Shown: positions 1 to 64,000 of the stretch, one piece after another
Numbering within the stretch: the stretch's first letter is position 1
Layout of the letters: each line of letters starts with the position of its first letter
DNA from: an uncultured SAR116 cluster alpha proteobacterium
Lineage (GTDB): Bacteria; Pseudomonadota; Alphaproteobacteria; Puniceispirillales; Puniceispirillaceae
Direction: 5' to 3'
NCBI GenBank assembly: GCA_902632595.1
Contig: CACPDC010000009.1
Coordinates: 1 to 64,000 of the forward strand
Length of the DNA: 64,000 nt
Made by a program: the position numbers and the translations under genes
The notes under the pieces: model-generated
Told to the model about the DNA's origin: nothing
The model's database searches: none
What the model saw: the letters and a program-made list of their open reading frames with translations, nothing else

Positions 1-924
1 TACTGTTATGTTATCATAAACGCTAACTGTGCTTGCTGAAGTTACAGTGCCGGAGACATTTAAGTTACCCGTAATTGTGGTATCACCAGTAATTGCGGCT
101 CCACCTGCTGTGACAGTAAAACCACCAGCATCAATTGTTACTCCATTGTCAACATTCAAGGTGTTTAGTTCCGCTAAACCGGTAGAGCTCAAAGTTGAAA
201 AAGATGAGTCCCCAGTTACACCTAAAGTCCCGGTGAGATTTGAGTTTCCAGATACGTTTAGAGAGGTTATAGATGTATTATCCATGGTAGATAGACCGGT
301 GACATTGAGTGTCCCAGTGACTGATAGGTTTTGGTCTAAAGTCATATTATCGGTGTTTAAAGTACCATTTATGGTAAGCGTATTTGCCTGCATATCACCT
401 ACGATAAGAGGATCTCCAGAAGAGCTGTGAGAATCGATTATCAATTTATAACTGTCATTTGAAAGTGAAAATCCAGTATCATTACCGATAATAATATTAC
501 CTTGACCGCTTGTTATACTGCTGCCTGAATCTCTTCCGATCACTATATTATCATTACCAGTAGCATTGCTCAATGTTGAACTACCTATCGCAATGTTCCC
601 AGAGCCCGCATTACTGGCAGCGAGTGTGTTATCACCAATAGCAATATTTTCCTGGCCGGTAACTATTCCGCCGCCACTATTATCACCTAATGCTATATTA
701 TGTGACCCAGTTGTTACTGAGTTCGAGCTATTATCGCCTATAGCCACATTATTAGTACCTGAGGTAAGACTCCCCAACGAAGTTGTTCCTACGCCAATGT
801 TATCTGAAGAATTAGCGGTCAGAGTACTTGTACTCTCGTTAATCATAATATCCGCAAAAGTACTGGGAAGAAAAACGAAGCTAAAAAAAGCAACAAATAT
901 GGGAAATAATCTATTTTTTGTCAT
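1..924 (-). CDS. Secreted repetitive surface/adhesin-like protein, N-terminal part (truncated by window edge)
   Basis: The reverse strand is open from an ATG at 924 to base 1 (308 codons, no stop), so the gene continues beyond the window. Residues 1-24 form a signal peptide (Lys/Arg start, Phe-rich core, cleavage expected after STFA). Residues 41-150 carry seven N-I-x-I-G units spaced 16-17 residues apart. After about residue 160 the chain changes to short beta-type repeats rich in L-x-V-T/S-G-T/N. The pattern resembles head and stalk repeats of trimeric autotransporters (YadA type) or of tail-fibre-like surface proteins; the anchor or a C-terminal chaperone domain would lie outside the window. 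It follows a lipoprotein gene with a 41-bp gap on the same strand. I infer an exported fibrous surface protein; ligand and exact class cannot be told. Confidence 0.75.
   Translation of the reverse strand, partial: MTKNRLFPIFVAFFSFVFLPSTFADIMINESTSTLTANSSDNIGVGTTSLGSLTSGTNNVAIGDNSSNSVTTGSHNIALGDNSGGGIVTGQENIAIGDNTLAASNAGSGNIAIGSSTLSNATGNDNIVIGRDSGSSITSGQGNIIIGNDTGFSLSNDSYKLIIDSHSSSGDPLIVGDMQANTLTINGTLNTDNMTLDQNLSVTGTLNVTGLSTMDNTSITSLNVSGNSNLTGTLGVTGDSSFSTLSSTGLAELNTLNVDNGVTIDAGGFTVTAGGAAITGDTTITGNLNVSGTVTSASTVSVYDNITV
475..804 (-). repeat. Coding tandem repeat, about 51 bp (17 residues) per unit
   Basis: Seven copies of a degenerate unit containing N-[IV]-[AIV]-[IL]-G occur at residues 41, 58, 75, 92, 109, 125 and 142 of the reverse-strand protein starting at 924. 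The period is 17 residues with one 16-residue step. DNA copies are diverged, so this is a protein-level repeat rather than a recent tandem duplication. Confidence 0.75.
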
Positions 925-965
925 TACATGTGTTCTCAGAAAATTAATTTATGGACTAACTCCCA

Positions 966-1484
966 TTAGATACATTGGTAAATATTTGCTACAATTCCCG
1001 ATACATTGCTGGCGGAAATATGATTTTCTTTCTGTTCAACAGTCATATTAGATGTCGCTGCGGCAAATGCATCGTGGTCTTCATATAATTTCAAAACTGC
1101 GATTGCATTACCACCTACCAGAAAGGCTCTATTTTTTAGAGATGTCATAGCTTGGTTGTAATCCTCTGAAATCGCTAATCCCAATGTCATAATTTTGTGG
1201 CAGCTTTTCTCTGAGTTTAAAATTGAGTCCGCTCTCATAATAATTTTTTCAGAACCAGATATGGGTTGGTCGAACTCTTTTTTAGGAGGCTGCGGATTAT
1301 CGACCACATCGGTTTTAATTGTCACAGGACTAGGTTGGGATACTGCCTCTATCGGTTCAGCCTGTTGCGCCACCTTTTTGTAAATAGTGTGATTTGAAGT
1401 TGTGTAAGGGGTAGTTGATAGACTGCAAGCAGCCAGCAAAAGAGGCGCTACAATAAAGGAAATCATTCGCTGAAGTTTTGTCAT
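966..1484 (-). CDS. Small outer-membrane-type lipoprotein of unknown function
   Basis: This 172-residue protein begins with a lipoprotein signal peptide: a positively charged start, a hydrophobic core and a lipobox L-L-A-A-C, predicting acylated Cys20. A proline-rich linker follows to about residue 70. The C-terminal half has a Cys in SCHK, a G-G-N-A-I motif and a terminal Y-Q-C-I. This layout (helix with a GGNA turn, last strand ending in Cys) loosely recalls small RcsF/DUF4156-type envelope lipoproteins, but I do not recognise a specific family. The gene precedes the surface-protein gene on the same strand, so the two may be co-transcribed and this lipoprotein could assist its export or anchoring; that is inference. 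Confidence 0.65.
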   Translation of the reverse strand: MTKLQRMISFIVAPLLLAACSLSTTPYTTSNHTIYKKVAQQAEPIEAVSQPSPVTIKTDVVDNPQPPKKEFDQPISGSEKIIMRADSILNSEKSCHKIMTLGLAISEDYNQAMTSLKNRAFLVGGNAIAVLKLYEDHDAFAAATSNMTVEQKENHISASNVSGIVANIYQCI

Positions 1485-1675
1485 GACATTTTCTCTATAA
1501 ATACTTTTTCATCAAAAATATAACGACACAGAGATTTGTATTTTAGTTTTCAGCCTTATTTTATTCTGAAATTCTCATAATTATGGAATTAGGTGTTCGC
1601 CTCTGGACCTAAGATTTTTATGTTCGGCGCAAAATATCATGGAAAATAATTGGAAAACAGCATATCAGTTATTGA

Positions 1676-2593
1676 ATGAGAAATTCTTTAACTCCAAAAG
1701 CGGAACAAGGCATCGGTCTTATGTGTGGAGCAATGTTGCTTCTCCCTCTGTTGGATTGTATTGCAAAAATACTAGGTGAGGGTGGAATTTCTTCTGGCCA
1801 AATCGTTCTATTCCGATTTGTTATGCAAGTTTTACTCTTGCTTCCTGTTTTGGTGGTTACAAAACAATTAAAATTCAACTTTGATTATTTCGGATTACAA
1901 GTAATTAGAGCATTGGCAATGGGTACTACGACGTTTTGCTTTTTTATTGCCGTAAAACACATGCCTTTAGCAGATAGTATTTCAATATTCTTTGTGGAGC
2001 CAATGATACTAACACTTCTATCGGTAGTTTTTCTGAGTGAAGTTATTCGAATTCGGAGAATTGTAGCCATAATAATAGGTTTTATTGGTGCCCTTATCAT
2101 TATAAGACCTCAGTTCAATTCAGTTGGGATGATTGCATTCTTGCCACTGATTGCAGCATTTTGTTTTGCTGTTTATATGCTTATTACTCGTTATTTTTCT
2201 GAGAAAATTCCGCCCTTTCAGTTACAGTTTCAAATGGGAATCATAATTAGTCCAATTATGGCATTTTTGATTTTGGCCTTTCCCAAATATGAAGGGCTGT
2301 ATTTTTTAATTCCTAGCTGGAGGGAGTGCCAGTTATTATTTTTACTTGGTCTGGTTGCAGCGTTGGGCCATCTCTTGATTGTTTTCGCGACTACAAAGGC
2401 TCCAGCCAATTTACTTGCCCCATTTCAATACCTAGAGATAGTCGGTGCCACTTTTCTCGGCTTTGTCATATTTAATGACATCCCATCTCATTTTACGTTT
2501 TTTGGAATTTTTCTTATTGTAGTATCGGGAATTTATCTTTGGTATCGGGAAAACAAAGATGAGCAAGCTAATAAAATTCAAATGAGAAAATGA
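1676..2593 (+). CDS. EamA/DMT-family transporter
   Basis: This 305-residue, very hydrophobic protein has about ten membrane segments in two halves, the drug/metabolite transporter (EamA) architecture. The first half has the family-typical stretch around residues 60-105 (promoted helices with FFVEPM and FLSEVI turns), and the second half repeats the fold. Such proteins export or import small metabolites across the inner membrane; the substrate cannot be deduced. It is a single gene divergent from the lipoprotein gene, with about 190 bp between them. The charged C-terminal tail (residues 290-305) would be cytoplasmic. Confidence 0.85.
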   Translation: MRNSLTPKAEQGIGLMCGAMLLLPLLDCIAKILGEGGISSGQIVLFRFVMQVLLLLPVLVVTKQLKFNFDYFGLQVIRALAMGTTTFCFFIAVKHMPLADSISIFFVEPMILTLLSVVFLSEVIRIRRIVAIIIGFIGALIIIRPQFNSVGMIAFLPLIAAFCFAVYMLITRYFSEKIPPFQLQFQMGIIISPIMAFLILAFPKYEGLYFLIPSWRECQLLFLLGLVAALGHLLIVFATTKAPANLLAPFQYLEIVGATFLGFVIFNDIPSHFTFFGIFLIVVSGIYLWYRENKDEQANKIQMRK

Positions 2594-2951
2594 TTTTTAA
2601 AATGATAATGATTTATACAAACTCCTCCACAAACTTATTTAAATTGAAACTTTTGCGAGGTGCCCGGGGGTAGAGATTCTCATTAAAAAAAGCTGTTACG
2701 AATTAAATTTTAATGAACAGTATTTTAAGGTTTTTCAAGCAGCAAAAGTAAGAAAAAAGCATTCTTTATTTTTGCTTTAATTGTTTTTAAAAATAATAAT
2801 ATATCTTTTTATAGCTTATTTTAGAAATATTCATAATGTTTTTTTAAAAAAAACTTTTCAAAAATTTGTTTTTTTGGTTGACAAATAAATTTTAAACTTT
2901 AGATAAGTGCAATCAATAGATATTATAATCAATAACCAAAGGGGACATGAC
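2594..2951. other. AT-rich intergenic region upstream of isocitrate lyase
   Basis: These 358 bp are strongly AT-rich with long A and T runs, apart from a short GC patch around 2660-2670. I see no ORF or RNA gene. The right end holds the aceA promoter candidate and ribosome binding site. The A/T tracts suggest intrinsically curved DNA. Confidence 0.5.
2878..2906 (+). promoter_or_regulatory. Candidate sigma-70 promoter of aceA
   Basis: A perfect TTGACA (2878-2883) is followed after 17 bp by AGATAA (2901-2906), a weak -10 match. Transcription would start near 2912, giving a leader of about 40 nt before the ATG at 2952. A purine-rich AAAGGGG at 2938-2944 provides the ribosome binding site. Confidence 0.45.
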
Positions 2952-4262
2952 ATGGAAATTTCATATGAACAAAAAACCAGTTCAGCTCAAGATCGTTTCA
3001 AACATATTGTAAGAGACTACACCATGGAAGATGTCTTAAAATTATCCGGATCTGTGCGAATTGAGTATACATTAGCAAAAAATGGAGCTAATACTCTGTG
3101 GCATTTGCTAGAAACCGAAGATTATGTGCCAACTTTGGGTGCTATGACTGGAAACCAAGCGTTACAACAAGTACGCGCCGGTTTGAAGTCTATCTATCTA
3201 TCAGGCTGGCAAGTGGCAGCTGATAGTAATACTGCCGGTTCTATGTATCCTGACCAATCGATATACCCTGCAAACTCTGGCCCTGAGCTCGCTCGCCGGA
3301 TTAATAACACTCTTATGAGAGCTGATGAAGTAGATGTGCTTGAGAATGGAAAAGCTTCCAAAAATTGGATGGCACCTATAGTTGCAGATTGTGAAGCTGG
3401 CTTCGGAGGGGCCCTGAATGCTTATGAAATTACCAAGTCCTATATTGCCGCTGGGGCTGCTGGTGTTCATTTTGAAGATCAGCTAGCCTCTGAAAAAAAA
3501 TGTGGCCATATGGGTGGCAAGGTCCTTATTCCTGTTCAACAAGCGATAAGTAATTTAAATGCAGCCCGACTTGCAGCAGATGTTTGCGGTGTATCTACGA
3601 TAATTATGGCAAGAACAGACGCAGACAGTGCGAAGCTGATAACTTCTGATATTGATCCAAGAGATAAACCTTTTATTTCTGGAAGACGGACTGAAGAGGG
3701 TTTTTACACCTTGGATGACAAAGATGCTTTTGACAGATGTGTTACCCGCGGTCTAGCTTTTGCACCATACGCAGATTTACTCTGGATGGAAACTTCTAAG
3801 CCAGACTTGAAACAAGCACAGGAATTTGCAGACGCAATCAGAAACGAATTTCCTGACCAAATGCTAGCTTATAATTGCAGTTCTTCTTTTAATTGGGCCT
3901 CTCACATGAATTCTGAAGAAGCTCTGCACTTTCAAAAAGAGCTCGGCCGGATGGGCTTCAAATTTCAATTTATCACATTGGCAGGGTTTCACTCGCTCAA
4001 TCATGCGATGTTTGAGCTTGCCGATGATTACAGAGACCGCGGAATGGCTGCATATATGGATTTACAAAATGCAGAATTCGCAGCTGAACCTCGTGGGTTT
4101 ACAGCTCACCGTCATCAACGAGAAGTTGGCGCAAGTTGGTTTGATGCGGTTTCTGTAGCAGTTAGAGGAAACCCCTCAACTACTGCGCTTGCAGATAGCA
4201 CTGAAAACGCTCAATTCGTAAATGAAACTAATTTAGAACAGCAAACTGAAGCTGCAGAATAG
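2952..4262 (+). CDS. aceA: Isocitrate lyase
   Basis: This 436-residue enzyme cleaves isocitrate to glyoxylate and succinate, the first glyoxylate-shunt step. The catalytic signature K-K-C-G-H is at residues 182-186, and the acidic metal site D-C-E follows V-A at 145-148. Length is typical of the short bacterial form. The ATG at 2952 was chosen over a GTG 45 bp upstream because AAAGGGG sits 7 bp before it. A strong TTGACA promoter precedes the gene. No malate synthase is next to it; a small unknown gene follows after 8 bp. Glyoxylate is also made by ureidoglycolate lyase encoded elsewhere in the window, but isocitrate lyase makes glyoxylate rather than consuming it, so the two sources converge. 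Confidence 0.97.
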
Positions 4263-4270
4263 AGGACAAA

Positions 4271-4585
4271 ATGACAAACTTTACTCAAGATTTAAAAAAT
4301 ATTTCAAATAATAATAATACGGATACTTCTCCAGCAGTTACGCCATTAGCGGCAGGAGAAGAAAGTAAGATAACTATACTTGCACCGAGTTTTACAGAAG
4401 CTGCGATTATGTTTCATAAGCAGAACCTATCTGCAAAAGGGTATCGTCTTATATCTCGAATTGAGCCGCATAAGTTTTTCGCAAGCGAAGGCTCAAAATT
4501 ATCAGAATTATTTGAGGGAAAGGCTTTATATGCAGTAACTTTCGAACATGATAGTAAACTAGGTAACCAAACGGCTGTTAATTAA
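4271..4585 (+). CDS. Small hypothetical protein co-transcribed with aceA
   Basis: This 104-residue protein starts 8 bp after aceA, preceded by an AGAGGA ribosome binding site, and ends just before a strong terminator, so it is almost certainly in the aceA transcript. The N-terminal 35 residues are low-complexity (Asn/Thr/Pro/Ser) and probably disordered. Residues 36-95 look like a compact alpha/beta domain with alternating hydrophobics. There is no signal peptide, membrane segment or cysteine motif. I do not recognise the family. Context suggests a role tied to the glyoxylate shunt, for example a regulator or stabiliser of isocitrate lyase, but nothing in the sequence proves it. Confidence 0.75.
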   Translation: MTNFTQDLKNISNNNNTDTSPAVTPLAAGEESKITILAPSFTEAAIMFHKQNLSAKGYRLISRIEPHKFFASEGSKLSELFEGKALYAVTFEHDSKLGNQTAVN

Positions 4586-4606
4586 TTTAAACAATTTATT
4601 TTTAAA

Positions 4607-4635
4607 AAAAAAGAGCTCCTTAAGAGCTCTTTTTT
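4607..4635. terminator. Bidirectional Rho-independent terminator
   Basis: A perfect inverted repeat GAGCTC (4613-4618) / GAGCTC (4624-4629) with a 5-nt loop is extended by an A-run on the left and a T-run on the right. The total stem is up to 12 bp. It works in both directions and sits between the convergent aceA operon and the MFS gene. Confidence 0.9.
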
Positions 4636-4652
4636 GGTATTGTGCACAGATT

Positions 4653-5858
4653 TCATAAGTCTTGCCTTTCAGACCGGTTCTGAACGGGAAGAATTAAACC
4701 AGCCGCAACCACCAGGATAGCAATGCAACTTAAGATAATAAATAATGTATTCATAAGCACACCTGCCTGCAGTAAGAAACCACAAAATGGTAACACTGTT
4801 GCTCCAACAACCAAATTTAACATAAACTTAAAGCTTAACGCTTTTGCGCGCCATTTATCTGGAACGTATCTTGATAAAATAGTATCAGTTATTGGTATCT
4901 GCCCAAAGACAAAGCTCATTGCTATCAACATGGCAAAAAATAGAGCAAAATCTGTAAATTGAGAGGTAAGGAAAATAAAAAATATCTGGCCGACACCAAT
5001 ACTAAATAAAACCCATTTTGGCTCAATTCTATCAATGATCCATCCGACTGCTATTTGAGTAAAGGAGGCACAAGCATATACGAGTGATGCCAATAAACCG
5101 GTTATTGCAACTGAACTCGTTAGGCTGATCATGGAAACTTCAAAATATCGAGGCACTACAAACGTCATTGCACTAAAAACAAATCCTCCACTTGCCGTAG
5201 ATAGAAATACAGCCGTCAACGCTAGCTTCCAGTTTGGTGAAAAGGAGGAGTTTTGTATCTTGTTGATTTTTCTGGTTTGTTCCTTATATTCTTCTTCTAA
5301 AGCAACAATAAAAGCATACCCATAAATCAAACAAAATATGCCGGGTACTATAAAGCATAACCTCCAATCACCCACAGTTAATAATATTCCCGCAATAAGT
5401 GGAGCTGCAGCAACTCCCATATTTCCAAACACACCATTTATGCCAAGCCTAAACCCTATTTTATTGTTGCTTTTAATAAGCATTGCAATACCCACTGGGT
5501 GATAGATTGAAGCAAATACACCAATCATGCTGATTGCTATAGCTAGCTGCCAGACCGACTGTGTTAATCCAGCTAATATAGCTGCAATACCTATCCCAAA
5601 ATGATAAATCACCAATAATAAGGACCTAGAAAATCTATCTGCCAGGCTTGCTGAAAGTGGTGCTACTGCTCCAAATAAAATAAAACCACCTACTCCAAAA
5701 ATGATGATTTCATCATACGTCATTCCAAAATGTCGTCCAGCATCGTATGCTGATTTAGCAAAAATCAGCATAATAAAATGGTCTAAAAAATGACTAACAT
5801 TAAGATATATGTCTTTAATCGTTTTAAATTGAACAGTAGCAATTACATTCTGATGCAT
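4653..5858 (-). CDS. MFS transporter, likely last gene of the inositol operon
   Basis: This 401-residue protein has about twelve membrane segments. The loop between segments 2 and 3 carries the MFS pattern (LADRFSR), and a second-half GWIIDR loop mirrors it. The N-terminal SHFLDHF stretch resembles the fosmidomycin-resistance branch of MFS. It is encoded about 100 bp downstream of iolB on the same strand. Inositol or a degradation product would be the natural substrate by context, though the subfamily is better known for export. The gap upstream contains a palindrome and repeated TTAATCT motifs, so it may also have its own promoter. Confidence 0.8.
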   Translation of the reverse strand: MHQNVIATVQFKTIKDIYLNVSHFLDHFIMLIFAKSAYDAGRHFGMTYDEIIIFGVGGFILFGAVAPLSASLADRFSRSLLLVIYHFGIGIAAILAGLTQSVWQLAIAISMIGVFASIYHPVGIAMLIKSNNKIGFRLGINGVFGNMGVAAAPLIAGILLTVGDWRLCFIVPGIFCLIYGYAFIVALEEEYKEQTRKINKIQNSSFSPNWKLALTAVFLSTASGGFVFSAMTFVVPRYFEVSMISLTSSVAITGLLASLVYACASFTQIAVGWIIDRIEPKWVLFSIGVGQIFFIFLTSQFTDFALFFAMLIAMSFVFGQIPITDTILSRYVPDKWRAKALSFKFMLNLVVGATVLPFCGFLLQAGVLMNTLFIILSCIAILVVAAGLILPVQNRSERQDL

Positions 5859-5911
5859 ACACTTACCTTAATCATTTCTTGCTTAAACGCAGGTTTCATT
5901 TGATGTTTAAA

Positions 5912-5946
5912 TAAACTATAGTTTAATCTAATTTACTTAATCTTGA
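5912..5946 (-). promoter_or_regulatory. Candidate operator upstream of the MFS gene
   Basis: A perfect 14-bp palindrome TAAACTATAGTTTA (5912-5925) overlaps the first of two direct TTAATCT motifs (5923-5929 and 5938-5944). The same TTAATCT/TTAAGATTAA motif occurs upstream of iolD, which hints at a shared regulator. AT-richness makes chance matches possible. Confidence 0.3.
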
Positions 5947-5962
5947 TAATTGATAAATTATG

Positions 5963-6769
5963 TTACCCATCTCTTTGTAAAATCCATTCAAGCGCTGGAT
6001 CTGTTAAAAAACGCCATTTACGCAATGGTCCAGCCATAATATTAAGATAATACATTTCAAATCCATATGGGGCAGCACAAGGGTGATGGCCACCTGGAAC
6101 GAGAACCACGTCGCCATCGGAAACAGACACTGTTTCATTAATTTGACCGTCTTCAGTATAGATACGCTGTATTCCAAAACCATTTGCGGGCTTAAGACGG
6201 TGATAATATGTTTCTTCCAAATAAGTTATACGAGGAAAATCATTTTCATCATGTCTATGACTAGGATAAGATGACCAATGCCCTGCAGGCGTAAAAACTT
6301 CAGTCACCAGTAGGCTGTCACAATAATCCTCATTCTCCATTGCTATATTATGAATGAACCGTTTGTTGGTTCCTGTACCACGTTCCATGAGAGTGATCCC
6401 ATCTGGTCCAATTTTTCTTGGTTGATGATCTCCTTTTCCAGGGGCCTTTCCGATTGCAATTACACAATTAGTTTTTGCAATACATTTAAACTCCGAACCG
6501 TTTGGTAAATACAAGCAATGAGGAGGTGTTTTATCAAATACATCCATTCGCTCTCCTAAAATACCCCACTCTTTATCAGCTCCATAAAAGTAAGCTCTAC
6601 CTTCGACCATAACGATCAAAACTTCTTTATCCTTATTTAATTCAGAAATGCTCTCACCTTCATTTAGATGATAAAGACTAAAACTTACGAATTGCCAACC
6701 TGCAGACTGGGGTGTGATATCATGAACCTTCCCATGATTACCCCTCGGCTTGCACAAAAGATCTGCCAT
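5963..6769 (-). CDS. iolB: 5-deoxy-glucuronate isomerase
   Basis: This 268-residue protein matches the KduI/IolB bicupin family over its length. IolB converts 5-deoxy-D-glucuronate to 2-deoxy-5-keto-D-gluconate in myo-inositol degradation. The second cupin contains the metal-site region around SYPSHRHDEND (about residues 164-176), followed by a conserved LEETYYHR motif and a VVLVPGGHHP segment (about residues 220-232) with further His. Ribosome binding site GGAG precedes the ATG. It starts 19 bp after iolD in the same operon. Confidence 0.95.
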   Translation of the reverse strand: MADLLCKPRGNHGKVHDITPQSAGWQFVSFSLYHLNEGESISELNKDKEVLIVMVEGRAYFYGADKEWGILGERMDVFDKTPPHCLYLPNGSEFKCIAKTNCVIAIGKAPGKGDHQPRKIGPDGITLMERGTGTNKRFIHNIAMENEDYCDSLLVTEVFTPAGHWSSYPSHRHDENDFPRITYLEETYYHRLKPANGFGIQRIYTEDGQINETVSVSDGDVVLVPGGHHPCAAPYGFEMYYLNIMAGPLRKWRFLTDPALEWILQRDG

Positions 6770-6788
6770 TTTTTCTCCGTTTTAAAAG

Positions 6789-8612
6789 CTAACGCTTAGC
6801 TTTATTTTTTACATAGTTAACATATTTTTCATTTACCTGGCTTCGCTCACTTATTTCTGGAACGGCTACATCCCACCAGGTGCCGCCAAAGTGTGTGCTA
6901 GGGTAAGGGTCTGTGTCTATAACAATGACATAAGGGCCTGATATCGAATGTCGTTTTGTTAAAGCCTCCTCAAGTTCCTTTACGGAAGAGGCCTTTATAG
7001 ATGTAGCCCCCATTGAAGCAGAATGTGACACAAAATCAATTGATAAATTTTCTCCCATATAGGTATGTTCAAACAAATTATTAAACTCGGCTCCCCCTGT
7101 CCCCATCTGAAGTCTGTTAATGCACCCAAACCCGCGATTATCTGTTATTATGATGGTAAAATCAGCTTTCATCATAGAGGCTGTGGCTAATTCGGAATTC
7201 GCCATCATATAAGTACCATCCCCAGTAAAACAAATTACATCTCGATTAGGTTCTGCCATTTTTATACCTAAAGCTCCTGCTATCTCGTATCCCATACAGC
7301 TAAAACCATATTCCATATGATAGCTTCCTGCGCTTCCTGCTTTCCATAATTTATGTAACTCTCCTGGCATCGTTCCAGCAGCGCACATCACTACTGTATT
7401 ATCTTGTGCAGAACGCTGAACAGCGCCTATTACTTGCATATCTGTTGCGAGTGAATTTTTTGTTACTGGAGACTGAGTTAATTCATCCACCTTTCTAAAC
7501 CAATCATCTTTTAAGACCTGTGGAGGAGTTTTAGCCTTAAATTCCCCAAGCTTTTCAGATAATAAACTTAAACCAACATGCGCATCTGCTAGTAAAGGCA
7601 CTGCGCCATGTTTAGCAGCATCATAGGCAGCGATATTCAAGCTGATTAATTGCCTATTAGGATTTTTAAACAGACTCCACGAACCTGTAGTGAAATCTTG
7701 AAAACGAGTTCCAACACCCAGGATAACATCGGCTTCCTCACATATTGAGTTAGCAGCTTCACTCCCTGTGACTCCAACGGGACCAAAATTTAATGGATGA
7801 TTCCACGGTAAGGATGACTTTCCTGCTTGTGTTTCCACTACTGGAATTCCATGCAACTCTGCGAACTTTTGAAGTCTTAAAGTTGCTTTTGAATAATGTG
7901 TACCACCGCCTGAAATGATGACCGAAAGTTGTGATTCTTTTATCAGGGATGAAGCAAAATCTACCTCGTTTACATCTGGTGACAAGCGGCGCATTACCCA
8001 TTTTTTAGTTTTAAAAAAACTCGTGGGGAAGTCGAAAGCCTCTGCTTGAACATCTTGACACAGAGAGATAGTTACAGGACCACATTCAGCAGGGTCCGTC
8101 ATCACTCTAAAAGCCCGGGGGAGTGCTGTAAGCAATTGTTCTGGACGCATTATTCTGTCAAAATATCTGCTAACCGGCTTAAAACTGTCATTGACGCTTG
8201 CAGTTCCATCAGAAAAGTTTTCAATTTGCTGTAATACTGGGTCTGGAGCCCTATTTGCAAAAACGTCACCAGGTAAAAATAAAACGGGAAGCCTGTTCAC
8301 ATGGGCGAGTGCAGCGGCGGTTACCATATTAGTTGCACCAGGTCCTATAGAAGAGGTAACTGCCATAGCGCGCCTCCGACATAATTGCTTTGCATATGCT
8401 ATGGCCGTGTGAGCCATTGTTTGTTCGTTATGTCCTCTATAGGTTGGAAGTTCTTTTTGTACTGGATAGAGCGCTTCTCCAAGACCTGCGACATTGCCAT
8501 GGCCAAAAATAGCCCAACATCCTGCAATAAAAGTTTCTCCATCCTCATTTAACTGATTACAAAGGTATTTAACCAATGCTTGAGCTGCTGTTAATCTTAT
8601 GGTTTTTGTCAT
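6789..8612 (-). CDS. iolD: 3D-(3,5/4)-trihydroxycyclohexane-1,2-dione hydrolase
   Basis: This 607-residue thiamine-diphosphate enzyme opens the ring of the inositol catabolic intermediate to 5-deoxy-glucuronate. Sequence shows the catalytic Glu63 in RGHNEQ, the central domain, and the ThDP/Mg motif beginning G-D-G at 464-466 and closing with N-R-G-F-G near 492. Length and order match IolD rather than acetolactate synthase, and the iolB/iolG neighbours agree. An AAGAGGAAC ribosome binding site precedes the ATG. An inverted repeat sits just upstream. Confidence 0.96.
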   Translation of the reverse strand: MTKTIRLTAAQALVKYLCNQLNEDGETFIAGCWAIFGHGNVAGLGEALYPVQKELPTYRGHNEQTMAHTAIAYAKQLCRRRAMAVTSSIGPGATNMVTAAALAHVNRLPVLFLPGDVFANRAPDPVLQQIENFSDGTASVNDSFKPVSRYFDRIMRPEQLLTALPRAFRVMTDPAECGPVTISLCQDVQAEAFDFPTSFFKTKKWVMRRLSPDVNEVDFASSLIKESQLSVIISGGGTHYSKATLRLQKFAELHGIPVVETQAGKSSLPWNHPLNFGPVGVTGSEAANSICEEADVILGVGTRFQDFTTGSWSLFKNPNRQLISLNIAAYDAAKHGAVPLLADAHVGLSLLSEKLGEFKAKTPPQVLKDDWFRKVDELTQSPVTKNSLATDMQVIGAVQRSAQDNTVVMCAAGTMPGELHKLWKAGSAGSYHMEYGFSCMGYEIAGALGIKMAEPNRDVICFTGDGTYMMANSELATASMMKADFTIIITDNRGFGCINRLQMGTGGAEFNNLFEHTYMGENLSIDFVSHSASMGATSIKASSVKELEEALTKRHSISGPYVIVIDTDPYPSTHFGGTWWDVAVPEISERSQVNEKYVNYVKNKAKR

Positions 8613-8622
8613 TTTGTTCCTC

Positions 8623-8664
8623 TTAAGATTAATAATAATCCTACCTATACAAATTTAATCTTAA
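8623..8664 (-). promoter_or_regulatory. Inverted repeat upstream of iolD, candidate operator
   Basis: TTAAGATTAA (8623-8632) and its exact reverse complement TTAATCTTAA (8655-8664) lie 32 bp apart in the spacer between iolG and iolD. The TTAATCT core recurs upstream of the MFS gene. It may bind a regulator of inositol genes, or act as a hairpin in the message. No regulator gene for it is present nearby. Confidence 0.3.
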
Positions 8665-8731
8665 ACTAATATTATCCCGATATATTATTCAGCAACATAT
8701 AAATTTTAAAATCTTTTATTACCCCTCGAAT

Positions 8732-9727
8732 TTAAATTTCCGACAAATGAATTAATGTACTCTTCGAAAGGGACATTGTGGCCGCCTCCGCCATAGCAAG
8801 CGCAATTACACCGTCGTCCATAGTTACAGGAATTGTTTTATTTTCTAACACTACTTCCATAAATGCACCCCATTCTGCGATAAATGCTGTCATGTATCTT
8901 TCTAAAAAAAAGTAAGTCGGCTTTGCACCCAAGACACCTTTATCTGTTGATTTCAAAATTGTGTTTTCCAACATATTTTGCGCCTGCAACAGGCCATCTG
9001 ACCCTAACAACTCCAAACGTTGATCGTACCCATAACTTGCTCTTCTAGAGTTCTTAATAATAGCTAGCTTACCATCTGCGTATTGCATGGTCACTAAAGC
9101 TGTATCAATATCGCCTACTTCTCTAATTTCTGGATTTATGATGGATGTCCCAAAAGCCGAAATAGTCTCTGGAATTTCTCCCATAATAAAATTTGCCATA
9201 TCAAAATCGTGTATCATCATATCTTTAAACAAACCACCAGAAGACTTTACATACTCAATCGGTGGGGGTGCAGGATCAAAAGAGGTTATTGAAAGTAATT
9301 CAGGTTTTCCAATTTCCCCTCCTACTAATGCATTTCTAAGTGCTGAAAAATTTGGGTCAAACCTTCTATTAAAACCGATCATAACTGGAAGTCCATTCTT
9401 CCTTATTTGAGATTGACACTCACGCGCTCTTGCCAAATCTAAATCTACTGGTTTCTCACATAATACTGCCTTTCCTGCAGCTGTTGCTCTTTCCAAAAGC
9501 TCGGAATGAGTATTTGTAGAGGTTGCTATTAATACAGCAGTGATAGACTGATCACATAAAATTTCTTCTATTTCTTTCACCTCACACCCATAACTATTAG
9601 CGATTTTTGCTGCTGCTGCATTATTGACGTCTGCAACAGCTGCTAAATTTGACTGGGGGTGATTTGATATTGCTTTTGCGTGCACACCTGCAATTCTACC
9701 GGCTCCTAGAAGCCCTACTTTGATCAT
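8732..9727 (-). CDS. iolG: Inositol 2-dehydrogenase (Gfo/Idh/MocA family)
   Basis: This 331-residue NAD-dependent dehydrogenase oxidises myo-inositol to 2-keto-myo-inositol. The N-terminal Rossmann motif GAGRIAGVHA is at residues 8-17, the family motif CEKPVD at about 94-99 holds the catalytic Lys, and DMMIHDFDMANF (about 168-179) carries the substrate-binding Asp and His. Adjacent iolD and iolB support inositol over other polyols. GAGGCG ribosome binding site. About 120 bp separate it from iolD. Confidence 0.93.
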   Translation of the reverse strand: MIKVGLLGAGRIAGVHAKAISNHPQSNLAAVADVNNAAAAKIANSYGCEVKEIEEILCDQSITAVLIATSTNTHSELLERATAAGKAVLCEKPVDLDLARARECQSQIRKNGLPVMIGFNRRFDPNFSALRNALVGGEIGKPELLSITSFDPAPPPIEYVKSSGGLFKDMMIHDFDMANFIMGEIPETISAFGTSIINPEIREVGDIDTALVTMQYADGKLAIIKNSRRASYGYDQRLELLGSDGLLQAQNMLENTILKSTDKGVLGAKPTYFFLERYMTAFIAEWGAFMEVVLENKTIPVTMDDGVIALAMAEAATMSLSKSTLIHLSEI

Positions 9728-9904
9728 ATTACGCCTCGAAAAATATCAATTAATTTTCTATATACATTTGCTACCATTGATATGTACTTTTCATCGTTTC
9801 TTTACAAAAATTGGTCAGCACTCACCTATACGGCAGAACTTTTCTACATTATTGAGGAGCATGTCGAAATGAATAATTAAAAAATTTAAACATATTTTCT
9901 TATA

Positions 9905-10627
9905 TCAGGGCAGTATTTCGCTACCGTCCCACGCAAAGCATTTTCCTGTCTCAGCAGATGTCAGCCTATCCAAAACTATCAACATTTTTTGTGCAGCATA
10001 TGAAGGAGTAAATAACTTATCCGCATTTACATTTTGTTGAAATGGTTTGGATAAATCACTGTCAACAGTACCAGGGTGAAGACCAACAACCATTGCTTCT
10101 GGATTTTTTCGCGCCACTTCTATAGAGGCTGACTTGATAATCATATTCAGAGCTGACTTAGATGCCCGATAAGCATACCACCCACCTAGCTGATTGTCTG
10201 AGATGCTACCAACCCGTGCTGATAAAGCAGCAAAGATTGAACTTCTTTTGCGGTTAAGCAAAGGCAGAAAACATTTTGCAATTAGTGCTGGCACAATTGT
10301 GTTAATCTTAAAAATTGTCTCAAAATTCTCACTAGATAACTCCTTTAAAGATTTCTCAGGCCTCAGATTCTCAGCATGCAAAATTCCAGTAGCAACTAAT
10401 ACTAAATCTAGAGGCTTTTCAGCAGAAGCTAATTCTGCTGCAGAATTCATTGACGATATACTATCATAATCAATTAAATGATGAGCTACAGCACTCGTAT
10501 TTGTTCGCGGCAATTTACGTGAAAATACGTTAATTTTACTATTTGGATATTTGGATAATAATTCTTGTGAAAAGGCATTTCCAATTGCACCACTTCCAAT
10601 TATTGCAATATTTTCAGGCTGTATCAT
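9905..10627 (-). CDS. Short-chain dehydrogenase/reductase (C-factor-like)
   Basis: From the ATG at 10627 this is a 240-residue Rossmann protein. The nucleotide motif is GSGAIGNAFS (residues 11-20) and the catalytic Y-x-x-x-K is Y153/K157, with Ser136 as the third catalytic residue. The closest recognisable branch is the C-factor/CsgA-like SDR group. The glycine motif GxGxIG without the usual TG start is atypical. A TTG 18 bp upstream would add six residues; ATG is preferred. It lies upstream of iolG on the same strand, but a 177-bp gap makes operon membership uncertain. Substrate unknown. Confidence 0.8.
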   Translation of the reverse strand: MIQPENIAIIGSGAIGNAFSQELLSKYPNSKINVFSRKLPRTNTSAVAHHLIDYDSISSMNSAAELASAEKPLDLVLVATGILHAENLRPEKSLKELSSENFETIFKINTIVPALIAKCFLPLLNRKRSSIFAALSARVGSISDNQLGGWYAYRASKSALNMIIKSASIEVARKNPEAMVVGLHPGTVDSDLSKPFQQNVNADKLFTPSYAAQKMLIVLDRLTSAETGKCFAWDGSEILP

Positions 10628-10777
10628 TTTGCCTAAGTCACCCAAAATTTATAGATTTAAAAAAATTAACTAACTAATCACTCAAGATATTATCAACAAA
10701 CATATAATAAATAAAATATGATTGCATAAGCAATATTTTCAAGTATTCATCTTCTCTCATCAATAATACAAGTTTTT

Positions 10778-10993
10778 CTATTTATAATTTTCTCGTCTAT
10801 CTCCAAATTTTCGAACCCGTGTACGCCAATTTTTGTAGCTACTAGGTTTTAAATTCTCTCTCATCAATTGCTTAACCTGTTTATCAGAAAGCCCATACTG
10901 TATTTTAATTTGTGCAAAACTTGTGTGATCAGATAATGCCATTTCTATTATTTCACTGATTTCATATTCTTTTAGCCTCCCTATTTCCGACAT
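10778..10993 (-). CDS. DUF2805 / TIGR03643 family protein
   Basis: This 71-residue protein is basic at its C-terminus. It has the family pattern: EIIEMALSDHTSF, a helix-turn-helix-like segment with GLSDKQVKQLMR (residues about 35-46), then LKPSSYKNWRTRVR. The family is widespread in marine and aquatic bacteria and uncharacterised; the helix layout suggests nucleic-acid binding, which is inference. It stands alone between the SDR gene and the TctA gene. Confidence 0.85.
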   Translation of the reverse strand: MSEIGRLKEYEISEIIEMALSDHTSFAQIKIQYGLSDKQVKQLMRENLKPSSYKNWRTRVRKFGDRRENYK

Positions 10994-11210
10994 TTATGGA
11001 CAATTCCTATTTTTTCAATCTGATTTTTTTATTAAGCTTTCGTCAACATCAAAAATTTTTTTATCTAAATAAATTAAGTCATATGCAATTAGAAAAATTT
11101 TTGACCCTAATTCTAAAAAACTTGGTTTTAGATTTAACTACATATCACAAACATAAGAAAGAGGGTTATTCTTTAATTACAAAATGTATAGAGAAAAGCA
11201 TTAGAATTTA

Positions 11211-12707
11211 TTATGCCTCTTTTTTTATTCGCGAAAATATTGCAGGTAAAGTAATTAATAGCACCGCTATTACTAATAACGCTGTCGTCAAGGGGCGCTC
11301 CCATACAAAACTAATTCCATCGTAAAGTTGAGTTGCACGTGAGAAGTTATCTTCCAACATAGGACCAAGTATAAATCCAATTAAAAGCGGAGCGAGAGGA
11401 TAAGATGCAAATCGAAATATAGTTGCTATTACACCCATTCCAACAAGAATGAGAAGTTCTGTTGAATTATTCTGTCCTATGTAAGCACCCATTAAGGTAA
11501 AAAATAAAATAAATGGTATAAGAAATGTGCGCGGGACAGTTAATACTTTTGCTATATATGGGATCAGCGGAAGATTTAGAATTAATAGAACTATATTACC
11601 GATATACATTGAGATTATCACTGACCAGAAAATTTCAGGCTGGTCTATCATTAGGCGTGGTCCAGGAGAAACATTTAACGCTATTAGAGCCCCTAGCAAT
11701 ATTGCAGTAGTTCCGGAACCTGGAATCCCAAGAGTAAGTAAAGGCACAAAAGAACCAGTGCAAGCAGCATTATTAGCACTCTCAGGAGCTGCCAAACCTT
11801 TAAGAGAACCTTTGCCAAACTGGTTACGTTGTTCTCTAGTCGCAATGTTTCGTTCAACAGCATAACCAAGAAAAGAAGCTATTGTGGCTCCAGCTCCTGG
11901 CATCACACCAATAATAAACCCTTGGATAGATTGCCTTCCAATTACAGGCACAATCTGCTTGGCTTCATTCTTTGAAATTCTTAAATTACTTATATCTGAA
12001 TTTCTATCACTAGCTTTACCCGAACGTGCTGGGTCAAGAATTAAAAAAATCGTCTCTGGAATTGCAAACATAGCCATTGCCAAGGTTATAAAACCAATAC
12101 CGGTTTGAAGATCCATTATGCCCATTGTAAAGCGAGGCATGTTGAAAAGTGCCCCCTCTCCTATTGTTGCAAGCATTAAGCCAACTACGGTCATAAGTAC
12201 TGCCTTAAATACTTGACCAGACCCAGCGAATGCTGCGATAGCGGATAATCCAACAACCATTAATGCAAAATATTCTGAGGAATGAAACAATAGCGCAACA
12301 GAGGCTAGGGCAGGCGCAAAAAGCAAAAGTAAAATGGCTCCGATTGTTCCTCCAGCAAAAGATGAAATTGCCGCAACCGTAAGGGCTTTTCCTGCTTTAC
12401 CTTGTCGGGTTAGTGGATAGCCATCAAAGCTCGTGGCTACCGTCGAAGCAACACCAGGCGCGTTAATTAATATTGAAGAAGTAGAGCCACCAAATATTGC
12501 CCCATAATAAACACCCGCCAATAAGATTAAGGCAGTTGCAGGGTCACCCAATGAAACGGCTATAGGAATCATTATTGCGATAATCGACATAGGGCCTAAC
12601 CCAGGCAACATTCCAATAAATGTGCCTATTAGACAACCGCCAATCACCATCACTAAATTTTTTATTGATAAAACTGTTTGAAGACCAATTAGTAATCCCT
12701 CAATCAT
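11211..12707 (-). CDS. tctA: Tripartite tricarboxylate transporter large permease (TctA)
   Basis: This 498-residue inner-membrane protein has about ten to twelve segments. It shows the TctA signature regions: GMLPGLGPMSIIAIMIP near residue 32, GGSTSSILINAPG near 72, and PGAGATIASFLGYAVE near 270. It is the channel subunit of a secondary, binding-protein-dependent carboxylate importer. Its ATG overlaps the tctB stop by 4 bp, so translation is coupled. Substrate unknown; the neighbouring aminotransferase and hydratase-like genes are divergent. Confidence 0.95.
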   Translation of the reverse strand: MIEGLLIGLQTVLSIKNLVMVIGGCLIGTFIGMLPGLGPMSIIAIMIPIAVSLGDPATALILLAGVYYGAIFGGSTSSILINAPGVASTVATSFDGYPLTRQGKAGKALTVAAISSFAGGTIGAILLLLFAPALASVALLFHSSEYFALMVVGLSAIAAFAGSGQVFKAVLMTVVGLMLATIGEGALFNMPRFTMGIMDLQTGIGFITLAMAMFAIPETIFLILDPARSGKASDRNSDISNLRISKNEAKQIVPVIGRQSIQGFIIGVMPGAGATIASFLGYAVERNIATREQRNQFGKGSLKGLAAPESANNAACTGSFVPLLTLGIPGSGTTAILLGALIALNVSPGPRLMIDQPEIFWSVIISMYIGNIVLLILNLPLIPYIAKVLTVPRTFLIPFILFFTLMGAYIGQNNSTELLILVGMGVIATIFRFASYPLAPLLIGFILGPMLEDNFSRATQLYDGISFVWERPLTTALLVIAVLLITLPAIFSRIKKEA

Positions 12708-13204
12708 GAAAAGCTCCCTAAGGTTTTCACAAATTGGGGGTATGGTGTCATATAAATGCCTAATACTGAATCAACTAGATACCAAATTCCATAGCTTGAG
12801 GCTCCAGAGATGATTAGTGATAAAAGATATCGTCTCTCACCAAGCAAAACTCCACCAAGAAATAAAAATAAAAAGGTGGCAGCAATAAACCCGAGGTTTC
12901 TGAGAAACACCGCATAAAAAATCATTCCTAAAATTAAAAGCAATGCATCCAATAATTTGTATTGTCGCCAATTAGAAAGTGACATATCGTCGCCGATCAC
13001 TTTAGGAGATTTTTCAAAATTTAAAAGAACTACCATAGATATGATCAGCCCTGAGACAGATAATATTTTAGGGAAAGTTGAGGGCCACACAGGATTCCTG
13101 CGCATTATTGGAGCAAGAAGATGGTCCATTCCAAAAAAGGCTGTGTATCCGTAAATCAAAAAAATTAGTGCAAAGACCAATGCAATCCATCTATCTAATG
13201 CCAT
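12704..13204 (-). CDS. tctB: Tripartite tricarboxylate transporter small permease (TctB)
   Basis: This 166-residue protein has four membrane segments, the size and layout of TctB, the small membrane subunit. Sequence is poorly conserved in this family, so the call rests on topology and the tctC-tctB-tctA order. The ribosome binding site is weak; a stable hairpin lies between tctC and this gene, consistent with lower expression of the membrane subunits than of the binding protein. Confidence 0.88.
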   Translation of the reverse strand: MALDRWIALVFALIFLIYGYTAFFGMDHLLAPIMRRNPVWPSTFPKILSVSGLIISMVVLLNFEKSPKVIGDDMSLSNWRQYKLLDALLLILGMIFYAVFLRNLGFIAATFLFLFLGGVLLGERRYLLSLIISGASSYGIWYLVDSVLGIYMTPYPQFVKTLGSFS

Positions 13205-13230
13205 ATTTTAAACTCAACTCTAAACAAATT

Positions 13231-13261
13231 AAATCATCCAGTTTTATTAGCTGGATGATTT
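13231..13261 (-). terminator. Intercistronic hairpin between tctC and tctB
   Basis: A perfect 11-bp stem AAATCATCCAG / CTGGATGATTT with a 9-nt loop. It is not followed by a clean U-run, so it more likely acts as a partial attenuator or mRNA-stabilising element that raises binding-protein levels relative to the permeases. Confidence 0.6.
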
Positions 13262-13274
13262 AAATTTTTAATTT

Positions 13275-14264
13275 TTATAGGAAACCAAGCTTTTTCATTA
13301 AACTTTCGATTTCTTTTTCCTGACCCTCTAAGAAAGTCATAAAATCATCGCCAGAATTATGAATATTTTCCCAACCATTTCTTGCGCGTACTTCTTCCCA
13401 CTCAGGCGTTTCATACATTTTAGAAATTGCTTTTTGATATGCATCTAATTTTGAATCTGGAAGTCCCGGAGCTGCAAAAAAACCTCTCCAATTAACAAAA
13501 TAAGTGTCAATTCCTTGCTCTTTCATTGTTTTTGCATCTGAGAATGCATCAACACGTTTATCGGATGTAACACCTATAATGTTGGCCTCTCCCGCTTTTG
13601 CCATTGCCACAGCTTCAGAAAATCCAGTTGAAAGTGCTTTGATTTCTCCAGATAAGAGCGCCGCCATAGCTTTTCCACCTGCATCATAGGGTATATACTT
13701 GACTTCTGTAGGATCAGCCCCAGCTGCCTGCATTACCATAGCTGCTACCAAGTGGTCCATGCCTCCAGGAACGGAACCACCTCCTATTGCAACATTAGAT
13801 GGGTTTGAATTATAGGCAGAAACAAGATCTCCCATAGATTTAATGTCAGAATCTGAATTTACGACGAGTGCGGCGTAATCACCTATTGTTCCTGAAACAA
13901 GTGTCAAATCACGAAAATTATGTGGAAAAACTCCTGTCAATGAACGAATAACAATTGGTGTTGAGTTAACCATTAAAGTTCCGTGATTACTATCCGCATT
14001 CTCTATTAGGTAGCCGATAGCCTTTCCACCTCCACCACCAGACATATTTTCGTAGGATGCGCTGCCAACAAGGCCAGAATTAGTGAGAGCCTCACCAGTA
14101 CCTCTTGCTGTACCATCCCAACCACCTCCTGCGCCACCAGGAATTAGAAAGTGTATTGAATCAACAACTTGATGGCCGCCAGCAATTGTAGTAGCACTCA
14201 TGCCAACCGAAGCAGCTATAAACGTCGCCATAAACGCAAGACGATTAAAGATTTTATTAAACAT
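13275..14264 (-). CDS. tctC: Tripartite tricarboxylate transporter substrate-binding protein (TctC/BugT)
   Basis: This 329-residue periplasmic receptor has a signal peptide over about residues 1-28 (cleavage near TIAGG). The Bug-family core is visible: HFLIPGGAGGGWD near residue 38, the conserved ENMSGGGGGKA, and YIPYDAGGKAMAALLSGEIKA. The ATG at 14264 is preferred to one 12 bp upstream because GGAGGAAA lies directly before it. It is the first gene of the tctCBA operon. Bug proteins bind small carboxylates; the ligand is not evident. Confidence 0.94.
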   Translation of the reverse strand: MFNKIFNRLAFMATFIAASVGMSATTIAGGHQVVDSIHFLIPGGAGGGWDGTARGTGEALTNSGLVGSASYENMSGGGGGKAIGYLIENADSNHGTLMVNSTPIVIRSLTGVFPHNFRDLTLVSGTIGDYAALVVNSDSDIKSMGDLVSAYNSNPSNVAIGGGSVPGGMDHLVAAMVMQAAGADPTEVKYIPYDAGGKAMAALLSGEIKALSTGFSEAVAMAKAGEANIIGVTSDKRVDAFSDAKTMKEQGIDTYFVNWRGFFAAPGLPDSKLDAYQKAISKMYETPEWEEVRARNGWENIHNSGDDFMTFLEGQEKEIESLMKKLGFL

Positions 14265-14460
14265 ATTTTCCTCCAATTATGTTTATTTACATTTCAAAAT
14301 ACCAATATATCAATTTGTATTATGACACTATAAAAATTAAATTAGCAAAGATTTCTCTTGATAATTTATTGATACAGATTGATTTGACTGATTTATTTTA
14401 CTTGCTGCACCACAAACAAAACAGCCAAATTCATTTGAAGCAAGAGATTCTGCAAGCGTA

Positions 14461-15786
14461 GTGCACCCTCTTACTAATTTAAAAGAACATTTAGAAAAAG
14501 GCCCAGTTATAATGAATGAAGGGAAAGGAATTTGGGTTACTGACATACACGGAAAGAAATATTTAGAAGGAATGTCAGGCTTATGGTGCCTTTCCCTTGG
14601 CTATGGACAAGAAAGACTTGTTGAGGCGGCAACAAAGCAACTGCAAAAGCTACCATATTATCATTTGACAAATCACAAAAGTCACCAGCCTGTTATCGAA
14701 TTAGCAGAAATATTGCTTAAAATAGCCCCAGTCCCAATGTCACGAATATGGTTTTCAAACTCTGGATCAGAAGGAAATGACAGTGCGGCTCGAATAGTAT
14801 GGTATTACTGGAATAGTAAAAAGCAACCAAAGAGACGGAAGATGATATCTCATTTACGGGCTTATCATGGCAATACAATTGCTTCAGCTAGTTTGTCTGG
14901 TATGCATTATAATCATGCTTCTTTTGGTTTGCCTCTAGATGGATTTTTGCACGTCACACCTCCTCACCATTATCGTTATTCTAAGGAAAATGAGGATGAG
15001 GATAAGTTTACGAGCCGGCTTGCTGATGAGTTAGAGGCGATGATCCTTAAAGAAGGTCCTGATACTATTGCCGCTTTTTTCACGGAACCTATAATGGGGT
15101 CTGGCGGTGTCATTGTGCCACCCGATACCTACTATGAAAAAATACAAATTGTTCTGGAAAAATATGATATTTTACTGGTTGCTGATGAAGTAATCACAGC
15201 TTTCGGTCGAACTGGAAATATGTTTGGAACAACTACTATGAAGTTAGTTCCTGATATGATTGTATGTGCTAAGGGCTTATCAAGCGCCTATTTACCGATT
15301 TCTGCTCTCATGATAAATGAGCGTATTTTTAAAGAAATGTCAGAAAAAAGTGATGAGATTGGTGTTTTTGGACTTACCTTTACATACTCTGGCCATCCCG
15401 TCTCTGCAAAAGTTGCGATCGAAACTCTAAAAATTTATGAAGAAAAAAATATCGTTGAGCATGTCAGACAAATGGAACCTTTTCTTCTCAATGGCTTGAG
15501 AGGGCTATCTTATCATCCATTAGTAGGAGAGATAAGAGGCAAAGGATTACTAGCCGGAGTCGAGCTAGTCGCTAATAAGAAAACGAGAAAAGCCTTTGAC
15601 CCAAAAATTGGAGTAGGAAAATTTTGTGCTGAAAGAGCAGAGCACCATGGATTAATCATACGTGCAATCGGTGACACCATCTCATTTTGCCCACCACTTA
15701 TAATCAAAGAAAATGAAATAGCTCTTATGATCTCTCTTTTCAAAAAGGCATTAGATGATACATTAAGTATGACGAGTGAAAGTTAA
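14461..15786 (+). CDS. Class III aminotransferase (omega-amino acid--pyruvate type)
   Basis: This PLP enzyme is 441 residues from the only canonical start, a GTG at 14461. The fold-type I motifs are present: SNSGSEGND (about 99-107), D242 in DEVITAFGRTG, and the Schiff-base K271 in VCAKGLSS. The family commonly transfers amino groups from beta-alanine, taurine, putrescine-like or other omega amines to pyruvate. The reading frame stays open upstream to a stop at 14389, and the extra residues (NSFEARD near 14428-14448) look like the normal N-terminus of the family, so the true start may be a rare codon such as ATT at 14395. No ribosome binding site precedes the GTG. It is divergent from tctC. 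Confidence 0.85.
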   Translation: MHPLTNLKEHLEKGPVIMNEGKGIWVTDIHGKKYLEGMSGLWCLSLGYGQERLVEAATKQLQKLPYYHLTNHKSHQPVIELAEILLKIAPVPMSRIWFSNSGSEGNDSAARIVWYYWNSKKQPKRRKMISHLRAYHGNTIASASLSGMHYNHASFGLPLDGFLHVTPPHHYRYSKENEDEDKFTSRLADELEAMILKEGPDTIAAFFTEPIMGSGGVIVPPDTYYEKIQIVLEKYDILLVADEVITAFGRTGNMFGTTTMKLVPDMIVCAKGLSSAYLPISALMINERIFKEMSEKSDEIGVFGLTFTYSGHPVSAKVAIETLKIYEEKNIVEHVRQMEPFLLNGLRGLSYHPLVGEIRGKGLLAGVELVANKKTRKAFDPKIGVGKFCAERAEHHGLIIRAIGDTISFCPPLIIKENEIALMISLFKKALDDTLSMTSES

Positions 15787-15948
15787 TATTATTGCTGACA
15801 CCCTTAAAATAAGATTTTAATAGTATATCCATTAATCTGTAGGCTTTAACTAATTTATGTTGCTTTAGACTGTTGGGTTAAATAGAAAAGTTTATCTGAG
15901 ATAGGAAAAGTACCCTTAAATATAATATAAAATAAGGAAATACTGAAT

Positions 15949-16629
15949 ATGACTAATCAATCACAATTAGAAATTATTGAAAAAGCGTTAAATGCCCGTA
16001 AACAAGAAGGTCAGAAACAAATTGGGTGGAAGCTTGGTTTTGGCTCCCCTGCAGCACTAAAATCTTTAAATACCAGCAAACCACTTATCGGAGGTCTTTT
16101 TGACGTTGGCGAGCTTATCTCAGGCACTACAACAGATGTTCGTGAAATGTCAAAACCAAGTCTAGAAGCAGAAATTGCAGCATATATAGGTTCAGACATA
16201 CCAGAAAATGCGACTGATAACCAAATTATGGAAAGCATTGAGAGTTTAGTTCCGGCAATAGAACTAGTTGATTTTCACACTCCGCCGAGTGACCCGGAAA
16301 CAATCTTATCTGATAATATCTTTCAAAGAGGTTGGGTTATGTTTCCATCCACAAATAAAGGTTGGTCTAACGGTGCAAAAGGACTTGAGATACATATTAG
16401 ACAGGGAGACCAAATATGGGAACCTGCAAAAGATATAGAAGCTAAAATTGGCTCAATTTTAGATGGTCTTATTGAATGTAATAGCATTGCCAATGCCTTA
16501 GGAAGAGGAATTCTCAAAGGTGATATTGTATTGCTTGGCTCTGTTATTCCTCCACATCCCTCAAATGGCAGTGAGTTTTCCGTCACTATTCCAAGCATTG
16601 GAGAAGTAAGCCTCAATTTTAAGCAATGA
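15949..16629 (+). CDS. 2-keto-4-pentenoate hydratase / fumarylacetoacetate hydrolase-fold protein
   Basis: This 226-residue protein is short but spans the MhpD-like core: GWKLGF at about 25-30, EAEIAAYIG at about 76-84 with the metal-binding Glu residues, PAIELVDF at about 103-110, and a terminal LGSVIPP segment. Members hydrate 2-oxo-pent-4-enoates or hydrolyse acyl-pyruvates with Mg2+. It follows the aminotransferase on the same strand after 162 bp, with an AAGGAA ribosome binding site. The pathway is unknown; degradation of a carboxylic acid taken up by TctABC is a possible context. Confidence 0.82.
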   Translation: MTNQSQLEIIEKALNARKQEGQKQIGWKLGFGSPAALKSLNTSKPLIGGLFDVGELISGTTTDVREMSKPSLEAEIAAYIGSDIPENATDNQIMESIESLVPAIELVDFHTPPSDPETILSDNIFQRGWVMFPSTNKGWSNGAKGLEIHIRQGDQIWEPAKDIEAKIGSILDGLIECNSIANALGRGILKGDIVLLGSVIPPHPSNGSEFSVTIPSIGEVSLNFKQ

Positions 16630-16726
16630 TTGAATTTTAGAGTTTTCATAAATTTTAACTAGAATAGCTGGTGTCAATTTTTGATTATTTGTTTTGGTTA
16701 TTTTTATACCAATTAGAAGTAATATA

Positions 16727-18517
16727 TTATTCTGGCAAACCTGCTTTCCTCAAACCATCAACGATGAAATCTTCTGCTATTGCAGGTGCTACCCTACGAT
16801 AGTCCGACAAAGTCTTAATCTCAGAGCGTTCATCTAAAAATCTCTGCAAATGGTCTTTTGCTTTATCTAGATCATTCATATGCGCATAAACACAAGCAAG
16901 CCACCCTAAATATCGACTGTGGTCGTCTTGTTCACGCATTTTTAACAACCATTTTAGCGAATTCTCGGTATCACCCATAGCCATAAATAATAAAGGTAGA
17001 AAGCCTTCATATCTATCTTTATTCGCTGGGTCCATATCAATTGCCTTATTAATAAAAACGAGTGCCTCTTCGAATCTTTTCTCATTACACAGAGACAAAC
17101 CATAATCATAATTGGTTTGTGGATGACTGGGGTTAGCATCCAACGCTTTTTTTGCGTATTCATTGCGCATAACTAAATCTTTTTTGATATTATATGACCT
17201 ACTATACATCACCAGAGCTTCAGGGTTATCAGCATCCAATTCATATGCCTTTTGAGAATATTGGTGAAAATCTTTCTCATTGTCCGACCGCTGTTCCTGA
17301 TATTCATGACTAAATATCCGGCCAAAAAGCACTCGACATTTTAAAACATATGGATCACAAAATCCGGGGTCTAGATCTATAGCTTTATCGCAATATTCTA
17401 AGATTAAATCCCCACCCTCTCGCTTATCATTAAATGCTTGATAAGCCTCTCGATCGTTATAAAAACCAAGACCTTTGAGGTATAAATCCCAAGCACTAAA
17501 ATTCGAAGTTTTTTTCGTTAGTAATCTCTTCTGCTCCTGTGATTTGAGAGTGGGCGAAATTATATTTGCAACAGATTGGGATATCTCATCTTGAACTTCA
17601 AAAATATCATCCAACGACCTGTCCCATCTTTGAGACCAGATTTGTTTATCCTCAACAGCATCGAGGAGGCTTACAGTTACCCTGATTTTATTCCCGCCTT
17701 TTCTTACGCTTCCTTCGACCATGTATCTTGCGTCTAAATCTTTTGCTATCTCAGACGATTTCTTATCAGTATTTCGATAGCTGAAGCTCGAATTTCTTGA
17801 AATTACGGGAAATGTCCTCCAAGAAGAAAGATTGGAAATGATATCTTCTGAGAGACCGTCAGCAAAATAGTCTTGTTCAGGATCATTACTAAGATTTAAA
17901 AAAGGAAGAACTGCAATAGTGGGCGGCTTGCTTTCCTCTTGTTCAGCGTCCTCTTCCACTTTTATGTTATGGGCAACAGCTGAAACAGCATCACTATCTT
18001 TACCTGCAACTTCAAAAGCTCTTACCGTAGTGTTTTTTACTTGTTGAGAACCCAAATCCAGAAAGCTTAAATCCACTTTCTGTTTAACAAAATCATGGAC
18101 ATTGTTCGATAGACATACTCCTCCAGGTTTGCACAAAGCTTCAAGACGAGCGGCAACATTTACGCCCTCTCCATACAAATTCGTACCTTCCACCACTACA
18201 TCGCCCATATTAATTCCAATTCTAAAAGTAAGGAGTTCAGATGACGAGACAGAATTGTTTCGCTCAGAGATGAGTTTTTGAAACTCACTAGCGCAGATCA
18301 CCGCCGAAACTGCACTATGAAATTCTGCCAGAACAGAGTCTCCAGCTGTATTAAAAATTCTTCCACTATGCTCTTTAAAAAGATTATCTAAAATTTGTCT
18401 GCAGGCTTTTAAATTTTTTAATGTTTGTTCTTCATTCTGCTCCATCAACGTGGAAAAATTTACCACGTCGGTCACAAAAATTACTGCAATTTTTCTAAAA
18501 ACCTTGTCTTCGCTCAT
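16727..18517 (-). CDS. Class III nucleotide cyclase with TolB-like and TPR domains
   Basis: This 596-residue cytoplasmic signalling protein has three parts: a cyclase homology domain (about 8-180), a TolB/FlgO-like domain (about 205-330) starting PPTIAVLPFLNLSND, and TPR repeats (about 375-570). The two metal Asp residues are present (D17 in VTDVVNFS and D60 in AGDSVLAEF), as is the VNVAARLEA transition-state motif. The position normally holding the adenine-selecting Lys is Asn56, so nucleotide specificity and activity are uncertain. This domain set is common in alphaproteobacteria. A linker rich in Glu (about 188-202) separates the first two domains. It is monocistronic. Confidence 0.88.
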   Translation of the reverse strand: MSEDKVFRKIAVIFVTDVVNFSTLMEQNEEQTLKNLKACRQILDNLFKEHSGRIFNTAGDSVLAEFHSAVSAVICASEFQKLISERNNSVSSSELLTFRIGINMGDVVVEGTNLYGEGVNVAARLEALCKPGGVCLSNNVHDFVKQKVDLSFLDLGSQQVKNTTVRAFEVAGKDSDAVSAVAHNIKVEEDAEQEESKPPTIAVLPFLNLSNDPEQDYFADGLSEDIISNLSSWRTFPVISRNSSFSYRNTDKKSSEIAKDLDARYMVEGSVRKGGNKIRVTVSLLDAVEDKQIWSQRWDRSLDDIFEVQDEISQSVANIISPTLKSQEQKRLLTKKTSNFSAWDLYLKGLGFYNDREAYQAFNDKREGGDLILEYCDKAIDLDPGFCDPYVLKCRVLFGRIFSHEYQEQRSDNEKDFHQYSQKAYELDADNPEALVMYSRSYNIKKDLVMRNEYAKKALDANPSHPQTNYDYGLSLCNEKRFEEALVFINKAIDMDPANKDRYEGFLPLLFMAMGDTENSLKWLLKMREQDDHSRYLGWLACVYAHMNDLDKAKDHLQRFLDERSEIKTLSDYRRVAPAIAEDFIVDGLRKAGLPE

Positions 18518-18715
18518 GACATAATTTCTTTCCTAACATAACAAAAGTTTAATCTATATCTAATAGACAAAACCACAAAAAAGTAAAAGATTGATTAAAT
18601 TTATCAGAACAAGAAATTTGGTTTGCTATTGTTCTTTTAAAATAAATGGGTAAATTTAGAGCGCAACTAATTTTTATTTTGTCTTTAAATACATTTTTAG
18701 GATTTTTATTCTTCT

Positions 18716-19630
18716 ATGGATATTAAATTATTTGTTATTGGTGGTGCCAATGTAGACCTTTATGGCCAAATAGATGCAAAAAATGGAGTATCTGAAGATT
18801 CAAACCCAGGTTCTGTGACCATACATGCTGGAGGTGTTGGCAGAAACATTGCAGAAAATTTAGGATACCTTGGAGCAAATGTAGAATTCATTGGGCATTT
18901 TGGCGGAGACAACTTTGCTATAACATTAAACCAATCACTTCAAAAAGCAGGTGTTTCAACCGCATTTTCTTATAAAAACGCAGACCAAAATAGTGATTTT
19001 TATATAGCAATTCAAAACCAAAAAGGCGAACTTATATCTGCTGTTAATGATATGTATTTAATAGAAAATTTACCAACGAGCTTTTTGAAAAATCAGGAAA
19101 ATATAAAAAAAATAAAAAATGCAGATATGGTTGTTCTGGATGGAAATCTATCTGAAAAAATGCTAACCAACATATTTCGTGTCTATGGAAAAAATTCCGT
19201 AATCGCTGTGGATAGTGTTTCTACCGCTAAAGCCAAACGCTTAATACCTCATTTAGCTAAAATCGATTATCTTAAATGTAACAAAGCAGAAGCAAATATG
19301 CTAATTTCTGAAAATGAAAATTTAAACCTTCAACAAATTACAGAACGGCTAATAAAATTGGGGGTTGGCACTGCTATTATATCTGACTCGCTTGCAGGAT
19401 TTGGTGTGGCTACCGATTACAAATTTCATCATTTTTCTGCAAAAGATATTGAAAGTAGCAATAGCTCTGGTGCAGGAGACGCTCTATTCTCGGGCTTTTT
19501 ATACGCTATTTGTAAGGGCAGAACACCTTTTGAGGCAGCACAGTTTGCTCGTTCAGCAGCAGAAAAAGCACTTGGCTTCAACGGTCCTGTAAACCCGAAA
19601 ATATCAGAATTGAGTAAATTTCTATCATGA
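18716..19630 (+). CDS. psuK: PfkB-family kinase, probable pseudouridine kinase
   Basis: This 304-residue ribokinase-fold enzyme opens with GGANVDLYG and has the sugar-binding HAGGVGRNIAENL stretch (about 37-49) and the C-terminal anion-hole motif SSGAGDALFSGF (about 246-257) with the catalytic Asp. Because its stop overlaps psuG by 4 bp, pseudouridine phosphorylation is the most likely role. It yields pseudouridine 5'-phosphate for the next enzyme. IolC was considered but rejected because of this coupling. Confidence 0.9.
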   Translation: MDIKLFVIGGANVDLYGQIDAKNGVSEDSNPGSVTIHAGGVGRNIAENLGYLGANVEFIGHFGGDNFAITLNQSLQKAGVSTAFSYKNADQNSDFYIAIQNQKGELISAVNDMYLIENLPTSFLKNQENIKKIKNADMVVLDGNLSEKMLTNIFRVYGKNSVIAVDSVSTAKAKRLIPHLAKIDYLKCNKAEANMLISENENLNLQQITERLIKLGVGTAIISDSLAGFGVATDYKFHHFSAKDIESSNSSGAGDALFSGFLYAICKGRTPFEAAQFARSAAEKALGFNGPVNPKISELSKFLS

Positions 19631-20550
19631 CAGAAATAATGTATAACAAAGAAGTCTTGGATGCTGTTCAAGACAAAAAACCGATAGTTGCTCTAGAATC
19701 GACTATAATTTCACATGGCTTACCCTTCCCCAAAAATTATGAGACAGCAGTGTCACTTGAAACAGAAATTCGAGAGCAAGGTGCAATCCCCGCCACAATA
19801 GCTATTATAAATGGGCAAATAAAGGTCGGCTTAGAAAAAGAAGACCTAGAAATTTTGTCAGATCCAGCGTCAAAAGTTGAAAAAATTAGCAGACGAGATA
19901 TACCATCAATCCTTCAAACAAAAGGGCATGGAGCTACAACTGTTGCTGCAACAATGATTATTGCAGCAAGAATGGGTATAAAAGTTTTTGCTACTGGCGG
20001 AATTGGCGGGGTACACCAAGGCGCTGAAACATCTTTTGATATTTCTGCAGATCTCCAGGAATTAGTAAAAACAAGTGTTTGTGTTGTATGTGCTGGTCCA
20101 AAAGCTATTTTAGACCTAAAACTCACTATGGAATATTTAGAAACAAATGGTGTCCCGGTAATTGGATATCAAACACAGGAATTGCCGGCTTTTTGGTCCC
20201 GAACTTCCGGGATATATGGAATTCAGTCTTTTCAGACTGCAACGGATATTGCAGCTTTCCTAAACATTAAATGGCAATTCCCCCTCGAGGGCGGGGTTTT
20301 GGTTACAAACCCTATTTCAGTTTCAGAAGAACTCCCAGAAAAACAAGTTAAACATTGGATTAAAGAGGCTCTGCAGCAGGCAAAATCTAAAAATATAATT
20401 GGTAAAGACATAACTCCTTTTGTTCTGGATTATATAAATATGGCCTCTGAAGGAAAAAGCGTTAACTCAAATATTTCACTTGTGAAAAATAATTCGAAAT
20501 TAGCCTCTGAAATCGCAATTGAAGTCTATAAAAAATTTAAAGATGCTTGA
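19627..20550 (+). CDS. psuG: Pseudouridine-5'-phosphate glycosidase
   Basis: This 307-residue enzyme cleaves pseudouridine 5'-phosphate to uracil and ribose 5-phosphate. Family motifs are visible: VALESTIISHGLPFPKN at about 20-36 with the catalytic-site Glu, and KGHGATTVAATM plus FATGGIGGVHQGAE in the middle. The length is normal. Its ATG overlaps the psuK stop. Together the pair salvages pseudouridine from RNA turnover. No transporter gene is adjacent. The last 14 bp overlap the end of the convergent dioxygenase gene. Confidence 0.95.
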   Translation: MTEIMYNKEVLDAVQDKKPIVALESTIISHGLPFPKNYETAVSLETEIREQGAIPATIAIINGQIKVGLEKEDLEILSDPASKVEKISRRDIPSILQTKGHGATTVAATMIIAARMGIKVFATGGIGGVHQGAETSFDISADLQELVKTSVCVVCAGPKAILDLKLTMEYLETNGVPVIGYQTQELPAFWSRTSGIYGIQSFQTATDIAAFLNIKWQFPLEGGVLVTNPISVSEELPEKQVKHWIKEALQQAKSKNIIGKDITPFVLDYINMASEGKSVNSNISLVKNNSKLASEIAIEVYKKFKDA

Positions 20551-21406
20551 CGCTAAATTCTGCTGGGCGTTGTAGCCAATTGTCTGATGCGTAATGTGCT
20601 TCCTTATCTACCAAATGCATTGCATAGGCATAGCGAGATTCTGCAGATCGATTAGGGGCTGAATGATGCGGTAAACGCCCATGCAAAACAACAAGAGTAC
20701 CTTTTGGCGCAGGTAATGGCGTATTACACTTTGGCATTGATTCTTCACTCAGCGTAATCATTTCCATTTGGCTACCATTATTTCTAAAACGATGTCTAAG
20801 TGATGAGAGGTGGCCTCCCGCGGCTGCCCACATACAACCGTTTTCTAACGTTGCATCTTCAAGAGCAATCCAAAAACCAACACATGTTTCTGGTTCAGTA
20901 TATAAAAAAGTTGAGTCTTGATGCGTGTTCACTTCACCTCCTATGAAAGGTTGTTTACAGATCACCATTGATTGTATCATAGATGGTTTTTCAAGACCGA
21001 CACCTCTTGCAAGCGTCGTTATATCTCTGCTGTAAGAAAAGTCTGAAAACACTGGATCAAGCTCATGCAGTGCATGCCCGATTTTATTCACTGCACGTTG
21101 TTTTTTTTTCAATAGATTTCCAGTTTTGTCTACTGCCTCTTCTTCCAAAAAAAACGAAATGTCTGTAGCGGAATTCTTAAAATAATCAGAGGCTGCATGA
21201 TTCTGTCCTGTCGCCGAAAATGCCACCCTATGTGCCTCAGCATCAAATCCTTCAATTAAAACATCTGACTGCTTCATCAGCTTGTCACAGGTTTCATGAG
21301 TTGCAAAATTGTCTATAACAAGAAAGCCATCTGCTTGATATGCTCCTTGCATACTTTCGGTGAATTCACCTGACCAGTTAAACCTTTTTGGATTTTCGAT
21401 TACCAT
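20537..21406 (-). CDS. Phytanoyl-CoA dioxygenase (PhyH) family protein
   Basis: This 289-residue Fe(II)/2-oxoglutarate dioxygenase shows the metal triad H162-x-D164 (in NTHQDSTF) and H248 (in LPHHSAPNRS), with R258 placed to bind 2-oxoglutarate. The sequence resembles the PHYHD1-like branch. Substrate unknown. It is convergent with psuG, overlapping 14 bp. It lies next to photolyase genes in the same orientation, but a 90-bp gap and an unrelated reaction make a shared role speculative. Confidence 0.88.
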   Translation of the reverse strand: MVIENPKRFNWSGEFTESMQGAYQADGFLVIDNFATHETCDKLMKQSDVLIEGFDAEAHRVAFSATGQNHAASDYFKNSATDISFFLEEEAVDKTGNLLKKKQRAVNKIGHALHELDPVFSDFSYSRDITTLARGVGLEKPSMIQSMVICKQPFIGGEVNTHQDSTFLYTEPETCVGFWIALEDATLENGCMWAAAGGHLSSLRHRFRNNGSQMEMITLSEESMPKCNTPLPAPKGTLVVLHGRLPHHSAPNRSAESRYAYAMHLVDKEAHYASDNWLQRPAEFSVKHL

Positions 21407-21495
21407 CTCTTAAATCTTTCGTTATGTCTTTTTTGTAGAAAAAGACTAACTCATTTTTTTTAAGATTAACACTCCATCATAAAATAATATTTTTT

Positions 21496-23013
21496 TTATA
21501 ATGGTAATGGCAATTGATTAGTTTTAACCAATAACTTTTTTTTTGATTTATTGAATGACTTGCTTCTTAAGCCAGATTTGCGACTTCCGTGCTTATTAGC
21601 AATTTCCTTTGATTTTTTATTATGCTGGCTATTAGTTCGACGAAGATTATATATTAGGCTTGCTGCTTTTTTACGAGCTATTGACTCTTCAATAATTGGA
21701 GAAGGATAGCCTTTTGCTAAATTTGTTTTCCATGGCTCATGAATTTCGTTCATCGGTAATTTGGCAAGTTCAGGCACCCACTTTTTGATGAATGTTCCGT
21801 CAGGATCATGATCCTGACCCTGTTTTATCGGATTATATATTCGAATACTATTTATACCGGTAGTACCTGACTGCATTTGCATCTGGCTAAAATGAATTCC
21901 AGGTTCAAAGTCTACGAATAATGATGCTAAATATGTTGCAGGACGCCTCCAATGCAACCAAAGGTGATAACTGGAAAAACTTACTAACATAGCCCTCATA
22001 CGGAAATTTAGCCAGCCAGTGCTTATTAATGAACGCATACATGCATCAATCATTGGATATCCGGTGTTACCAGTTTTCCAAGCCAAAAAATATTCTTCGT
22101 CAAATTTGTCATTACGCAGATTATTATAGGAGGGGTGCATATTTTCAAATTCAATTCGTGGCTCATCTTCTAACTTTTGAATAAAATGACAATGCCATCT
22201 AAGACGACCTAGAAACGAATTGAGAGCGGATGGCCAATTACCACGCTCCGATTTCTTATAATTTTGAATCTCTATTTTCCGATTTTGTGCTGCCTGAAAT
22301 GTCTCACGCATTGAGATAGTTCCAAAAGCAAGATGAGCTGATATCAGTGAACAGCTTCTATAGGCAGTGGTGGGAGACGACATCTGCTTCGTATAATTCT
22401 CTCCTCTCACATTTAGAAAACTGTCTAGAAGATGTAATCCCTCTAATCGACCTCCTTTAACCAAAACTTGTTTTTTTATCTCATTTTCTTCTTTTGGGTA
22501 GGCGTTTATTTTCTCAGTTGTTTCAGCAATCGGATGTAGTTTTAGAGGCGATTTAAATGAAGTTAAGGACATTTGTGACTGCCAATTTTTAGCCCACCCA
22601 TTCCTGTCCTTAAGGCATCGGATAACCCCATTTTGATTAAATTCAAACCAATTTATACCCTTGGATTTGAACCATTTCTGAACGCTAGTATCACGTTGGT
22701 ATGACCAACCGTTCCAAGTCTCCTGATGGGAAAAAACGCTCTGGATACCGTGGCTACTATGCAACTTATCAAAGATCTCAATCGCATTCCCATTTTTTAT
22801 AATTAGTCTCTGGCCAAGTTGTTTTAATTCGTCGTCTAATTCTTTAAGACTAGCTTTTAAAAATGCATATTTAGCATAACTCATCTCTTCCATATTCCAA
22901 AGAGCTGGCTCAAAAATATACAAGGGTAAAACAATACCATTTTTCGCTGCGTTTACTAGCGCTTCATTGTCGTGAACACGCAGGTCTCTCTTAAACCAGA
23001 GAATATTTATCAT
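21496..23013 (-). CDS. Cryptochrome/deoxyribodipyrimidine photolyase family protein, full length
   Basis: This 505-residue flavoprotein starts with the photolyase N-terminal pattern LWFKRDLRVHDNEAL and has the FAD-binding alpha-helical domain from about 200 on: RWHCHFIQKLEDEPR, TGNTGYPMIDACMRSL, then the RMRAMLVSF segment. The C-terminal tail is long and basic (about 430-505, with HGSRKSG), a feature of a bacterial photolyase/cryptochrome branch. It probably repairs UV-induced pyrimidine dimers with light, or acts as a blue-light sensor. The ATG at 23013 is preferred to a GTG one codon upstream. It is divergent from the two short photolyase-like genes. Confidence 0.93.
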   Translation of the reverse strand: MINILWFKRDLRVHDNEALVNAAKNGIVLPLYIFEPALWNMEEMSYAKYAFLKASLKELDDELKQLGQRLIIKNGNAIEIFDKLHSSHGIQSVFSHQETWNGWSYQRDTSVQKWFKSKGINWFEFNQNGVIRCLKDRNGWAKNWQSQMSLTSFKSPLKLHPIAETTEKINAYPKEENEIKKQVLVKGGRLEGLHLLDSFLNVRGENYTKQMSSPTTAYRSCSLISAHLAFGTISMRETFQAAQNRKIEIQNYKKSERGNWPSALNSFLGRLRWHCHFIQKLEDEPRIEFENMHPSYNNLRNDKFDEEYFLAWKTGNTGYPMIDACMRSLISTGWLNFRMRAMLVSFSSYHLWLHWRRPATYLASLFVDFEPGIHFSQMQMQSGTTGINSIRIYNPIKQGQDHDPDGTFIKKWVPELAKLPMNEIHEPWKTNLAKGYPSPIIEESIARKKAASLIYNLRRTNSQHNKKSKEIANKHGSRKSGLRSKSFNKSKKKLLVKTNQLPLPL

Positions 23014-23167
23014 CACATAGCATTCATATTAGTTAAATTTTTTATCGACTAAAATATAGGTCAATAAAGCAAAATCTGTATTCTTTTTTTAATTTTTTGT
23101 AAAAAAGTTTTTTTCTTACCTAGTTTTCAATTATCACTGAACTACCTGGTGTTTGAGGGAAGAATCA

Positions 23168-23953
23168 ATGAAAAAATTAGTCAAGAATTTTAAGTCTAGG
23201 GACTGTCTTATTGAATATGTCAGAGGACTATCTGAGTGGTCCGAAGGAAATGCATCGCATGTTATCGGTGGAACGAGATCCGCATATGATAAATTAAACC
23301 AAATTGATCCTATAGAATATGGTAAAACTAGAAATTTTGGAAATGGAAAAATAACAAAATTATCTGCTTATATTCATCACGGTATAATAAGTCTTGATGA
23401 GGTAAGAAATTTTGCATTAAAAATTAATTCAGATGTAAAGAGATCCGAGAAATTTATTCAAGAATTAGGCTGGCGTGATTTCTGGCAAAGAATAGCTGTT
23501 AAACACCCGGAATGGGTTTGGAACGATGTTGAGGAATATAAAACAGGTTTTTCGGCCTTTGATTATTCAGAGAATTTACCATCAGATATTTTGGAGGCCA
23601 AAACCGACTCAAGTTGTATTAATTCATTTATAGAGGAGTTAATAGAGACAGGTTATCTGCATAATCATGCACGCATGTATTTAGCAAGTTATATTGTTCA
23701 TTTTAGACGTATTCAATGGCAGTCGGGTGCTTTTTGGTTTTTACAACATCTACTTGATGGAGACGAAGCGAGCAATAATTTTTCCTGGCAATGGGTGGCT
23801 AGCACTTTCAGCAATAAGCCATATATTTTCAATCTAGAGAATGTAGATAAATATTTTCATGGTAAGGTAGATACCTCGCCTCAAAATAACGAAATTCTCC
23901 ATTCAAGTTATGAAGCTTTAATAGATAGATTATTTCCAAATATGATTAGGTAA
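23168..23953 (+). CDS. Stand-alone FAD-binding domain of photolyase/cryptochrome
   Basis: This 261-residue protein matches only the C-terminal helical FAD domain of photolyases: WRDFWQRIAVKHP, HNHARMYLASYIVHF and the flavin-site stretch DGDEASNNFSWQWVAS, ending PYIFN. It lacks the alpha/beta antenna domain that normally precedes it (usual total 450-500 residues). Ribosome binding site GAGGGAAG precedes the ATG at 23168; a TTG 15 bp earlier is less likely. The next gene, 5 bp downstream, appears to encode the missing domain. Short photolyase-like proteins are known in some bacteria. I infer a light-dependent DNA repair or sensing function. Confidence 0.88.
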   Translation: MKKLVKNFKSRDCLIEYVRGLSEWSEGNASHVIGGTRSAYDKLNQIDPIEYGKTRNFGNGKITKLSAYIHHGIISLDEVRNFALKINSDVKRSEKFIQELGWRDFWQRIAVKHPEWVWNDVEEYKTGFSAFDYSENLPSDILEAKTDSSCINSFIEELIETGYLHNHARMYLASYIVHFRRIQWQSGAFWFLQHLLDGDEASNNFSWQWVASTFSNKPYIFNLENVDKYFHGKVDTSPQNNEILHSSYEALIDRLFPNMIR

Positions 23954-23958
23954 TAAGC

Positions 23959-24372
23959 ATGCAATTACTCTACATACATGATAAAGGACTTGGGGACCAT
24001 CATCCTATTTTCTCAAGAATGAATCCTAGTTCCAAAGCGTTATTTATTTGGGATGATGTTTTTTTTAAACGCAGATGTTATTCTCTTAAGCGTCTTGTTT
24101 TTATTTACGAAACTCTATGCTCAATGCCTATAGATATTTATTATGGTGACACAAAAAAAATAATAAAAGAAATTTCACCAGAAAAAATACTTACTCCCTT
24201 TACAACAGACATTCCTATAATGAGTATTATAAATGAGATTTCAGAGCAGTTTGACCTAGAATTTGTTTACCCACGCTCTTTTGCTCAAATTGACGAAAAC
24301 GTCGATTTTATTCGTTTTTTTAAATATTGGAATAAAGCAAAAAAAACAGCTTTTCGCAAAAATACCACTTAA
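23959..24372 (+). CDS. Photolyase N-terminal (alpha/beta) domain-like protein
   Basis: This 137-residue protein follows the FAD-domain gene by 5 bp. It has a Rossmann-like alternation: strand MQLLYIHD, then ALFIWDDVFF, a helix SLKRLVFIYETL, strand IDIYYGDTKKIIKEI, strand KILTPFTTDIP. This matches the order seen in the photolyase antenna domain (value strand, helix, SLP-x-DIYxGD-like strand, then a position that gives threonine-rich loops). I infer it is that domain encoded separately. It is much shorter than a usual 190-residue domain and has a basic tail, so binding of an antenna chromophore is uncertain. Confidence 0.7.
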   Translation: MQLLYIHDKGLGDHHPIFSRMNPSSKALFIWDDVFFKRRCYSLKRLVFIYETLCSMPIDIYYGDTKKIIKEISPEKILTPFTTDIPIMSIINEISEQFDLEFVYPRSFAQIDENVDFIRFFKYWNKAKKTAFRKNTT

Positions 24373-24394
24373 ATAACATCAAGAATGACTAACG

Positions 24395-25018
24395 CTAAAA
24401 AAACCCGCCCTGAAGCCTCAAAAATTCTGAGAGTTCTTCTAGGCCAACACCTCTCTTCATCGAACCAAAAATAAACGGAAGTTCTCCTCTATTTTGCTTA
24501 GTATCTTCTCGCATCTTTTCGAGGTCCACTTCTACATGCTCGGCAAGCTCAATTTTGTTTATAACCAGCATATCAGATTTCATTAATGCCGGACCTTTTT
24601 TTCTTGGAATGTCAGCTCCCATACACACATCGATTACATAAATAGTAAGGTCAACAAGCTCTGGGCTAAATGTTGCAGCTAAATTATCCCCACCTGACTC
24701 TAATAATATCAATTCTAAATCCGGAAAACGACCTTTCAAGTCATCCATCGCAGCTAGATTAACTGATGCATCCTCGCGAATGGCAGTATGAGGGCAGCCA
24801 CCAGTTTCAACACCGTAGATTCTGTCAGATGATAAAGCCTGAGCGCGAACGAGATATTCAGCATCTTCTCGTGTGTATATATCATTGGTAATGACCGCCA
24901 TCGAGATATCTGATGCAAGGCTTTTGCATAGTGCCTCCGTCATACTTGTTTTACCAGCACCCACTGGGCCACCAATACCGACACGCAGTGGTCCATATTT
25001 TAATTTATCTTTTATCAT
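24395..25018 (-). CDS. ureG: Urease accessory GTPase UreG
   Basis: This 207-residue SIMIBI GTPase delivers nickel to urease. The P-loop GPVGAGKTS lies at about 18-26, the metal motif C-P-H is in [13 protein letters not shown], and [17 protein letters not shown] and the NKIEL specificity motif follow. The start overlaps the ureF stop by 4 bp. It is the last gene of the operon. Confidence 0.97.
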
Positions 25019-25653
25019 GTTCTAAATATCCTAGGATTCGCGTTTTCGTGCTTCATTGACATAATTTCAGACATAAATGTTGCACCTCCCAATTGATCCA
25101 GACTTGCTTCTAACAAATCAGGCATTATATTTTCGATAACGGCAAAAAGACTTACCAGAGAGTCCTGACCCGCTTGTTGACCTATCGGAATAGTACGTAC
25201 TCCAACGGAAATTAAATTTGCTGCAAATGCCTGAAGGTAGCTCTGGGCCGTAAGTGTCATATCAAGTTTATGTTTACTTGCGGCTAACCCAACCGCAACT
25301 GGGTAAGCTAAGCCATCATCGAGTTCCATACCATAACTTGTATTTACACTTCGAGTGAAAGCAGCCCCCAGCTCAACTGTTTCTCTATATCTTTCTTCAC
25401 CAGTACAAATTGAAAGGCATAGATCGTTTACCCCTTCACCCATTTCGAAAGCAGCTTTTAAAAACAAACAATCATTCCATCCAGAGCCATAGGTCAGCAA
25501 ACAGGCAATCCACTCTGTCAAGCTATCCTTTCCTGAGATCATAGCCTCCTGAATAGCTGTTTCAATCCCATGAGAATAGCTGAAAGCACCAATAGGAAAT
25601 GCTGGGGAGAACCAAGCCTGCAGAACCATCATATCATGATATTGCTTTTTCAT
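25015..25653 (-). CDS. ureF: Urease accessory protein UreF
   Basis: This 212-residue all-helical protein carries the UreF core, beginning [19 protein letters not shown]. It acts with UreD and UreG as the nickel-insertion complex on apo-urease. The frame extends upstream into ureE; ATG at 25653, 10 bp after the ureE stop and just behind an ACAGG, is the best start. C-terminal stop overlaps ureG. Confidence 0.93.
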
Positions 25654-25663
25654 TACCTGTCTG

Positions 25664-26149
25664 TCAGTGTTGATGGTTTGGATGCGAATATTTAGTTTCC
25701 AGCGGAGTTTCGTGGTGACTATGTGTTCGTCCATTACCATAAGCACCTCTTTCAGGCATAAAAGCAGCTTCTAATTTTTCGATTTTTGCTCCCAATACTA
25801 TCAACATATCTTCAATCACATGGTCTTGCTGGATAAACAAATGATCTTGTTGTATTTGGCAAGGTGTATGCCTATTTCCTATATGCCATGCAATACGAGC
25901 AATATTGCTAGACGTAATTTTCATAATTGGTTCGGACTTTGGATGTATTGCAATAATACGCCCATCATCCAAGACAAACCCATCTCTTTCGGACACAGTT
26001 TGCGCCTCTTGAAGTTCTACTAGAAATGCCTCCCCACTATCTGATATTAACCTTTTGCGTCGCAAGAATCTGGCTTCATAATCCAAGGTAATGGTATCAG
26101 TTGCACTTTCTTTTTCTATGTTATGCTGGATTTTTTGCGAGATATGCAT
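25664..26149 (-). CDS. ureE: Urease accessory protein UreE (nickel chaperone)
   Basis: This 161-residue metallochaperone has the N-terminal peptide-binding domain, a central metal-binding domain with NRHTPCQIQQDHL at about 92-104, and a His-rich tail (residues 142-161 with seven His). It stores and transfers Ni2+ to UreG. GGGAG ribosome binding site. Located between ureC and ureF as in many alphaproteobacteria. Confidence 0.95.
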   Translation of the reverse strand: MHISQKIQHNIEKESATDTITLDYEARFLRRKRLISDSGEAFLVELQEAQTVSERDGFVLDDGRIIAIHPKSEPIMKITSSNIARIAWHIGNRHTPCQIQQDHLFIQQDHVIEDMLIVLGAKIEKLEAAFMPERGAYGNGRTHSHHETPLETKYSHPNHQH

Positions 26150-26173
26150 CTTTGAACTCCCTTTTTGAAATAG

Positions 26174-27883
26174 TTAAAACATAAAGTAGCGTTGTGCCAT
26201 CGGTAGCTCCTGAGCTGGCTCACATAATAAAAGCTCCCCATCGGCGCGAACCTCATAAGTCTCAGGGTGCACTTCTATTTCAGGCAGTTGATTATTCATA
26301 ATCATATCTCCTTTAGAGATTGATCTTGTATTTTGAACAGCCATAGTTTGCTTTTTTAATCCTAGTTCTAAGCCAATATTATTCTCCATTGCAGCTTTGC
26401 TAACGAAACAAACTGCGGATTGTTCAACAGAGCGTCCAAATGATGCAAACATAGGCCGCGTATATACAGGTTGCGGTGTAGGGATAGATGCATTGGGATC
26501 TCCCATTTGCGCTACAGCGATACTTCCACCAAGAAGCACCATTTCTGGTTTAACACCAAAAAAAGCGGGATTCCAAATAACCAAGTCAGCGCGCTTACCA
26601 ATAGCAATACTACCTATATGCTCCGACAGTCCATGACAAATGGCGGGATTAATTGTGTATTTAGCAATATATCTTTTTACCCGCAGATTATCGTTGTCCC
26701 CCACTTCATCTGCAAGACGGCCACGTTGAACCTTCATTTTATGAGCAGTTTGCCAAGTACGTGTAATGACTTCACCTACTCTCCCCATAGCCTGGCTGTC
26801 TGATGCTATAATAGAAAATGCACCCATATCATGTAAAATATCTTCCGCAGCGATCGTCTCTTTTCGTATGCGACTTTCTGCGAACGCCACATCTTCTGGA
26901 ATAGACCTATCCAGATGGTGACAAACCATCAACATATCGAGATGCTCCTCAAGAGTATTTACAGTATAAGGGCGGGTAGGGTTTGTAGAAGACGGAATAA
27001 CGTGTTTTTCGCCGCAAATCTTAATTATGTCAGGTGCGTGTCCACCACCAGCACCCTCCGTGTGAAATGCGTGAATTGTTCGACCTTTCATTGCAGCGAC
27101 TGTGTTTTCAACAAATCCACTCTCATTTAAAGTGTCTGTATGAATCATTACCTGAACATCCATAGCATCTGCAACGCCAAGACAATTATCGATTGCAGCC
27201 GGGGTTGTACCCCAATCTTCGTGTAATTTAAGGGCACACGCGCCCGCATTAATTTGTTCCTCAAGTGGCGCTGGAACTGAGGCATTTCCTTTGCCTGCGA
27301 ATGCTAAATTCATCGCAAAACTATCTGCTGATTGAAGCATTCTTGAAATATGCCATGGGCCAGGTGTGCAGGTCGTCGCAAGAGTTCCATGTGCAGGGCC
27401 GGTGCCACCACCAAGCAATGTTGTTAGGCCAGAATGCAGAGCATCATCAATCTGTTGTGGACAAATAAAATGAATATGGCTGTCAAAACCACCAGCGGTG
27501 ACAATGTGACCCTCACCAGCAATCGCTTCTGTTGATGAACCAATTATAATGTCTACCCCTTGTTGCGTATCTGGATTACCCGCTTTTCCAATTGCATAAA
27601 TTATTCCATCCTTAAGACCGATATCTGCTTTATAAATGCCACCAACATCTACAATTAATGCATTGGTGATCACTGTATCCACCGCTCCATTTTTTCGTGT
27701 TACCTGTGATTGTCCCATACCATCACGGATAACCTTACCACCACCAAATTTTACTTCATCACCGTATTCAGTAAGATCTTTCTCAACTTCAATGAATAAT
27801 TCTGTATCAGCAAGACGGACTCTATCTCCAGCCGTAGGCCCATACATATCTGCATAGATTTTTCGTGAAAGAGATATAGCCAT
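26174..27883 (-). CDS. ureC: Urease subunit alpha (catalytic)
   Basis: This 569-residue enzyme hydrolyses urea to ammonia and carbamate at a dinickel site. Ligands are visible: H136 and H138 (DSHIHF), carbamylated K219 (ALKLHEDWG), H248, H274, catalytic H322 (CHHLD) and D362 (IASDSQAMG). All are present, so it should be active. Its ATG overlaps the ureB stop by 1 bp. Length normal. Confidence 0.98.
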
Positions 27884-28188
27884 TATAATTTCCCCATTAT
27901 TTTTTGATTAAATCCGTAAATCGCTTTCTTGCCCCCAAAAGAAACTAGCTGCACCTCTCTTTCCTGACCTGGTTCAAATCTAACAGCCGTTCCGGCTGCA
28001 ATATCTAGTCGCATCCCTCTACTTAATTTTCTATCAAACACCAAAGCTGAGTTAGTCTCAAAAAAATGATAATGGCTGCCAACTTGTATCGGCCGATCAC
28101 CTGAATTTGCAACCACAATCAATACGGTTTTCCTGTCGGCATTTAACAAAATATCCTCGCCTTTTGTAATTACCTCGCCTGGAATCAT
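27883..28188 (-). CDS. ureB: Urease subunit beta
   Basis: This 101-residue structural subunit has the usual start MIPGEV, the [20 protein letters not shown] core and the C-terminal [18 protein letters not shown] ribosome binding site. Unfused from gamma, as in most bacteria. It packs with UreA and UreC in the (abc)3 trimer. Confidence 0.97.
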
Positions 28189-28200
28189 AACAATTCTCCT

Positions 28201-28503
28201 TTATCGAATGGGATGATGGACAGTAACGAGTTTGGTTCCATCCGGAAATGTAGCCTCGACTTGAACGTCATGTATCATCTCTGCAATTCCGTCCATACAA
28301 TCTTCCCGCGTCACCACATTCGCACCGGCTGCCATAAGGTCTGCTACGTTACGGCCATCACGTGCGCCTTCTACTACAAAATCTGTAATAAGCGCTATTG
28401 CTTCTGGATAATTCAGCTTTACGCCCCTTTGTTTTCTATTGCGGGCCACCATTGCCGCTACAGAAACTAACAACTTATCTTTTTCTCTTGGACTGAGTTT
28501 CAC
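28201..28503 (-). CDS. ureA: Urease subunit gamma
   Basis: This 100-residue subunit starts at a GTG with a strong AAAAGGAGAA ribosome binding site. Family hallmarks: [29 protein letters not shown], and [12 protein letters not shown] at the end. It is 12 bp from ureB. Confidence 0.97.
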
Positions 28504-28519
28504 CTTATTCTCCTTTTAT

Positions 28520-29347
28520 TCATAGCTGCCACACCCGCGGCATGGGCTGCCTTCGAAGTTCCATTAGTATTTGGTTGAAATCAGTTCTCCCATGCAAACA
28601 ATGAGAGTTTAAAAGTCTAATTATCATCTTTCCATTGAAAAAACTAACAGCAGAAACTGAACGTATCGATGCCAATTTTTTTTCTACAATCGGCCTGAGA
28701 AGTTCTGTATTTTGTCCTGCACAAATAATTGTTGATATAATTCTAGCACCATATGCGCCCGCTTTTGAATCAAGAAGTTTCTCTATATCACCCGTCATTC
28801 GTATAGCTTCAGAGTGATATAACTTGCCTTCTTCATATAATCGCCATTGGTCGGTAAAGTGACATGTTCTTATTTTCTCGCCCATCGCCCCCCTGCCAAA
28901 AACAAGTGTCTCTGCCAACAAACAATTACAATCGTGTGCCATATCCAGCCTAATCGTTCTATCCACAGCAGCACCTTCGAACAGAATCGTTTCCTGCGGT
29001 ATCCAGTGCAATTTAGCCCCATTATTGGCCTTCAAAACAATGGAAATTGACGCGGGCTGCATATTGCTCCGATAAAATCGCTCAGCTGTTTGACTAGTAA
29101 CAACAAGATTACAATCTGAAGCAGTGATGTTAGTATTGAGAACATCCCCACCGGTGATACCGCCAGCGGTGTTAAGCAATACAGCCTCTCTCATTATCCC
29201 ATATGTCTTAGGCAACATCAATTTACTACAGCCAGACTGATATAGATGGGTTACATGAGGTCCATTTATTCTGAAATCAATTTGGCCTCTAGCTCGTTGC
29301 ATAGAATTTTGTGGTTTAATGCCTTCCATATCGAATTGGCCAATCAT
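28520..29347 (-). CDS. ureD: Urease accessory protein UreD
   Basis: This 275-residue scaffold protein of the nickel-insertion complex shows the conserved LLNTAGGITGGD (about 57-68), SQTAERFYRS, and WIPQETILFEGA segments. It is the first gene of the leftward urease operon ureDABCEFG. No good ribosome binding site is visible before the ATG, so translation may be weak or leaderless. The 274-bp upstream spacer is shared with the divergent ureide operon. Confidence 0.95.
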   Translation of the reverse strand: MIGQFDMEGIKPQNSMQRARGQIDFRINGPHVTHLYQSGCSKLMLPKTYGIMREAVLLNTAGGITGGDVLNTNITASDCNLVVTSQTAERFYRSNMQPASISIVLKANNGAKLHWIPQETILFEGAAVDRTIRLDMAHDCNCLLAETLVFGRGAMGEKIRTCHFTDQWRLYEEGKLYHSEAIRMTGDIEKLLDSKAGAYGARIISTIICAGQNTELLRPIVEKKLASIRSVSAVSFFNGKMIIRLLNSHCLHGRTDFNQILMELRRQPMPRVWQL

Positions 29348-29621
29348 TTATTCTGAAGTAATAAGTCTACATTTAACAACAACAATACGTAACATCACAA
29401 TACGATAGTAGAAAGGTGTTTTTTTTCATACCCATGCAAACATTTTTGCACAACTATTAGTATCTCTTATTTTTTACAAAGGGCCAATTCTGCGCGCAAT
29501 TTTATAAAACTAGATTATGAGGCAGGACAGAAGATATAACTTTAAACAGCTATGAAATAGAATTCTCCTAAACTGTTCTCTTTCATTGTGCTATGATAGC
29601 CGTGTAATAGTGGAAGAAAAG
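29348..29621. promoter_or_regulatory. Divergent control region between urease and ureide operons
   Basis: This 274-bp spacer separates ureD (left) from the allantoinase fusion (right). On the plus strand TGCTATGAT (29589-29597) is an extended -10 element (TGn plus TATGAT) 25 bp before the ATG at 29622. I see no clear operator. Shared regulation by nitrogen status is plausible but not shown. Confidence 0.4.
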
Positions 29622-31004
29622 ATGAATACTAACAGATATCCTCGCGACTTGAGCGGAAAATTCTGCCAGCCAAAACAAATAGAGTGGCCAAACAGTGCAA
29701 AAATTGCTGTGCAATTTGTTTTAAATTATGAGGAAGGTGGCGAGAACTGTTTATTGCATGGAGACGCTCAATCTGAGGGGTTTTTATCTGAGATAATTAA
29801 TGCAGTGCCATGGCCAAATCAGCGACATTGGAATATGGAAAGCATTTACGAATATGGCGCTAGAGCCGGTTTTTGGAGAATATACGACCTATTTACTCAT
29901 TACTCTATTCCCATAACAGTGTATGGAATAGCAACCGCCTTGGCTAGGAGCCCAGAACAAGTCCACGCTATGAAATTAGCTGATTGGGAAATTGCAAGTC
30001 ATGGTTTAAAATGGATTGACCATAAAGACCTCAGCCAACATGAAGAAGAAGAGCTGATAAAAAAAGCAATAGAATTGCACAGGTGTGTAACAGGAACACC
30101 GCCAAAAGGATGGTATACTGGAAGAGCTTCCATGAATTCTGTTGAACTTGTTTGCAAGCAAGAAACGATTGATTACATCTCAGACTCTTATGCAGATGAT
30201 TTACCTTACTGGTATATTTATCGTGATAAACCCCACCTTATTATTCCTTACACGTTGGATGCAAACGACATGCGTTTTGCAAATGTGCAAGGGTTTAATT
30301 CTGGTGACCAATTTTTTACCTATTTAAAAGATAGTTTTGACTCCCTTTACAGAGAAGGTGAAAAAGGGAATCCAAAGATGCTCTCGATAGGATTACATTG
30401 TAGAATAATTGGAAGGCCGGGCAGGATAGAGTCGTTAAATAAATTTTTACTGTATATCCAAAGCATCAAGGATGTTTGGTATCCTCGTAGAATAGACATT
30501 TCTGATTATTGGCATACTAATTATCCATTTGATATGGAGACTTGGCGGTCAAGAGCAACAGCTCTTTCAGAGCAAGCATTTATAGCAAAATTTTCAAATA
30601 TATTTGAAAATGGTAGTTGGATTGCAAAAGGTGCTTTCAATTTGGAGCTTGGTCCAAGCCATAATACCCCAATCGGACTTCATAATGCATTTTGCAGAAT
30701 ATTTAGAGGAGCAAATTATATAAAACAAAAACAATTATTGACAGCACATTCAGGACTCTTTGAAAATTCGAATGATTTTGGAAATCAAATTTCTACACAG
30801 GATATGGAAAAAGCAAAAAATCTGTGCATCAAATATTACAAAAAATTCGGTTTTAAATTTATATTGTCTGAAGCAGATTTCTTAAAATTTGATTTACTCG
30901 CAAAAATTAATGAAAGATTAAATTCCGATCATGAGACAGAATTCCTTGAGGGTTGTTGTCAAATTGAAAAAATTGCCCTTGAAAAACTTTTAAAATTCAT
31001 GTGA
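29622..31004 (+). CDS. Fused PuuE-type allantoinase and OHCU decarboxylase
   Basis: This 460-residue protein joins two purine-degradation enzymes. Residues about 10-310 are a polysaccharide-deacetylase-fold allantoinase (PuuE): VQFVLNYEEGGE, then WEIASHGLKWIDH with the metal His residues, and GWYTGRASMNS. Residues about 325-455 match OHCU decarboxylase: FNLELGPSHNTP region and LTAHSGLFENS, ending near the final helix. The first opens (S)-allantoin to allantoate; the second makes (S)-allantoin from OHCU. ATG at 29622 with GGAAGAAAAG before it is preferred to an upstream TTG. Such fusions are known in some proteobacteria. Confidence 0.88.
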   Translation: MNTNRYPRDLSGKFCQPKQIEWPNSAKIAVQFVLNYEEGGENCLLHGDAQSEGFLSEIINAVPWPNQRHWNMESIYEYGARAGFWRIYDLFTHYSIPITVYGIATALARSPEQVHAMKLADWEIASHGLKWIDHKDLSQHEEEELIKKAIELHRCVTGTPPKGWYTGRASMNSVELVCKQETIDYISDSYADDLPYWYIYRDKPHLIIPYTLDANDMRFANVQGFNSGDQFFTYLKDSFDSLYREGEKGNPKMLSIGLHCRIIGRPGRIESLNKFLLYIQSIKDVWYPRRIDISDYWHTNYPFDMETWRSRATALSEQAFIAKFSNIFENGSWIAKGAFNLELGPSHNTPIGLHNAFCRIFRGANYIKQKQLLTAHSGLFENSNDFGNQISTQDMEKAKNLCIKYYKKFGFKFILSEADFLKFDLLAKINERLNSDHETEFLEGCCQIEKIALEKLLKFM

Positions 31005-31039
31005 GAATAATGAGTCAGAATAAATATTAAAGGACTTAT

Positions 31040-31876
31040 GTGACTACTAACCGCCCAAAATATACTTATGCGCTACCTGAGGCTGGTCTTCCATCACAAA
31101 CAGAAAGATTTGCGGATAGAGCTATTTTCACCAATGCTTACGCCTTCATACCGAGAACTGTTATGTCGGATATCGTAACGAGTTTTTTGCCCTTTTGGGA
31201 AAAAACAAGGCTATGGGTTATAGCCCGACCGCTTACTGGATTTGCGGAAAGTTTTTCTCATTATATTATGGAGGTTTCCGCAGAAGGGGGCTCGAAAAGA
31301 CCAGACGATAATATTGCATGCGAACACGTGTTGTTTGTCGTCGATGGCTCTATTGAGTTAGAATATGATGGCAAGGTTCACGTTCTTTCAGCCGGAAGTT
31401 ATGCATACTTGCCTGCCGGATTATTATGGAGCTTACATAACAAAACAAGCGAAAAAGCTGTTTTTCACTGGATAAGAAAGCGATATATTGATGTTGATGG
31501 TATAGTTCGCCCTAAGCCATTCATTACAACTGACGAAGATGTCACACCAGTTTCTATGCCAGACACAAACGGGGTGTGGCAGACTAGTCTATTTGTTGAT
31601 CCCTCTGATTTAAGCCATGATATGCATGTAACAATCGTCACATTTCAACCTGGCGGCGTGCTTCCATTTGCTGAAACACACGTTATGGAACACGGGCTTT
31701 ACGTACTTCAAGGGAGGGGTGTTTATTATCTAAACGGAGAATGGCGTGAAGTAGAAGAAGGTGATTATATGTGGCTGCGTGCTTTCTGCCCGCAAGCCTG
31801 CTACGCTGCAGGAAATAAACCTTTCCGCTATCTACTGTATAAAGATGTTAATAGACATATGCCACTTCATTTATAA
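31040..31876 (+). CDS. allE: (S)-ureidoglycine aminohydrolase
   Basis: This 278-residue bicupin (AllE/YlbA type) converts ureidoglycine to (S)-ureidoglycolate and ammonia. First cupin: EHVLFVVDGSIELEYDGK at about 93-110; second cupin with metal ligands in VLPFAETHVMEHGLYVLQG (Glu, His, His, Glu region around 214-232). GTG start at 31040 with AAAGGA before it; an overlapping ATG would stop at once. It follows the allantoinase gene by 35 bp. Confidence 0.92.
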   Translation: MTTNRPKYTYALPEAGLPSQTERFADRAIFTNAYAFIPRTVMSDIVTSFLPFWEKTRLWVIARPLTGFAESFSHYIMEVSAEGGSKRPDDNIACEHVLFVVDGSIELEYDGKVHVLSAGSYAYLPAGLLWSLHNKTSEKAVFHWIRKRYIDVDGIVRPKPFITTDEDVTPVSMPDTNGVWQTSLFVDPSDLSHDMHVTIVTFQPGGVLPFAETHVMEHGLYVLQGRGVYYLNGEWREVEEGDYMWLRAFCPQACYAAGNKPFRYLLYKDVNRHMPLHL

Positions 31877-31888
31877 ATTGAGGCATAA

Positions 31889-32383
31889 ATGTCCAATGAT
31901 ATTAGCAAAATAAAGCTCAAAAAAATTTCCGCGGAATTATTCAAACCGTTTGGCGATTTGCTTGCACTAAAAGATGCGCCTGATTTGATAATAAACCACG
32001 GTATGTGCGAAAGACACCATAATTTAGCAACCATAGAATTTGATAAAGGCGGTAAACCAGGCATTAGCTTATTTAATGCAGAGCCACGCAAACTACCCTA
32101 CACATTAAAAATGATGGAACGCCATCCAAAAGGTAGTCAGGCATTCATCCCTATGTATGAACAACCATTTTTGGTTATTGTAGCAATTGATGAGGGAGGA
32201 AAACCGGCAAGACCAAATGCTTTTCTAACAGAACCAAATGTTGGGATTAATTTTCATAAAAATATTTGGCACGGTGTTTTAACGCCTCTTCATTCCCCGG
32301 GCATATTTGCGGTATTTGACAGAATTGCAACAGACACAAATCTGGAAGAATATTGGTTCAAAAACCCTTATACGATTTTTTAA
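31889..32383 (+). CDS. allA: Ureidoglycolate lyase
   Basis: This 164-residue cupin-like enzyme cleaves (S)-ureidoglycolate to glyoxylate and urea. Motifs typical of AllA: ERHPKGSQAFIPM (about 76-88), FHKNIWHGVLTPL (about 130-142), and IWHGVL histidine. GAGGC precedes the ATG, 12 bp after allE. Its product urea feeds the adjacent urease. Confidence 0.94.
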   Translation: MSNDISKIKLKKISAELFKPFGDLLALKDAPDLIINHGMCERHHNLATIEFDKGGKPGISLFNAEPRKLPYTLKMMERHPKGSQAFIPMYEQPFLVIVAIDEGGKPARPNAFLTEPNVGINFHKNIWHGVLTPLHSPGIFAVFDRIATDTNLEEYWFKNPYTIF

Positions 32384-32567
32384 TTAATATACGAATTTCT
32401 ATTTTAAATATCTCTAAAGCAAAAAATTAAACAAAAAATAGTTGAATTATTTAGAGGTTAAAAAAATGGTGAGCCCACAGAAACTCAATTGGAAAATAAC
32501 TTGTAAAATCCCTTATTGACCTGCCCAATAAGTTAGGTAATCATCTAAAAAAATAAAGGAGATATTA

Positions 32568-33575
32568 ATGTTTTTGAAAACAATAAAATCACTAGCTTTA
32601 GCTGGTGTAATGACAATAAGTTGTCTAGCAAATGTTAGTGCGGCTGACCTTAAATTCTTCACAATAGGAACTGGCGGTACAGCTTATACCTACTATCCTG
32701 TTGGCGGAATGATCGCAAACGCTATATCAAAACCTCCTGGTTCACGCGAATGTGGAAAAGGCGGAAGCTGTGGCGTTGATGGGCTAATTGCCTCAGCGGT
32801 CTCTTCACGTGGTTCTGTTGATAACGTAAACGCTATTCTTTCAGGATTACGTAATTCTGGTTTTGCACAATCAGACGTCGCATATTGGGCATATACTGGA
32901 ACTGGCACAATGGAAGGTAAAGAACCTGCAAAAGAGCTTAGAACCATTGCTGCTCTATTCCAAGAGCATATTCATCTCGTAGCTCTTGCTGATAGCGGAA
33001 TCAACTCGGTGGCTGATTTAAAAGGTAAACGTGTTTCCTTAGATGAGCCAGGTTCCGGAACACGTGTTGATGCGACACTTATCTTAGGTGCCAATGGTAT
33101 CGGAGTAGATGATGTTAAGGCAGAGGCATTAAAAGGTAATGCCGCAGCTGAGGCTCTCAGAAATGGTAAGATAGACGCCTTTTTTGTAGTCGCAGGATAT
33201 CCAACAGGAGCGATTGTGGAGTTGGCTTCAGCGGCTGACATCAAACTGGTGCCAATTTCGGGTGCTGGGGCTGAAAAACTAGTAAATGATTACGGCTTTT
33301 TTGCCCTGAGCGATATCCCTGCTGGGACATATGAGGGTGTAGACACTACTACGACGGTTGCTGTTGGCGCTCAGTGGTTCACCTCATCAAAGGAGGATGA
33401 AGAGCTCATTTACAATATTACAAAAGCATTGTGGAATAAAGAGTCACGCAAATTAATGGATGTAGGACATGCTAAAGGTAAAACTATAACTCCGGAAAGT
33501 GCCTTAGCGGGTGTCGGAGTTCCTTTACATGCTGGTGCGGAACGTTTCTATAAAGAAGCCGGGCTTTTAAAATAA
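32568..33575 (+). CDS. TRAP transporter TAXI-type solute-binding protein
   Basis: This 335-residue periplasmic receptor has a signal peptide to about residue 24 (cleavage NVSAAD). TAXI hallmarks: FFTIGTGGTAYTYYPVGG, and the central DLKGKRVSLDEPGSGT with VDATLIL. Residues 59-68 include two Cys (ECGKGGSC) that could pair. AAGGAGATATTA ribosome binding site. It sits 184 bp after allA and just before the TRAP permease. A ureide or purine-derived ligand is an inference from context only. Confidence 0.93.
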   Translation: MFLKTIKSLALAGVMTISCLANVSAADLKFFTIGTGGTAYTYYPVGGMIANAISKPPGSRECGKGGSCGVDGLIASAVSSRGSVDNVNAILSGLRNSGFAQSDVAYWAYTGTGTMEGKEPAKELRTIAALFQEHIHLVALADSGINSVADLKGKRVSLDEPGSGTRVDATLILGANGIGVDDVKAEALKGNAAAEALRNGKIDAFFVVAGYPTGAIVELASAADIKLVPISGAGAEKLVNDYGFFALSDIPAGTYEGVDTTTTVAVGAQWFTSSKEDEELIYNITKALWNKESRKLMDVGHAKGKTITPESALAGVGVPLHAGAERFYKEAGLLK

Positions 33576-33589
33576 CATTCCCAAAAAAA

Positions 33590-33626
33590 GTTATCCCTAT
33601 AATCTATAAACGGTTATAGGGATAAC
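33590..33626 (+). terminator. Intercistronic hairpin between TAXI receptor and TRAP permease
   Basis: A perfect 13-bp stem GTTATCCCTATAA / TTATAGGGATAAC with an 11-nt loop, directly after the receptor gene. No U-run follows, so it likely attenuates or protects the receptor transcript rather than ending it fully. Confidence 0.65.
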
Positions 33627-33688
33627 AAAAATATTAATTTGTTATTCTCATTTTATTTGATTTTTCAAGCCTTATAAGGCCATTTTTG

Positions 33689-35716
33689 ATGACTAGATTG
33701 CACTCTACTCCATTAAGCCCAGAAGAACTGGCAAAAATAGAGCAAAATTTTGATCCCGAAACATCATTTAGGCAATTTGGTCCATTTTTAGCATCAATTG
33801 TCACCTTTTTCTTAGTGACTATGTCTGTTTATCATTTTTATGCCTCTGGATTTGGTTTGATGCGCGAGCTAGTCCATCGCGGCATTCACATCTCATTCGT
33901 TTTAGGATTGGCATTTTTATTATTTGCTCTACGTCGACCCAAAAATGCGACATCAAAAAAACTTGCAAAAAACGGGTGGTTTGATGTTCAAGGCATTCCA
34001 ATAATTGATATCTTTTTATCTTTGTGCTGCGTTGGTGCTGCAATGTATTTACCCTTATTGCCAGCAGAGCTCGTGGCAGAACGCGTAGGTAATCCTGGAA
34101 GGTTGGATGTAATTGTTGGTGCAGCATTAATTGTGCTTACACTTGAGGCCTCTCGCCGTTCTATCGGCTTCACCTTACCTTTAATAAGTATTATTTTTAT
34201 TGCGTTTGCGATTTTTGGACCTTATGCGCCTGGAGCATTAAAGCACGGCGGAACAAGTATTGCGGGATTAGTAAATCATCTTTATCTCACGAACCAAGGG
34301 ATTTATGGGGTCGCGATTGGTGTAATGGCTCAATATGTTTTTCTCTTCATACTTTTTGGTGTACTAGCAACCCGAATTGGTCTGGGGCAATTATTTATCG
34401 ACTTGGCGATGGTCATAGCTGGAAGATTTTCAGGAGGGCCTGCCAAAGTCGCTATTTTTTCATCTGCGTTTATGGGTACGATTTCAGGTTCATCAATCGC
34501 TAATACGGTTACCACTGGAGCCTTAACGATCCCCGCGATGAAAAGGGTTGGCTATCCTGCGCATTTCTCGGGCGCGGTTGAGGCAACCTCATCTACAGGA
34601 GGTCAGATTACACCACCAATTTTAGGAGCAGCTGCTTTTATTATGGTAGAATATTTAGAAATACCACTCAGAGATATTCTTGCAGCAGCCTTATTTCCCG
34701 CCTTATTGCACTATTTTGGAATTTTTGTGATGGTGCATTTGGAGGCAAAAAAGTTGAATTTGCGCGGGTTACCATCAGAAGAATTGCCTGGTTTATTTTT
34801 TGTACTTAAGAAGCATTTACTAACTCTGGCCCCACTCATTATTCTAGTCTATTTTATTCTTTCTGGTAGGACACCAGATTTTGCTGCAGTTTATGGCATA
34901 ATCGCATGTGTCGTTGTAGGTTTCTTGCAACCCGAAAAAAAATTAAATTTGCGTGATCTGTATCAAAGTTTAGCCGTTGGGGCTCGAAATACTATCGCTG
35001 TCGGTGTGGCTGCAGCTTGCGTGGGCATTATTGTAGGAGTTGTAACTCTTACTGGAGTTGGCTTTCGCTTAGGTTACGTAGTGGTGCAAACTGCCAATGA
35101 TATCGGGGTATTTTTTGGAGGTTTCTGGCCATTATCAATTTTTGGTGTTGAAAAATTGGCCTTGTTTTTTTCCCTAATTTTGATCGCTATAGCATGCATT
35201 ATAATGGGAGCAGGTATACCCACAACCGCAACTTACATAATCCTAGTTGCAGTGGCAGCTCCTGCTTTATCATTAATGGGAGTCGAACCTTTAGTATCAC
35301 ATTTTTTTGTATTTTATTATGGAGTTTTGGCTGATATCACCCCGCCCGTTGCATTAGCGGCCTATGCAGCATCAGGTATTTCTGGATCCAACCCTTTTAC
35401 AACTGGGAATACTGCCTTTAGGTTAGGGATTGCAAAAGCACTGGTACCATTTGTTTTTGTCTATTCTCCTGCCCTATTATTAGTTGCAGATGGATTTTCG
35501 TGGCAAACTTTTTCTATAACCTTCTTGGGTGCTTTATGCGGAATTGGCTTGCTCGGTGCTGCATTCACAGGCTATTTAATTAAAACCATGCCAACTTGGG
35601 CGCGATGGTACACTGGCCTTGTTTCCCTTGCATTTATAGCTCCTGGGTTAAATACAATGATAATTGGAATAGTTTTGTTAGTACCGGTTGGTTTTCAACA
35701 ACTTTCATCAAGATAA
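33689..35716 (+). CDS. TRAP transporter fused permease (TAXI type, 4TM/12TM)
   Basis: This 675-residue protein has about 18 membrane segments and fuses the small and large TRAP membrane subunits, as is usual for TAXI systems. Family motifs: SGSSIANTVTTGALTIPAMKR at about 271-291, EATSSTGGQITPPILGAAAF just after, and the second-half repeat MGAGIPTTATYIILVAVAAPAL. ATG at 33689 is preferred to an in-frame TTG. Energy comes from an ion gradient. The substrate follows the receptor. Confidence 0.94.
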   Translation: MTRLHSTPLSPEELAKIEQNFDPETSFRQFGPFLASIVTFFLVTMSVYHFYASGFGLMRELVHRGIHISFVLGLAFLLFALRRPKNATSKKLAKNGWFDVQGIPIIDIFLSLCCVGAAMYLPLLPAELVAERVGNPGRLDVIVGAALIVLTLEASRRSIGFTLPLISIIFIAFAIFGPYAPGALKHGGTSIAGLVNHLYLTNQGIYGVAIGVMAQYVFLFILFGVLATRIGLGQLFIDLAMVIAGRFSGGPAKVAIFSSAFMGTISGSSIANTVTTGALTIPAMKRVGYPAHFSGAVEATSSTGGQITPPILGAAAFIMVEYLEIPLRDILAAALFPALLHYFGIFVMVHLEAKKLNLRGLPSEELPGLFFVLKKHLLTLAPLIILVYFILSGRTPDFAAVYGIIACVVVGFLQPEKKLNLRDLYQSLAVGARNTIAVGVAAACVGIIVGVVTLTGVGFRLGYVVVQTANDIGVFFGGFWPLSIFGVEKLALFFSLILIAIACIIMGAGIPTTATYIILVAVAAPALSLMGVEPLVSHFFVFYYGVLADITPPVALAAYAASGISGSNPFTTGNTAFRLGIAKALVPFVFVYSPALLLVADGFSWQTFSITFLGALCGIGLLGAAFTGYLIKTMPTWARWYTGLVSLAFIAPGLNTMIIGIVLLVPVGFQQLSSR

Positions 35717-35796
35717 TTAAGATGCTATTAACTTTCTAATTTATTGGTGTAAGCCATTTATACATGGTGCACACAACAAATATTCTCTCAATTTAA

Positions 35797-37170
35797 TTAC
35801 GGCAACTTTTTAAAGTTAGCTATTTCCGATAGTGTAACTGGTTTAATCGGGCTACGTATACGGAAGTAGCCAGTTTGGGCAGGTGTTTGACCCACCATTT
35901 CGGAAAATAAATTAACAACTGTCATTCCACAATATCTGCCTTGGCAATCACCCATACCACATCTGGAGAAAGCTTTAAGCTGGTTAGGGCCAAGGCACCC
36001 CATCCTTATTGCCCCTCTTACTTCTCCTGCAGTAACCCCTTCGCATCTGCAAATTACGACATCGTCAGGAGGACAGCTATGCCACTCCTTTGGAGAGTAA
36101 AGAACGTCTAAAAACTTGCAAAACTGAACATACTTATTCTTTACATGATTTTTTTTAATTATGTTTGCATGATCAACTGTATACCCATTATCAGCAAGTA
36201 AGTTAAGAGCAGCAATTTCTCCTGAAATCTTTGCGGAGTCAGCCCCTTGAATTTTAACAGCGTCTCCTGCGATAAGAATGTTAGGTATATTAGTTCGACC
36301 AAATTTATCTGTGCGTGGCTCCCAACATTGATTCTGGTAGTTCCAATCATGTTTCATTCCCAAAGCTTGGGTAATCTGAATGTTTGGATGAATACCAGCA
36401 TGCAAAAATACGTTCTGGGCGCCTATATAGCTTTTCGTTTTCCCTGTCGTAAAATGAATTTTGTATTCTTTACCATCTGATTTTATATGGACATCGGTAA
36501 CCGACTTTACACGTCTCACACCTCCCAATTTGAGTTTAGCAAGCATTACGACACTTTTTAAAAGATATGATATTGTTATCAGATTGGGTCGCAGGTAAAA
36601 TATGGACTTAAAGATATCTATTTTACTTTGCGTCTCTAGAAGTGCTTTGGGTGGATTCCCTTGCTTAAGCATCTGACAAGCAAAAAAATAAAATAGAGGA
36701 CCACTACCCACCATAACAGGAGCTGTGGGTGTATAATGGCTTTTTTTCATTAAATTCTGGGCAGCTCCTACTGTGATTACACCAGGATTTGTCCAGCCGT
36801 AAAGTGGCATCGCACGCTCCAATGCCCCAGTTGCAAGAATGACGGCATCAAATTTCTGACAAAAACTTTTTCCATTAATAGACCAGGAAACCTCTTTATT
36901 TTCCGTCAACGACCAAACAGATGCTCCTAAATTAAGTGTTAACAATTTTTGTTGAATTGCTTTTTCCACGCTCTTTAACATTGATTCTCGTTGCACATAG
37001 TCAAAGCCTAAGCTCTTAACTTTTTCCTTACTAACTATTTCTGAATTTCGATAATTTTGACCACCTATAGTGTGTTGCTCATCTAAAATTGTCACTTGAA
37101 CATTCTTAGATGTCAGGATCAACGAAGCTGAGATGCCTGCAGGCCCTGCACCAATGATTGCAACTCTCAT
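35797..37170 (-). CDS. D-hydroxyproline/opine-type dehydrogenase, FAD/NAD alpha subunit
   Basis: This 457-residue flavoprotein begins with an FAD Rossmann motif GAGPAGISASLIL (about 7-19) and has a second nucleotide-binding region GSGPLFYFFACQ near 154. The C-terminal part holds a BFD-like [2Fe-2S] motif with Cys in VICRCEGVT and FSRCGMGDCQG plus YCG. It is the alpha type of heterotrimeric sarcosine/octopine/hydroxyproline dehydrogenases, passing electrons from amine oxidation. Neighbours on the same strand are the gamma and beta subunits. The substrate assignment to D-hydroxyproline rests on the surrounding genes. Confidence 0.87.
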   Translation of the reverse strand: MRVAIIGAGPAGISASLILTSKNVQVTILDEQHTIGGQNYRNSEIVSKEKVKSLGFDYVQRESMLKSVEKAIQQKLLTLNLGASVWSLTENKEVSWSINGKSFCQKFDAVILATGALERAMPLYGWTNPGVITVGAAQNLMKKSHYTPTAPVMVGSGPLFYFFACQMLKQGNPPKALLETQSKIDIFKSIFYLRPNLITISYLLKSVVMLAKLKLGGVRRVKSVTDVHIKSDGKEYKIHFTTGKTKSYIGAQNVFLHAGIHPNIQITQALGMKHDWNYQNQCWEPRTDKFGRTNIPNILIAGDAVKIQGADSAKISGEIAALNLLADNGYTVDHANIIKKNHVKNKYVQFCKFLDVLYSPKEWHSCPPDDVVICRCEGVTAGEVRGAIRMGCLGPNQLKAFSRCGMGDCQGRYCGMTVVNLFSEMVGQTPAQTGYFRIRSPIKPVTLSEIANFKKLP

Positions 37171-37181
37171 CTGTTTTGCTC

Positions 37182-37442
37182 CTATAAAGGATTCAATGTT
37201 TGTGGTTTCACCAAGATACCTTTTTCAGCAAGCATCATACATCCTTGCTGGTTTTCAACACCACCAATAAAGAAGAAGACATCAGAGCAGGAGCCTATAA
37301 TACACAGTAAACCGCGTGATTTTTGTAAAACCTGTATATTACGAAAACCCTTCCTCTCATGGCATATTAAGGCGGTAGCAATACTCATATTACATTCAAA
37401 AAAAAACTTTTGGGCCTTAATTTTTAAATAAGATTTATACAT
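37182..37442 (-). CDS. [2Fe-2S] gamma subunit of the hydroxyproline/opine-type dehydrogenase, atypical
   Basis: This 86-residue protein corresponds to the small ferredoxin-like domain found between alpha and beta genes. Relatives normally show C-x4-C-x2-C and a distant fourth Cys. Here Cys47, Cys52 and Cys68 are present but position 55 is Val (GLLCIIGSCSDV, codon GTC), so one cluster ligand is missing. The fold segments (SIATALI near 20-26; GGVENQQGCMM near 60-70) are retained. The ATG at 37442 overlaps the beta stop (37435-37437); the longer frame from 37457 is less likely. It may carry an altered cluster or none. Confidence 0.75.
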   Translation of the reverse strand: MYKSYLKIKAQKFFFECNMSIATALICHERKGFRNIQVLQKSRGLLCIIGSCSDVFFFIGGVENQQGCMMLAEKGILVKPQTLNPL

Positions 37443-38544
37443 GAAACCGATGCTCACTAAATGAGGTCAAGTCAGGAGCATTTTTTTGCCCAGTTAACCA
37501 GAGAGATAAATTAACGGAATGTATTGCAGCCAGTGTAATACCGCTATGACAGGTTACAATAAATGCGCCCGGCATACTTACTGACTGCTGATAAATAGGA
37601 AGTCCATCAGGGGATAGAACTCTCAAAGAGCCCCAAGCCCGAATTAATCTAAATTGAGCTAATTTAGGCATTACTTTTATTGCATTTTGAGCTATCCGAG
37701 ACATTTGCACTTGTGTTTCATTATCGTTAAACCCAACTTGCTCTTGAGAATCTCCAATCTGAATGGCGCCTTCATTGGTTTGGCGAATTGTCACAGAGGG
37801 CCTTTTAAGGATTGGAGGAAGCTTTTCTGTAATAAGGATTTGTCCTCGCTGTGGTGATACAAGATTCTTAAATCCAAATAAGGGACCTATTTTTTTTGCC
37901 CCTAGGCCAGCGCACACGACAACTTTTTCAGCTGAGACCTCAAGCCCTTTTTTTGTTACTAATTTAAACACACCCTCTTTTTTTTCGGCACTTTCGATTA
38001 CTTCACCGAGATAGTGGGATAAACCCCTCTTTTTACAATATTCCGTTAATGCTTTCAATAATTGTAATGGATTCAAATGACCATCGTAGGGATAAAAAGT
38101 TGCACCTATTGTTTCTCCCCCTACCATTGGCTCAGCTGCACGAATTTCCGATGACGATAGAATTTCATATGGATAATCGCCATTTAATGCTCTTTTTAGC
38201 TTTTTATATTCAGCTATTCGTTCATCTAAAGTGTTAGAATCTATAAAATATTCGTAACCCCCGATTTGGCTTAAATTAATTTTAATGCCCGTTTCTTCCG
38301 ATAACTCTGAAACAAAGCTGGGATATAAGCGGGCCGCATCACGCGTCCATGCTGCGTAGAAAGGTGTTTTAATACCTTTACCTTGCACCCACACAAGTCC
38401 AAAATTTCCTCGGGATGCTCTAAAATCTGTATCTGTACCATCAATACAAATAACCGAAGCACCTTGCTTCAAAAGTCCATGAGCTACCGAGAGCCCAACA
38501 ATACCCCCGCCAATTATTGCAAAATCAGCCTCACTCTTTTGCAT
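37435..38544 (-). CDS. FAD-dependent amine dehydrogenase, beta subunit (DadA/SoxB-like)
   Basis: This 369-residue DAO-fold oxidase has the N-terminal GGGIVGLSVAHGLL motif (about 12-25) and a C-terminal FAD-phosphate region ending HSGITLAAIHS. It is the catalytic subunit that would oxidise the D-amino acid, here by context D-hydroxyproline (or a related imino acid). AGGAAA ribosome binding site. Overlaps the gamma gene by 8 bp. A single-chain homologue is encoded nearby (40072-41325). Confidence 0.86.
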   Translation of the reverse strand: MQKSEADFAIIGGGIVGLSVAHGLLKQGASVICIDGTDTDFRASRGNFGLVWVQGKGIKTPFYAAWTRDAARLYPSFVSELSEETGIKINLSQIGGYEYFIDSNTLDERIAEYKKLKRALNGDYPYEILSSSEIRAAEPMVGGETIGATFYPYDGHLNPLQLLKALTEYCKKRGLSHYLGEVIESAEKKEGVFKLVTKKGLEVSAEKVVVCAGLGAKKIGPLFGFKNLVSPQRGQILITEKLPPILKRPSVTIRQTNEGAIQIGDSQEQVGFNDNETQVQMSRIAQNAIKVMPKLAQFRLIRAWGSLRVLSPDGLPIYQQSVSMPGAFIVTCHSGITLAAIHSVNLSLWLTGQKNAPDLTSFSEHRFHV

Positions 38545-38580
38545 CAGACAATTTCCTGCAATGTCCTAAATTAAAAATAC

Positions 38581-38928
38581 TCATTTAGCACAGTCAATAC
38601 ATAGTGAAAATGTGGGATCAAGCTTCAATCTACCATCACTTATAGATTCATCACAATTCAAACAATACCCGTAATCGCCTTCTTCTAACCTTCTTAAAGC
38701 GGCTTCTATAAGCCTTAACCTTCCTATTCTACGGGCTTCTTTGGCCGTGTCCATTGATTGTTGCTGCATTGCATCCATTCTACTCAATCTTCCGATAGCT
38801 TGTTGGTCTAGTTCAACGGGAGCTCTATCTTTAACAGTTTTTAGAGAAATATTCGTAATATCCTGCAATTCAGACAAAAGCATATTCTTAAATTCTGTAT
38901 TTCTTATATGAATTTTATGTTTATCCAT
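38581..38928 (-). CDS. DksA/TraR-family zinc-finger protein
   Basis: This 115-residue protein has a long helix (about 10-80, coiled-coil type) and a C4 zinc finger at the end: CLNC and CIDC spaced by about 21 residues. The family binds RNA polymerase in the secondary channel, or is uncharacterised in its short forms. The ATG at 38928 follows an upstream TTG that would add two residues. The D-x-x-D tip motif typical of DksA is not obvious. It lies inside the hydroxyproline cluster and could be its regulator or an unrelated insert. Confidence 0.82.
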   Translation of the reverse strand: MDKHKIHIRNTEFKNMLLSELQDITNISLKTVKDRAPVELDQQAIGRLSRMDAMQQQSMDTAKEARRIGRLRLIEAALRRLEEGDYGYCLNCDESISDGRLKLDPTFSLCIDCAK

Positions 38929-38969
38929 GAACAAACTAATTAATTAAAAGTTGAAATGTAGTCTCGATT

Positions 38970-39995
38970 TTAAAAACCCCAGGTATCTTTTAATCTATAT
39001 CCTTGGGGCCAAGGATCGTCAGGATCAAGAAAGTGCTGATAAGTTCCTGTTATCCAAGCACGCCCCGTAATTTCCGGAATAATCGCAGGTTTGTCAGAGA
39101 CATTTTCTTCCCTTACGATTCTTCCTGTGAATTTCGAATTAATAATTGAATACGCATCGAATGTTTGTCCCACTTGCAAAAGTCCTTTTGCATGCATTAG
39201 GGCCATTCTTGCTGAAACAGCTGTTCCAGTTGGTGAACGATCAATTTTTCCTGGTCGCACAGCGACGGCTGATTTCCCCTGAAGACCTGTTGGTGTTGAG
39301 GAAAGGGGACCACAAAAAGCACAAAAAGATATATGATTCCAACTCTGTTCTCCGGGATGGGAAAAACCAATTTGTTCGTTTGCGGTTTTGGTTATTAACA
39401 TTCCAAGCTTTGCTAAATCAGTAGCTTCATCTTGAACAAGTTTAAAACCAAGTGGTTCAGCCTCAACAACCACAAAACTGTCCCCACCATAGGCTGTATC
39501 TACAATTATTGTACCGATACCCTCAACCTCAAGAGGCACACCAAGCCTATCTGCAAAACTTGGTAAATTTTGAACTGAAATTGTTTCAGCTTTTCCGTTT
39601 TTACAACGTGCTATAACCTCTACTAGACCGCCAGGAGCCTCTAGCGTCATATTCGTAATAGGCTCTTGCATTGGAATAATTCCTGCGTCTAAAAGTACAG
39701 TAGAAACACAGATCGAATTTGAACCAGACATAGGAGGGGTATCCTCTGGTTCCATGATTATAAAAGCCGCATCCGCGTCTGGGTGTTTTGGTGGAACAAG
39801 CAAATTTACATGCTTAAAAACGCCACCTCTTGGCTCATTTAATACAAAATTACGTAATTTTTTATCTTGCTCAATAAAGGTTCGCTGCTCCCAAATTGTA
39901 TCACCGGGTGGAGGCGCCACTCCACCAGTTATAACATCTCCTACTTCACCTTCAGCATGGCAGGAAATAACCTGAATCGTTTTTGTACTTCGCAT
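38970..39995 (-). CDS. Proline racemase family, probable trans-3-hydroxy-L-proline dehydratase
   Basis: This 341-residue protein has the two catalytic positions of the proline racemase fold as Ser90 ([10 protein letters not shown]) and Thr256 ([12 protein letters not shown]). Racemases and epimerases carry Cys at both; a Thr at the second site marks the dehydratase branch, which converts trans-3-hydroxy-L-proline to delta-1-pyrroline-2-carboxylate. A Ser at the first site is a known variant. AAGGAGACA ribosome binding site. Within the hydroxyproline cluster. Confidence 0.83.
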
Positions 39996-40071
39996 TCAAA
40001 TGTCTCCTTATTTTGGTCTTGCTACACAAAAAATATTAATTTTCTACTTTTAAATACTTCGCTGTTTAAGT

Positions 40072-41325
40072 CTAAAATCGTTTAGCTGAAAAAGCACTTA
40101 TATTAATTGCTGGATTTTGCCCAATTATCAAATCTCTCACTAATTCTGCAGTTCCCGCAGCTTGCGTTAATCCCAGATGACCATGACCAAATGCATACAG
40201 CACTCTTTTGGACAGAGTCGAATAATCAATTACTGGAAGACTATCTGGAAGAGATGGTCTAAACCCCATCCATTTATCATAACCATTGCCATTGAGTAAA
40301 CCAGGCATAAAATTCTCTGCTTTTTTAAGCAAGGCAGAAGCTCTATTAAAATTAGGGGGTCGTCTCAGTCCTGCAAATTCTACCGCGCCACCAACCCTAA
40401 TTGCTTTATTTATCGTTGATACAACGAAACCATGTTCCGCAAAGGTCAAATGCGTCTTCAAATCAAAATCTGAATTAGGTAAAGTGACGTTATATCCACG
40501 TTCTGTATCAAGTGGAATTTTATCACCTAGGTCAGAAGCCAACCTGCTTGACCAAGCGCCTGCTGCTACAACACAAAAAGAAGCATTAACCGTATGTTCT
40601 TCCATCTTAATTGAAACATCATTCTGGGATGGGATAATCCTATCTACCTTTTTATCCACCCATTTTCCGCTACGAACTATGAATAGATCTTGTATATGCT
40701 GCAACCAACTATTTGGGTCAGTAACATTAATCCAGTCTGGTGTGAAACCAGCATGTTCATAAGTTGAATTTAATCCAGGCTGGATTTCAGCTATTTCTGC
40801 GGCTGAATTTAGCAACGTATATCGCACGTTATGTTGAGAACATGCTTTCCAAAATATAGCGCTTCTATCAAAATTTTTTTTATGTTGGTATATCCTTAAC
40901 TGACCTTTCCGATGCAACAAGGATTCTGCTTTTAATTCTATCACCTGTCGCTCTAATGCATCGCGTGACAAAGCCATCAAAGAGGCTTGAGCTTGCAATA
41001 ATTGTTCGAATTTATCATTCAAGCTTGCTCTCCAAAAACGAAACATCCATGGAAAAATGGAGAAAACATAGGCTGGATGTATATATAAAGGTCCCGCTGG
41101 ATCGAGAAGCCATTTTGGCGCAGCTTTTATAATTTGTGGTGTCGCAAGTGGTAATATATCTGCAAAAGCAAAAGCGCCTGCGTTGTTTCTGGATGCATTG
41201 ATTAGCTTATCATCGCGGTCAATAACAATAACCGATTTACCTGTTTGCTGTAATGACATGGCAATTGAAAGACCAATTATACCGCCACCAATTATAGCTA
41301 CATCACAATCTAAGGGTAGCTTCAA
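40072..41325 (-). CDS. Single-chain D-amino-acid dehydrogenase (DadA-like)
   Basis: This 417-residue FAD enzyme has GGGIIGLSIAMSL at about 12-24, GAWSSR for FAD contact mid-chain, and a C-terminal FGHGHLGLTQAAGTAELV motif typical of DadA. It oxidises D-amino acids to 2-oxo or imino acids and passes electrons to quinone. The start is a TTG at 41325 with GGAG 7 bp before it. By context it may oxidise cis-4-hydroxy-D-proline, overlapping in role with the heterotrimer. Confidence 0.87.
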   Translation of the reverse strand: MKLPLDCDVAIIGGGIIGLSIAMSLQQTGKSVIVIDRDDKLINASRNNAGAFAFADILPLATPQIIKAAPKWLLDPAGPLYIHPAYVFSIFPWMFRFWRASLNDKFEQLLQAQASLMALSRDALERQVIELKAESLLHRKGQLRIYQHKKNFDRSAIFWKACSQHNVRYTLLNSAAEIAEIQPGLNSTYEHAGFTPDWINVTDPNSWLQHIQDLFIVRSGKWVDKKVDRIIPSQNDVSIKMEEHTVNASFCVVAAGAWSSRLASDLGDKIPLDTERGYNVTLPNSDFDLKTHLTFAEHGFVVSTINKAIRVGGAVEFAGLRRPPNFNRASALLKKAENFMPGLLNGNGYDKWMGFRPSLPDSLPVIDYSTLSKRVLYAFGHGHLGLTQAAGTAELVRDLIIGQNPAINISAFSAKRF

Positions 41326-41405
41326 TTTATGACTCCAAAAAAGTTTTGTTATTTACTTTATTTCAAAATTCTTAGCTAAACAATCGTGCGACACATGATT
41401 TATAA

Positions 41406-42341
41406 TTAAAAACTAATCCCGTGACGATAGGGGTCCAGTAAATTAAACCTTAATGTTGCCTCTGAAGTTATAAAAGCACTTCCAGTGATGGTCGGTATAA
41501 TCTGATAACCGTCACCCCATTTATAACGCATTGAGTAGAGACTTCCAATTATACTCTCTTGCACCCATTCTTTATTTTCTGGCCATATTCCATCTTCCGC
41601 AAGGCAAGCAAGTTTAGCAGAAGAACCTGTTCCGCAGGGAGACCTATCATAATCGCCACTCGAACACAGCACAAAATTCTTGCTATGTGCTTTTTGATTA
41701 TCGGGCTTTCCATATAATTCAACGTGATCTATTGGCTCACCATTGGGAGCTGTGATTTTCTGTAATTCCAGTGCACGCGTTATAGCAGAAGAGAGATTTA
41801 TTAATTTACTAATATTTTGGGTTTGCACTGATATGGGAGAATTTCGGACTAAAAAGAACCAATTTCCTCCCCACGCAATATCTCCGGTGATTTTTCCAAA
41901 TTTTTTGACTTGCACAGGTATATCTTTTTTATATCGATAGCTTTCTACATTAACAACTGATGCGGAATTTGAGTCATGTAGTTGAGCACTTACAATACCA
42001 ACCGGTGTTTCTATTTTATGAACCCCAACAGATATCTGACCTAAATGGTAAAGAGTTACAAGAAGTCCTAAGGTGGCATGGCCGCACATGCCCAAATTTT
42101 TCGAAGTATTAAAAAAAATAACACCTGTCACACATTGCTTATCTACTGGAGCAACAATCAAAGCGCCAACCATCGCATCATAACCTCTTGGTTCACATAA
42201 AACGGAGCGACAAAATTCAAGATAATTGTCTTCAAGCAAACGTGCTCTTTCTAAGAGAGGGCCACTTCCTAAATCTGGACCACCCTCTATGATAACTCTC
42301 GTTGGCTCGCCGCCTGTGTGGCTATCTATTACTCTAATCAA
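41406..42341 (-). CDS. 4-hydroxyproline 2-epimerase
   Basis: This 311-residue proline racemase-family enzyme carries both catalytic cysteines: Cys86 in NLGMCGHATLG and Cys236 in DRSPCGTGSSAK. The start VIDSHTGGEPTRV is typical of hydroxyproline epimerases, which convert trans-4-hydroxy-L-proline to cis-4-hydroxy-D-proline. The only reasonable start is a TTG at 42341, 2 bp after the deaminase stop, implying coupled translation. Confidence 0.93.
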   Translation of the reverse strand: MIRVIDSHTGGEPTRVIIEGGPDLGSGPLLERARLLEDNYLEFCRSVLCEPRGYDAMVGALIVAPVDKQCVTGVIFFNTSKNLGMCGHATLGLLVTLYHLGQISVGVHKIETPVGIVSAQLHDSNSASVVNVESYRYKKDIPVQVKKFGKITGDIAWGGNWFFLVRNSPISVQTQNISKLINLSSAITRALELQKITAPNGEPIDHVELYGKPDNQKAHSKNFVLCSSGDYDRSPCGTGSSAKLACLAEDGIWPENKEWVQESIIGSLYSMRYKWGDGYQIIPTITGSAFITSEATLRFNLLDPYRHGISF

Positions 42342-42343
42342 TT

Positions 42344-43288
42344 CTATAATGCTTCACGCTTGGTCCAATCATCGTACCAAGCATTAAAAAGTTGGTATTG
42401 TTTTTTGATGTAATGTCGCTGTGATTCCGATAACTTGTCGGTTTCATTAAAATGAAATTCATACTCTGTCTCCCCATTTAATACCATTAGATATTTGTAA
42501 TAAAGAACAAGATCTGGTCCTTCATCAAAGCTAGATAGAACAGCTAATGCTTCATCTAATTCTTGGGCTTGACGGCGTGCCAAAGCATCTCCAACAGCTG
42601 CTTTTTCGCAGAGTTTAGTTAATAATAAAACTTCTTTTGGAAGCGCGTTCCCGATTCCTGTTATTGCACCTGAGGCTCCACAATTAACATACCCATGATA
42701 TACGGACGTATCTACTCCAATCATTAAAGTCACGTTTTCATCACGCGAAGTAATAAATTCGGCTGCATATCTTAAATCCTCATTTCCTCCAAATTCCTTG
42801 AAGCCAATGAGATTTGAATGTTCTGCTCTTAGGTCGAAAAATAAGTCTGCCCTCGTGGCAAATCCGTAATAAGGACTATTGTATATAACGGAGGGTAAAT
42901 TTTCTGCAGCGGATAATATAGCTTTAAAATGAGCTTTTTGGGCGCTAGCTGAGGAACCTCTTGAGAGAACACGCGGAATAACCATCAAACCAAGTGCACC
43001 ACTCTTTTTTGCATGTTCGGCATGGCGCACCGCTGATTTTGTATTTACGGCCCCTGTTCCAACAATGACAGGTATATTCGCACCAATTAAACGTTCTACG
43101 CCTGTCATTCTCTCATCATCTGTGAGAAGTGGCCAATCTCCCATTGACCCGCAATAAATAACTGCAGACATTCCAGCCGAAATTAACTCAGACGCTTTTT
43201 TTACTAACGCATCATAATCTGGGTTACGATTAGTATCACATGGTGTCATAAGAGCTGGCATACATCCCGAAAAAACTGACCTCACCAT
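42344..43288 (-). CDS. Delta-1-pyrroline-4-hydroxy-2-carboxylate deaminase (DHDPS family)
   Basis: This 314-residue class I aldolase-fold protein has the Schiff-base Lys164 (IGFKEFGG) and Tyr136 (VIYNSPYYG). Placed between the epimerase and the transporter, it most likely deaminates the imino acid from D-hydroxyproline oxidation to 2,5-dioxovalerate (2-oxoglutarate semialdehyde). AAGGAAT ribosome binding site. The dehydrogenase for the next step is not in this window. Confidence 0.88.
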   Translation of the reverse strand: MVRSVFSGCMPALMTPCDTNRNPDYDALVKKASELISAGMSAVIYCGSMGDWPLLTDDERMTGVERLIGANIPVIVGTGAVNTKSAVRHAEHAKKSGALGLMVIPRVLSRGSSASAQKAHFKAILSAAENLPSVIYNSPYYGFATRADLFFDLRAEHSNLIGFKEFGGNEDLRYAAEFITSRDENVTLMIGVDTSVYHGYVNCGASGAITGIGNALPKEVLLLTKLCEKAAVGDALARRQAQELDEALAVLSSFDEGPDLVLYYKYLMVLNGETEYEFHFNETDKLSESQRHYIKKQYQLFNAWYDDWTKREAL

Positions 43289-43359
43289 TTATATTCCTTC
43301 CATAAAAAAATACTATTACACATTACAGATTTCTTTAGCTCAGACAAAATATATACGAT

Positions 43360-44091
43360 TTATCTGACTTTAGATAAGAATTTTTGGGTCAATTCAGATT
43401 TTGGATTTTCAAAAATATTTTCTGCTGTGTCAATTTCTTCTATGATTCCGTCATGAAAAAAAGCAACTCTATCGGATACATCTCTTGCAAAACCCATTTC
43501 ATGTGTTACACAAATCATAGTCATACCTTCCTCTGCAAGCAACCTCATAGTTTCAAGTACTTCTCCCACCAATTCAGGGTCTAAAGCTGAGGTGGCTTCG
43601 TCGAACAACATATATTGAGGGTCCATCGCCAATGCTCTTGCTATCGCAAGTCTTTGCTGTTGTCCTCCTGACAGCTCACTCGGATAGACATTTAGCTTAT
43701 CTTCTAAACCAACATGAACTAATTGCTTTTTAGCGATTTCAATTGCCTCTGACTTAGATTTTTTCTTTACAATCCTAGGTGCCAAAGCAACATTCTCAAT
43801 GGCTGTTAAGTGAGGGAAACTGTTCCATTGTTGGAATACCATTCCCATAGATTGACGCAACTTATTTAAGTCTGTGCCTTTATCGTGAACCTCTACACCA
43901 TCTACGGTAATTGTCCCTCCCTGAATTTGCTCAAGACCATTTATGCAATAAAGTAAAGTTGACTTACCCGAACCAGAAGCGCCTATGACCGATAAAACTT
44001 CACCTTTTTTTACTTGCAGGTCAATGCCACGTAAAACATGCAATTGTCCAAAATATTTTTGCAGTTTGTCTATTTGTATCATTGGGACCAT
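43360..44091 (-). CDS. Polar amino acid ABC transporter ATPase
   Basis: This 243-residue ATPase has Walker [12 protein letters not shown], the [15 protein letters not shown] signature, Walker [12 protein letters not shown], and the H-loop VTHEMGF. It is the GlnQ/HisP type. The start may instead be the Met three codons in (44082), which overlaps the permease stop by 4 bp. Last gene of the transport operon; probably imports hydroxyproline. Confidence 0.94.
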
Positions 44092-44741
44092 TTCCTCTCG
44101 AAACCAGCAGAAAAACGTGAAATTGGGTAAGAAAGAGCAAAGTAGAATGCCCCAGCTACAGCTATAATCAATAATGGCTCCTGAGTTCTTGTCATGAGAA
44201 TTTGGCTCGCACGAAGAAGCTCGACATACCCTAAAACTGAAACTAACGCACTATCTTTCAAAACGCCCAGTGCAACACCTACCCAAGAAGGAAAAATTGC
44301 CCGTACACCAATTGGAAAAACTACATAGCGCAAATCTTGCCAGTAATTCATTCCGAGAGAACGGGCCGCTCTTCTCATTGGTTCACCAACAGATGCGATA
44401 CCTCCTCGTACTACATTTGCAACAAGAGCTGCTGTATATAAGGTGAGAATAACCAATCCAGATTCAAACGCGTCAAGGTCAAATCCTACGATAGGAGCAA
44501 AATTATAGAAAAGAACAAGTTGAATTATGAGGGGTACAGACCTGAAAACATCTAAAATTGGACCTAAAAGTATAGTTGCCAAAATTCGTCCTTCAAACAA
44601 CATCCAACCAAATATGCCGCCGATAACCGTTCCAATCGAGATTGAGATCATAGAAATCAATAATGTCCTATATGCTGCTTCGGCCATGAAGAAAACATCA
44701 TTTAAACCAAAACTACTAAAGAAACTTATTTGGTTTTCCAT
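44079..44741 (-). CDS. Polar amino acid ABC transporter permease 2
   Basis: This 220-residue membrane protein has the HisM/GlnP family profile with about five segments and the EAA loop ([21 protein letters not shown]). Paired with the upstream permease and the ATPase. AGAGG ribosome binding site. Confidence 0.92.
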
Positions 44742-44753
44742 ATAGACCTCTAA

Positions 44754-45416
44754 TCAATAACGAAATAGTCGAGCTGCTAGAAGTTTTGAGACAAATAAAA
44801 TCAGCTTGACCATGACATAATATATTATTGCAGCTGCTGCGAAATATTCAAAAATTCTATATGTTTTACTGGCAAAAAATTGAGTTTCGCCGGATAATTC
44901 ACGAAAACCAACTAACATACCAAGAGAGGACATAAGCACCGCCCAAACAAATTGGTTAGTCATAGGATAATAAACTATTCTCAATACTTGTGGGATGAGT
45001 ATTCGAGTATAAGCTTGCCATAAATTCATTCCCAAACTTCTAGCCGCTTTTATCTGTGTTTCTGGGACTGCATTGAACCCCCCACGAAAATTTTCAGCCA
45101 GATAGCCCGCATTATTAAAGCTCAATCCAGCTAAAACAATAAAAAATGGGGTTAGATGTATGCCCAATGCCCCTAATCCAAATCCAAAGAAAAAAAGTTG
45201 AAATAAAGCAGGCGTATTTCTAGCTAATTCAATCCAACAAGTAGCGAACCATTTAGGTAGTCCTCTTGTCTTTATTTTTATAACTGACAAAAATAATCCG
45301 ATTATAATGCCGATAATCATCGATAAAACAGCGACTTGCAACGTTACTAAACTAGCTTCAAGCAAGTCAGGTAAACTTTTCAATACCGGACGCCAGTGAA
45401 AATTATAATCAAACAT
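44754..45416 (-). CDS. Polar amino acid ABC transporter permease 1
   Basis: This 220-residue permease starts FDYNFHWRPVL, common in HisMQ-type permeases, with the EAA loop [20 protein letters not shown]. It forms the membrane pore with the second permease. 12 bp separate them. Confidence 0.92.
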   Translation of the reverse strand: MFDYNFHWRPVLKSLPDLLEASLVTLQVAVLSMIIGIIIGLFLSVIKIKTRGLPKWFATCWIELARNTPALFQLFFFGFGLGALGIHLTPFFIVLAGLSFNNAGYLAENFRGGFNAVPETQIKAARSLGMNLWQAYTRILIPQVLRIVYYPMTNQFVWAVLMSSLGMLVGFRELSGETQFFASKTYRIFEYFAAAAIIYYVMVKLILFVSKLLAARLFRY

Positions 45417-45482
45417 TAAATAAACCTAGTATTTCCCTCGTCAAAAATCAGAATGACGAGGGAAAATTATTCTCGGAACAGT

Positions 45483-46283
45483 TTAGTACATCACACCTGG
45501 TATTCTTAGCTCTGGTGCTTCGCCACCGACGAACTTACCCCACAATTCTTGATAACGTCCGGATCTAACCTGATGCGTTACGAAAAGATTCAAGTAATTT
45601 AGCCAGCTAATATCAGTCCGTTTACCAACGACCGAAGTATAATCAGTCGTCCATGGCATTCTAGGTCCAGCGTCAATATTATCATATTGCTCGGTAATTG
45701 GTTTTACCGCTGTATTTGTAGTAATACCAAGGTCAGCTTTACCCTGCGCTACAGCAAGAAAAACTTCATTTTCTGACTGATAGCCTTGATAAAGATTTTC
45801 TTCACCCCACTCTTTTGCAATTTTGAGCCATTCCTGTTCCGGGACAGTACCAACTGCCGCGGCAACTCGCTTACCACGAATATCATCAAATGTTTTAATA
45901 CCACTCTTGGAATTTACAACTCCCTGTGCGTAGTAAATAGCGTATGGAATAGAAAATCCAACTGTTTTTGCGCGAGACAAGCTATCTGAAGTTGCTCCAA
46001 AAACGACATCAGCGCGACCAGTTACGATAACAGGAAGGCGCTCTGACCAAGTTAACGATAAAATTTCAACATCTACTTCGAGTGCTGCTGCCATGTCATT
46101 GCAATACTCCACGTCAAAACCAGCTGGATTATTGTTTGAGTCGAAATATCCGATTGGGGGAAAATCAAGAACAACCCCACATCTTAAGGTGCCCCTATCT
46201 ATCACATCATCTAAAGTATCAGCTGCTATTGGAGCTGCAAACAACATAGATGCCAGCGAAAATCCTATTAATTTTTTTAACAT
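45483..46283 (-). CDS. Polar amino acid ABC transporter binding protein
   Basis: This 266-residue SBP_bac_3 receptor has a signal peptide to about residue 21 (cleavage PIAADT). The sequence RGTLRCGVVLDFPPIGYFDSN-type start and GFDVEYCNDMAAAL are typical. AAGAGGAGAA ribosome binding site. It is the first gene of the operon that also includes the hydroxyproline enzymes downstream on the same strand, so a hydroxyproline ligand is inferred. Confidence 0.93.
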   Translation of the reverse strand: MLKKLIGFSLASMLFAAPIAADTLDDVIDRGTLRCGVVLDFPPIGYFDSNNNPAGFDVEYCNDMAAALEVDVEILSLTWSERLPVIVTGRADVVFGATSDSLSRAKTVGFSIPYAIYYAQGVVNSKSGIKTFDDIRGKRVAAAVGTVPEQEWLKIAKEWGEENLYQGYQSENEVFLAVAQGKADLGITTNTAVKPITEQYDNIDAGPRMPWTTDYTSVVGKRTDISWLNYLNLFVTHQVRSGRYQELWGKFVGGEAPELRIPGVMY

Positions 46284-46586
46284 ATTATTCTCCTCTTTTT
46301 AAGAAAGCTTCAGACCAAAACTGTGGCATATTTGAGTTTTATTGCAAGCAGAGAATAAATTAGTCAGATTTGGAAATACTTTTCACACTGCTCTAAAATA
46401 GTGAAAGTATTGATTCTCGTTAATTAGCGAAGTGAGTTGTTATCACTAAATAATTTATTTAACATCTCTAATAAGTTGTTTTTGATAGAAATTTTCGCCA
46501 TATTGACAGTTATAATATAGGAAATTTGTTGTTTAACGCTTTGCAACTAATAAAAAGTAAACTTAACAATTAACATCTTTAACAAA
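46284..46586. other. Divergent intergenic region, transporter operon versus aconitase-X gene
   Basis: This 303-bp AT-rich spacer must hold promoters for both directions. TATAAT at 46511-46516 is a possible rightward -10, but no matching -35 is visible at the correct spacing (TTGACA at 46503 is too close). No ORF, RNA gene or convincing operator was seen. Confidence 0.4.
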
Positions 46587-48293
46587 ATGGCTTCATTTCA
46601 AAATAATAGAGAATCAGAAGGAAAAATACTCGTCCAAGAAAGTACATCAGGTGAGATCCTATTATGTCCAGATGGCTTGAGCTTTTGGGGGGGTATTGAC
46701 CCAGATACAGGAACCATTATCGATATCCATCACCCTTGCTATCAAAAAAATGTATCTAAAAAAATATTAATGATGCCGTCCTCACGAGGCTCCTGCAGTG
46801 GCAGCGGTGTGCTACTAGAATTATGTTTAAAAAATATTGCTCCAGCAGCAATTATTTTCCACGAAACTGAGGAAATACTCAGTCTTGGAGCCCTTGTTGC
46901 AGAACGCATTTTTGATAAACCTATCCCAGTAATTAAATTAAATGAAAAATATTACCAATTACTTGCACAATCCAATTGGGCAACAATACATGGTAATAGG
47001 ATTAAAACAGACAGTATTGATTATGAACTAGGTGTTATAAGGACGGAGCACCTGGTTTTATCAGAATACGACAAAGATACTTTAGACGGTCAATATGGTG
47101 ATGCTGCCAAAACAGCAATGGAAATTATTTGTTTAATGGCTGCCGCAAACGATACGAGCACTCTAATTGATATACAAAGAGGACACATTGATGGATGCAT
47201 ATTAGCACATTCAGCAAATTTAATTTTTGCTGAAAAATTAGCTGAGCTAGGAGCACAAGTCCGCATCCCAACAACAATAAATGCTATATCTGTCGATCGC
47301 GAAAATTGGCTTTCTCAAAATATTCCAACTAATTTTGGGGACCAAGCAAGTAGGCTTGCTGATGCTTATGTCAGAATGGGGGCAAGACCTGTTTTTACCT
47401 GTGCCCCCTATTTATTAGAGAATCAACCGAAATTTGGTGAAATTATTGGTTGGTCTGAGTCGAATGCAGTGATTTACGCGAATAGTGTTTTGGGTGCAAG
47501 AACATTAAAACACCCCGATTATCTTGATTTATTTATTGCGATGACTGGGAGAGCACCTAAATCCGGTGTCTACTTGGACGACGGAAGAATAGCACAAACA
47601 ATTATATCGGTAGAAATAAGAAACATCGAACCTGACGACTTATTCTGGTCTATAATAGGATGGGTTGCAGGTAAATTATCTCCAAACAATATTCCACTCA
47701 TAATTGGACTTGAACACCTAAAGCCAGAGACGGATGATTTAAAAGCTTTATGTGCTGCTTTTGGAACCACCTCTGGCGCACCGATGCTTCACATATCTGG
47801 GCATACACCAGAAGCACACCTGCCGCCAGCATCAACGGCCAAGTCTTATTTCATCGATCGCGATACTTTAAAGCAAGCGTGGGAAGCACTTAATAAAGGA
47901 GAAAAATTAATAGACCTAGTTGCTATAGGGAGTCCGCATGCATCTTTTGATGAAGTAAAAAAAATTGAAGGCTATTTTCTAAATCGAAAATGTCATCCAA
48001 AAACAACAATGATTATTACCGTAGGTAGGCAAACACTATGGCGACTAAAACAGGAAGGCATATACCAACGAATTTTGGAATTTAACGCTCAGATTATACC
48101 TGATATTTGTTGGTGTTCAATTACAGAACCAGTCTTTCCACCTCATACTCGCAATATTATTACAAATTCAGGCAAATATGCTCATTATGCATATGGGCTA
48201 TCAGGTAGACACGCCCGTTTATCGAGCCTACAAGATTGTGTTGAAGCGGCCATCACAGGTCTTGCTCCATTGAGTTTACCAAATTGGTTTTAG
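46587..48293 (+). CDS. Aconitase X (DUF126-DUF521 fusion), probable cis-3-hydroxy-L-proline dehydratase
   Basis: This 568-residue protein joins a small swivel domain (about 15-140, with SSRGSCSGSGVLLEL at about 65-79) to the large catalytic domain (about 150-560). This is the AcnX architecture; single-chain bacterial members dehydrate cis-3-hydroxy-L-proline to delta-1-pyrroline-2-carboxylate. Cluster ligands lie among conserved Cys such as TCAPYLL and ICWCSITEP. Context (hydroxyproline transporter and racemase-family enzymes, divergent) supports this over mevalonate-related AcnX. No ribosome binding site is visible before the ATG, so the start is uncertain or leaderless. Confidence 0.87.
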   Translation: MASFQNNRESEGKILVQESTSGEILLCPDGLSFWGGIDPDTGTIIDIHHPCYQKNVSKKILMMPSSRGSCSGSGVLLELCLKNIAPAAIIFHETEEILSLGALVAERIFDKPIPVIKLNEKYYQLLAQSNWATIHGNRIKTDSIDYELGVIRTEHLVLSEYDKDTLDGQYGDAAKTAMEIICLMAAANDTSTLIDIQRGHIDGCILAHSANLIFAEKLAELGAQVRIPTTINAISVDRENWLSQNIPTNFGDQASRLADAYVRMGARPVFTCAPYLLENQPKFGEIIGWSESNAVIYANSVLGARTLKHPDYLDLFIAMTGRAPKSGVYLDDGRIAQTIISVEIRNIEPDDLFWSIIGWVAGKLSPNNIPLIIGLEHLKPETDDLKALCAAFGTTSGAPMLHISGHTPEAHLPPASTAKSYFIDRDTLKQAWEALNKGEKLIDLVAIGSPHASFDEVKKIEGYFLNRKCHPKTTMIITVGRQTLWRLKQEGIYQRILEFNAQIIPDICWCSITEPVFPPHTRNIITNSGKYAHYAYGLSGRHARLSSLQDCVEAAITGLAPLSLPNWF

Positions 48294-48535
48294 ATAAAAT
48301 ACTTATCAATAAAATTTTTACAGTTATGAGGTTCATTAAACAATTTTATATTTAGACTTTCATTTTAAAATCGATGCTCTTTTAAACGTAAATTTACTTA
48401 TCCGCATTTCAAATTAATAATGGCTTTCACCCAGCCGCTTTAAACCATCAAAGTCATGGGAATTTTATTTGTCTTATTAATATTTTTTGCGGAAGCCTGG
48501 TTTATTTGTTTTTTTAAAAAGTTACCAAATTTATT

Positions 48536-48874
48536 TTATCGACCATAAATATCCTCATAGCGCTTAATATCATCCTCTCCTAAATAGTTTCCCAATTGTA
48601 CCTCAATTAATTCAGTTATTTTATTCGTTTCATTCTCTAGCCGGTGCCTGACTCCACGCTTTATAAAAACTGAACTACCAGCCTCCCGTTCTTGGGTAAC
48701 TTTACCAATAGTAATTTTTGCTGTGCCAGAAACAATAATCCAGTGTTCTGAACGATGTTCATGTGATTGGAGCGATAGTTTACCACCAGGATTGACAGTG
48801 ATTTTTTTCACTTTATATCCAAAATACTCCAAGATAACTTCATAACTGCCCCAAGGGCGTTCACTAATTTCCAT
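48536..48874 (-). CDS. Cupin similar to the mannose-6-phosphate isomerase C-terminal domain
   Basis: This 112-residue single cupin starts SERPWGSYEV and has the metal motif LQSHEHRSEHWIIVSG, the pattern of the PMI domain of type II ManC enzymes, here without the GDP-mannose pyrophosphorylase part. GGGAGGAGGA is a strong ribosome binding site. It could interconvert hexose 6-phosphates or be a binding protein. It lies 99 bp downstream of the sugar transporter operon on the same strand, so it probably serves that pathway. Confidence 0.85.
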   Translation of the reverse strand: MEISERPWGSYEVILEYFGYKVKKITVNPGGKLSLQSHEHRSEHWIIVSGTAKITIGKVTQEREAGSSVFIKRGVRHRLENETNKITELIEVQLGNYLGEDDIKRYEDIYGR

Positions 48875-48973
48875 TCCTCCTCCCTAAATTTTTTTCAATT
48901 ATCTTAATTACGTTCCGTCTTCAGATTACCGGTTAACACCAAATCTTATGCTAATTACCTAAGGATTAATTTT

Positions 48974-50035
48974 CTAAGGTTCGATTCTTAAACCACTTTC
49001 TGAAAAGAAATGTACCGAGGAAGGGTTTAAATTTAGTCCAATTTCACTACCTATTTTTATCTCAATGGCGGGCTCTACTCTCACTGTTATTAAAATCCCG
49101 TTTCCGCAATCAACATACGCAAACTGTTCAGATCCTAAATATTCGCACAAAACCAATTTCCCAAATAGATCTGGATTATTTATATCAGTGATGGAAATCG
49201 CCTCAGCTCTAATTCCGATTTTAGATATTTCTTGCTTAGGGCTCTTTATCTTAGTTTTTGATTTTTTCTCTAAGTTTAATATGACCTTTCCGTTTTGAGC
49301 ATTACAAGGTATCACATTCATTTTTGGACTTCCAATAAACTCAGCAACAAATAAGCTGTTGGGTTTGTTATAAAGTGCCCGCGGTGTTCCTTCCTGCACT
49401 ACTTTGCCCTTATTTAAGACAACTATTCTATCGGCGAGTGTCATGGCTTCTGTTTGATCGTGTGTCACATATATAGTTGTTATACCGAGCTTTTTATGAA
49501 GTTGAGAGATCTCAAGTCGCATATTTACACGCAGAGCAGCATCTAAATTTGACAAAGGCTCATCAAACAAAAATCCTTTCGGCTCACGAATTATTGCTCT
49601 ACCTATTGCAACGCGCTGCCTTTGGCCACCTGACAGTTGCTTAGGGAGCCTATTCAATAAGGTACTCAATTCTAAAATATTTGCTGTTTCAGCAACTTTC
49701 TTATCTATAATTTTTTTTTCAACACCAGCTGTTTTAAGCGCAAATCCAATGTTCTCCTTAACATTCATGTGAGGGTACAAAGCATAAGACTGAAAGACCA
49801 TAGCAAGACTCCGCTCCGATGGAAGATTTCCAGTCACATCCTTTGAATCAATTAATATACTTCCAGAGGTAGCATCCTCTAAACCTGCAATAATTCTAAG
49901 TAATGTTGATTTTCCACAACCGGAGGGTCCAACAAAAACCACAAATTCCCCTTTTTGAATTGATAGGTCTACTCCATTTATTACGTGGAGAGTGTCAAAC
50001 CATTTATGAATTTGTTTAAGTTCTATTGAAGCCAT
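48974..50035 (-). CDS. Carbohydrate ABC transporter ATPase (MalK/UgpC type)
   Basis: This 353-residue ATPase has Walker A GPSGCGKSTLL (about 37-47), signature LSGGQRQRVAIGRAI, Walker B FLFDEPLSNLD, H-loop THDQTEAM, and a C-terminal TOBE/OB domain (about 240-350) typical of sugar importers. Last gene of the sugar operon before the cupin. Confidence 0.95.
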   Translation of the reverse strand: MASIELKQIHKWFDTLHVINGVDLSIQKGEFVVFVGPSGCGKSTLLRIIAGLEDATSGSILIDSKDVTGNLPSERSLAMVFQSYALYPHMNVKENIGFALKTAGVEKKIIDKKVAETANILELSTLLNRLPKQLSGGQRQRVAIGRAIIREPKGFLFDEPLSNLDAALRVNMRLEISQLHKKLGITTIYVTHDQTEAMTLADRIVVLNKGKVVQEGTPRALYNKPNSLFVAEFIGSPKMNVIPCNAQNGKVILNLEKKSKTKIKSPKQEISKIGIRAEAISITDINNPDLFGKLVLCEYLGSEQFAYVDCGNGILITVRVEPAIEIKIGSEIGLNLNPSSVHFFSESGLRIEP

Positions 50036-50049
50036 TATATTTATAGCGC

Positions 50050-51336
50050 CTAATTATTTATAATTTGTTCTGAACCTTCAGCAGAACTCATTTCAAGATA
50101 AATAGCAGCCGTCCAGGAGAAATTTTTTCCACCAAGAGGACTTCCTTCCATGGGATCGAAGTATTCTGCCATGCCAGATTCATTTACTAGCATTTTTGTG
50201 TCATCAATAATTCTCTTAGCGAGTATATCATAGCCACACTCGTTCAGACCTTTTTCTATCATATAATTCATAATTAACCAGACAGGGCCACGCCAATAAC
50301 GAATGTTATCAAAACTCTTATGTTCAGGATCCCAGCTAGGGAAGGCATACTTGCATTTTTTTAATATCCGCTCACAATGCGCACCCATTTTTTCCTTCTG
50401 CAAATTATCTCCAACATTCGCATAGAAACAAAGCATAGATGCATTTGTGATACCGTCACTAAATTTACCAGTGCGAATGTCTCTAGCACAAAATCCACCC
50501 ACTGTTTCGTTCCACAACCATTGCGAACCTTTTGTTAATAAGTTGATCCAGTTGTAAATTTCATTTAACGTGTCATTCATTTTCAAATGGGTTGCTAACT
50601 GAAGTAGGTCTTTAGTCGCACGAAGCAAAATAAATTGAATGCCAGGGTCCGCCATAAGGAATGGACCGTCATTGTATATAATGTCATTATCCCATCCAAC
50701 TTTTTTACCAAAATGAACTATCGACATGTATTTATCGTATTCTAATTGGGTTGGACGTTGCTGCATCTCCACATGCATCGTATCTCGCCTTGTATAACTC
50801 TCGAGTTCATCTGGAACTTGCACATTTTTTAAACCCACATCCCAATCAGGACAATTATCTCGCCCTGTTTCCCAGGGGTGAACTGTAGCAATTACTCCTC
50901 TATTATTTGGATCACGGGATTCCATGAACCATCTATGACTTGCCATTAAACGAGAAAAAATCTCTCTAGCCTTTCTAGTATCATAAGGCGTACCTTTCTC
51001 AACCATTTGCCATACAACCGAAGCAAGCACTGGTGGTTGTGAAAGACAGCTGGTTGGTGGCTCATTATTACTAAGCCAGATATCTGGGCCAGGATAATAA
51101 TCTGGGTCATTTTGTCGAAAGACAATGTGAGGGACCATACCATTTTCCCATTGTGCGTCTAGCAATGATATGATTTCTAACCAAGCTCTCCATTTATTGA
51201 TATGCCATAATCCTAACGCTGTGAATCCCGAATCCCAATTCCATTGAAAAGGATATAGTCTACTTGTTGGTACTGTATAGCCACCTCGATCATTTTCCTT
51301 TAACACATTTATTGCTTCTTTTATCGTTTTATCCAT
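50050..51336 (-). CDS. GH63-type glycosidase (mannosyl/glucosylglycerate hydrolase-like)
   Basis: This 428-residue (alpha/alpha)6-barrel enzyme lacks a signal peptide, so it acts in the cytoplasm on imported substrate. Motifs match the GH63 glycosylglycerate-hydrolase group: FQWNWDSGF (about 26-34), HPWETGRDNCPDWD with the likely acid Asp, and MAEYFDPMEG near the C-terminus with the likely base Glu. GH37/trehalase-like enzymes are the alternative. Genes for a binding-protein-dependent importer surround it. Substrate is inferred, not shown. Confidence 0.8.
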   Translation of the reverse strand: MDKTIKEAINVLKENDRGGYTVPTSRLYPFQWNWDSGFTALGLWHINKWRAWLEIISLLDAQWENGMVPHIVFRQNDPDYYPGPDIWLSNNEPPTSCLSQPPVLASVVWQMVEKGTPYDTRKAREIFSRLMASHRWFMESRDPNNRGVIATVHPWETGRDNCPDWDVGLKNVQVPDELESYTRRDTMHVEMQQRPTQLEYDKYMSIVHFGKKVGWDNDIIYNDGPFLMADPGIQFILLRATKDLLQLATHLKMNDTLNEIYNWINLLTKGSQWLWNETVGGFCARDIRTGKFSDGITNASMLCFYANVGDNLQKEKMGAHCERILKKCKYAFPSWDPEHKSFDNIRYWRGPVWLIMNYMIEKGLNECGYDILAKRIIDDTKMLVNESGMAEYFDPMEGSPLGGKNFSWTAAIYLEMSSAEGSEQIINN

Positions 51337-51338
51337 CT

Positions 51339-52568
51339 CTAACCTTTCACGCTTCCAGAAGTAAGTCCGGAAACCAGAAATTTCTCAAACCAAAGGAATA
51401 TAAATAACACAGGAACTGTTGCGATGACTGACGCCGCCATTAAATGCTGTCTAGGAACTTCAGTTGAGTCTAATGATACAATACCTCTTGATAAGGTAAA
51501 GATCTTAATATCGTCCAAAAACATGAAAGCAAATAAAAACTCATTCCAAGCAATCATAAAAACGTAGAGTGCGACAGAAGCAATTGCAGGAATAGCTAGC
51601 GGTATCGATATCTTAACGATTATCTGCCACCTAGTCAGCCCATCCATCAAACCTGCATCGTCGAGTTCACTCGGCAATCCAGCAAAATATCCACGCAACA
51701 TATACAAAGCTACGGGTATGGTAGTGGCAGGATAGACGATGCATAATCCAAACAAAGTATTGCGTAAACCTAACTGACTAAAAACCGAATAGAGTGGGAT
51801 TACAAGAATTATTGCTGGTATTAAATAAATTAGGAGAACTGAGCTTGATAACCATTCGCGAGCCGGAAATCTTAATTTAGCAACCGCATAAGCCCCAGGA
51901 ATTGAAAATACAAGAGTGATTACAACAGTAACCATAGATACAATAGCTGAATTAAGTAACAAAGTTAAGAAATCATATTTTACAAATAATTCTATATATG
52001 AATTAAATAATTTTTCTGGGCCTACAGAAAAATCAATTGAAAGATCAAGAGGGTTCTTTAACAGACTCCTCTGGTTTTTTAAGCTGGTCATAATCATTAC
52101 ATAAAATGGAATAATGACTATAAGCATAAGAAATATAAGTCCAAGACCCCATAGTAATCTGGTGTAAAATGCCTCTGCAAAATATCTTGTCAGAAGCCCT
52201 GCGGTTAGAGAACCAACGGTGAAATAAATAGAAAAAAATATCAACGCTGAAACCATCAAAGTTGAAATGATTGTGTGCCAGTGGTCTAAAGGAAATTGAA
52301 AACCAAAGGGTTGCCCAAACGAAAAGAAATTTAGCAATAAAAAAGTAAATAGAATTCCGAATATAAAATATATTTTTACGTTGTTTGGCTTAAATTTTAC
52401 GTTAAGAAAACCTATTACCATACCAGTGATTAATGCAGGACCAATCTCCAATTTAATTGAAGAACCGGACCCAACAATTAGAACTACGCACAAAAGAGTA
52501 TACCACAGAGTGCTCCATATCACGCCAGCAAGTAACCCTCCAAAAACTCCAGACCTCCAGATTGCCAT
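51339..52568 (-). CDS. Carbohydrate ABC permease (MalG type) with extra N-terminal membrane region
   Basis: This 409-residue permease is about 130 residues longer than a standard MalG (about 280). Residues about 140-400 are the normal domain, with the EAA loop ELDDAGLMDGLTRWQI (about 301-316). Residues 1-135 add about four hydrophobic segments (around 8-34, 40-57, 65-83 and 98-125) of unknown role. Its ATG overlaps the MalF-like stop by 1 bp. Confidence 0.9.
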   Translation of the reverse strand: MAIWRSGVFGGLLAGVIWSTLWYTLLCVVLIVGSGSSIKLEIGPALITGMVIGFLNVKFKPNNVKIYFIFGILFTFLLLNFFSFGQPFGFQFPLDHWHTIISTLMVSALIFFSIYFTVGSLTAGLLTRYFAEAFYTRLLWGLGLIFLMLIVIIPFYVMIMTSLKNQRSLLKNPLDLSIDFSVGPEKLFNSYIELFVKYDFLTLLLNSAIVSMVTVVITLVFSIPGAYAVAKLRFPAREWLSSSVLLIYLIPAIILVIPLYSVFSQLGLRNTLFGLCIVYPATTIPVALYMLRGYFAGLPSELDDAGLMDGLTRWQIIVKISIPLAIPAIASVALYVFMIAWNEFLFAFMFLDDIKIFTLSRGIVSLDSTEVPRQHLMAASVIATVPVLFIFLWFEKFLVSGLTSGSVKG

Positions 52569-53854
52569 TAACTCTCGTCCCTCGGTGTAAATTTTATGAA
52601 GATAATCGAGAAAATCAGTAGAAACATGAATATTATAACAGCTACGGCGGCACCAGCACCAAGGTTAGAAATAGCAAACGCTTGTTCATAAACATTTACA
52701 GTCAATGTTCGAGTTCCTGCATTTCCACCAGTAAGTAGGAAAATGTCGTCAAATTTATTAAATGTCCAAATAAATCGTAATAAAAATAGGACTGAAAGTA
52801 TGCCAACTATGTGTGGAATTGATAAAAACCAAAATTGCTGAAATGGAGTAGCCCCGTCCATCTCAGCTGCCTCATAAAGATCCGAAGGGATAGACTGCAT
52901 CCGCGCTAAAATAAAAAGAAACGATAGCGGAAAGTAACGCCAAATCTCAAAAAGAATGACCATAGAGAGCGTAACAGGGAAATTTATTTCTAATCCAAAA
53001 ATACTAAAAGAAGTTACACGTCTGCCAAAGAAATTAATCGGCTTTTCAGAAACACCTAGCTCTATCAACATAGCATTTACAGGTCCAGAAAAAGGATCAA
53101 ATAATATAACCCATGAAAAAGCTACTGCTATAACGGGCGCAACATATGGAAAAAGTAATATGCCTCTTACCAAGGCTCTACCAGGGAAAGCTTTTCGCAT
53201 TATCTGAGCCGCAAAGAGCCCTAATATTAAAGCACCTGCTGTGCCAAAAAATGTATAGTAAACAGTTGTTTTTAAGACCTTTATAAATTCTGAAGCGGAA
53301 AAAACTTTCATATAATTTGCAATTGTAAAATCGAAGGATGTAAGCACATTCGTTGTCTTGAAATCACTTTGGACTTCAGAGAACTCAAAATTTTCTTTTT
53401 CTAATGGAATATTTGCAAGAACATCAAGGGTTATCTTTCCACGTTCTTTAGGAGCCATATTTCCTAAAACACACCTAAATATTTTTGCATCAGCACTTTC
53501 TTTTATTGAACAATTTTGGCTCATATCCAAAACTTTAACACTCTTCGGAATTTCGTCATCAAAAACTACATCTGCAAGTGAATATTTCATTGATGAATTG
53601 CGATATCTATATTCAATTGTTATAATTTCTCCGGGCTGTGTCAGGTTTCCCTTAATACGCTCCTTTATAAGGATCGTGGGCGGGCGAAGATCAGCAAGAG
53701 AAACTGGCTTAAAAGAGATCCAAAAATTTGCAAAAAGAGGAAATAAAACTATCCCAACCACCAATAGAAATGTTGGCGACAGCAAAAGAAAGGCGAGTTT
53801 CTTTTCCCGACGGGCAAGTATTCCTTCTAAATTTTTTGGTTTGCCGGCTTCCAT
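52568..53854 (-). CDS. Carbohydrate ABC permease (MalF type) with a DUF11-like periplasmic insert
   Basis: This 428-residue permease has its first membrane segment at about 21-45. Then, before the next membrane segment (about 192-215), residues about 68-150 form a beta-sandwich-like insert. It reads as a DUF11-type repeat: QPGEIITIEYRYRN, DEIPKSVKVL, GNMAPKERGKITLDV. MalF of E. coli also has a large insert here (P2), but with another fold. The EAA loop EAAEMDGATPFQQFW is near 333-347. GAGGGTAA ribosome binding site. Confidence 0.9.
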   Translation of the reverse strand: MEAGKPKNLEGILARREKKLAFLLLSPTFLLVVGIVLFPLFANFWISFKPVSLADLRPPTILIKERIKGNLTQPGEIITIEYRYRNSSMKYSLADVVFDDEIPKSVKVLDMSQNCSIKESADAKIFRCVLGNMAPKERGKITLDVLANIPLEKENFEFSEVQSDFKTTNVLTSFDFTIANYMKVFSASEFIKVLKTTVYYTFFGTAGALILGLFAAQIMRKAFPGRALVRGILLFPYVAPVIAVAFSWVILFDPFSGPVNAMLIELGVSEKPINFFGRRVTSFSIFGLEINFPVTLSMVILFEIWRYFPLSFLFILARMQSIPSDLYEAAEMDGATPFQQFWFLSIPHIVGILSVLFLLRFIWTFNKFDDIFLLTGGNAGTRTLTVNVYEQAFAISNLGAGAAVAVIIFMFLLIFSIIFIKFTPRDES

Positions 53855-53923
53855 CAGTTACCCTCTAGTAGAGGAAATATTTTAATTGGCAGGAAGTTAT
53901 TACTCCCTGCCAAAAACAGCCAT

Positions 53924-55267
53924 TTATTCAACAGCTGAAAGTTGTTCATTCATTTTTGAGACCGCATCAGAGACACTGATTTCATCATCGATAAATTGAC
54001 GGACAATTCTATTTATAGCCTGTGCATTTATCATCTTGGAGGCAAGAGATAATTGCCCCTCTTTGACACCCCAACGGTCTGCAGTCTCAAGCCCTGCAAC
54101 GATTTCGTTTATCATAGCTGGAGCATAAAGTTCTGAAAGTGGAGCTTTTCGGTCTACGCCAACGGGTAATTTTGACCAAGCATCCACATATTTAGTTGGG
54201 TTTGATGCATCACCTCTTCTAACAGGAAATTTGCCTTCTGGTGCTATCGAAAGCGTGGCTGTATAACCATCACTCATTGAATACTTTACGAATTCAGAGG
54301 CCACATCTGTATTTGCGTCATTGGTCACACCAAAATATCTAATATCCGCCCAAGCTGCGCCACCCGAATTTGAAGGCCCTCCAAATGTTGTAACAATACC
54401 AGTTTTTGACGCTAGTTCGCCAGAAGTTGGGTCGTCATTTATTGTTGGCGGTGCTGAGTCTCTTAAACCTGCGAGCTCATCCAATATAAATGGTGACCAG
54501 ATAATCATAGCGGCCTTTCCAGCAAAATATATTTCTCTAGATTGCTGCCAAAATAAGTCTCCCTCCGGAGAGGCTTTAGCAATTTTCTTATAGAATTCCA
54601 GTACTTCTGTCGTAGCTTTTTCGTCGAGAGATGAAAATCCATTTGCATCAACAGGAGAGACTCCATTAGCTAAAAATACATGCTCCAAAACCTGACTCAT
54701 AAAATTTTCATCAACTTTTGTTGCCGCAACAAATCCATACATTGACGGTGGATTGTGTAATGCATCTACCGCCTGTGAGATAGCAGAGTAGCTAGTAGGA
54801 GCTTTTAAACCAGCTGCATCAAAAAGGTCTTTTCGATATACAACCATTTGAGTCCAGCCATCAACAGGAACAGCGGCTGTCATTCCATCGAATTGAGCCA
54901 TGTTTATCGCACCGGGTGCAAATGTATTTTCACCTAAATCACCTACGATGTCTGAATTTGCCTCTACATCGAGAATCCCAGCCTCTGCCCATGGAAGTAC
55001 ATATTGTAATGTGTGATAAATCACATCAGGAAGGTCTCCTGCGGCAAACGCAGCGGTCGTTCGGGTTCCAAGGTCACTTTCTTCCACCGGAATAACTTCG
55101 ACTGTATGTCCCGTCAATTTGGAAAAATCATCTGCCATTTGTTGTTGTTTTGCAAGTCGTGGCGGTTGATGTTCCGTTGTCCAAAAACGAATGGTATCCG
55201 CATATGCGGTACCCGTTAAAAGACCTAACACAATAGCTGACGTTGTCAGCAATGTAGATTTTTTCAT
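53924..55267 (-). CDS. Carbohydrate ABC transporter binding protein
   Basis: This 447-residue SBP_bac_1 receptor has a signal peptide to about residue 23 (cleavage TAYAD). RFWTTEHQPPRLAKQQ follows, then typical PVDGWTQMVVYRKDLFDAAG. The ATG at 55267 is preferred (AAGGAGGAAAAA directly before it) to one 33 bp upstream. It begins 25 bp after the LacI-type gene and is the first transport gene. Confidence 0.94.
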   Translation of the reverse strand: MKKSTLLTTSAIVLGLLTGTAYADTIRFWTTEHQPPRLAKQQQMADDFSKLTGHTVEVIPVEESDLGTRTTAAFAAGDLPDVIYHTLQYVLPWAEAGILDVEANSDIVGDLGENTFAPGAINMAQFDGMTAAVPVDGWTQMVVYRKDLFDAAGLKAPTSYSAISQAVDALHNPPSMYGFVAATKVDENFMSQVLEHVFLANGVSPVDANGFSSLDEKATTEVLEFYKKIAKASPEGDLFWQQSREIYFAGKAAMIIWSPFILDELAGLRDSAPPTINDDPTSGELASKTGIVTTFGGPSNSGGAAWADIRYFGVTNDANTDVASEFVKYSMSDGYTATLSIAPEGKFPVRRGDASNPTKYVDAWSKLPVGVDRKAPLSELYAPAMINEIVAGLETADRWGVKEGQLSLASKMINAQAINRIVRQFIDDEISVSDAVSKMNEQLSAVE

Positions 55268-55292
55268 TTTTTCCTCCTTATTATAAATAATG

Positions 55293-56339
55293 TTATTCAT
55301 TCTTTTGTTTATCCGCCAAAGGCGGGTTATCAGTACCTCTTCTCAAAATAGTAGCGTCTAAGAGTTCCTGAATTTCTTTAGGCTCTTGCCCAGTTTCTAT
55401 TAATTGCATAATTTTTTTTGCTATTAGATTGCCTGCTTCTTTTCCTGGCTGAATTATGGAAGTTAGCGGTGGCTCCACATATTTTCCAATTTCCAAACCA
55501 TCATAGCCAATAACTGAAACATCAATTCCAGGTGTCAAGTTTTGCTTTCGCAAAGAGTTCATTGCTCCAATGGCTACTACATCGGAAACACAACATACAG
55601 CGGTTGGTGGTCTCTTGAGAGCTAATAGCGAATTCATTGAGTGAATTCCACTCTCAAAACTTAACTCTGAAACTTGATGATAGTTGATGGGAACTTGCAG
55701 ACCAAAATGGTCCATAGCTTTTTTCCACCCTTCTAATCGCTGGTTTGAAAAATTGAACCTCATAGGACCACCAATATGCGCGATCAAACGATGTCCCAAA
55801 TTGTAAAGGTGCTTGGTTACCTCAAAAAAAACTGCTTCATTATCCACATCAATCCAAGCTGTCCTTTCGCTAGAATGAGACCGACCGTGTGTAATAAATG
55901 GAATTTTTAAATTATTAAGAATTTCAAGCCTTGGGTCATTGACAAGTGTTCTTGAAAACACCAGTCCAGATATATGACCGTTGTGAGAAATCTTTTTAAA
56001 CATTTCGATTTCTTCTTCAGCGGAGGAAGGTGATAGAATGTTTAAATCCCATCCGCTCTTCGATAATTCGGCCGATATTCCTGCTATTAATTCATTTATA
56101 AAAGGACCACCGGACTCGTTATCATCAAAAGGCAAAAGGTATGCAATTGTTTCAGATTTGCCTAAAGCCAGGCGTCTTGCATAAATATTAGGCTGGTATC
56201 CCATCTCATTTGCGACACTCCAAACTAATTTCTTTGTATCCTTTGAAATGTCCGAATAATCATTAAGGGCACGAGAGATAGTGCTTTCGGATAAGTTTAA
56301 ACGCTGAGCGATCATTTGTAGTTTTGGCACCGGTTTCAT
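55293..56339 (-). CDS. LacI-family transcriptional regulator of the sugar operon
   Basis: This 348-residue protein has a LacI HTH at residues about 5-50 (IAQRLNLSESTISRALND) and a periplasmic-binding-protein-like effector domain (about 60-335). It is the first gene of the operon it likely controls. Two operator-like palindromes and a TTGACA lie directly upstream. The ATG at 56339 follows a TTG. Mapped -10 spacing would put the transcript start at the ATG itself, so the mRNA could be leaderless. Confidence 0.93.
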   Translation of the reverse strand: MKPVPKLQMIAQRLNLSESTISRALNDYSDISKDTKKLVWSVANEMGYQPNIYARRLALGKSETIAYLLPFDDNESGGPFINELIAGISAELSKSGWDLNILSPSSAEEEIEMFKKISHNGHISGLVFSRTLVNDPRLEILNNLKIPFITHGRSHSSERTAWIDVDNEAVFFEVTKHLYNLGHRLIAHIGGPMRFNFSNQRLEGWKKAMDHFGLQVPINYHQVSELSFESGIHSMNSLLALKRPPTAVCCVSDVVAIGAMNSLRKQNLTPGIDVSVIGYDGLEIGKYVEPPLTSIIQPGKEAGNLIAKKIMQLIETGQEPKEIQELLDATILRRGTDNPPLADKQKNE

Positions 56340-56345
56340 CAATAA

Positions 56346-56391
56346 ATAGTTTCCGGAAGCGCTTTCGTTGTCAACCGAAATCGCTTTCGTT
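56346..56391 (-). promoter_or_regulatory. LacI-type double operator flanking a TTGACA promoter
   Basis: On the reverse strand, AACGAAAGCGATTTCGG (56375-56391), TTGACA (-35; 56369-56374) and AACGAAAGCGCTTCCGG (56353-56369) lie in line. The two palindromes are 22 bp apart, two helical turns, and enclose the -35. A weak -10 AACTAT is at 56346-56351. The arrangement strongly suggests autoregulation by the LacI protein and maybe control of the divergent gene at 56460. Confidence 0.75.
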
Positions 56392-56459
56392 TGCGTTTTT
56401 CTATAATTTTTCTTAAATATCGAGCTTATTAGAAAATTTATGTGCGTAATTTATAAAAA

Positions 56460-58322
56460 ATGAAAAATTTTAGAGAATCAGAGAAAAATTCAAAAGATCG
56501 CTTGTCTTACATTGTATCTTATCTAATCCCAAAGAACGAATTTTCCAAAATTAATCTGGAAAAGGCTGTGGATATTTATGCTCAATTTTGCAGAGCATGG
56601 CTCATTCAATTTCTTCCTAGTCATCCACAATATTCAAAAGCACAAAAAATTTTAAAACAAAATAAAAATTCAGACTGTCTAACCTTTTTAGAAACAATTG
56701 ATTTCCAAGAAGAGATTTTATTAGATTTGAATTCTAAAAATAGGCATTTATGGGAAAATTTTTGCCCAGCCGCCAAGATAGCGCAGGAAAATCCGGAGTT
56801 TTTAGCAAAATTGCTTAGTGACAAACGGCAATTAAAAAACTTAAAAAAAGCAAAACTTCAGCTTACCCAACCGGAGAGTGAGCTACTATTAAGTAGCAAT
56901 ATACTTATATCTCCACCAATCGATGCTAAGTCAAAAAATATTCCTCCTCAATATTTAAGAGAAGCTTTGAATTTTGCGAGAAAAGAACAAAACTACTGGT
57001 ATGACCACCCTATTTCAATTGATGCTAGCATTGAAGAAAACGAAATTCTGTACGGTCTCCAAAAGCTGGATGAAGCTATCGATTTTGAAAAAAACAGGGG
57101 TATCATTAAACCACATGCTAAAATCTCAATGATATTATCTATATCTGTTACACATATTGGCATGGAAGAATTGGCTGAACGTTATGTAGCTGACTTGATC
57201 AATGAAAATTTAAGAATCAAAAACTTAAATTTATATTTATTTAACGAAATTCGGTGCAGAGAAATTATTTCGACAATTTGTCCAAACCAAGAAAAGGCGT
57301 ATTCTGTTTTTGGTGTCAATGGCTCATATGGTAGACATTTTAGTTTTTTAAAAGCGATGTTGGCGATATGGAATAAAGCGATCAACTCAAAGATAAAGTT
57401 TACCTTTAAGATAGACCTTGACCAAGTTTTTGACCAAGATTTTTTAGTTAATCAAACTGGTAAAACAGCAATGCAGCTTTTATGCAACCCTTATTGGGGT
57501 GGGTTGGCGACCGATTCTAATGGAAAGATAGTAGATTTAGGTATGATTGCCGGCGGGTTGATTAATCAATCTGACGCATCAAAAGGAGACTTTATTCCAG
57601 ATGTTAAACGTCCTAATGCACAAGAAATTCTATCTGACGTCTCTTCCAAGAGGATTTTTTGCAGTCAATGGCCACAATCGATTTCAACCGAAGCTGAGAT
57701 TGGTTGTCTAAGGAATGATTTTCAACGCGTTCATGTAACAGGCGGGACAACCGGAATTTGTTTAGATTCGCTTATTAAATGGCGCCCGTTTACACCAACA
57801 TTCATAAGTCGTGCAGAAGATCAGGCGTTTGCGCTATCAGCTTTCAAGGAGAATACCTATTTATGCCATTTGCATGCGCCTGGGTTAATAATGAGGCATG
57901 ACAAAAACTCATTTGCAGGAAGAGCTATAGCTAATGCTACTAACAGTAAAGCTATAGGGGATATTGAGCGTATCTTGCTTTTTAGCAATTACGCAAATAT
58001 CCTTTCTGTAGAAAGAAGCAAAGTATCTGAGCATGTTTGGCCCTTTACTTCCTCATTTATAAACGAAAATCCTGAGATTTTAGCAGGGTTAATTTTTGCT
58101 TTGGATGGAGCAAGCATAGGAGCGGATTACGTAGTTGAAGGGTCAAAAAGACTTTTATCAACCATGCAGTTTTGTCGGGCAGAGATCAAAACGCAACTCG
58201 ATTGTGAGATAGAGGGCTGGAAGTTATATTATGATAATTTAGCTAAATTATCTCAAAACTCATTAACGTATTTAAACAAAATAATCGAAGCCAGCGCGCT
58301 CAGTCGTACTGAGCAAATTTAA
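56460..58322 (+). CDS. Large unrecognised protein, possibly a glycosyltransferase
   Basis: This 620-residue soluble protein has no signal peptide or membrane segment. The N-terminal 200 residues are helical and Lys-rich. The second part (about 220-500) has alternating strands and helices with acidic motifs that could be GT-A glycosyltransferase sites: a D-L-D at 319-321 in FKIDLDQVF, and R-A-E-D at 451-454, then HLHAPGLIMRHDKNS. I do not recognise the family. It is divergent from the LacI/ABC/GH63 operon and shares its regulatory region, so it may make the glycoside that the operon takes up or breaks down. No ribosome binding site is visible before the ATG. Confidence 0.6.
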   Translation: MKNFRESEKNSKDRLSYIVSYLIPKNEFSKINLEKAVDIYAQFCRAWLIQFLPSHPQYSKAQKILKQNKNSDCLTFLETIDFQEEILLDLNSKNRHLWENFCPAAKIAQENPEFLAKLLSDKRQLKNLKKAKLQLTQPESELLLSSNILISPPIDAKSKNIPPQYLREALNFARKEQNYWYDHPISIDASIEENEILYGLQKLDEAIDFEKNRGIIKPHAKISMILSISVTHIGMEELAERYVADLINENLRIKNLNLYLFNEIRCREIISTICPNQEKAYSVFGVNGSYGRHFSFLKAMLAIWNKAINSKIKFTFKIDLDQVFDQDFLVNQTGKTAMQLLCNPYWGGLATDSNGKIVDLGMIAGGLINQSDASKGDFIPDVKRPNAQEILSDVSSKRIFCSQWPQSISTEAEIGCLRNDFQRVHVTGGTTGICLDSLIKWRPFTPTFISRAEDQAFALSAFKENTYLCHLHAPGLIMRHDKNSFAGRAIANATNSKAIGDIERILLFSNYANILSVERSKVSEHVWPFTSSFINENPEILAGLIFALDGASIGADYVVEGSKRLLSTMQFCRAEIKTQLDCEIEGWKLYYDNLAKLSQNSLTYLNKIIEASALSRTEQI

Positions 58323-58336
58323 AATATATTCATTCT

Positions 58337-59869
58337 CTACTTTTTAGGTTTATTTATTTCTCGTTTTTCCAAACGCTTCAAAACATCAAAGATTAATTTA
58401 ATTGCGGTCTCATTATCTGATAACTCATAGGGGTTATAACTCAACGAAAATCCAGGTATTTCTTCATGCAAGGGCTGATTAAATGAAGAAATGGTCTCTT
58501 TTCTACCTATTACTTCAAAGGTTTTTACAGGATAAGAAAAACCTTTGACAGTAATTGGCTTCCTCTCTTTTGTCTCAAATTCCTCTTTGATCAAAAGATT
58601 GGTGTCTTCTGAAATCAGTATCTTATTCACTTCAGAACTGGATTCTAATCTTGAAGCAAGATTAACTCCATTACCAATTACGGTGTAATCTAACCTATCT
58701 TGAGACCCAAAATTACCTACCGTACATACTGAGGAATGTATTCCCATTCGTGCATTCAGTGTTTTGGAGACACCACGCTCAAGCCATATTTTTCTGATTT
58801 CCTGCAGCTTAATTAACATTTCGTGTGCCATTGCGACGCAATTTATCGCATCATTTTTGTGGCCATTACTTGAAGGGTCTCCAAAGAAAACTAGCATTGC
58901 ATCACCAATAAACTTATCAATAGTACCGCCCCATTTAGTAGCTATTTTGGACATCTCTGTGAGATAATTCGTCAGTAATTCAGTGAGTATTTCTGGCTCT
59001 AATCTATCTGTTAATTCGGTAAACCCTTGCAGGTCTGAAAAGAAAATTGTTAATTGCTTACGTTGCGTTTTTATCGTGACATCTAGTTTACCAGAAAAGA
59101 TAGAGTCATAAACTTGAGGCGAAAAATATTTTGCAAGTTTTTTTGAAAGCTCAACCAACTCAGCAGTTCTTTCTTCAACTTTTTTCTCTAGATTATGGTT
59201 GAGGTCAGCAAGCTCATTATGCGCTTTATTCAATTGCGAAAGTCTTTCTTGCTCTAATTTATAAAGGTTTGCGTGTTGTAGAGCACTAGCTGTTTGGTTT
59301 GCGAGTATTGTAATGATCATTTCATCTTCTTTATCAAAAAGATTTAATTCTCTACTTTCAACAGAAAATACGCCAACAAGTTCATCATCCAACTCCATTG
59401 GTATAGCTACTTGAGATTCAACGTCTTCTAATCCAGGTAATTTTCCAACTTCTTTTACTTTTTCTCCACTAGATTTTACCACCTCTTTTTTGACAGCCTG
59501 CATATAACTTTTTTGCATACCCATATTTGCCATTCGCATTAATTTCTTGCGCTTGGCAACCATGCCTATCACACCAATCCCTACTTTAACTTTTGCTCCT
59601 ATTCCGTCATCTTTATAGCCATGAGTAGCTAAAACACTTAGGTTTTCTTTCGCATCATCTAGAATCAATATCATGGAATGTTTAAACCCAAAATGCTGGT
59701 CCATTAAAGCTAGCATGGTGTTGGCAATAAGGTTAATATCAAGAGTTTTGTTTATTTGAGCAGAAACCTCTTTTATAAGCTCTACTTCCCTAACTTTTCT
59801 CTTAAGAAGAATTTCCTGCTGGTCACTGACCGCGGTATTTTTTCTATTGGCACTTATGTAATCATTCAT
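58337..59869 (-). CDS. GAF-domain adenylate cyclase
   Basis: This 510-residue cytoplasmic protein has a GAF sensor (about 40-198), a coiled coil (about 203-245), and a class III cyclase domain (about 265-450). Both metal Asp residues (D279, D323), Lys319 and Asp394 for adenine, and Asn403/Arg407 for catalysis are present, so cAMP production is likely. GAF ligand unknown. It is the third gene of an operon with two PNPOx-like proteins, which may supply or share a flavin/heme signal. Confidence 0.9.
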   Translation of the reverse strand: MNDYISANRKNTAVSDQQEILLKRKVREVELIKEVSAQINKTLDINLIANTMLALMDQHFGFKHSMILILDDAKENLSVLATHGYKDDGIGAKVKVGIGVIGMVAKRKKLMRMANMGMQKSYMQAVKKEVVKSSGEKVKEVGKLPGLEDVESQVAIPMELDDELVGVFSVESRELNLFDKEDEMIITILANQTASALQHANLYKLEQERLSQLNKAHNELADLNHNLEKKVEERTAELVELSKKLAKYFSPQVYDSIFSGKLDVTIKTQRKQLTIFFSDLQGFTELTDRLEPEILTELLTNYLTEMSKIATKWGGTIDKFIGDAMLVFFGDPSSNGHKNDAINCVAMAHEMLIKLQEIRKIWLERGVSKTLNARMGIHSSVCTVGNFGSQDRLDYTVIGNGVNLASRLESSSEVNKILISEDTNLLIKEEFETKERKPITVKGFSYPVKTFEVIGRKETISSFNQPLHEEIPGFSLSYNPYELSDNETAIKLIFDVLKRLEKREINKPKK

Positions 59870-59927
59870 AATTGGATTTATTTATCAATTCATATCCTCG
59901 TTTAACCTTCGAGTTCTTTCTTCCCAA

Positions 59928-60320
59928 TTAAAGTGGTATTTCTGAAACTTTATGAACTTTATAAATATCTGCTGCTTTCAGCTCAAAAACATCTTCCATC
60001 CCAGACATAGAAGCTATTGCTTGTAACTTCATATCCATATCATCAAATAAATCGCCATTAGTTTCAGAGCGAACAAACTCAATATCTAATCCATACATAT
60101 CCATTGTCATAGGATTTGTTATTGTCACGTAACCAAATGGGTTCTCGGCGATATTTTTTCTTGTCTTGCTAAAAAATTGGAAAGAAAGAGCAACATGTTC
60201 TTCATCAACATACCAAACCTGAGATATCACAGTGGTATTGGGTTCCCCATCTTCTGAACATGTAGAAAATGTGCTCGGAAACATTCCCTGCATGGCTGGT
60301 AAGTGCTGTTCATCAATCAT
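59928..60320 (-). CDS. Pyridoxamine-5'-phosphate-oxidase-fold protein 1
   Basis: This 130-residue protein has the split-barrel PNPOx fold: FPSTFSTCSEDGEPNTTVIS, then HVALSFQFFSKTRKNIAENP. The usual role is FMN or F420/heme-linked binding; real substrate unknown. ATG at 60320 or the preceding TTG could start it, behind GAGGAAAAG. Between the other PNPOx-like gene and the cyclase gene. Confidence 0.82.
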   Translation of the reverse strand: MIDEQHLPAMQGMFPSTFSTCSEDGEPNTTVISQVWYVDEEHVALSFQFFSKTRKNIAENPFGYVTITNPMTMDMYGLDIEFVRSETNGDLFDDMDMKLQAIASMSGMEDVFELKAADIYKVHKVSEIPL

Positions 60321-60331
60321 CAACTTTTCCT

Positions 60332-60790
60332 CTATATTTCTAATCTTTTGCCTGCTTCTGGTCCTGGTGTTTGAACAAAAACATCTTCAACTCTTACGGT
60401 TATTCCAATATCAGGTTCAACACCAAAAAGTCTTTCTATCGCAGGTTTAGGCAAACCAAAGCCACTCATAACCTCTATGAAATTGTTCCTATTTTTTTCA
60501 GACAGCTCTTGTTCGTGGCTTGTCAAAGGCCTTGATTCAACAAATTGCCCCTTAAATTGATACGCCTCATGTGAGGCCACGCCAATAAATATTGTCGCTC
60601 TACCATTTTCTGCTAAGTTGGCAAGAACCTGTTCCGACAAAGACTTACGAGCAAAAAAAGTGAGTTCTTTTTTGTCATCACTAATAGATGCACCTAATGT
60701 ATCTGTGTGGGATGGCATTTTATTATTTGAGGCTGTTCCAAAATGGCCAAAACCCTCTTTGATTACTGTGAATGTAATCTCAGGGATCAT
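60332..60790 (-). CDS. Pyridoxamine-5'-phosphate-oxidase-fold protein 2
   Basis: This 152-residue protein shows another split-barrel: VIKEGFGHFGTAS, KKELTFFARKSLSEQVLANLAENGRATIFI, then a helix and a final strand DVFVQTPGPEAGKRL. It is first in the operon (8-10 bp spacing to the next gene). Function unknown; flavin binding is the family norm. AAGGAGAGAATAA ribosome binding site. Confidence 0.82.
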   Translation of the reverse strand: MIPEITFTVIKEGFGHFGTASNNKMPSHTDTLGASISDDKKELTFFARKSLSEQVLANLAENGRATIFIGVASHEAYQFKGQFVESRPLTSHEQELSEKNRNNFIEVMSGFGLPKPAIERLFGVEPDIGITVRVEDVFVQTPGPEAGKRLEI

Positions 60791-61206
60791 TTATTCTCTC
60801 CTTAAATTTTATTTTAAAACTCAAAAAATAATATCAGAAATGTAGGATATGTAAAATAAACCTTTTGTTAATTAAAATCAGATCTAAATTTTGCTATCAG
60901 AGAATAACAATGTGTGATTTAGCTCAATTAGGTATTTTATGGAATGTGAAATTTTTTCAATAGTGCCTTTAATCTCTTCGAGGTTTTTAAAAAAATTTAG
61001 AAATGATTAGCAACATTCTGAGCGTAGAACACTAGCTGGGGCAGTTATTGAAAGTGGAAACAGCCGCTAATCTCAGGCGATTTCACAACCAATTATCCGG
61101 GGGCTTTTGTGGTGAATTAAGCGACTAGTTTTCTTCTATTGTACGTCTAGTAGAAAGGGGTTAATCTCATTTAGCCAGAATCCAGTGAATAAAAACGTAG
61201 TTAATA
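60791..61206. other. Intergenic region without recognisable gene
   Basis: These 416 bp between the PNPOx-like operon (left) and the methyltransferase gene (right) contain no convincing ORF. Base composition is less AT-rich from about 61020 to 61110 than in other spacers. A small RNA or decayed gene is possible but not supported. Confidence 0.4.
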
Positions 61207-61851
61207 ATGTTTCGTCACATTTCTTTTGCCGCTTTAGAATATAGCATAAACAGAGCTTATCAATCCCGATTAAGACAACGTGGAAATAATCCTGAGGGGG
61301 TATTCTGGCGGAATAGTTCCTCACAATTAGCCAGATTTGAGACACTCCTTAGTATTACAAAAGAATTATCACCAAAAATAAAAACAAGAATTGCTGACAT
61401 AGGGTGTGGTTATGGAGCAATGCTCAGTTTTATAGAACATAGTAATTATTCAGACAATATTCTCTATGAGGGGGTAGATATAAATCGAGATATGGTGAAA
61501 GCATGCTGGAGTAAATTTCCAGACAAGAGACATTTGTTCAGAATTGGCAGAAATGCGCAAGCGGAAGTTGACTTTAGCCTTTTTTCTGGAACTTTTAATT
61601 TATGTTTGTCAAATAATATAAGCGCCTGGGAAAAATATATTTTCGGCAACCTTGAAAGTTCATGGAAAAAAAGTCGTTATGGGTTAGTTCTTAACCTACT
61701 ATGCGATGACAAACCGAATATAAGAAACCAAATTTATTATGCTAATCGAAGAACGTTTATCGCCCGTGCGACTAAACTATTTGGACCCACACATGCAATC
61801 TCTACTCCAAATGTTTCAAGTGACGTTAGCTTCATAATAAATAAGCAGTAA
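61207..61851 (+). CDS. SAM-dependent class I methyltransferase
   Basis: This 214-residue protein has the SAM motif I IADIGCGYGAML (about 58-69), an acidic loop EGVDINRDMV, and later LNLLCDD. Substrate unknown. No clear ribosome binding site before the ATG. It is followed by an ABC exporter on the same strand after a 109-bp gap; co-function is possible but unproven. Confidence 0.82.
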   Translation: MFRHISFAALEYSINRAYQSRLRQRGNNPEGVFWRNSSSQLARFETLLSITKELSPKIKTRIADIGCGYGAMLSFIEHSNYSDNILYEGVDINRDMVKACWSKFPDKRHLFRIGRNAQAEVDFSLFSGTFNLCLSNNISAWEKYIFGNLESSWKKSRYGLVLNLLCDDKPNIRNQIYYANRRTFIARATKLFGPTHAISTPNVSSDVSFIINKQ

Positions 61852-61960
61852 TCAAAATAATTTCGGTAAAGATTTTATATTTTAACAAAATCTTTCTTGG
61901 ATCCAAGATGCCCCACTTCCCGTATCAACAAGGAGAAAAATAAAGCAACAGTAAAAGTAT

Positions 61961-63802
61961 ATGATAGTCTCACATCCAAACAAATGGATTGATTCGGAAA
62001 AAAAAGCCGTCGGTCCTCCACCACAAACCCTATTAGCATTTATCAAATGGTGTTTGCAAGGCACTTTTTCAGTGTTAACTTTGGCAGCGATTGCGAGCAT
62101 TGCATCCGGAATAATTGAAACATTTACAGCTGCTCTACTCGGCTTTATCGTTGACTTTCTAATCCAATCAAGTCCAGAAAACTTATATGTAGAAAAGGGT
62201 GTAATCCTGTTAGCCGTGATTGCCTTTCTTTTTCTTATAAGACCAATTTTCTTTTTCTTTTCTAATTATATGCAATCAATTATTGTTAGTCCTGGTATAA
62301 GAAGTTCAATTGCAGTTAAACTTCATAGGTGGACTCTTGGTCATTCAAAAAGTTTTTTTGATGATGATTTTGCTGGAAGAATAGCACAAAAAGAAATTCA
62401 GGCGTCCCGAGCATTAACAGATGTTGTTGTAGAACTTATCCATACAGTGCTATTTGCATTAGCCTCTGTTGGGGCATCTTTTGTGATAATTAGTATTATA
62501 GACTGGAGAGCTGGCTTTATCGTGCTCTTTTGGTTTTTTGGCTTTTATTTATTGATGTCCTATTTCATGCCTCGAATAAAACAAACTTCGTCAAAACGTG
62601 CTAACGCTCAAGCAGTGGCAACTGGACAAATTGTTGATACGATTAGCAATATAGGTCTTGTGAAGCTTTTCTCTAACTCAAATCATGAAGACAAAGCGGC
62701 GATTGGCGCCTTTGCTAAATTAAAACAAGCCATCATAAATTATGGAGAAAAGATCGTGTGGTTTAGAACCTGTATTCTGGTCTATGCTAGCAGTATTTTT
62801 GTAGCTGTCACATCTTGCACGATTTTTTTGTGGACAACTGGAATAGCAACTCCTGGTGATGTGGTTGCTGCTGGGTCAATTGCTATGCGCCTCATGATGA
62901 TGGCAGGCTGGGTTAGTTTTAGTCTGATGGCTATTTACACAAACCTTGGCGAAGTAGAGGATGCAATGCGCACCTTGGCAGTCCCTCGTGGTATGAGCGA
63001 TAGGGAAAATGCAAAGAAATTGACAGTTCAAAAAGCCAATATAGAATTCAAAAATGTTTCCTTTTCATATGGTCAAAAAGTTAGTGGGTTAAAAAATATT
63101 TCTATTTCTATCAAACAGGGAGAAAAGCTCGGAGTAGTAGGTGCGTCAGGCGCTGGAAAATCTACTCTTATGGCTCTTTTATTGCGCTTTTATGACCCAG
63201 AAAAAGGCAGTGTTCTTGTAAATGATTACGATGTTCGTGACCTTACCCAAGAAAGTCTACGACAGCATATAAGTGTAGTATCCCAAGAGACGTCTATGTT
63301 TAATAGAAGTGCTCGAGATAACATAATATACGGACGTGCAGACGCAACAGAAAAAGATGTCATAACAGCTGCCAAAAATGCTGGTGCTCATGAATTTATT
63401 TTGGGCCTAGTGGATAATGAAGGTCGTAAAGGATACGATGCCTTTTTAGGAGAAAGAGGAGTAAAACTATCTGGTGGTCAAAGACAGAGGATTGCACTCG
63501 CCCGCGCCATTATCAAAGATGCTCCAATTCTAATTTTAGATGAAGCCACGAGTGCTCTGGATAGCGAAGTTGAAAGTATAATACAAGAAGCCTTGAAAAA
63601 CATTATGGTAGGTAAAACTGTCTTCGCGATAGCTCACCGTCTATCGACAATTGCAAACATGGACCGCATAATCGTGTTGGAAGAGGGACAAATACGTGAA
63701 CAAGGCACACACGATATTCTACTCGCTAATAATGGTATCTATGCAAATTATTGGAATCTTCAGTCTGGTGGATTTCTAAGTTTCAAGGTAGCGGCAGAGT
63801 AA
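61961..63802 (+). CDS. ABC exporter, fused permease-ATPase (MsbA-like)
   Basis: This 613-residue half-transporter has six membrane segments in about residues 30-330, then an ATPase with Walker A GASGAGKSTLM, signature LSGGQRQRIALARAI, Walker [13 protein letters not shown] and the H-loop IAHRLST. This is the lipid/drug/peptide exporter type and would dimerise. The first 30 residues are cytoplasmic. The ATG at 61961 has a weak ribosome binding site, so the start is not certain. Confidence 0.92.
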   Translation: MIVSHPNKWIDSEKKAVGPPPQTLLAFIKWCLQGTFSVLTLAAIASIASGIIETFTAALLGFIVDFLIQSSPENLYVEKGVILLAVIAFLFLIRPIFFFFSNYMQSIIVSPGIRSSIAVKLHRWTLGHSKSFFDDDFAGRIAQKEIQASRALTDVVVELIHTVLFALASVGASFVIISIIDWRAGFIVLFWFFGFYLLMSYFMPRIKQTSSKRANAQAVATGQIVDTISNIGLVKLFSNSNHEDKAAIGAFAKLKQAIINYGEKIVWFRTCILVYASSIFVAVTSCTIFLWTTGIATPGDVVAAGSIAMRLMMMAGWVSFSLMAIYTNLGEVEDAMRTLAVPRGMSDRENAKKLTVQKANIEFKNVSFSYGQKVSGLKNISISIKQGEKLGVVGASGAGKSTLMALLLRFYDPEKGSVLVNDYDVRDLTQESLRQHISVVSQETSMFNRSARDNIIYGRADATEKDVITAAKNAGAHEFILGLVDNEGRKGYDAFLGERGVKLSGGQRQRIALARAIIKDAPILILDEATSALDSEVESIIQEALKNIMVGKTVFAIAHRLSTIANMDRIIVLEEGQIREQGTHDILLANNGIYANYWNLQSGGFLSFKVAAE

Positions 63803-64000
63803 GTGAAAGAATCAATCTCCCAATATTAATTTTAAATCACCTTTTGATTTGATAAATATGTGTTTTTCACATAAACTCACGTGTTAATTACAATACCATT
63901 TTTTTCACAAATCGACGTAAGGTAGTGAAAACTAATACAAATACTTTAATAGTGCGTTTTAGTTTCCGATGCGATGCGAAAAAAACATTAGAGTTTGAAA
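63803..64000. other. Right-edge intergenic sequence
   Basis: This last 198 bp has no recognisable gene and is AT-rich. It may carry the promoter of a gene outside the window. Confidence 0.4.

Follow-up and report, generated by a model that had tools for sequence, protein, structure and literature searches.

The closest described counterparts of the locus studied here are the adjacent open reading frames (ORFs) phr4 and phr5 of marine Synechococcus, of which the first encodes an FAD domain and the second a photolyase domain, i.e., in reversed order (Haney et al. 2022; PMC9426592). The pair is also present in half of six Cyanobium strains, two Cyanobium strains carry a merged phr6, and the same gene complement is noted for Nostoc punctiforme (PMC9426592). 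A frameshift fusion of the two ORFs is one of two options that the authors leave open for Synechococcus (PMC9426592). They further describe that a phr4 mutant of Synechococcus survives UV-C 20-30 times less well, with no effect under UV-B, and that phr4/phr5 protects E. coli from UV-C with a non-significant difference between light and dark, and does not protect it from UV-B (PMC9426592). Phr4/5 was suggested to be a (6-4) photolyase from its Fe-S cysteines, which are C169, C254, C257 and C263 in RS9916 Phr4 (PMC9426592). The two-gene, FAD-first layout is thus already known, and no further description of the gene pair was recognised among the open-licence papers listed beyond PMC9426592. What is added here is that the pair is widespread in Proteobacteria, that it consists of separate genes in 59 out of 59 testable loci, and that it includes a branch without the cluster cysteines.

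The locus lies in a window of 64,000 nucleotides (the whole stretch of DNA analysed) from an uncultured SAR116 cluster alphaproteobacterium (Table 1). The initial annotation of this DNA had described two ORFs of 261 and 137 residues, 5 bp apart and with the FAD domain first, lying divergently from a full-length photolyase. These ORFs, sizes, gap and order were exact, and the divergent photolyase is indeed present. The frame of the FAD-domain gene has an alternative TTG start at 23153. Like phr4/phr5, the window thus carries a separate FAD ORF followed by an adjacent photolyase-domain ORF. Conventional class I/III photolyases (E. coli 1dnp, A. nidulans 1tez) share both domain folds and the lesion-site motifs with the window pair, but they are single chains with the antenna domain at the N-terminus. 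The divergent 506-aa protein is of this conventional type, and is a neighbour rather than a component of the split enzyme. In a promoter scan of 22900-24500, the number of sites was below that of shuffled sequences.

Table 1. Positions of the split photolyase genes and their divergent neighbour in the window.
Feature	Position	Strand	Description
FAD-domain gene	23168-23953	+	ATG start, 261 aa; photolyase catalytic helical domain without N-terminal antenna domain
Junction	23954-23958	+	5 bp; small gene out of frame with FAD gene (from sequence)
Small-subunit gene	23959-24372	+	ATG start, 137 aa; free-standing photolyase N-domain (antenna-type Rossmann domain)
Full-length photolyase, divergent	21496-23016	-	506 aa; Pfam DNA_photolyase 1.4e-28 and FAD_binding_7 1.4e-64

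The FAD-binding helical domain of the photolyase/cryptochrome superfamily is present in the larger protein, as found by Pfam, by a search of PDB sequences and by the predicted fold of a relative. FAD_binding_7 (E 4.3e-23, residues 96-224) is the sole Pfam family matched, and the same scan finds no DNA_photolyase domain in this protein. Among PDB sequences, photolyases were matched (best 1tez, E 1.1e-19). In a model of the pair from another SAR116 locus (L045), in which both proteins are joined, residues 1-263 fit 1dnp at Z 17.6, so this relative of the FAD domain has the conventional photolyase fold over its full length. 1tez is the A. nidulans photolyase with bound cyclobutane pyrimidine dimer (CPD). 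In the alignment, its segments QELAWREF, MHNRCRM and NGGWQW stand opposite QELGWRDF, LHNHARM and NFSWQW of the window protein. Five positions that line the lesion site in CPD photolyases are kept in nearly all split rows of the alignment: E99 and M170 in 94 of the 96, and W102, N166 and W209 in every one. The complete set of CPD-type lesion-site residues (E, W, N, M, W) is present in the window protein. W184 is likewise kept in 96 of 96 split rows, and W207, the first tryptophan of the electron-transfer chain, is kept in 82 and replaced by phenylalanine in 14. (6-4) photolyases have histidines at the position of the N/M motif. Because the lesion-site residues of the CPD type are kept, CPD repair is favoured over (6-4) repair, and the window pair probably repairs CPDs, judging from its sequence.

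By itself, the small protein of the window matches neither PF00875 nor PF04244, nor any other Pfam or NCBIfam family. Its AF2 model, built on an alignment of 56 sequences, is confident (pLDDT 92.1, pTM 0.79) and consists of five strands alternating with helices. After structural realignment of Foldseek's top 1000 chains, the best 50 listed are all photolyases or cryptochromes (Z 9.2-11.7), and the best match among those listed is E. coli 1dnp (Z 11.7, rmsd 4.4, 134 aligned). Foldseek without realignment places phosphopantetheine adenylyltransferases (PPAT) first (E 2.7e-4), with photolyases from rank 9. When the 56 relatives of the small protein are scanned singly, 14 match PF00875 (DNA_photolyase; best E 2.8e-8) and one matches PF04244. 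Moreover, the small-protein profile aligns with nine conventional photolyases over 80 columns at their N-terminus (prob 91.5, E 8.8e-7). On the basis of the realignment, the PF00875 matches and the profile comparison, a photolyase identity is preferred and PPAT is set aside. The small protein has the photolyase N-domain fold and, with it, the N-terminal-type Rossmann domain of the superfamily, as AF2, realignment, profile and Pfam agree. Its description as antenna-domain-like in the initial annotation is thereby confirmed by AF2 fold, structural realignment, profile and Pfam matches in relatives: the comparison with the photolyase N-domain proposed there yields a match, and not a different fold. 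A PDB sequence search with the small protein alone gave two chance matches, and BLAST against the neighbouring 506-aa photolyase gave no match. With its profile, the PDB yielded weak matches to ribosomal protein L3 and nothing else (best E 0.029), which we take as a chance likeness to the C-terminal motif. This motif, RFFxYW in the C-terminal helix, is the most strongly conserved part of the small protein and is not a known chromophore site.

The closest named relatives are SAR116-cluster alphaproteobacteria, for example AH-287-O21, with 89% for the small protein. Searching genome contigs with the small-protein profile gave 64 loci. Two of them, from actinomycetes (L091, L092), were left out because their matches are weak and partial and lie in a fused frame. 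Judging by record titles, the 64 loci derive, among others, from SAR116, Rhodobiaceae, PS1, Rickettsiales, Legionellales, Thiotrichaceae, Obscuribacterales and Chlamydiae. Two metagenome-assembled genome records labelled Rickettsia typhi (L035) and Klebsiella pneumoniae (L048) also carry the pair; these labels are probably misassigned. Phage records and one scan of viral contigs contained no copies of it. In three of the 62 remaining loci (L041, L042, L067) the contig ends before the FAD gene, and in all 59 testable ones the FAD gene lies directly upstream as a separate ORF. In 58 of these, a candidate start (ATG, GTG or TTG) falls between -7 and +6 bases of the stop codon of the FAD gene. The exception is L055 (1694-2425), where the FAD frame stops about 25 residues early and the small-gene start lies at +61, owing to either a sequencing error or decay. 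The reading frame of the small gene is offset from that of the FAD gene in one direction in 33 loci and in the other direction in 24, and the two frames coincide in two (L045, L055). No single conserved shift could fuse all loci, which argues for two polypeptides instead of frameshifting; coupled translation of two products is the simpler explanation. Both genes are under purifying selection, with dN 0.061 and dS 0.294 for the FAD gene and dN 0.047 and dS 0.230 for the small gene (window versus locus L029). This selection and the joint recurrence of the two genes in relatives indicate that the pair is more than chance. The gene pair is hence widespread, including in Proteobacteria, and separate throughout the testable loci. 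The survey of conservation suggested by the initial annotation thus shows a pair conserved far beyond the source genome, and together with the domain matches and the N-domain fold it bears out the split photolyase with the FAD gene first that was proposed there. The two-gene photolyase would then be a widespread enzyme and not a cyanobacterial peculiarity.

The two genes also occur strictly together. The small gene is present in 22 of 61 genomes of SAR116 relatives, and these 22 are also the ones that match the FAD protein strongly (377-488 bits). In Cyanobacteriota it is present in 34 of 194 genomes, the same 34 having an FAD match of 320-448 bits; a weaker match there (G091; 215 bits, 451-aa frame) comes without the small gene. 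Similarly, nine of 289 alphaproteobacterial genomes carry the small gene and the same nine an FAD match of 337-478 bits, with two genomes (G000, G015) counted both here and among the relatives. In 20 of the 34 Cyanobacteriota the genes are linked, with the small gene at most 2 kb downstream in the same orientation. In the other 14 they are unlinked: the small gene lies on a different contig in seven, and in the remaining seven it shares the contig with the FAD gene at 0.48-4.9 Mb (linear distances, uncorrected for circularity). Since unlinked genes are nonetheless present in the same genomes, the proteins can work in trans, and of all observations this strict co-occurrence points most strongly to an enzyme of two subunits assembling in trans. 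Parts that the same genomes retain even at megabase distances most likely act as two proteins. As a stand-in for the complex, L045, in which a lone in-frame TAA separates the two genes, was read through as one artificial chain of 407 residues. The model reaches pLDDT 86.8 and pTM 0.85, with residues 264-282 around the junction below 50; the underlying alignment is poor at the beginning of the small domain. By our own estimate, two unplaced domains of such sizes would give a clearly lower pTM, and the predicted docking of the small domain on the FAD domain in the joined chain therefore looks confident as far as pTM tells.

Phr4, known here by the published description of RS9916, has four Fe-S cysteines, whereas the FAD protein of the window has a cysteine at only the first of these positions. 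The FAD proteins of 30 of the 34 paired Cyanobacteriota were read (G154, G244, G204 and G254 were left out). All four cysteines are seen in the alignment in 28 of them, and G107 has them in a frame cut by a later stop; an Obscuribacterales genome (G061) lacks them. They recur in Deinococcus (L025) and in three alphaproteobacteria (L157-L159), and their spacing is exactly 85, 3 and 6, as published, in 29 of 33 four-cysteine rows (G070 counted twice). The other 64 split rows lack the four cysteines, although L002 (a cut copy of the window's protein) and L055 end too early to be judged fully. Taken alone, the first position is a cysteine in 42 of 67 non-cyanobacterial split rows, the three four-cysteine rows and L002 included, and in several NewPHL-like rows (see below). 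This position probably has another use, since it is common outside the four-cysteine rows.

A tree of 54 FAD domains groups the four-cysteine rows in one clade (100/99), and the window's protein falls outside it. The sampled cyanobacterial pairs, which show the published spacing, join the window's group and thus belong to the same FAD subfamily. With the NewPHL-like rows as root, the four-cysteine clade is nested among cluster-free rows. None of 200 bootstrap trees (0%) places the cluster-free rows on one side of a branch, but an AU test does not reject their grouping (p 0.104). A quick tree with distant outgroups gives the same picture with weak support. As far as the aligned sequences tell, a large branch of split photolyases does without Fe-S cysteines, and this makes the case for regarding such enzymes as (6-4) photolyases weaker. 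The published Phr6 of Cyanobium and the protein on a Deinococcus plasmid (L025, 472 aa) have the FAD domain before an antenna-type domain as well, but as one chain with four cysteines, in contrast to the two chains and three missing cysteines of the window. On another contig of the source genome (C22, L004), a PhrB-like, photolyase-related protein of 498 aa lacks most of the C-terminal cysteine motif characteristic of Fe-S (6-4) photolyases. This SAR116 genome may accordingly lack the cluster in both of its potential Fe-S photolyase types.

NewPHL, or Phr7, reportedly described by Emmerich et al. in 2020, is said to be a single chain with an FAD domain followed by a C-terminal Z-domain. It resembles the window pair in having the FAD domain first, in its related FAD domain and in lacking Fe-S cysteines, but it is one chain of about 360-460 aa, whereas the window has two separate ORFs. 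An hhalign comparison gave no match between the NewPHL tail and the small-protein profile (prob 0.7, E 0.08). Rows are called NewPHL-like here by length and domain order, and not by published sequences. Among the 39 relatives without the pair, 25 have a weaker FAD match whose span and frame length fit this single-chain, FAD-first type (364-460 aa; 322 for the frame in G011). None of the 22 pair-bearing relatives has one (Fisher p 2.3e-7 by genome, ignoring kinship), the calls being made from the match listing and not sequence by sequence, and several genomes being incomplete. Counted by genus over the 61 SAR116 relatives, six have the pair, eight a NewPHL-like match, three neither and none both (p 0.007). 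This exclusion fits a functional replacement. It is conceivable, with a chance somewhat short of even, that the pair is a cluster-free photolyase obligately made of two subunits, the second of which acts in trans and is required for repair, and that it replaces single-chain NewPHL in SAR116, perhaps for CPD repair in single-stranded DNA, so that the two are mutually exclusive. If true, the pair would offer a naturally split photolyase, and what the antenna domain contributes could be tested simply by omitting the small protein.

As to a light-harvesting cofactor, CofH (F0/8-HDF synthase) was found in three of 11 pair-bearing genomes (21 searched, several incomplete) and is above the cut-off in the source genome. 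Given this low count, 8-HDF is unsupported as an obligatory antenna. Genome G000 has CofH (485 bits) and an adjacent CofG-like frame (C1:58444-60701) and, by these genes, probably makes F0/8-HDF; most of the relatives searched give no such sign.

We consider it likely that the two genes encode two subunits of one inverted, FAD-first photolyase of the Phr4/Phr5 group, within the branch without Fe-S cysteines and probably directed at CPDs. The first subunit would bind FAD and the UV lesion and perform light-driven electron transfer, while the second, a former antenna domain, would dock on it as a separate polypeptide and may hold a light-harvesting cofactor. The two products would arise by translational coupling or by re-initiation where the stop and start codons overlap or adjoin, without a frameshift. 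Domain identity, fold, conservation, strict co-occurrence, the varying frame relation and the missing cysteines were computed, and the physical complex, its activity, lesion type and cofactor are inferred from them. Several observations weigh against a two-subunit photolyase: Foldseek alone ranks PPAT above photolyases for the small protein, W207 is a phenylalanine in 14 of 96 split rows, and the joined model is a single artificial chain. In addition, the UV-C protection that phr4/phr5 gives E. coli did not differ significantly between light and dark, and UV-B revealed no effect of either the phr4 mutation or phr4/5 in E. coli (PMC9426592). A two-subunit photolyase lacking an antenna function, in which the small protein acts as a structural partner, closing or stabilising the FAD subunit without a second chromophore, is possible but rather doubtful. 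The C-terminal domain of NewPHL has such a role, and both the scarcity of CofH and the position of the best-kept motif away from any known chromophore site would suit such a partner. Its fold, however, is that of the antenna domain, and MTHF, flavins or ribolumazine, which most bacteria make, remain candidate chromophores. With either role of the small protein, a natural two-part photolyase allows the purpose of the antenna domain to be asked directly.

The lesion may also be another one. The group shared with Phr4/5 by layout and tree would speak for a (6-4) photolyase, but three of the four cysteines are missing from the window's branch, and its N166-x-x-R169-M170 motif is of the CPD type, with histidines in (6-4) enzymes; we regard this assignment as unlikely. 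A cryptochrome-like light sensor without repair function seems quite improbable: the FAD fold is common to cryptochromes, but the lesion-site residues are almost invariant, and disruption of phr4 reduced UV-C survival of Synechococcus 20-30 times (PMC9426592). Ribosomal frameshifting that fuses both ORFs into one FAD-first chain could draw on the short junction and on the single-chain forms of the Deinococcus plasmid and the published phr6 (PMC9426592). It is very improbable in view of the candidate starts at 58 of 59 junctions, the differing shifts needed (33, 24 and two in frame) and the unlinked genes of 14 of 34 Cyanobacteriota. Decay of a broken photolyase gene, finally, would explain why the halves are separate and why the FAD frames of L055 and of the cyanobacterial L102 stop early. 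It is hardly credible, because the halves stand in the reverse of the usual order, the layout is identical across phyla, and dN is well below dS in the pairs compared.

Regarding the neighbourhood of this split photolyase, a photolyase like the divergent neighbour adjoins the pair in six of seven testable loci of the genus (L029-L034, not L037) and is also found near it in L040, L050 and L064, while L038 and L085 have a PhrB-like photolyase nearby. In 51 of 62 loci (L029-L090), no second photolyase was found within the flank examined, whose reach beyond the small gene is 2.5 kb at the longest and shorter in some loci. Pfam recognised no known regulator among six window proteins scanned. The dedicated light-response module that the initial annotation considered likely is therefore unsupported. 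At 18716-20550 of the window, a gene for a PfkB kinase overlaps one of the Indigoidine_A family (pseudouridine glycosidase-type) by 4 bp, and the two probably form a pseudouridine breakdown pair. In Persicobacter (L026:2267-5033), a single-chain, FAD-first photolyase gene overlaps a conventional photolyase gene by 8 bp, and both are like the neighbouring genes of the window.
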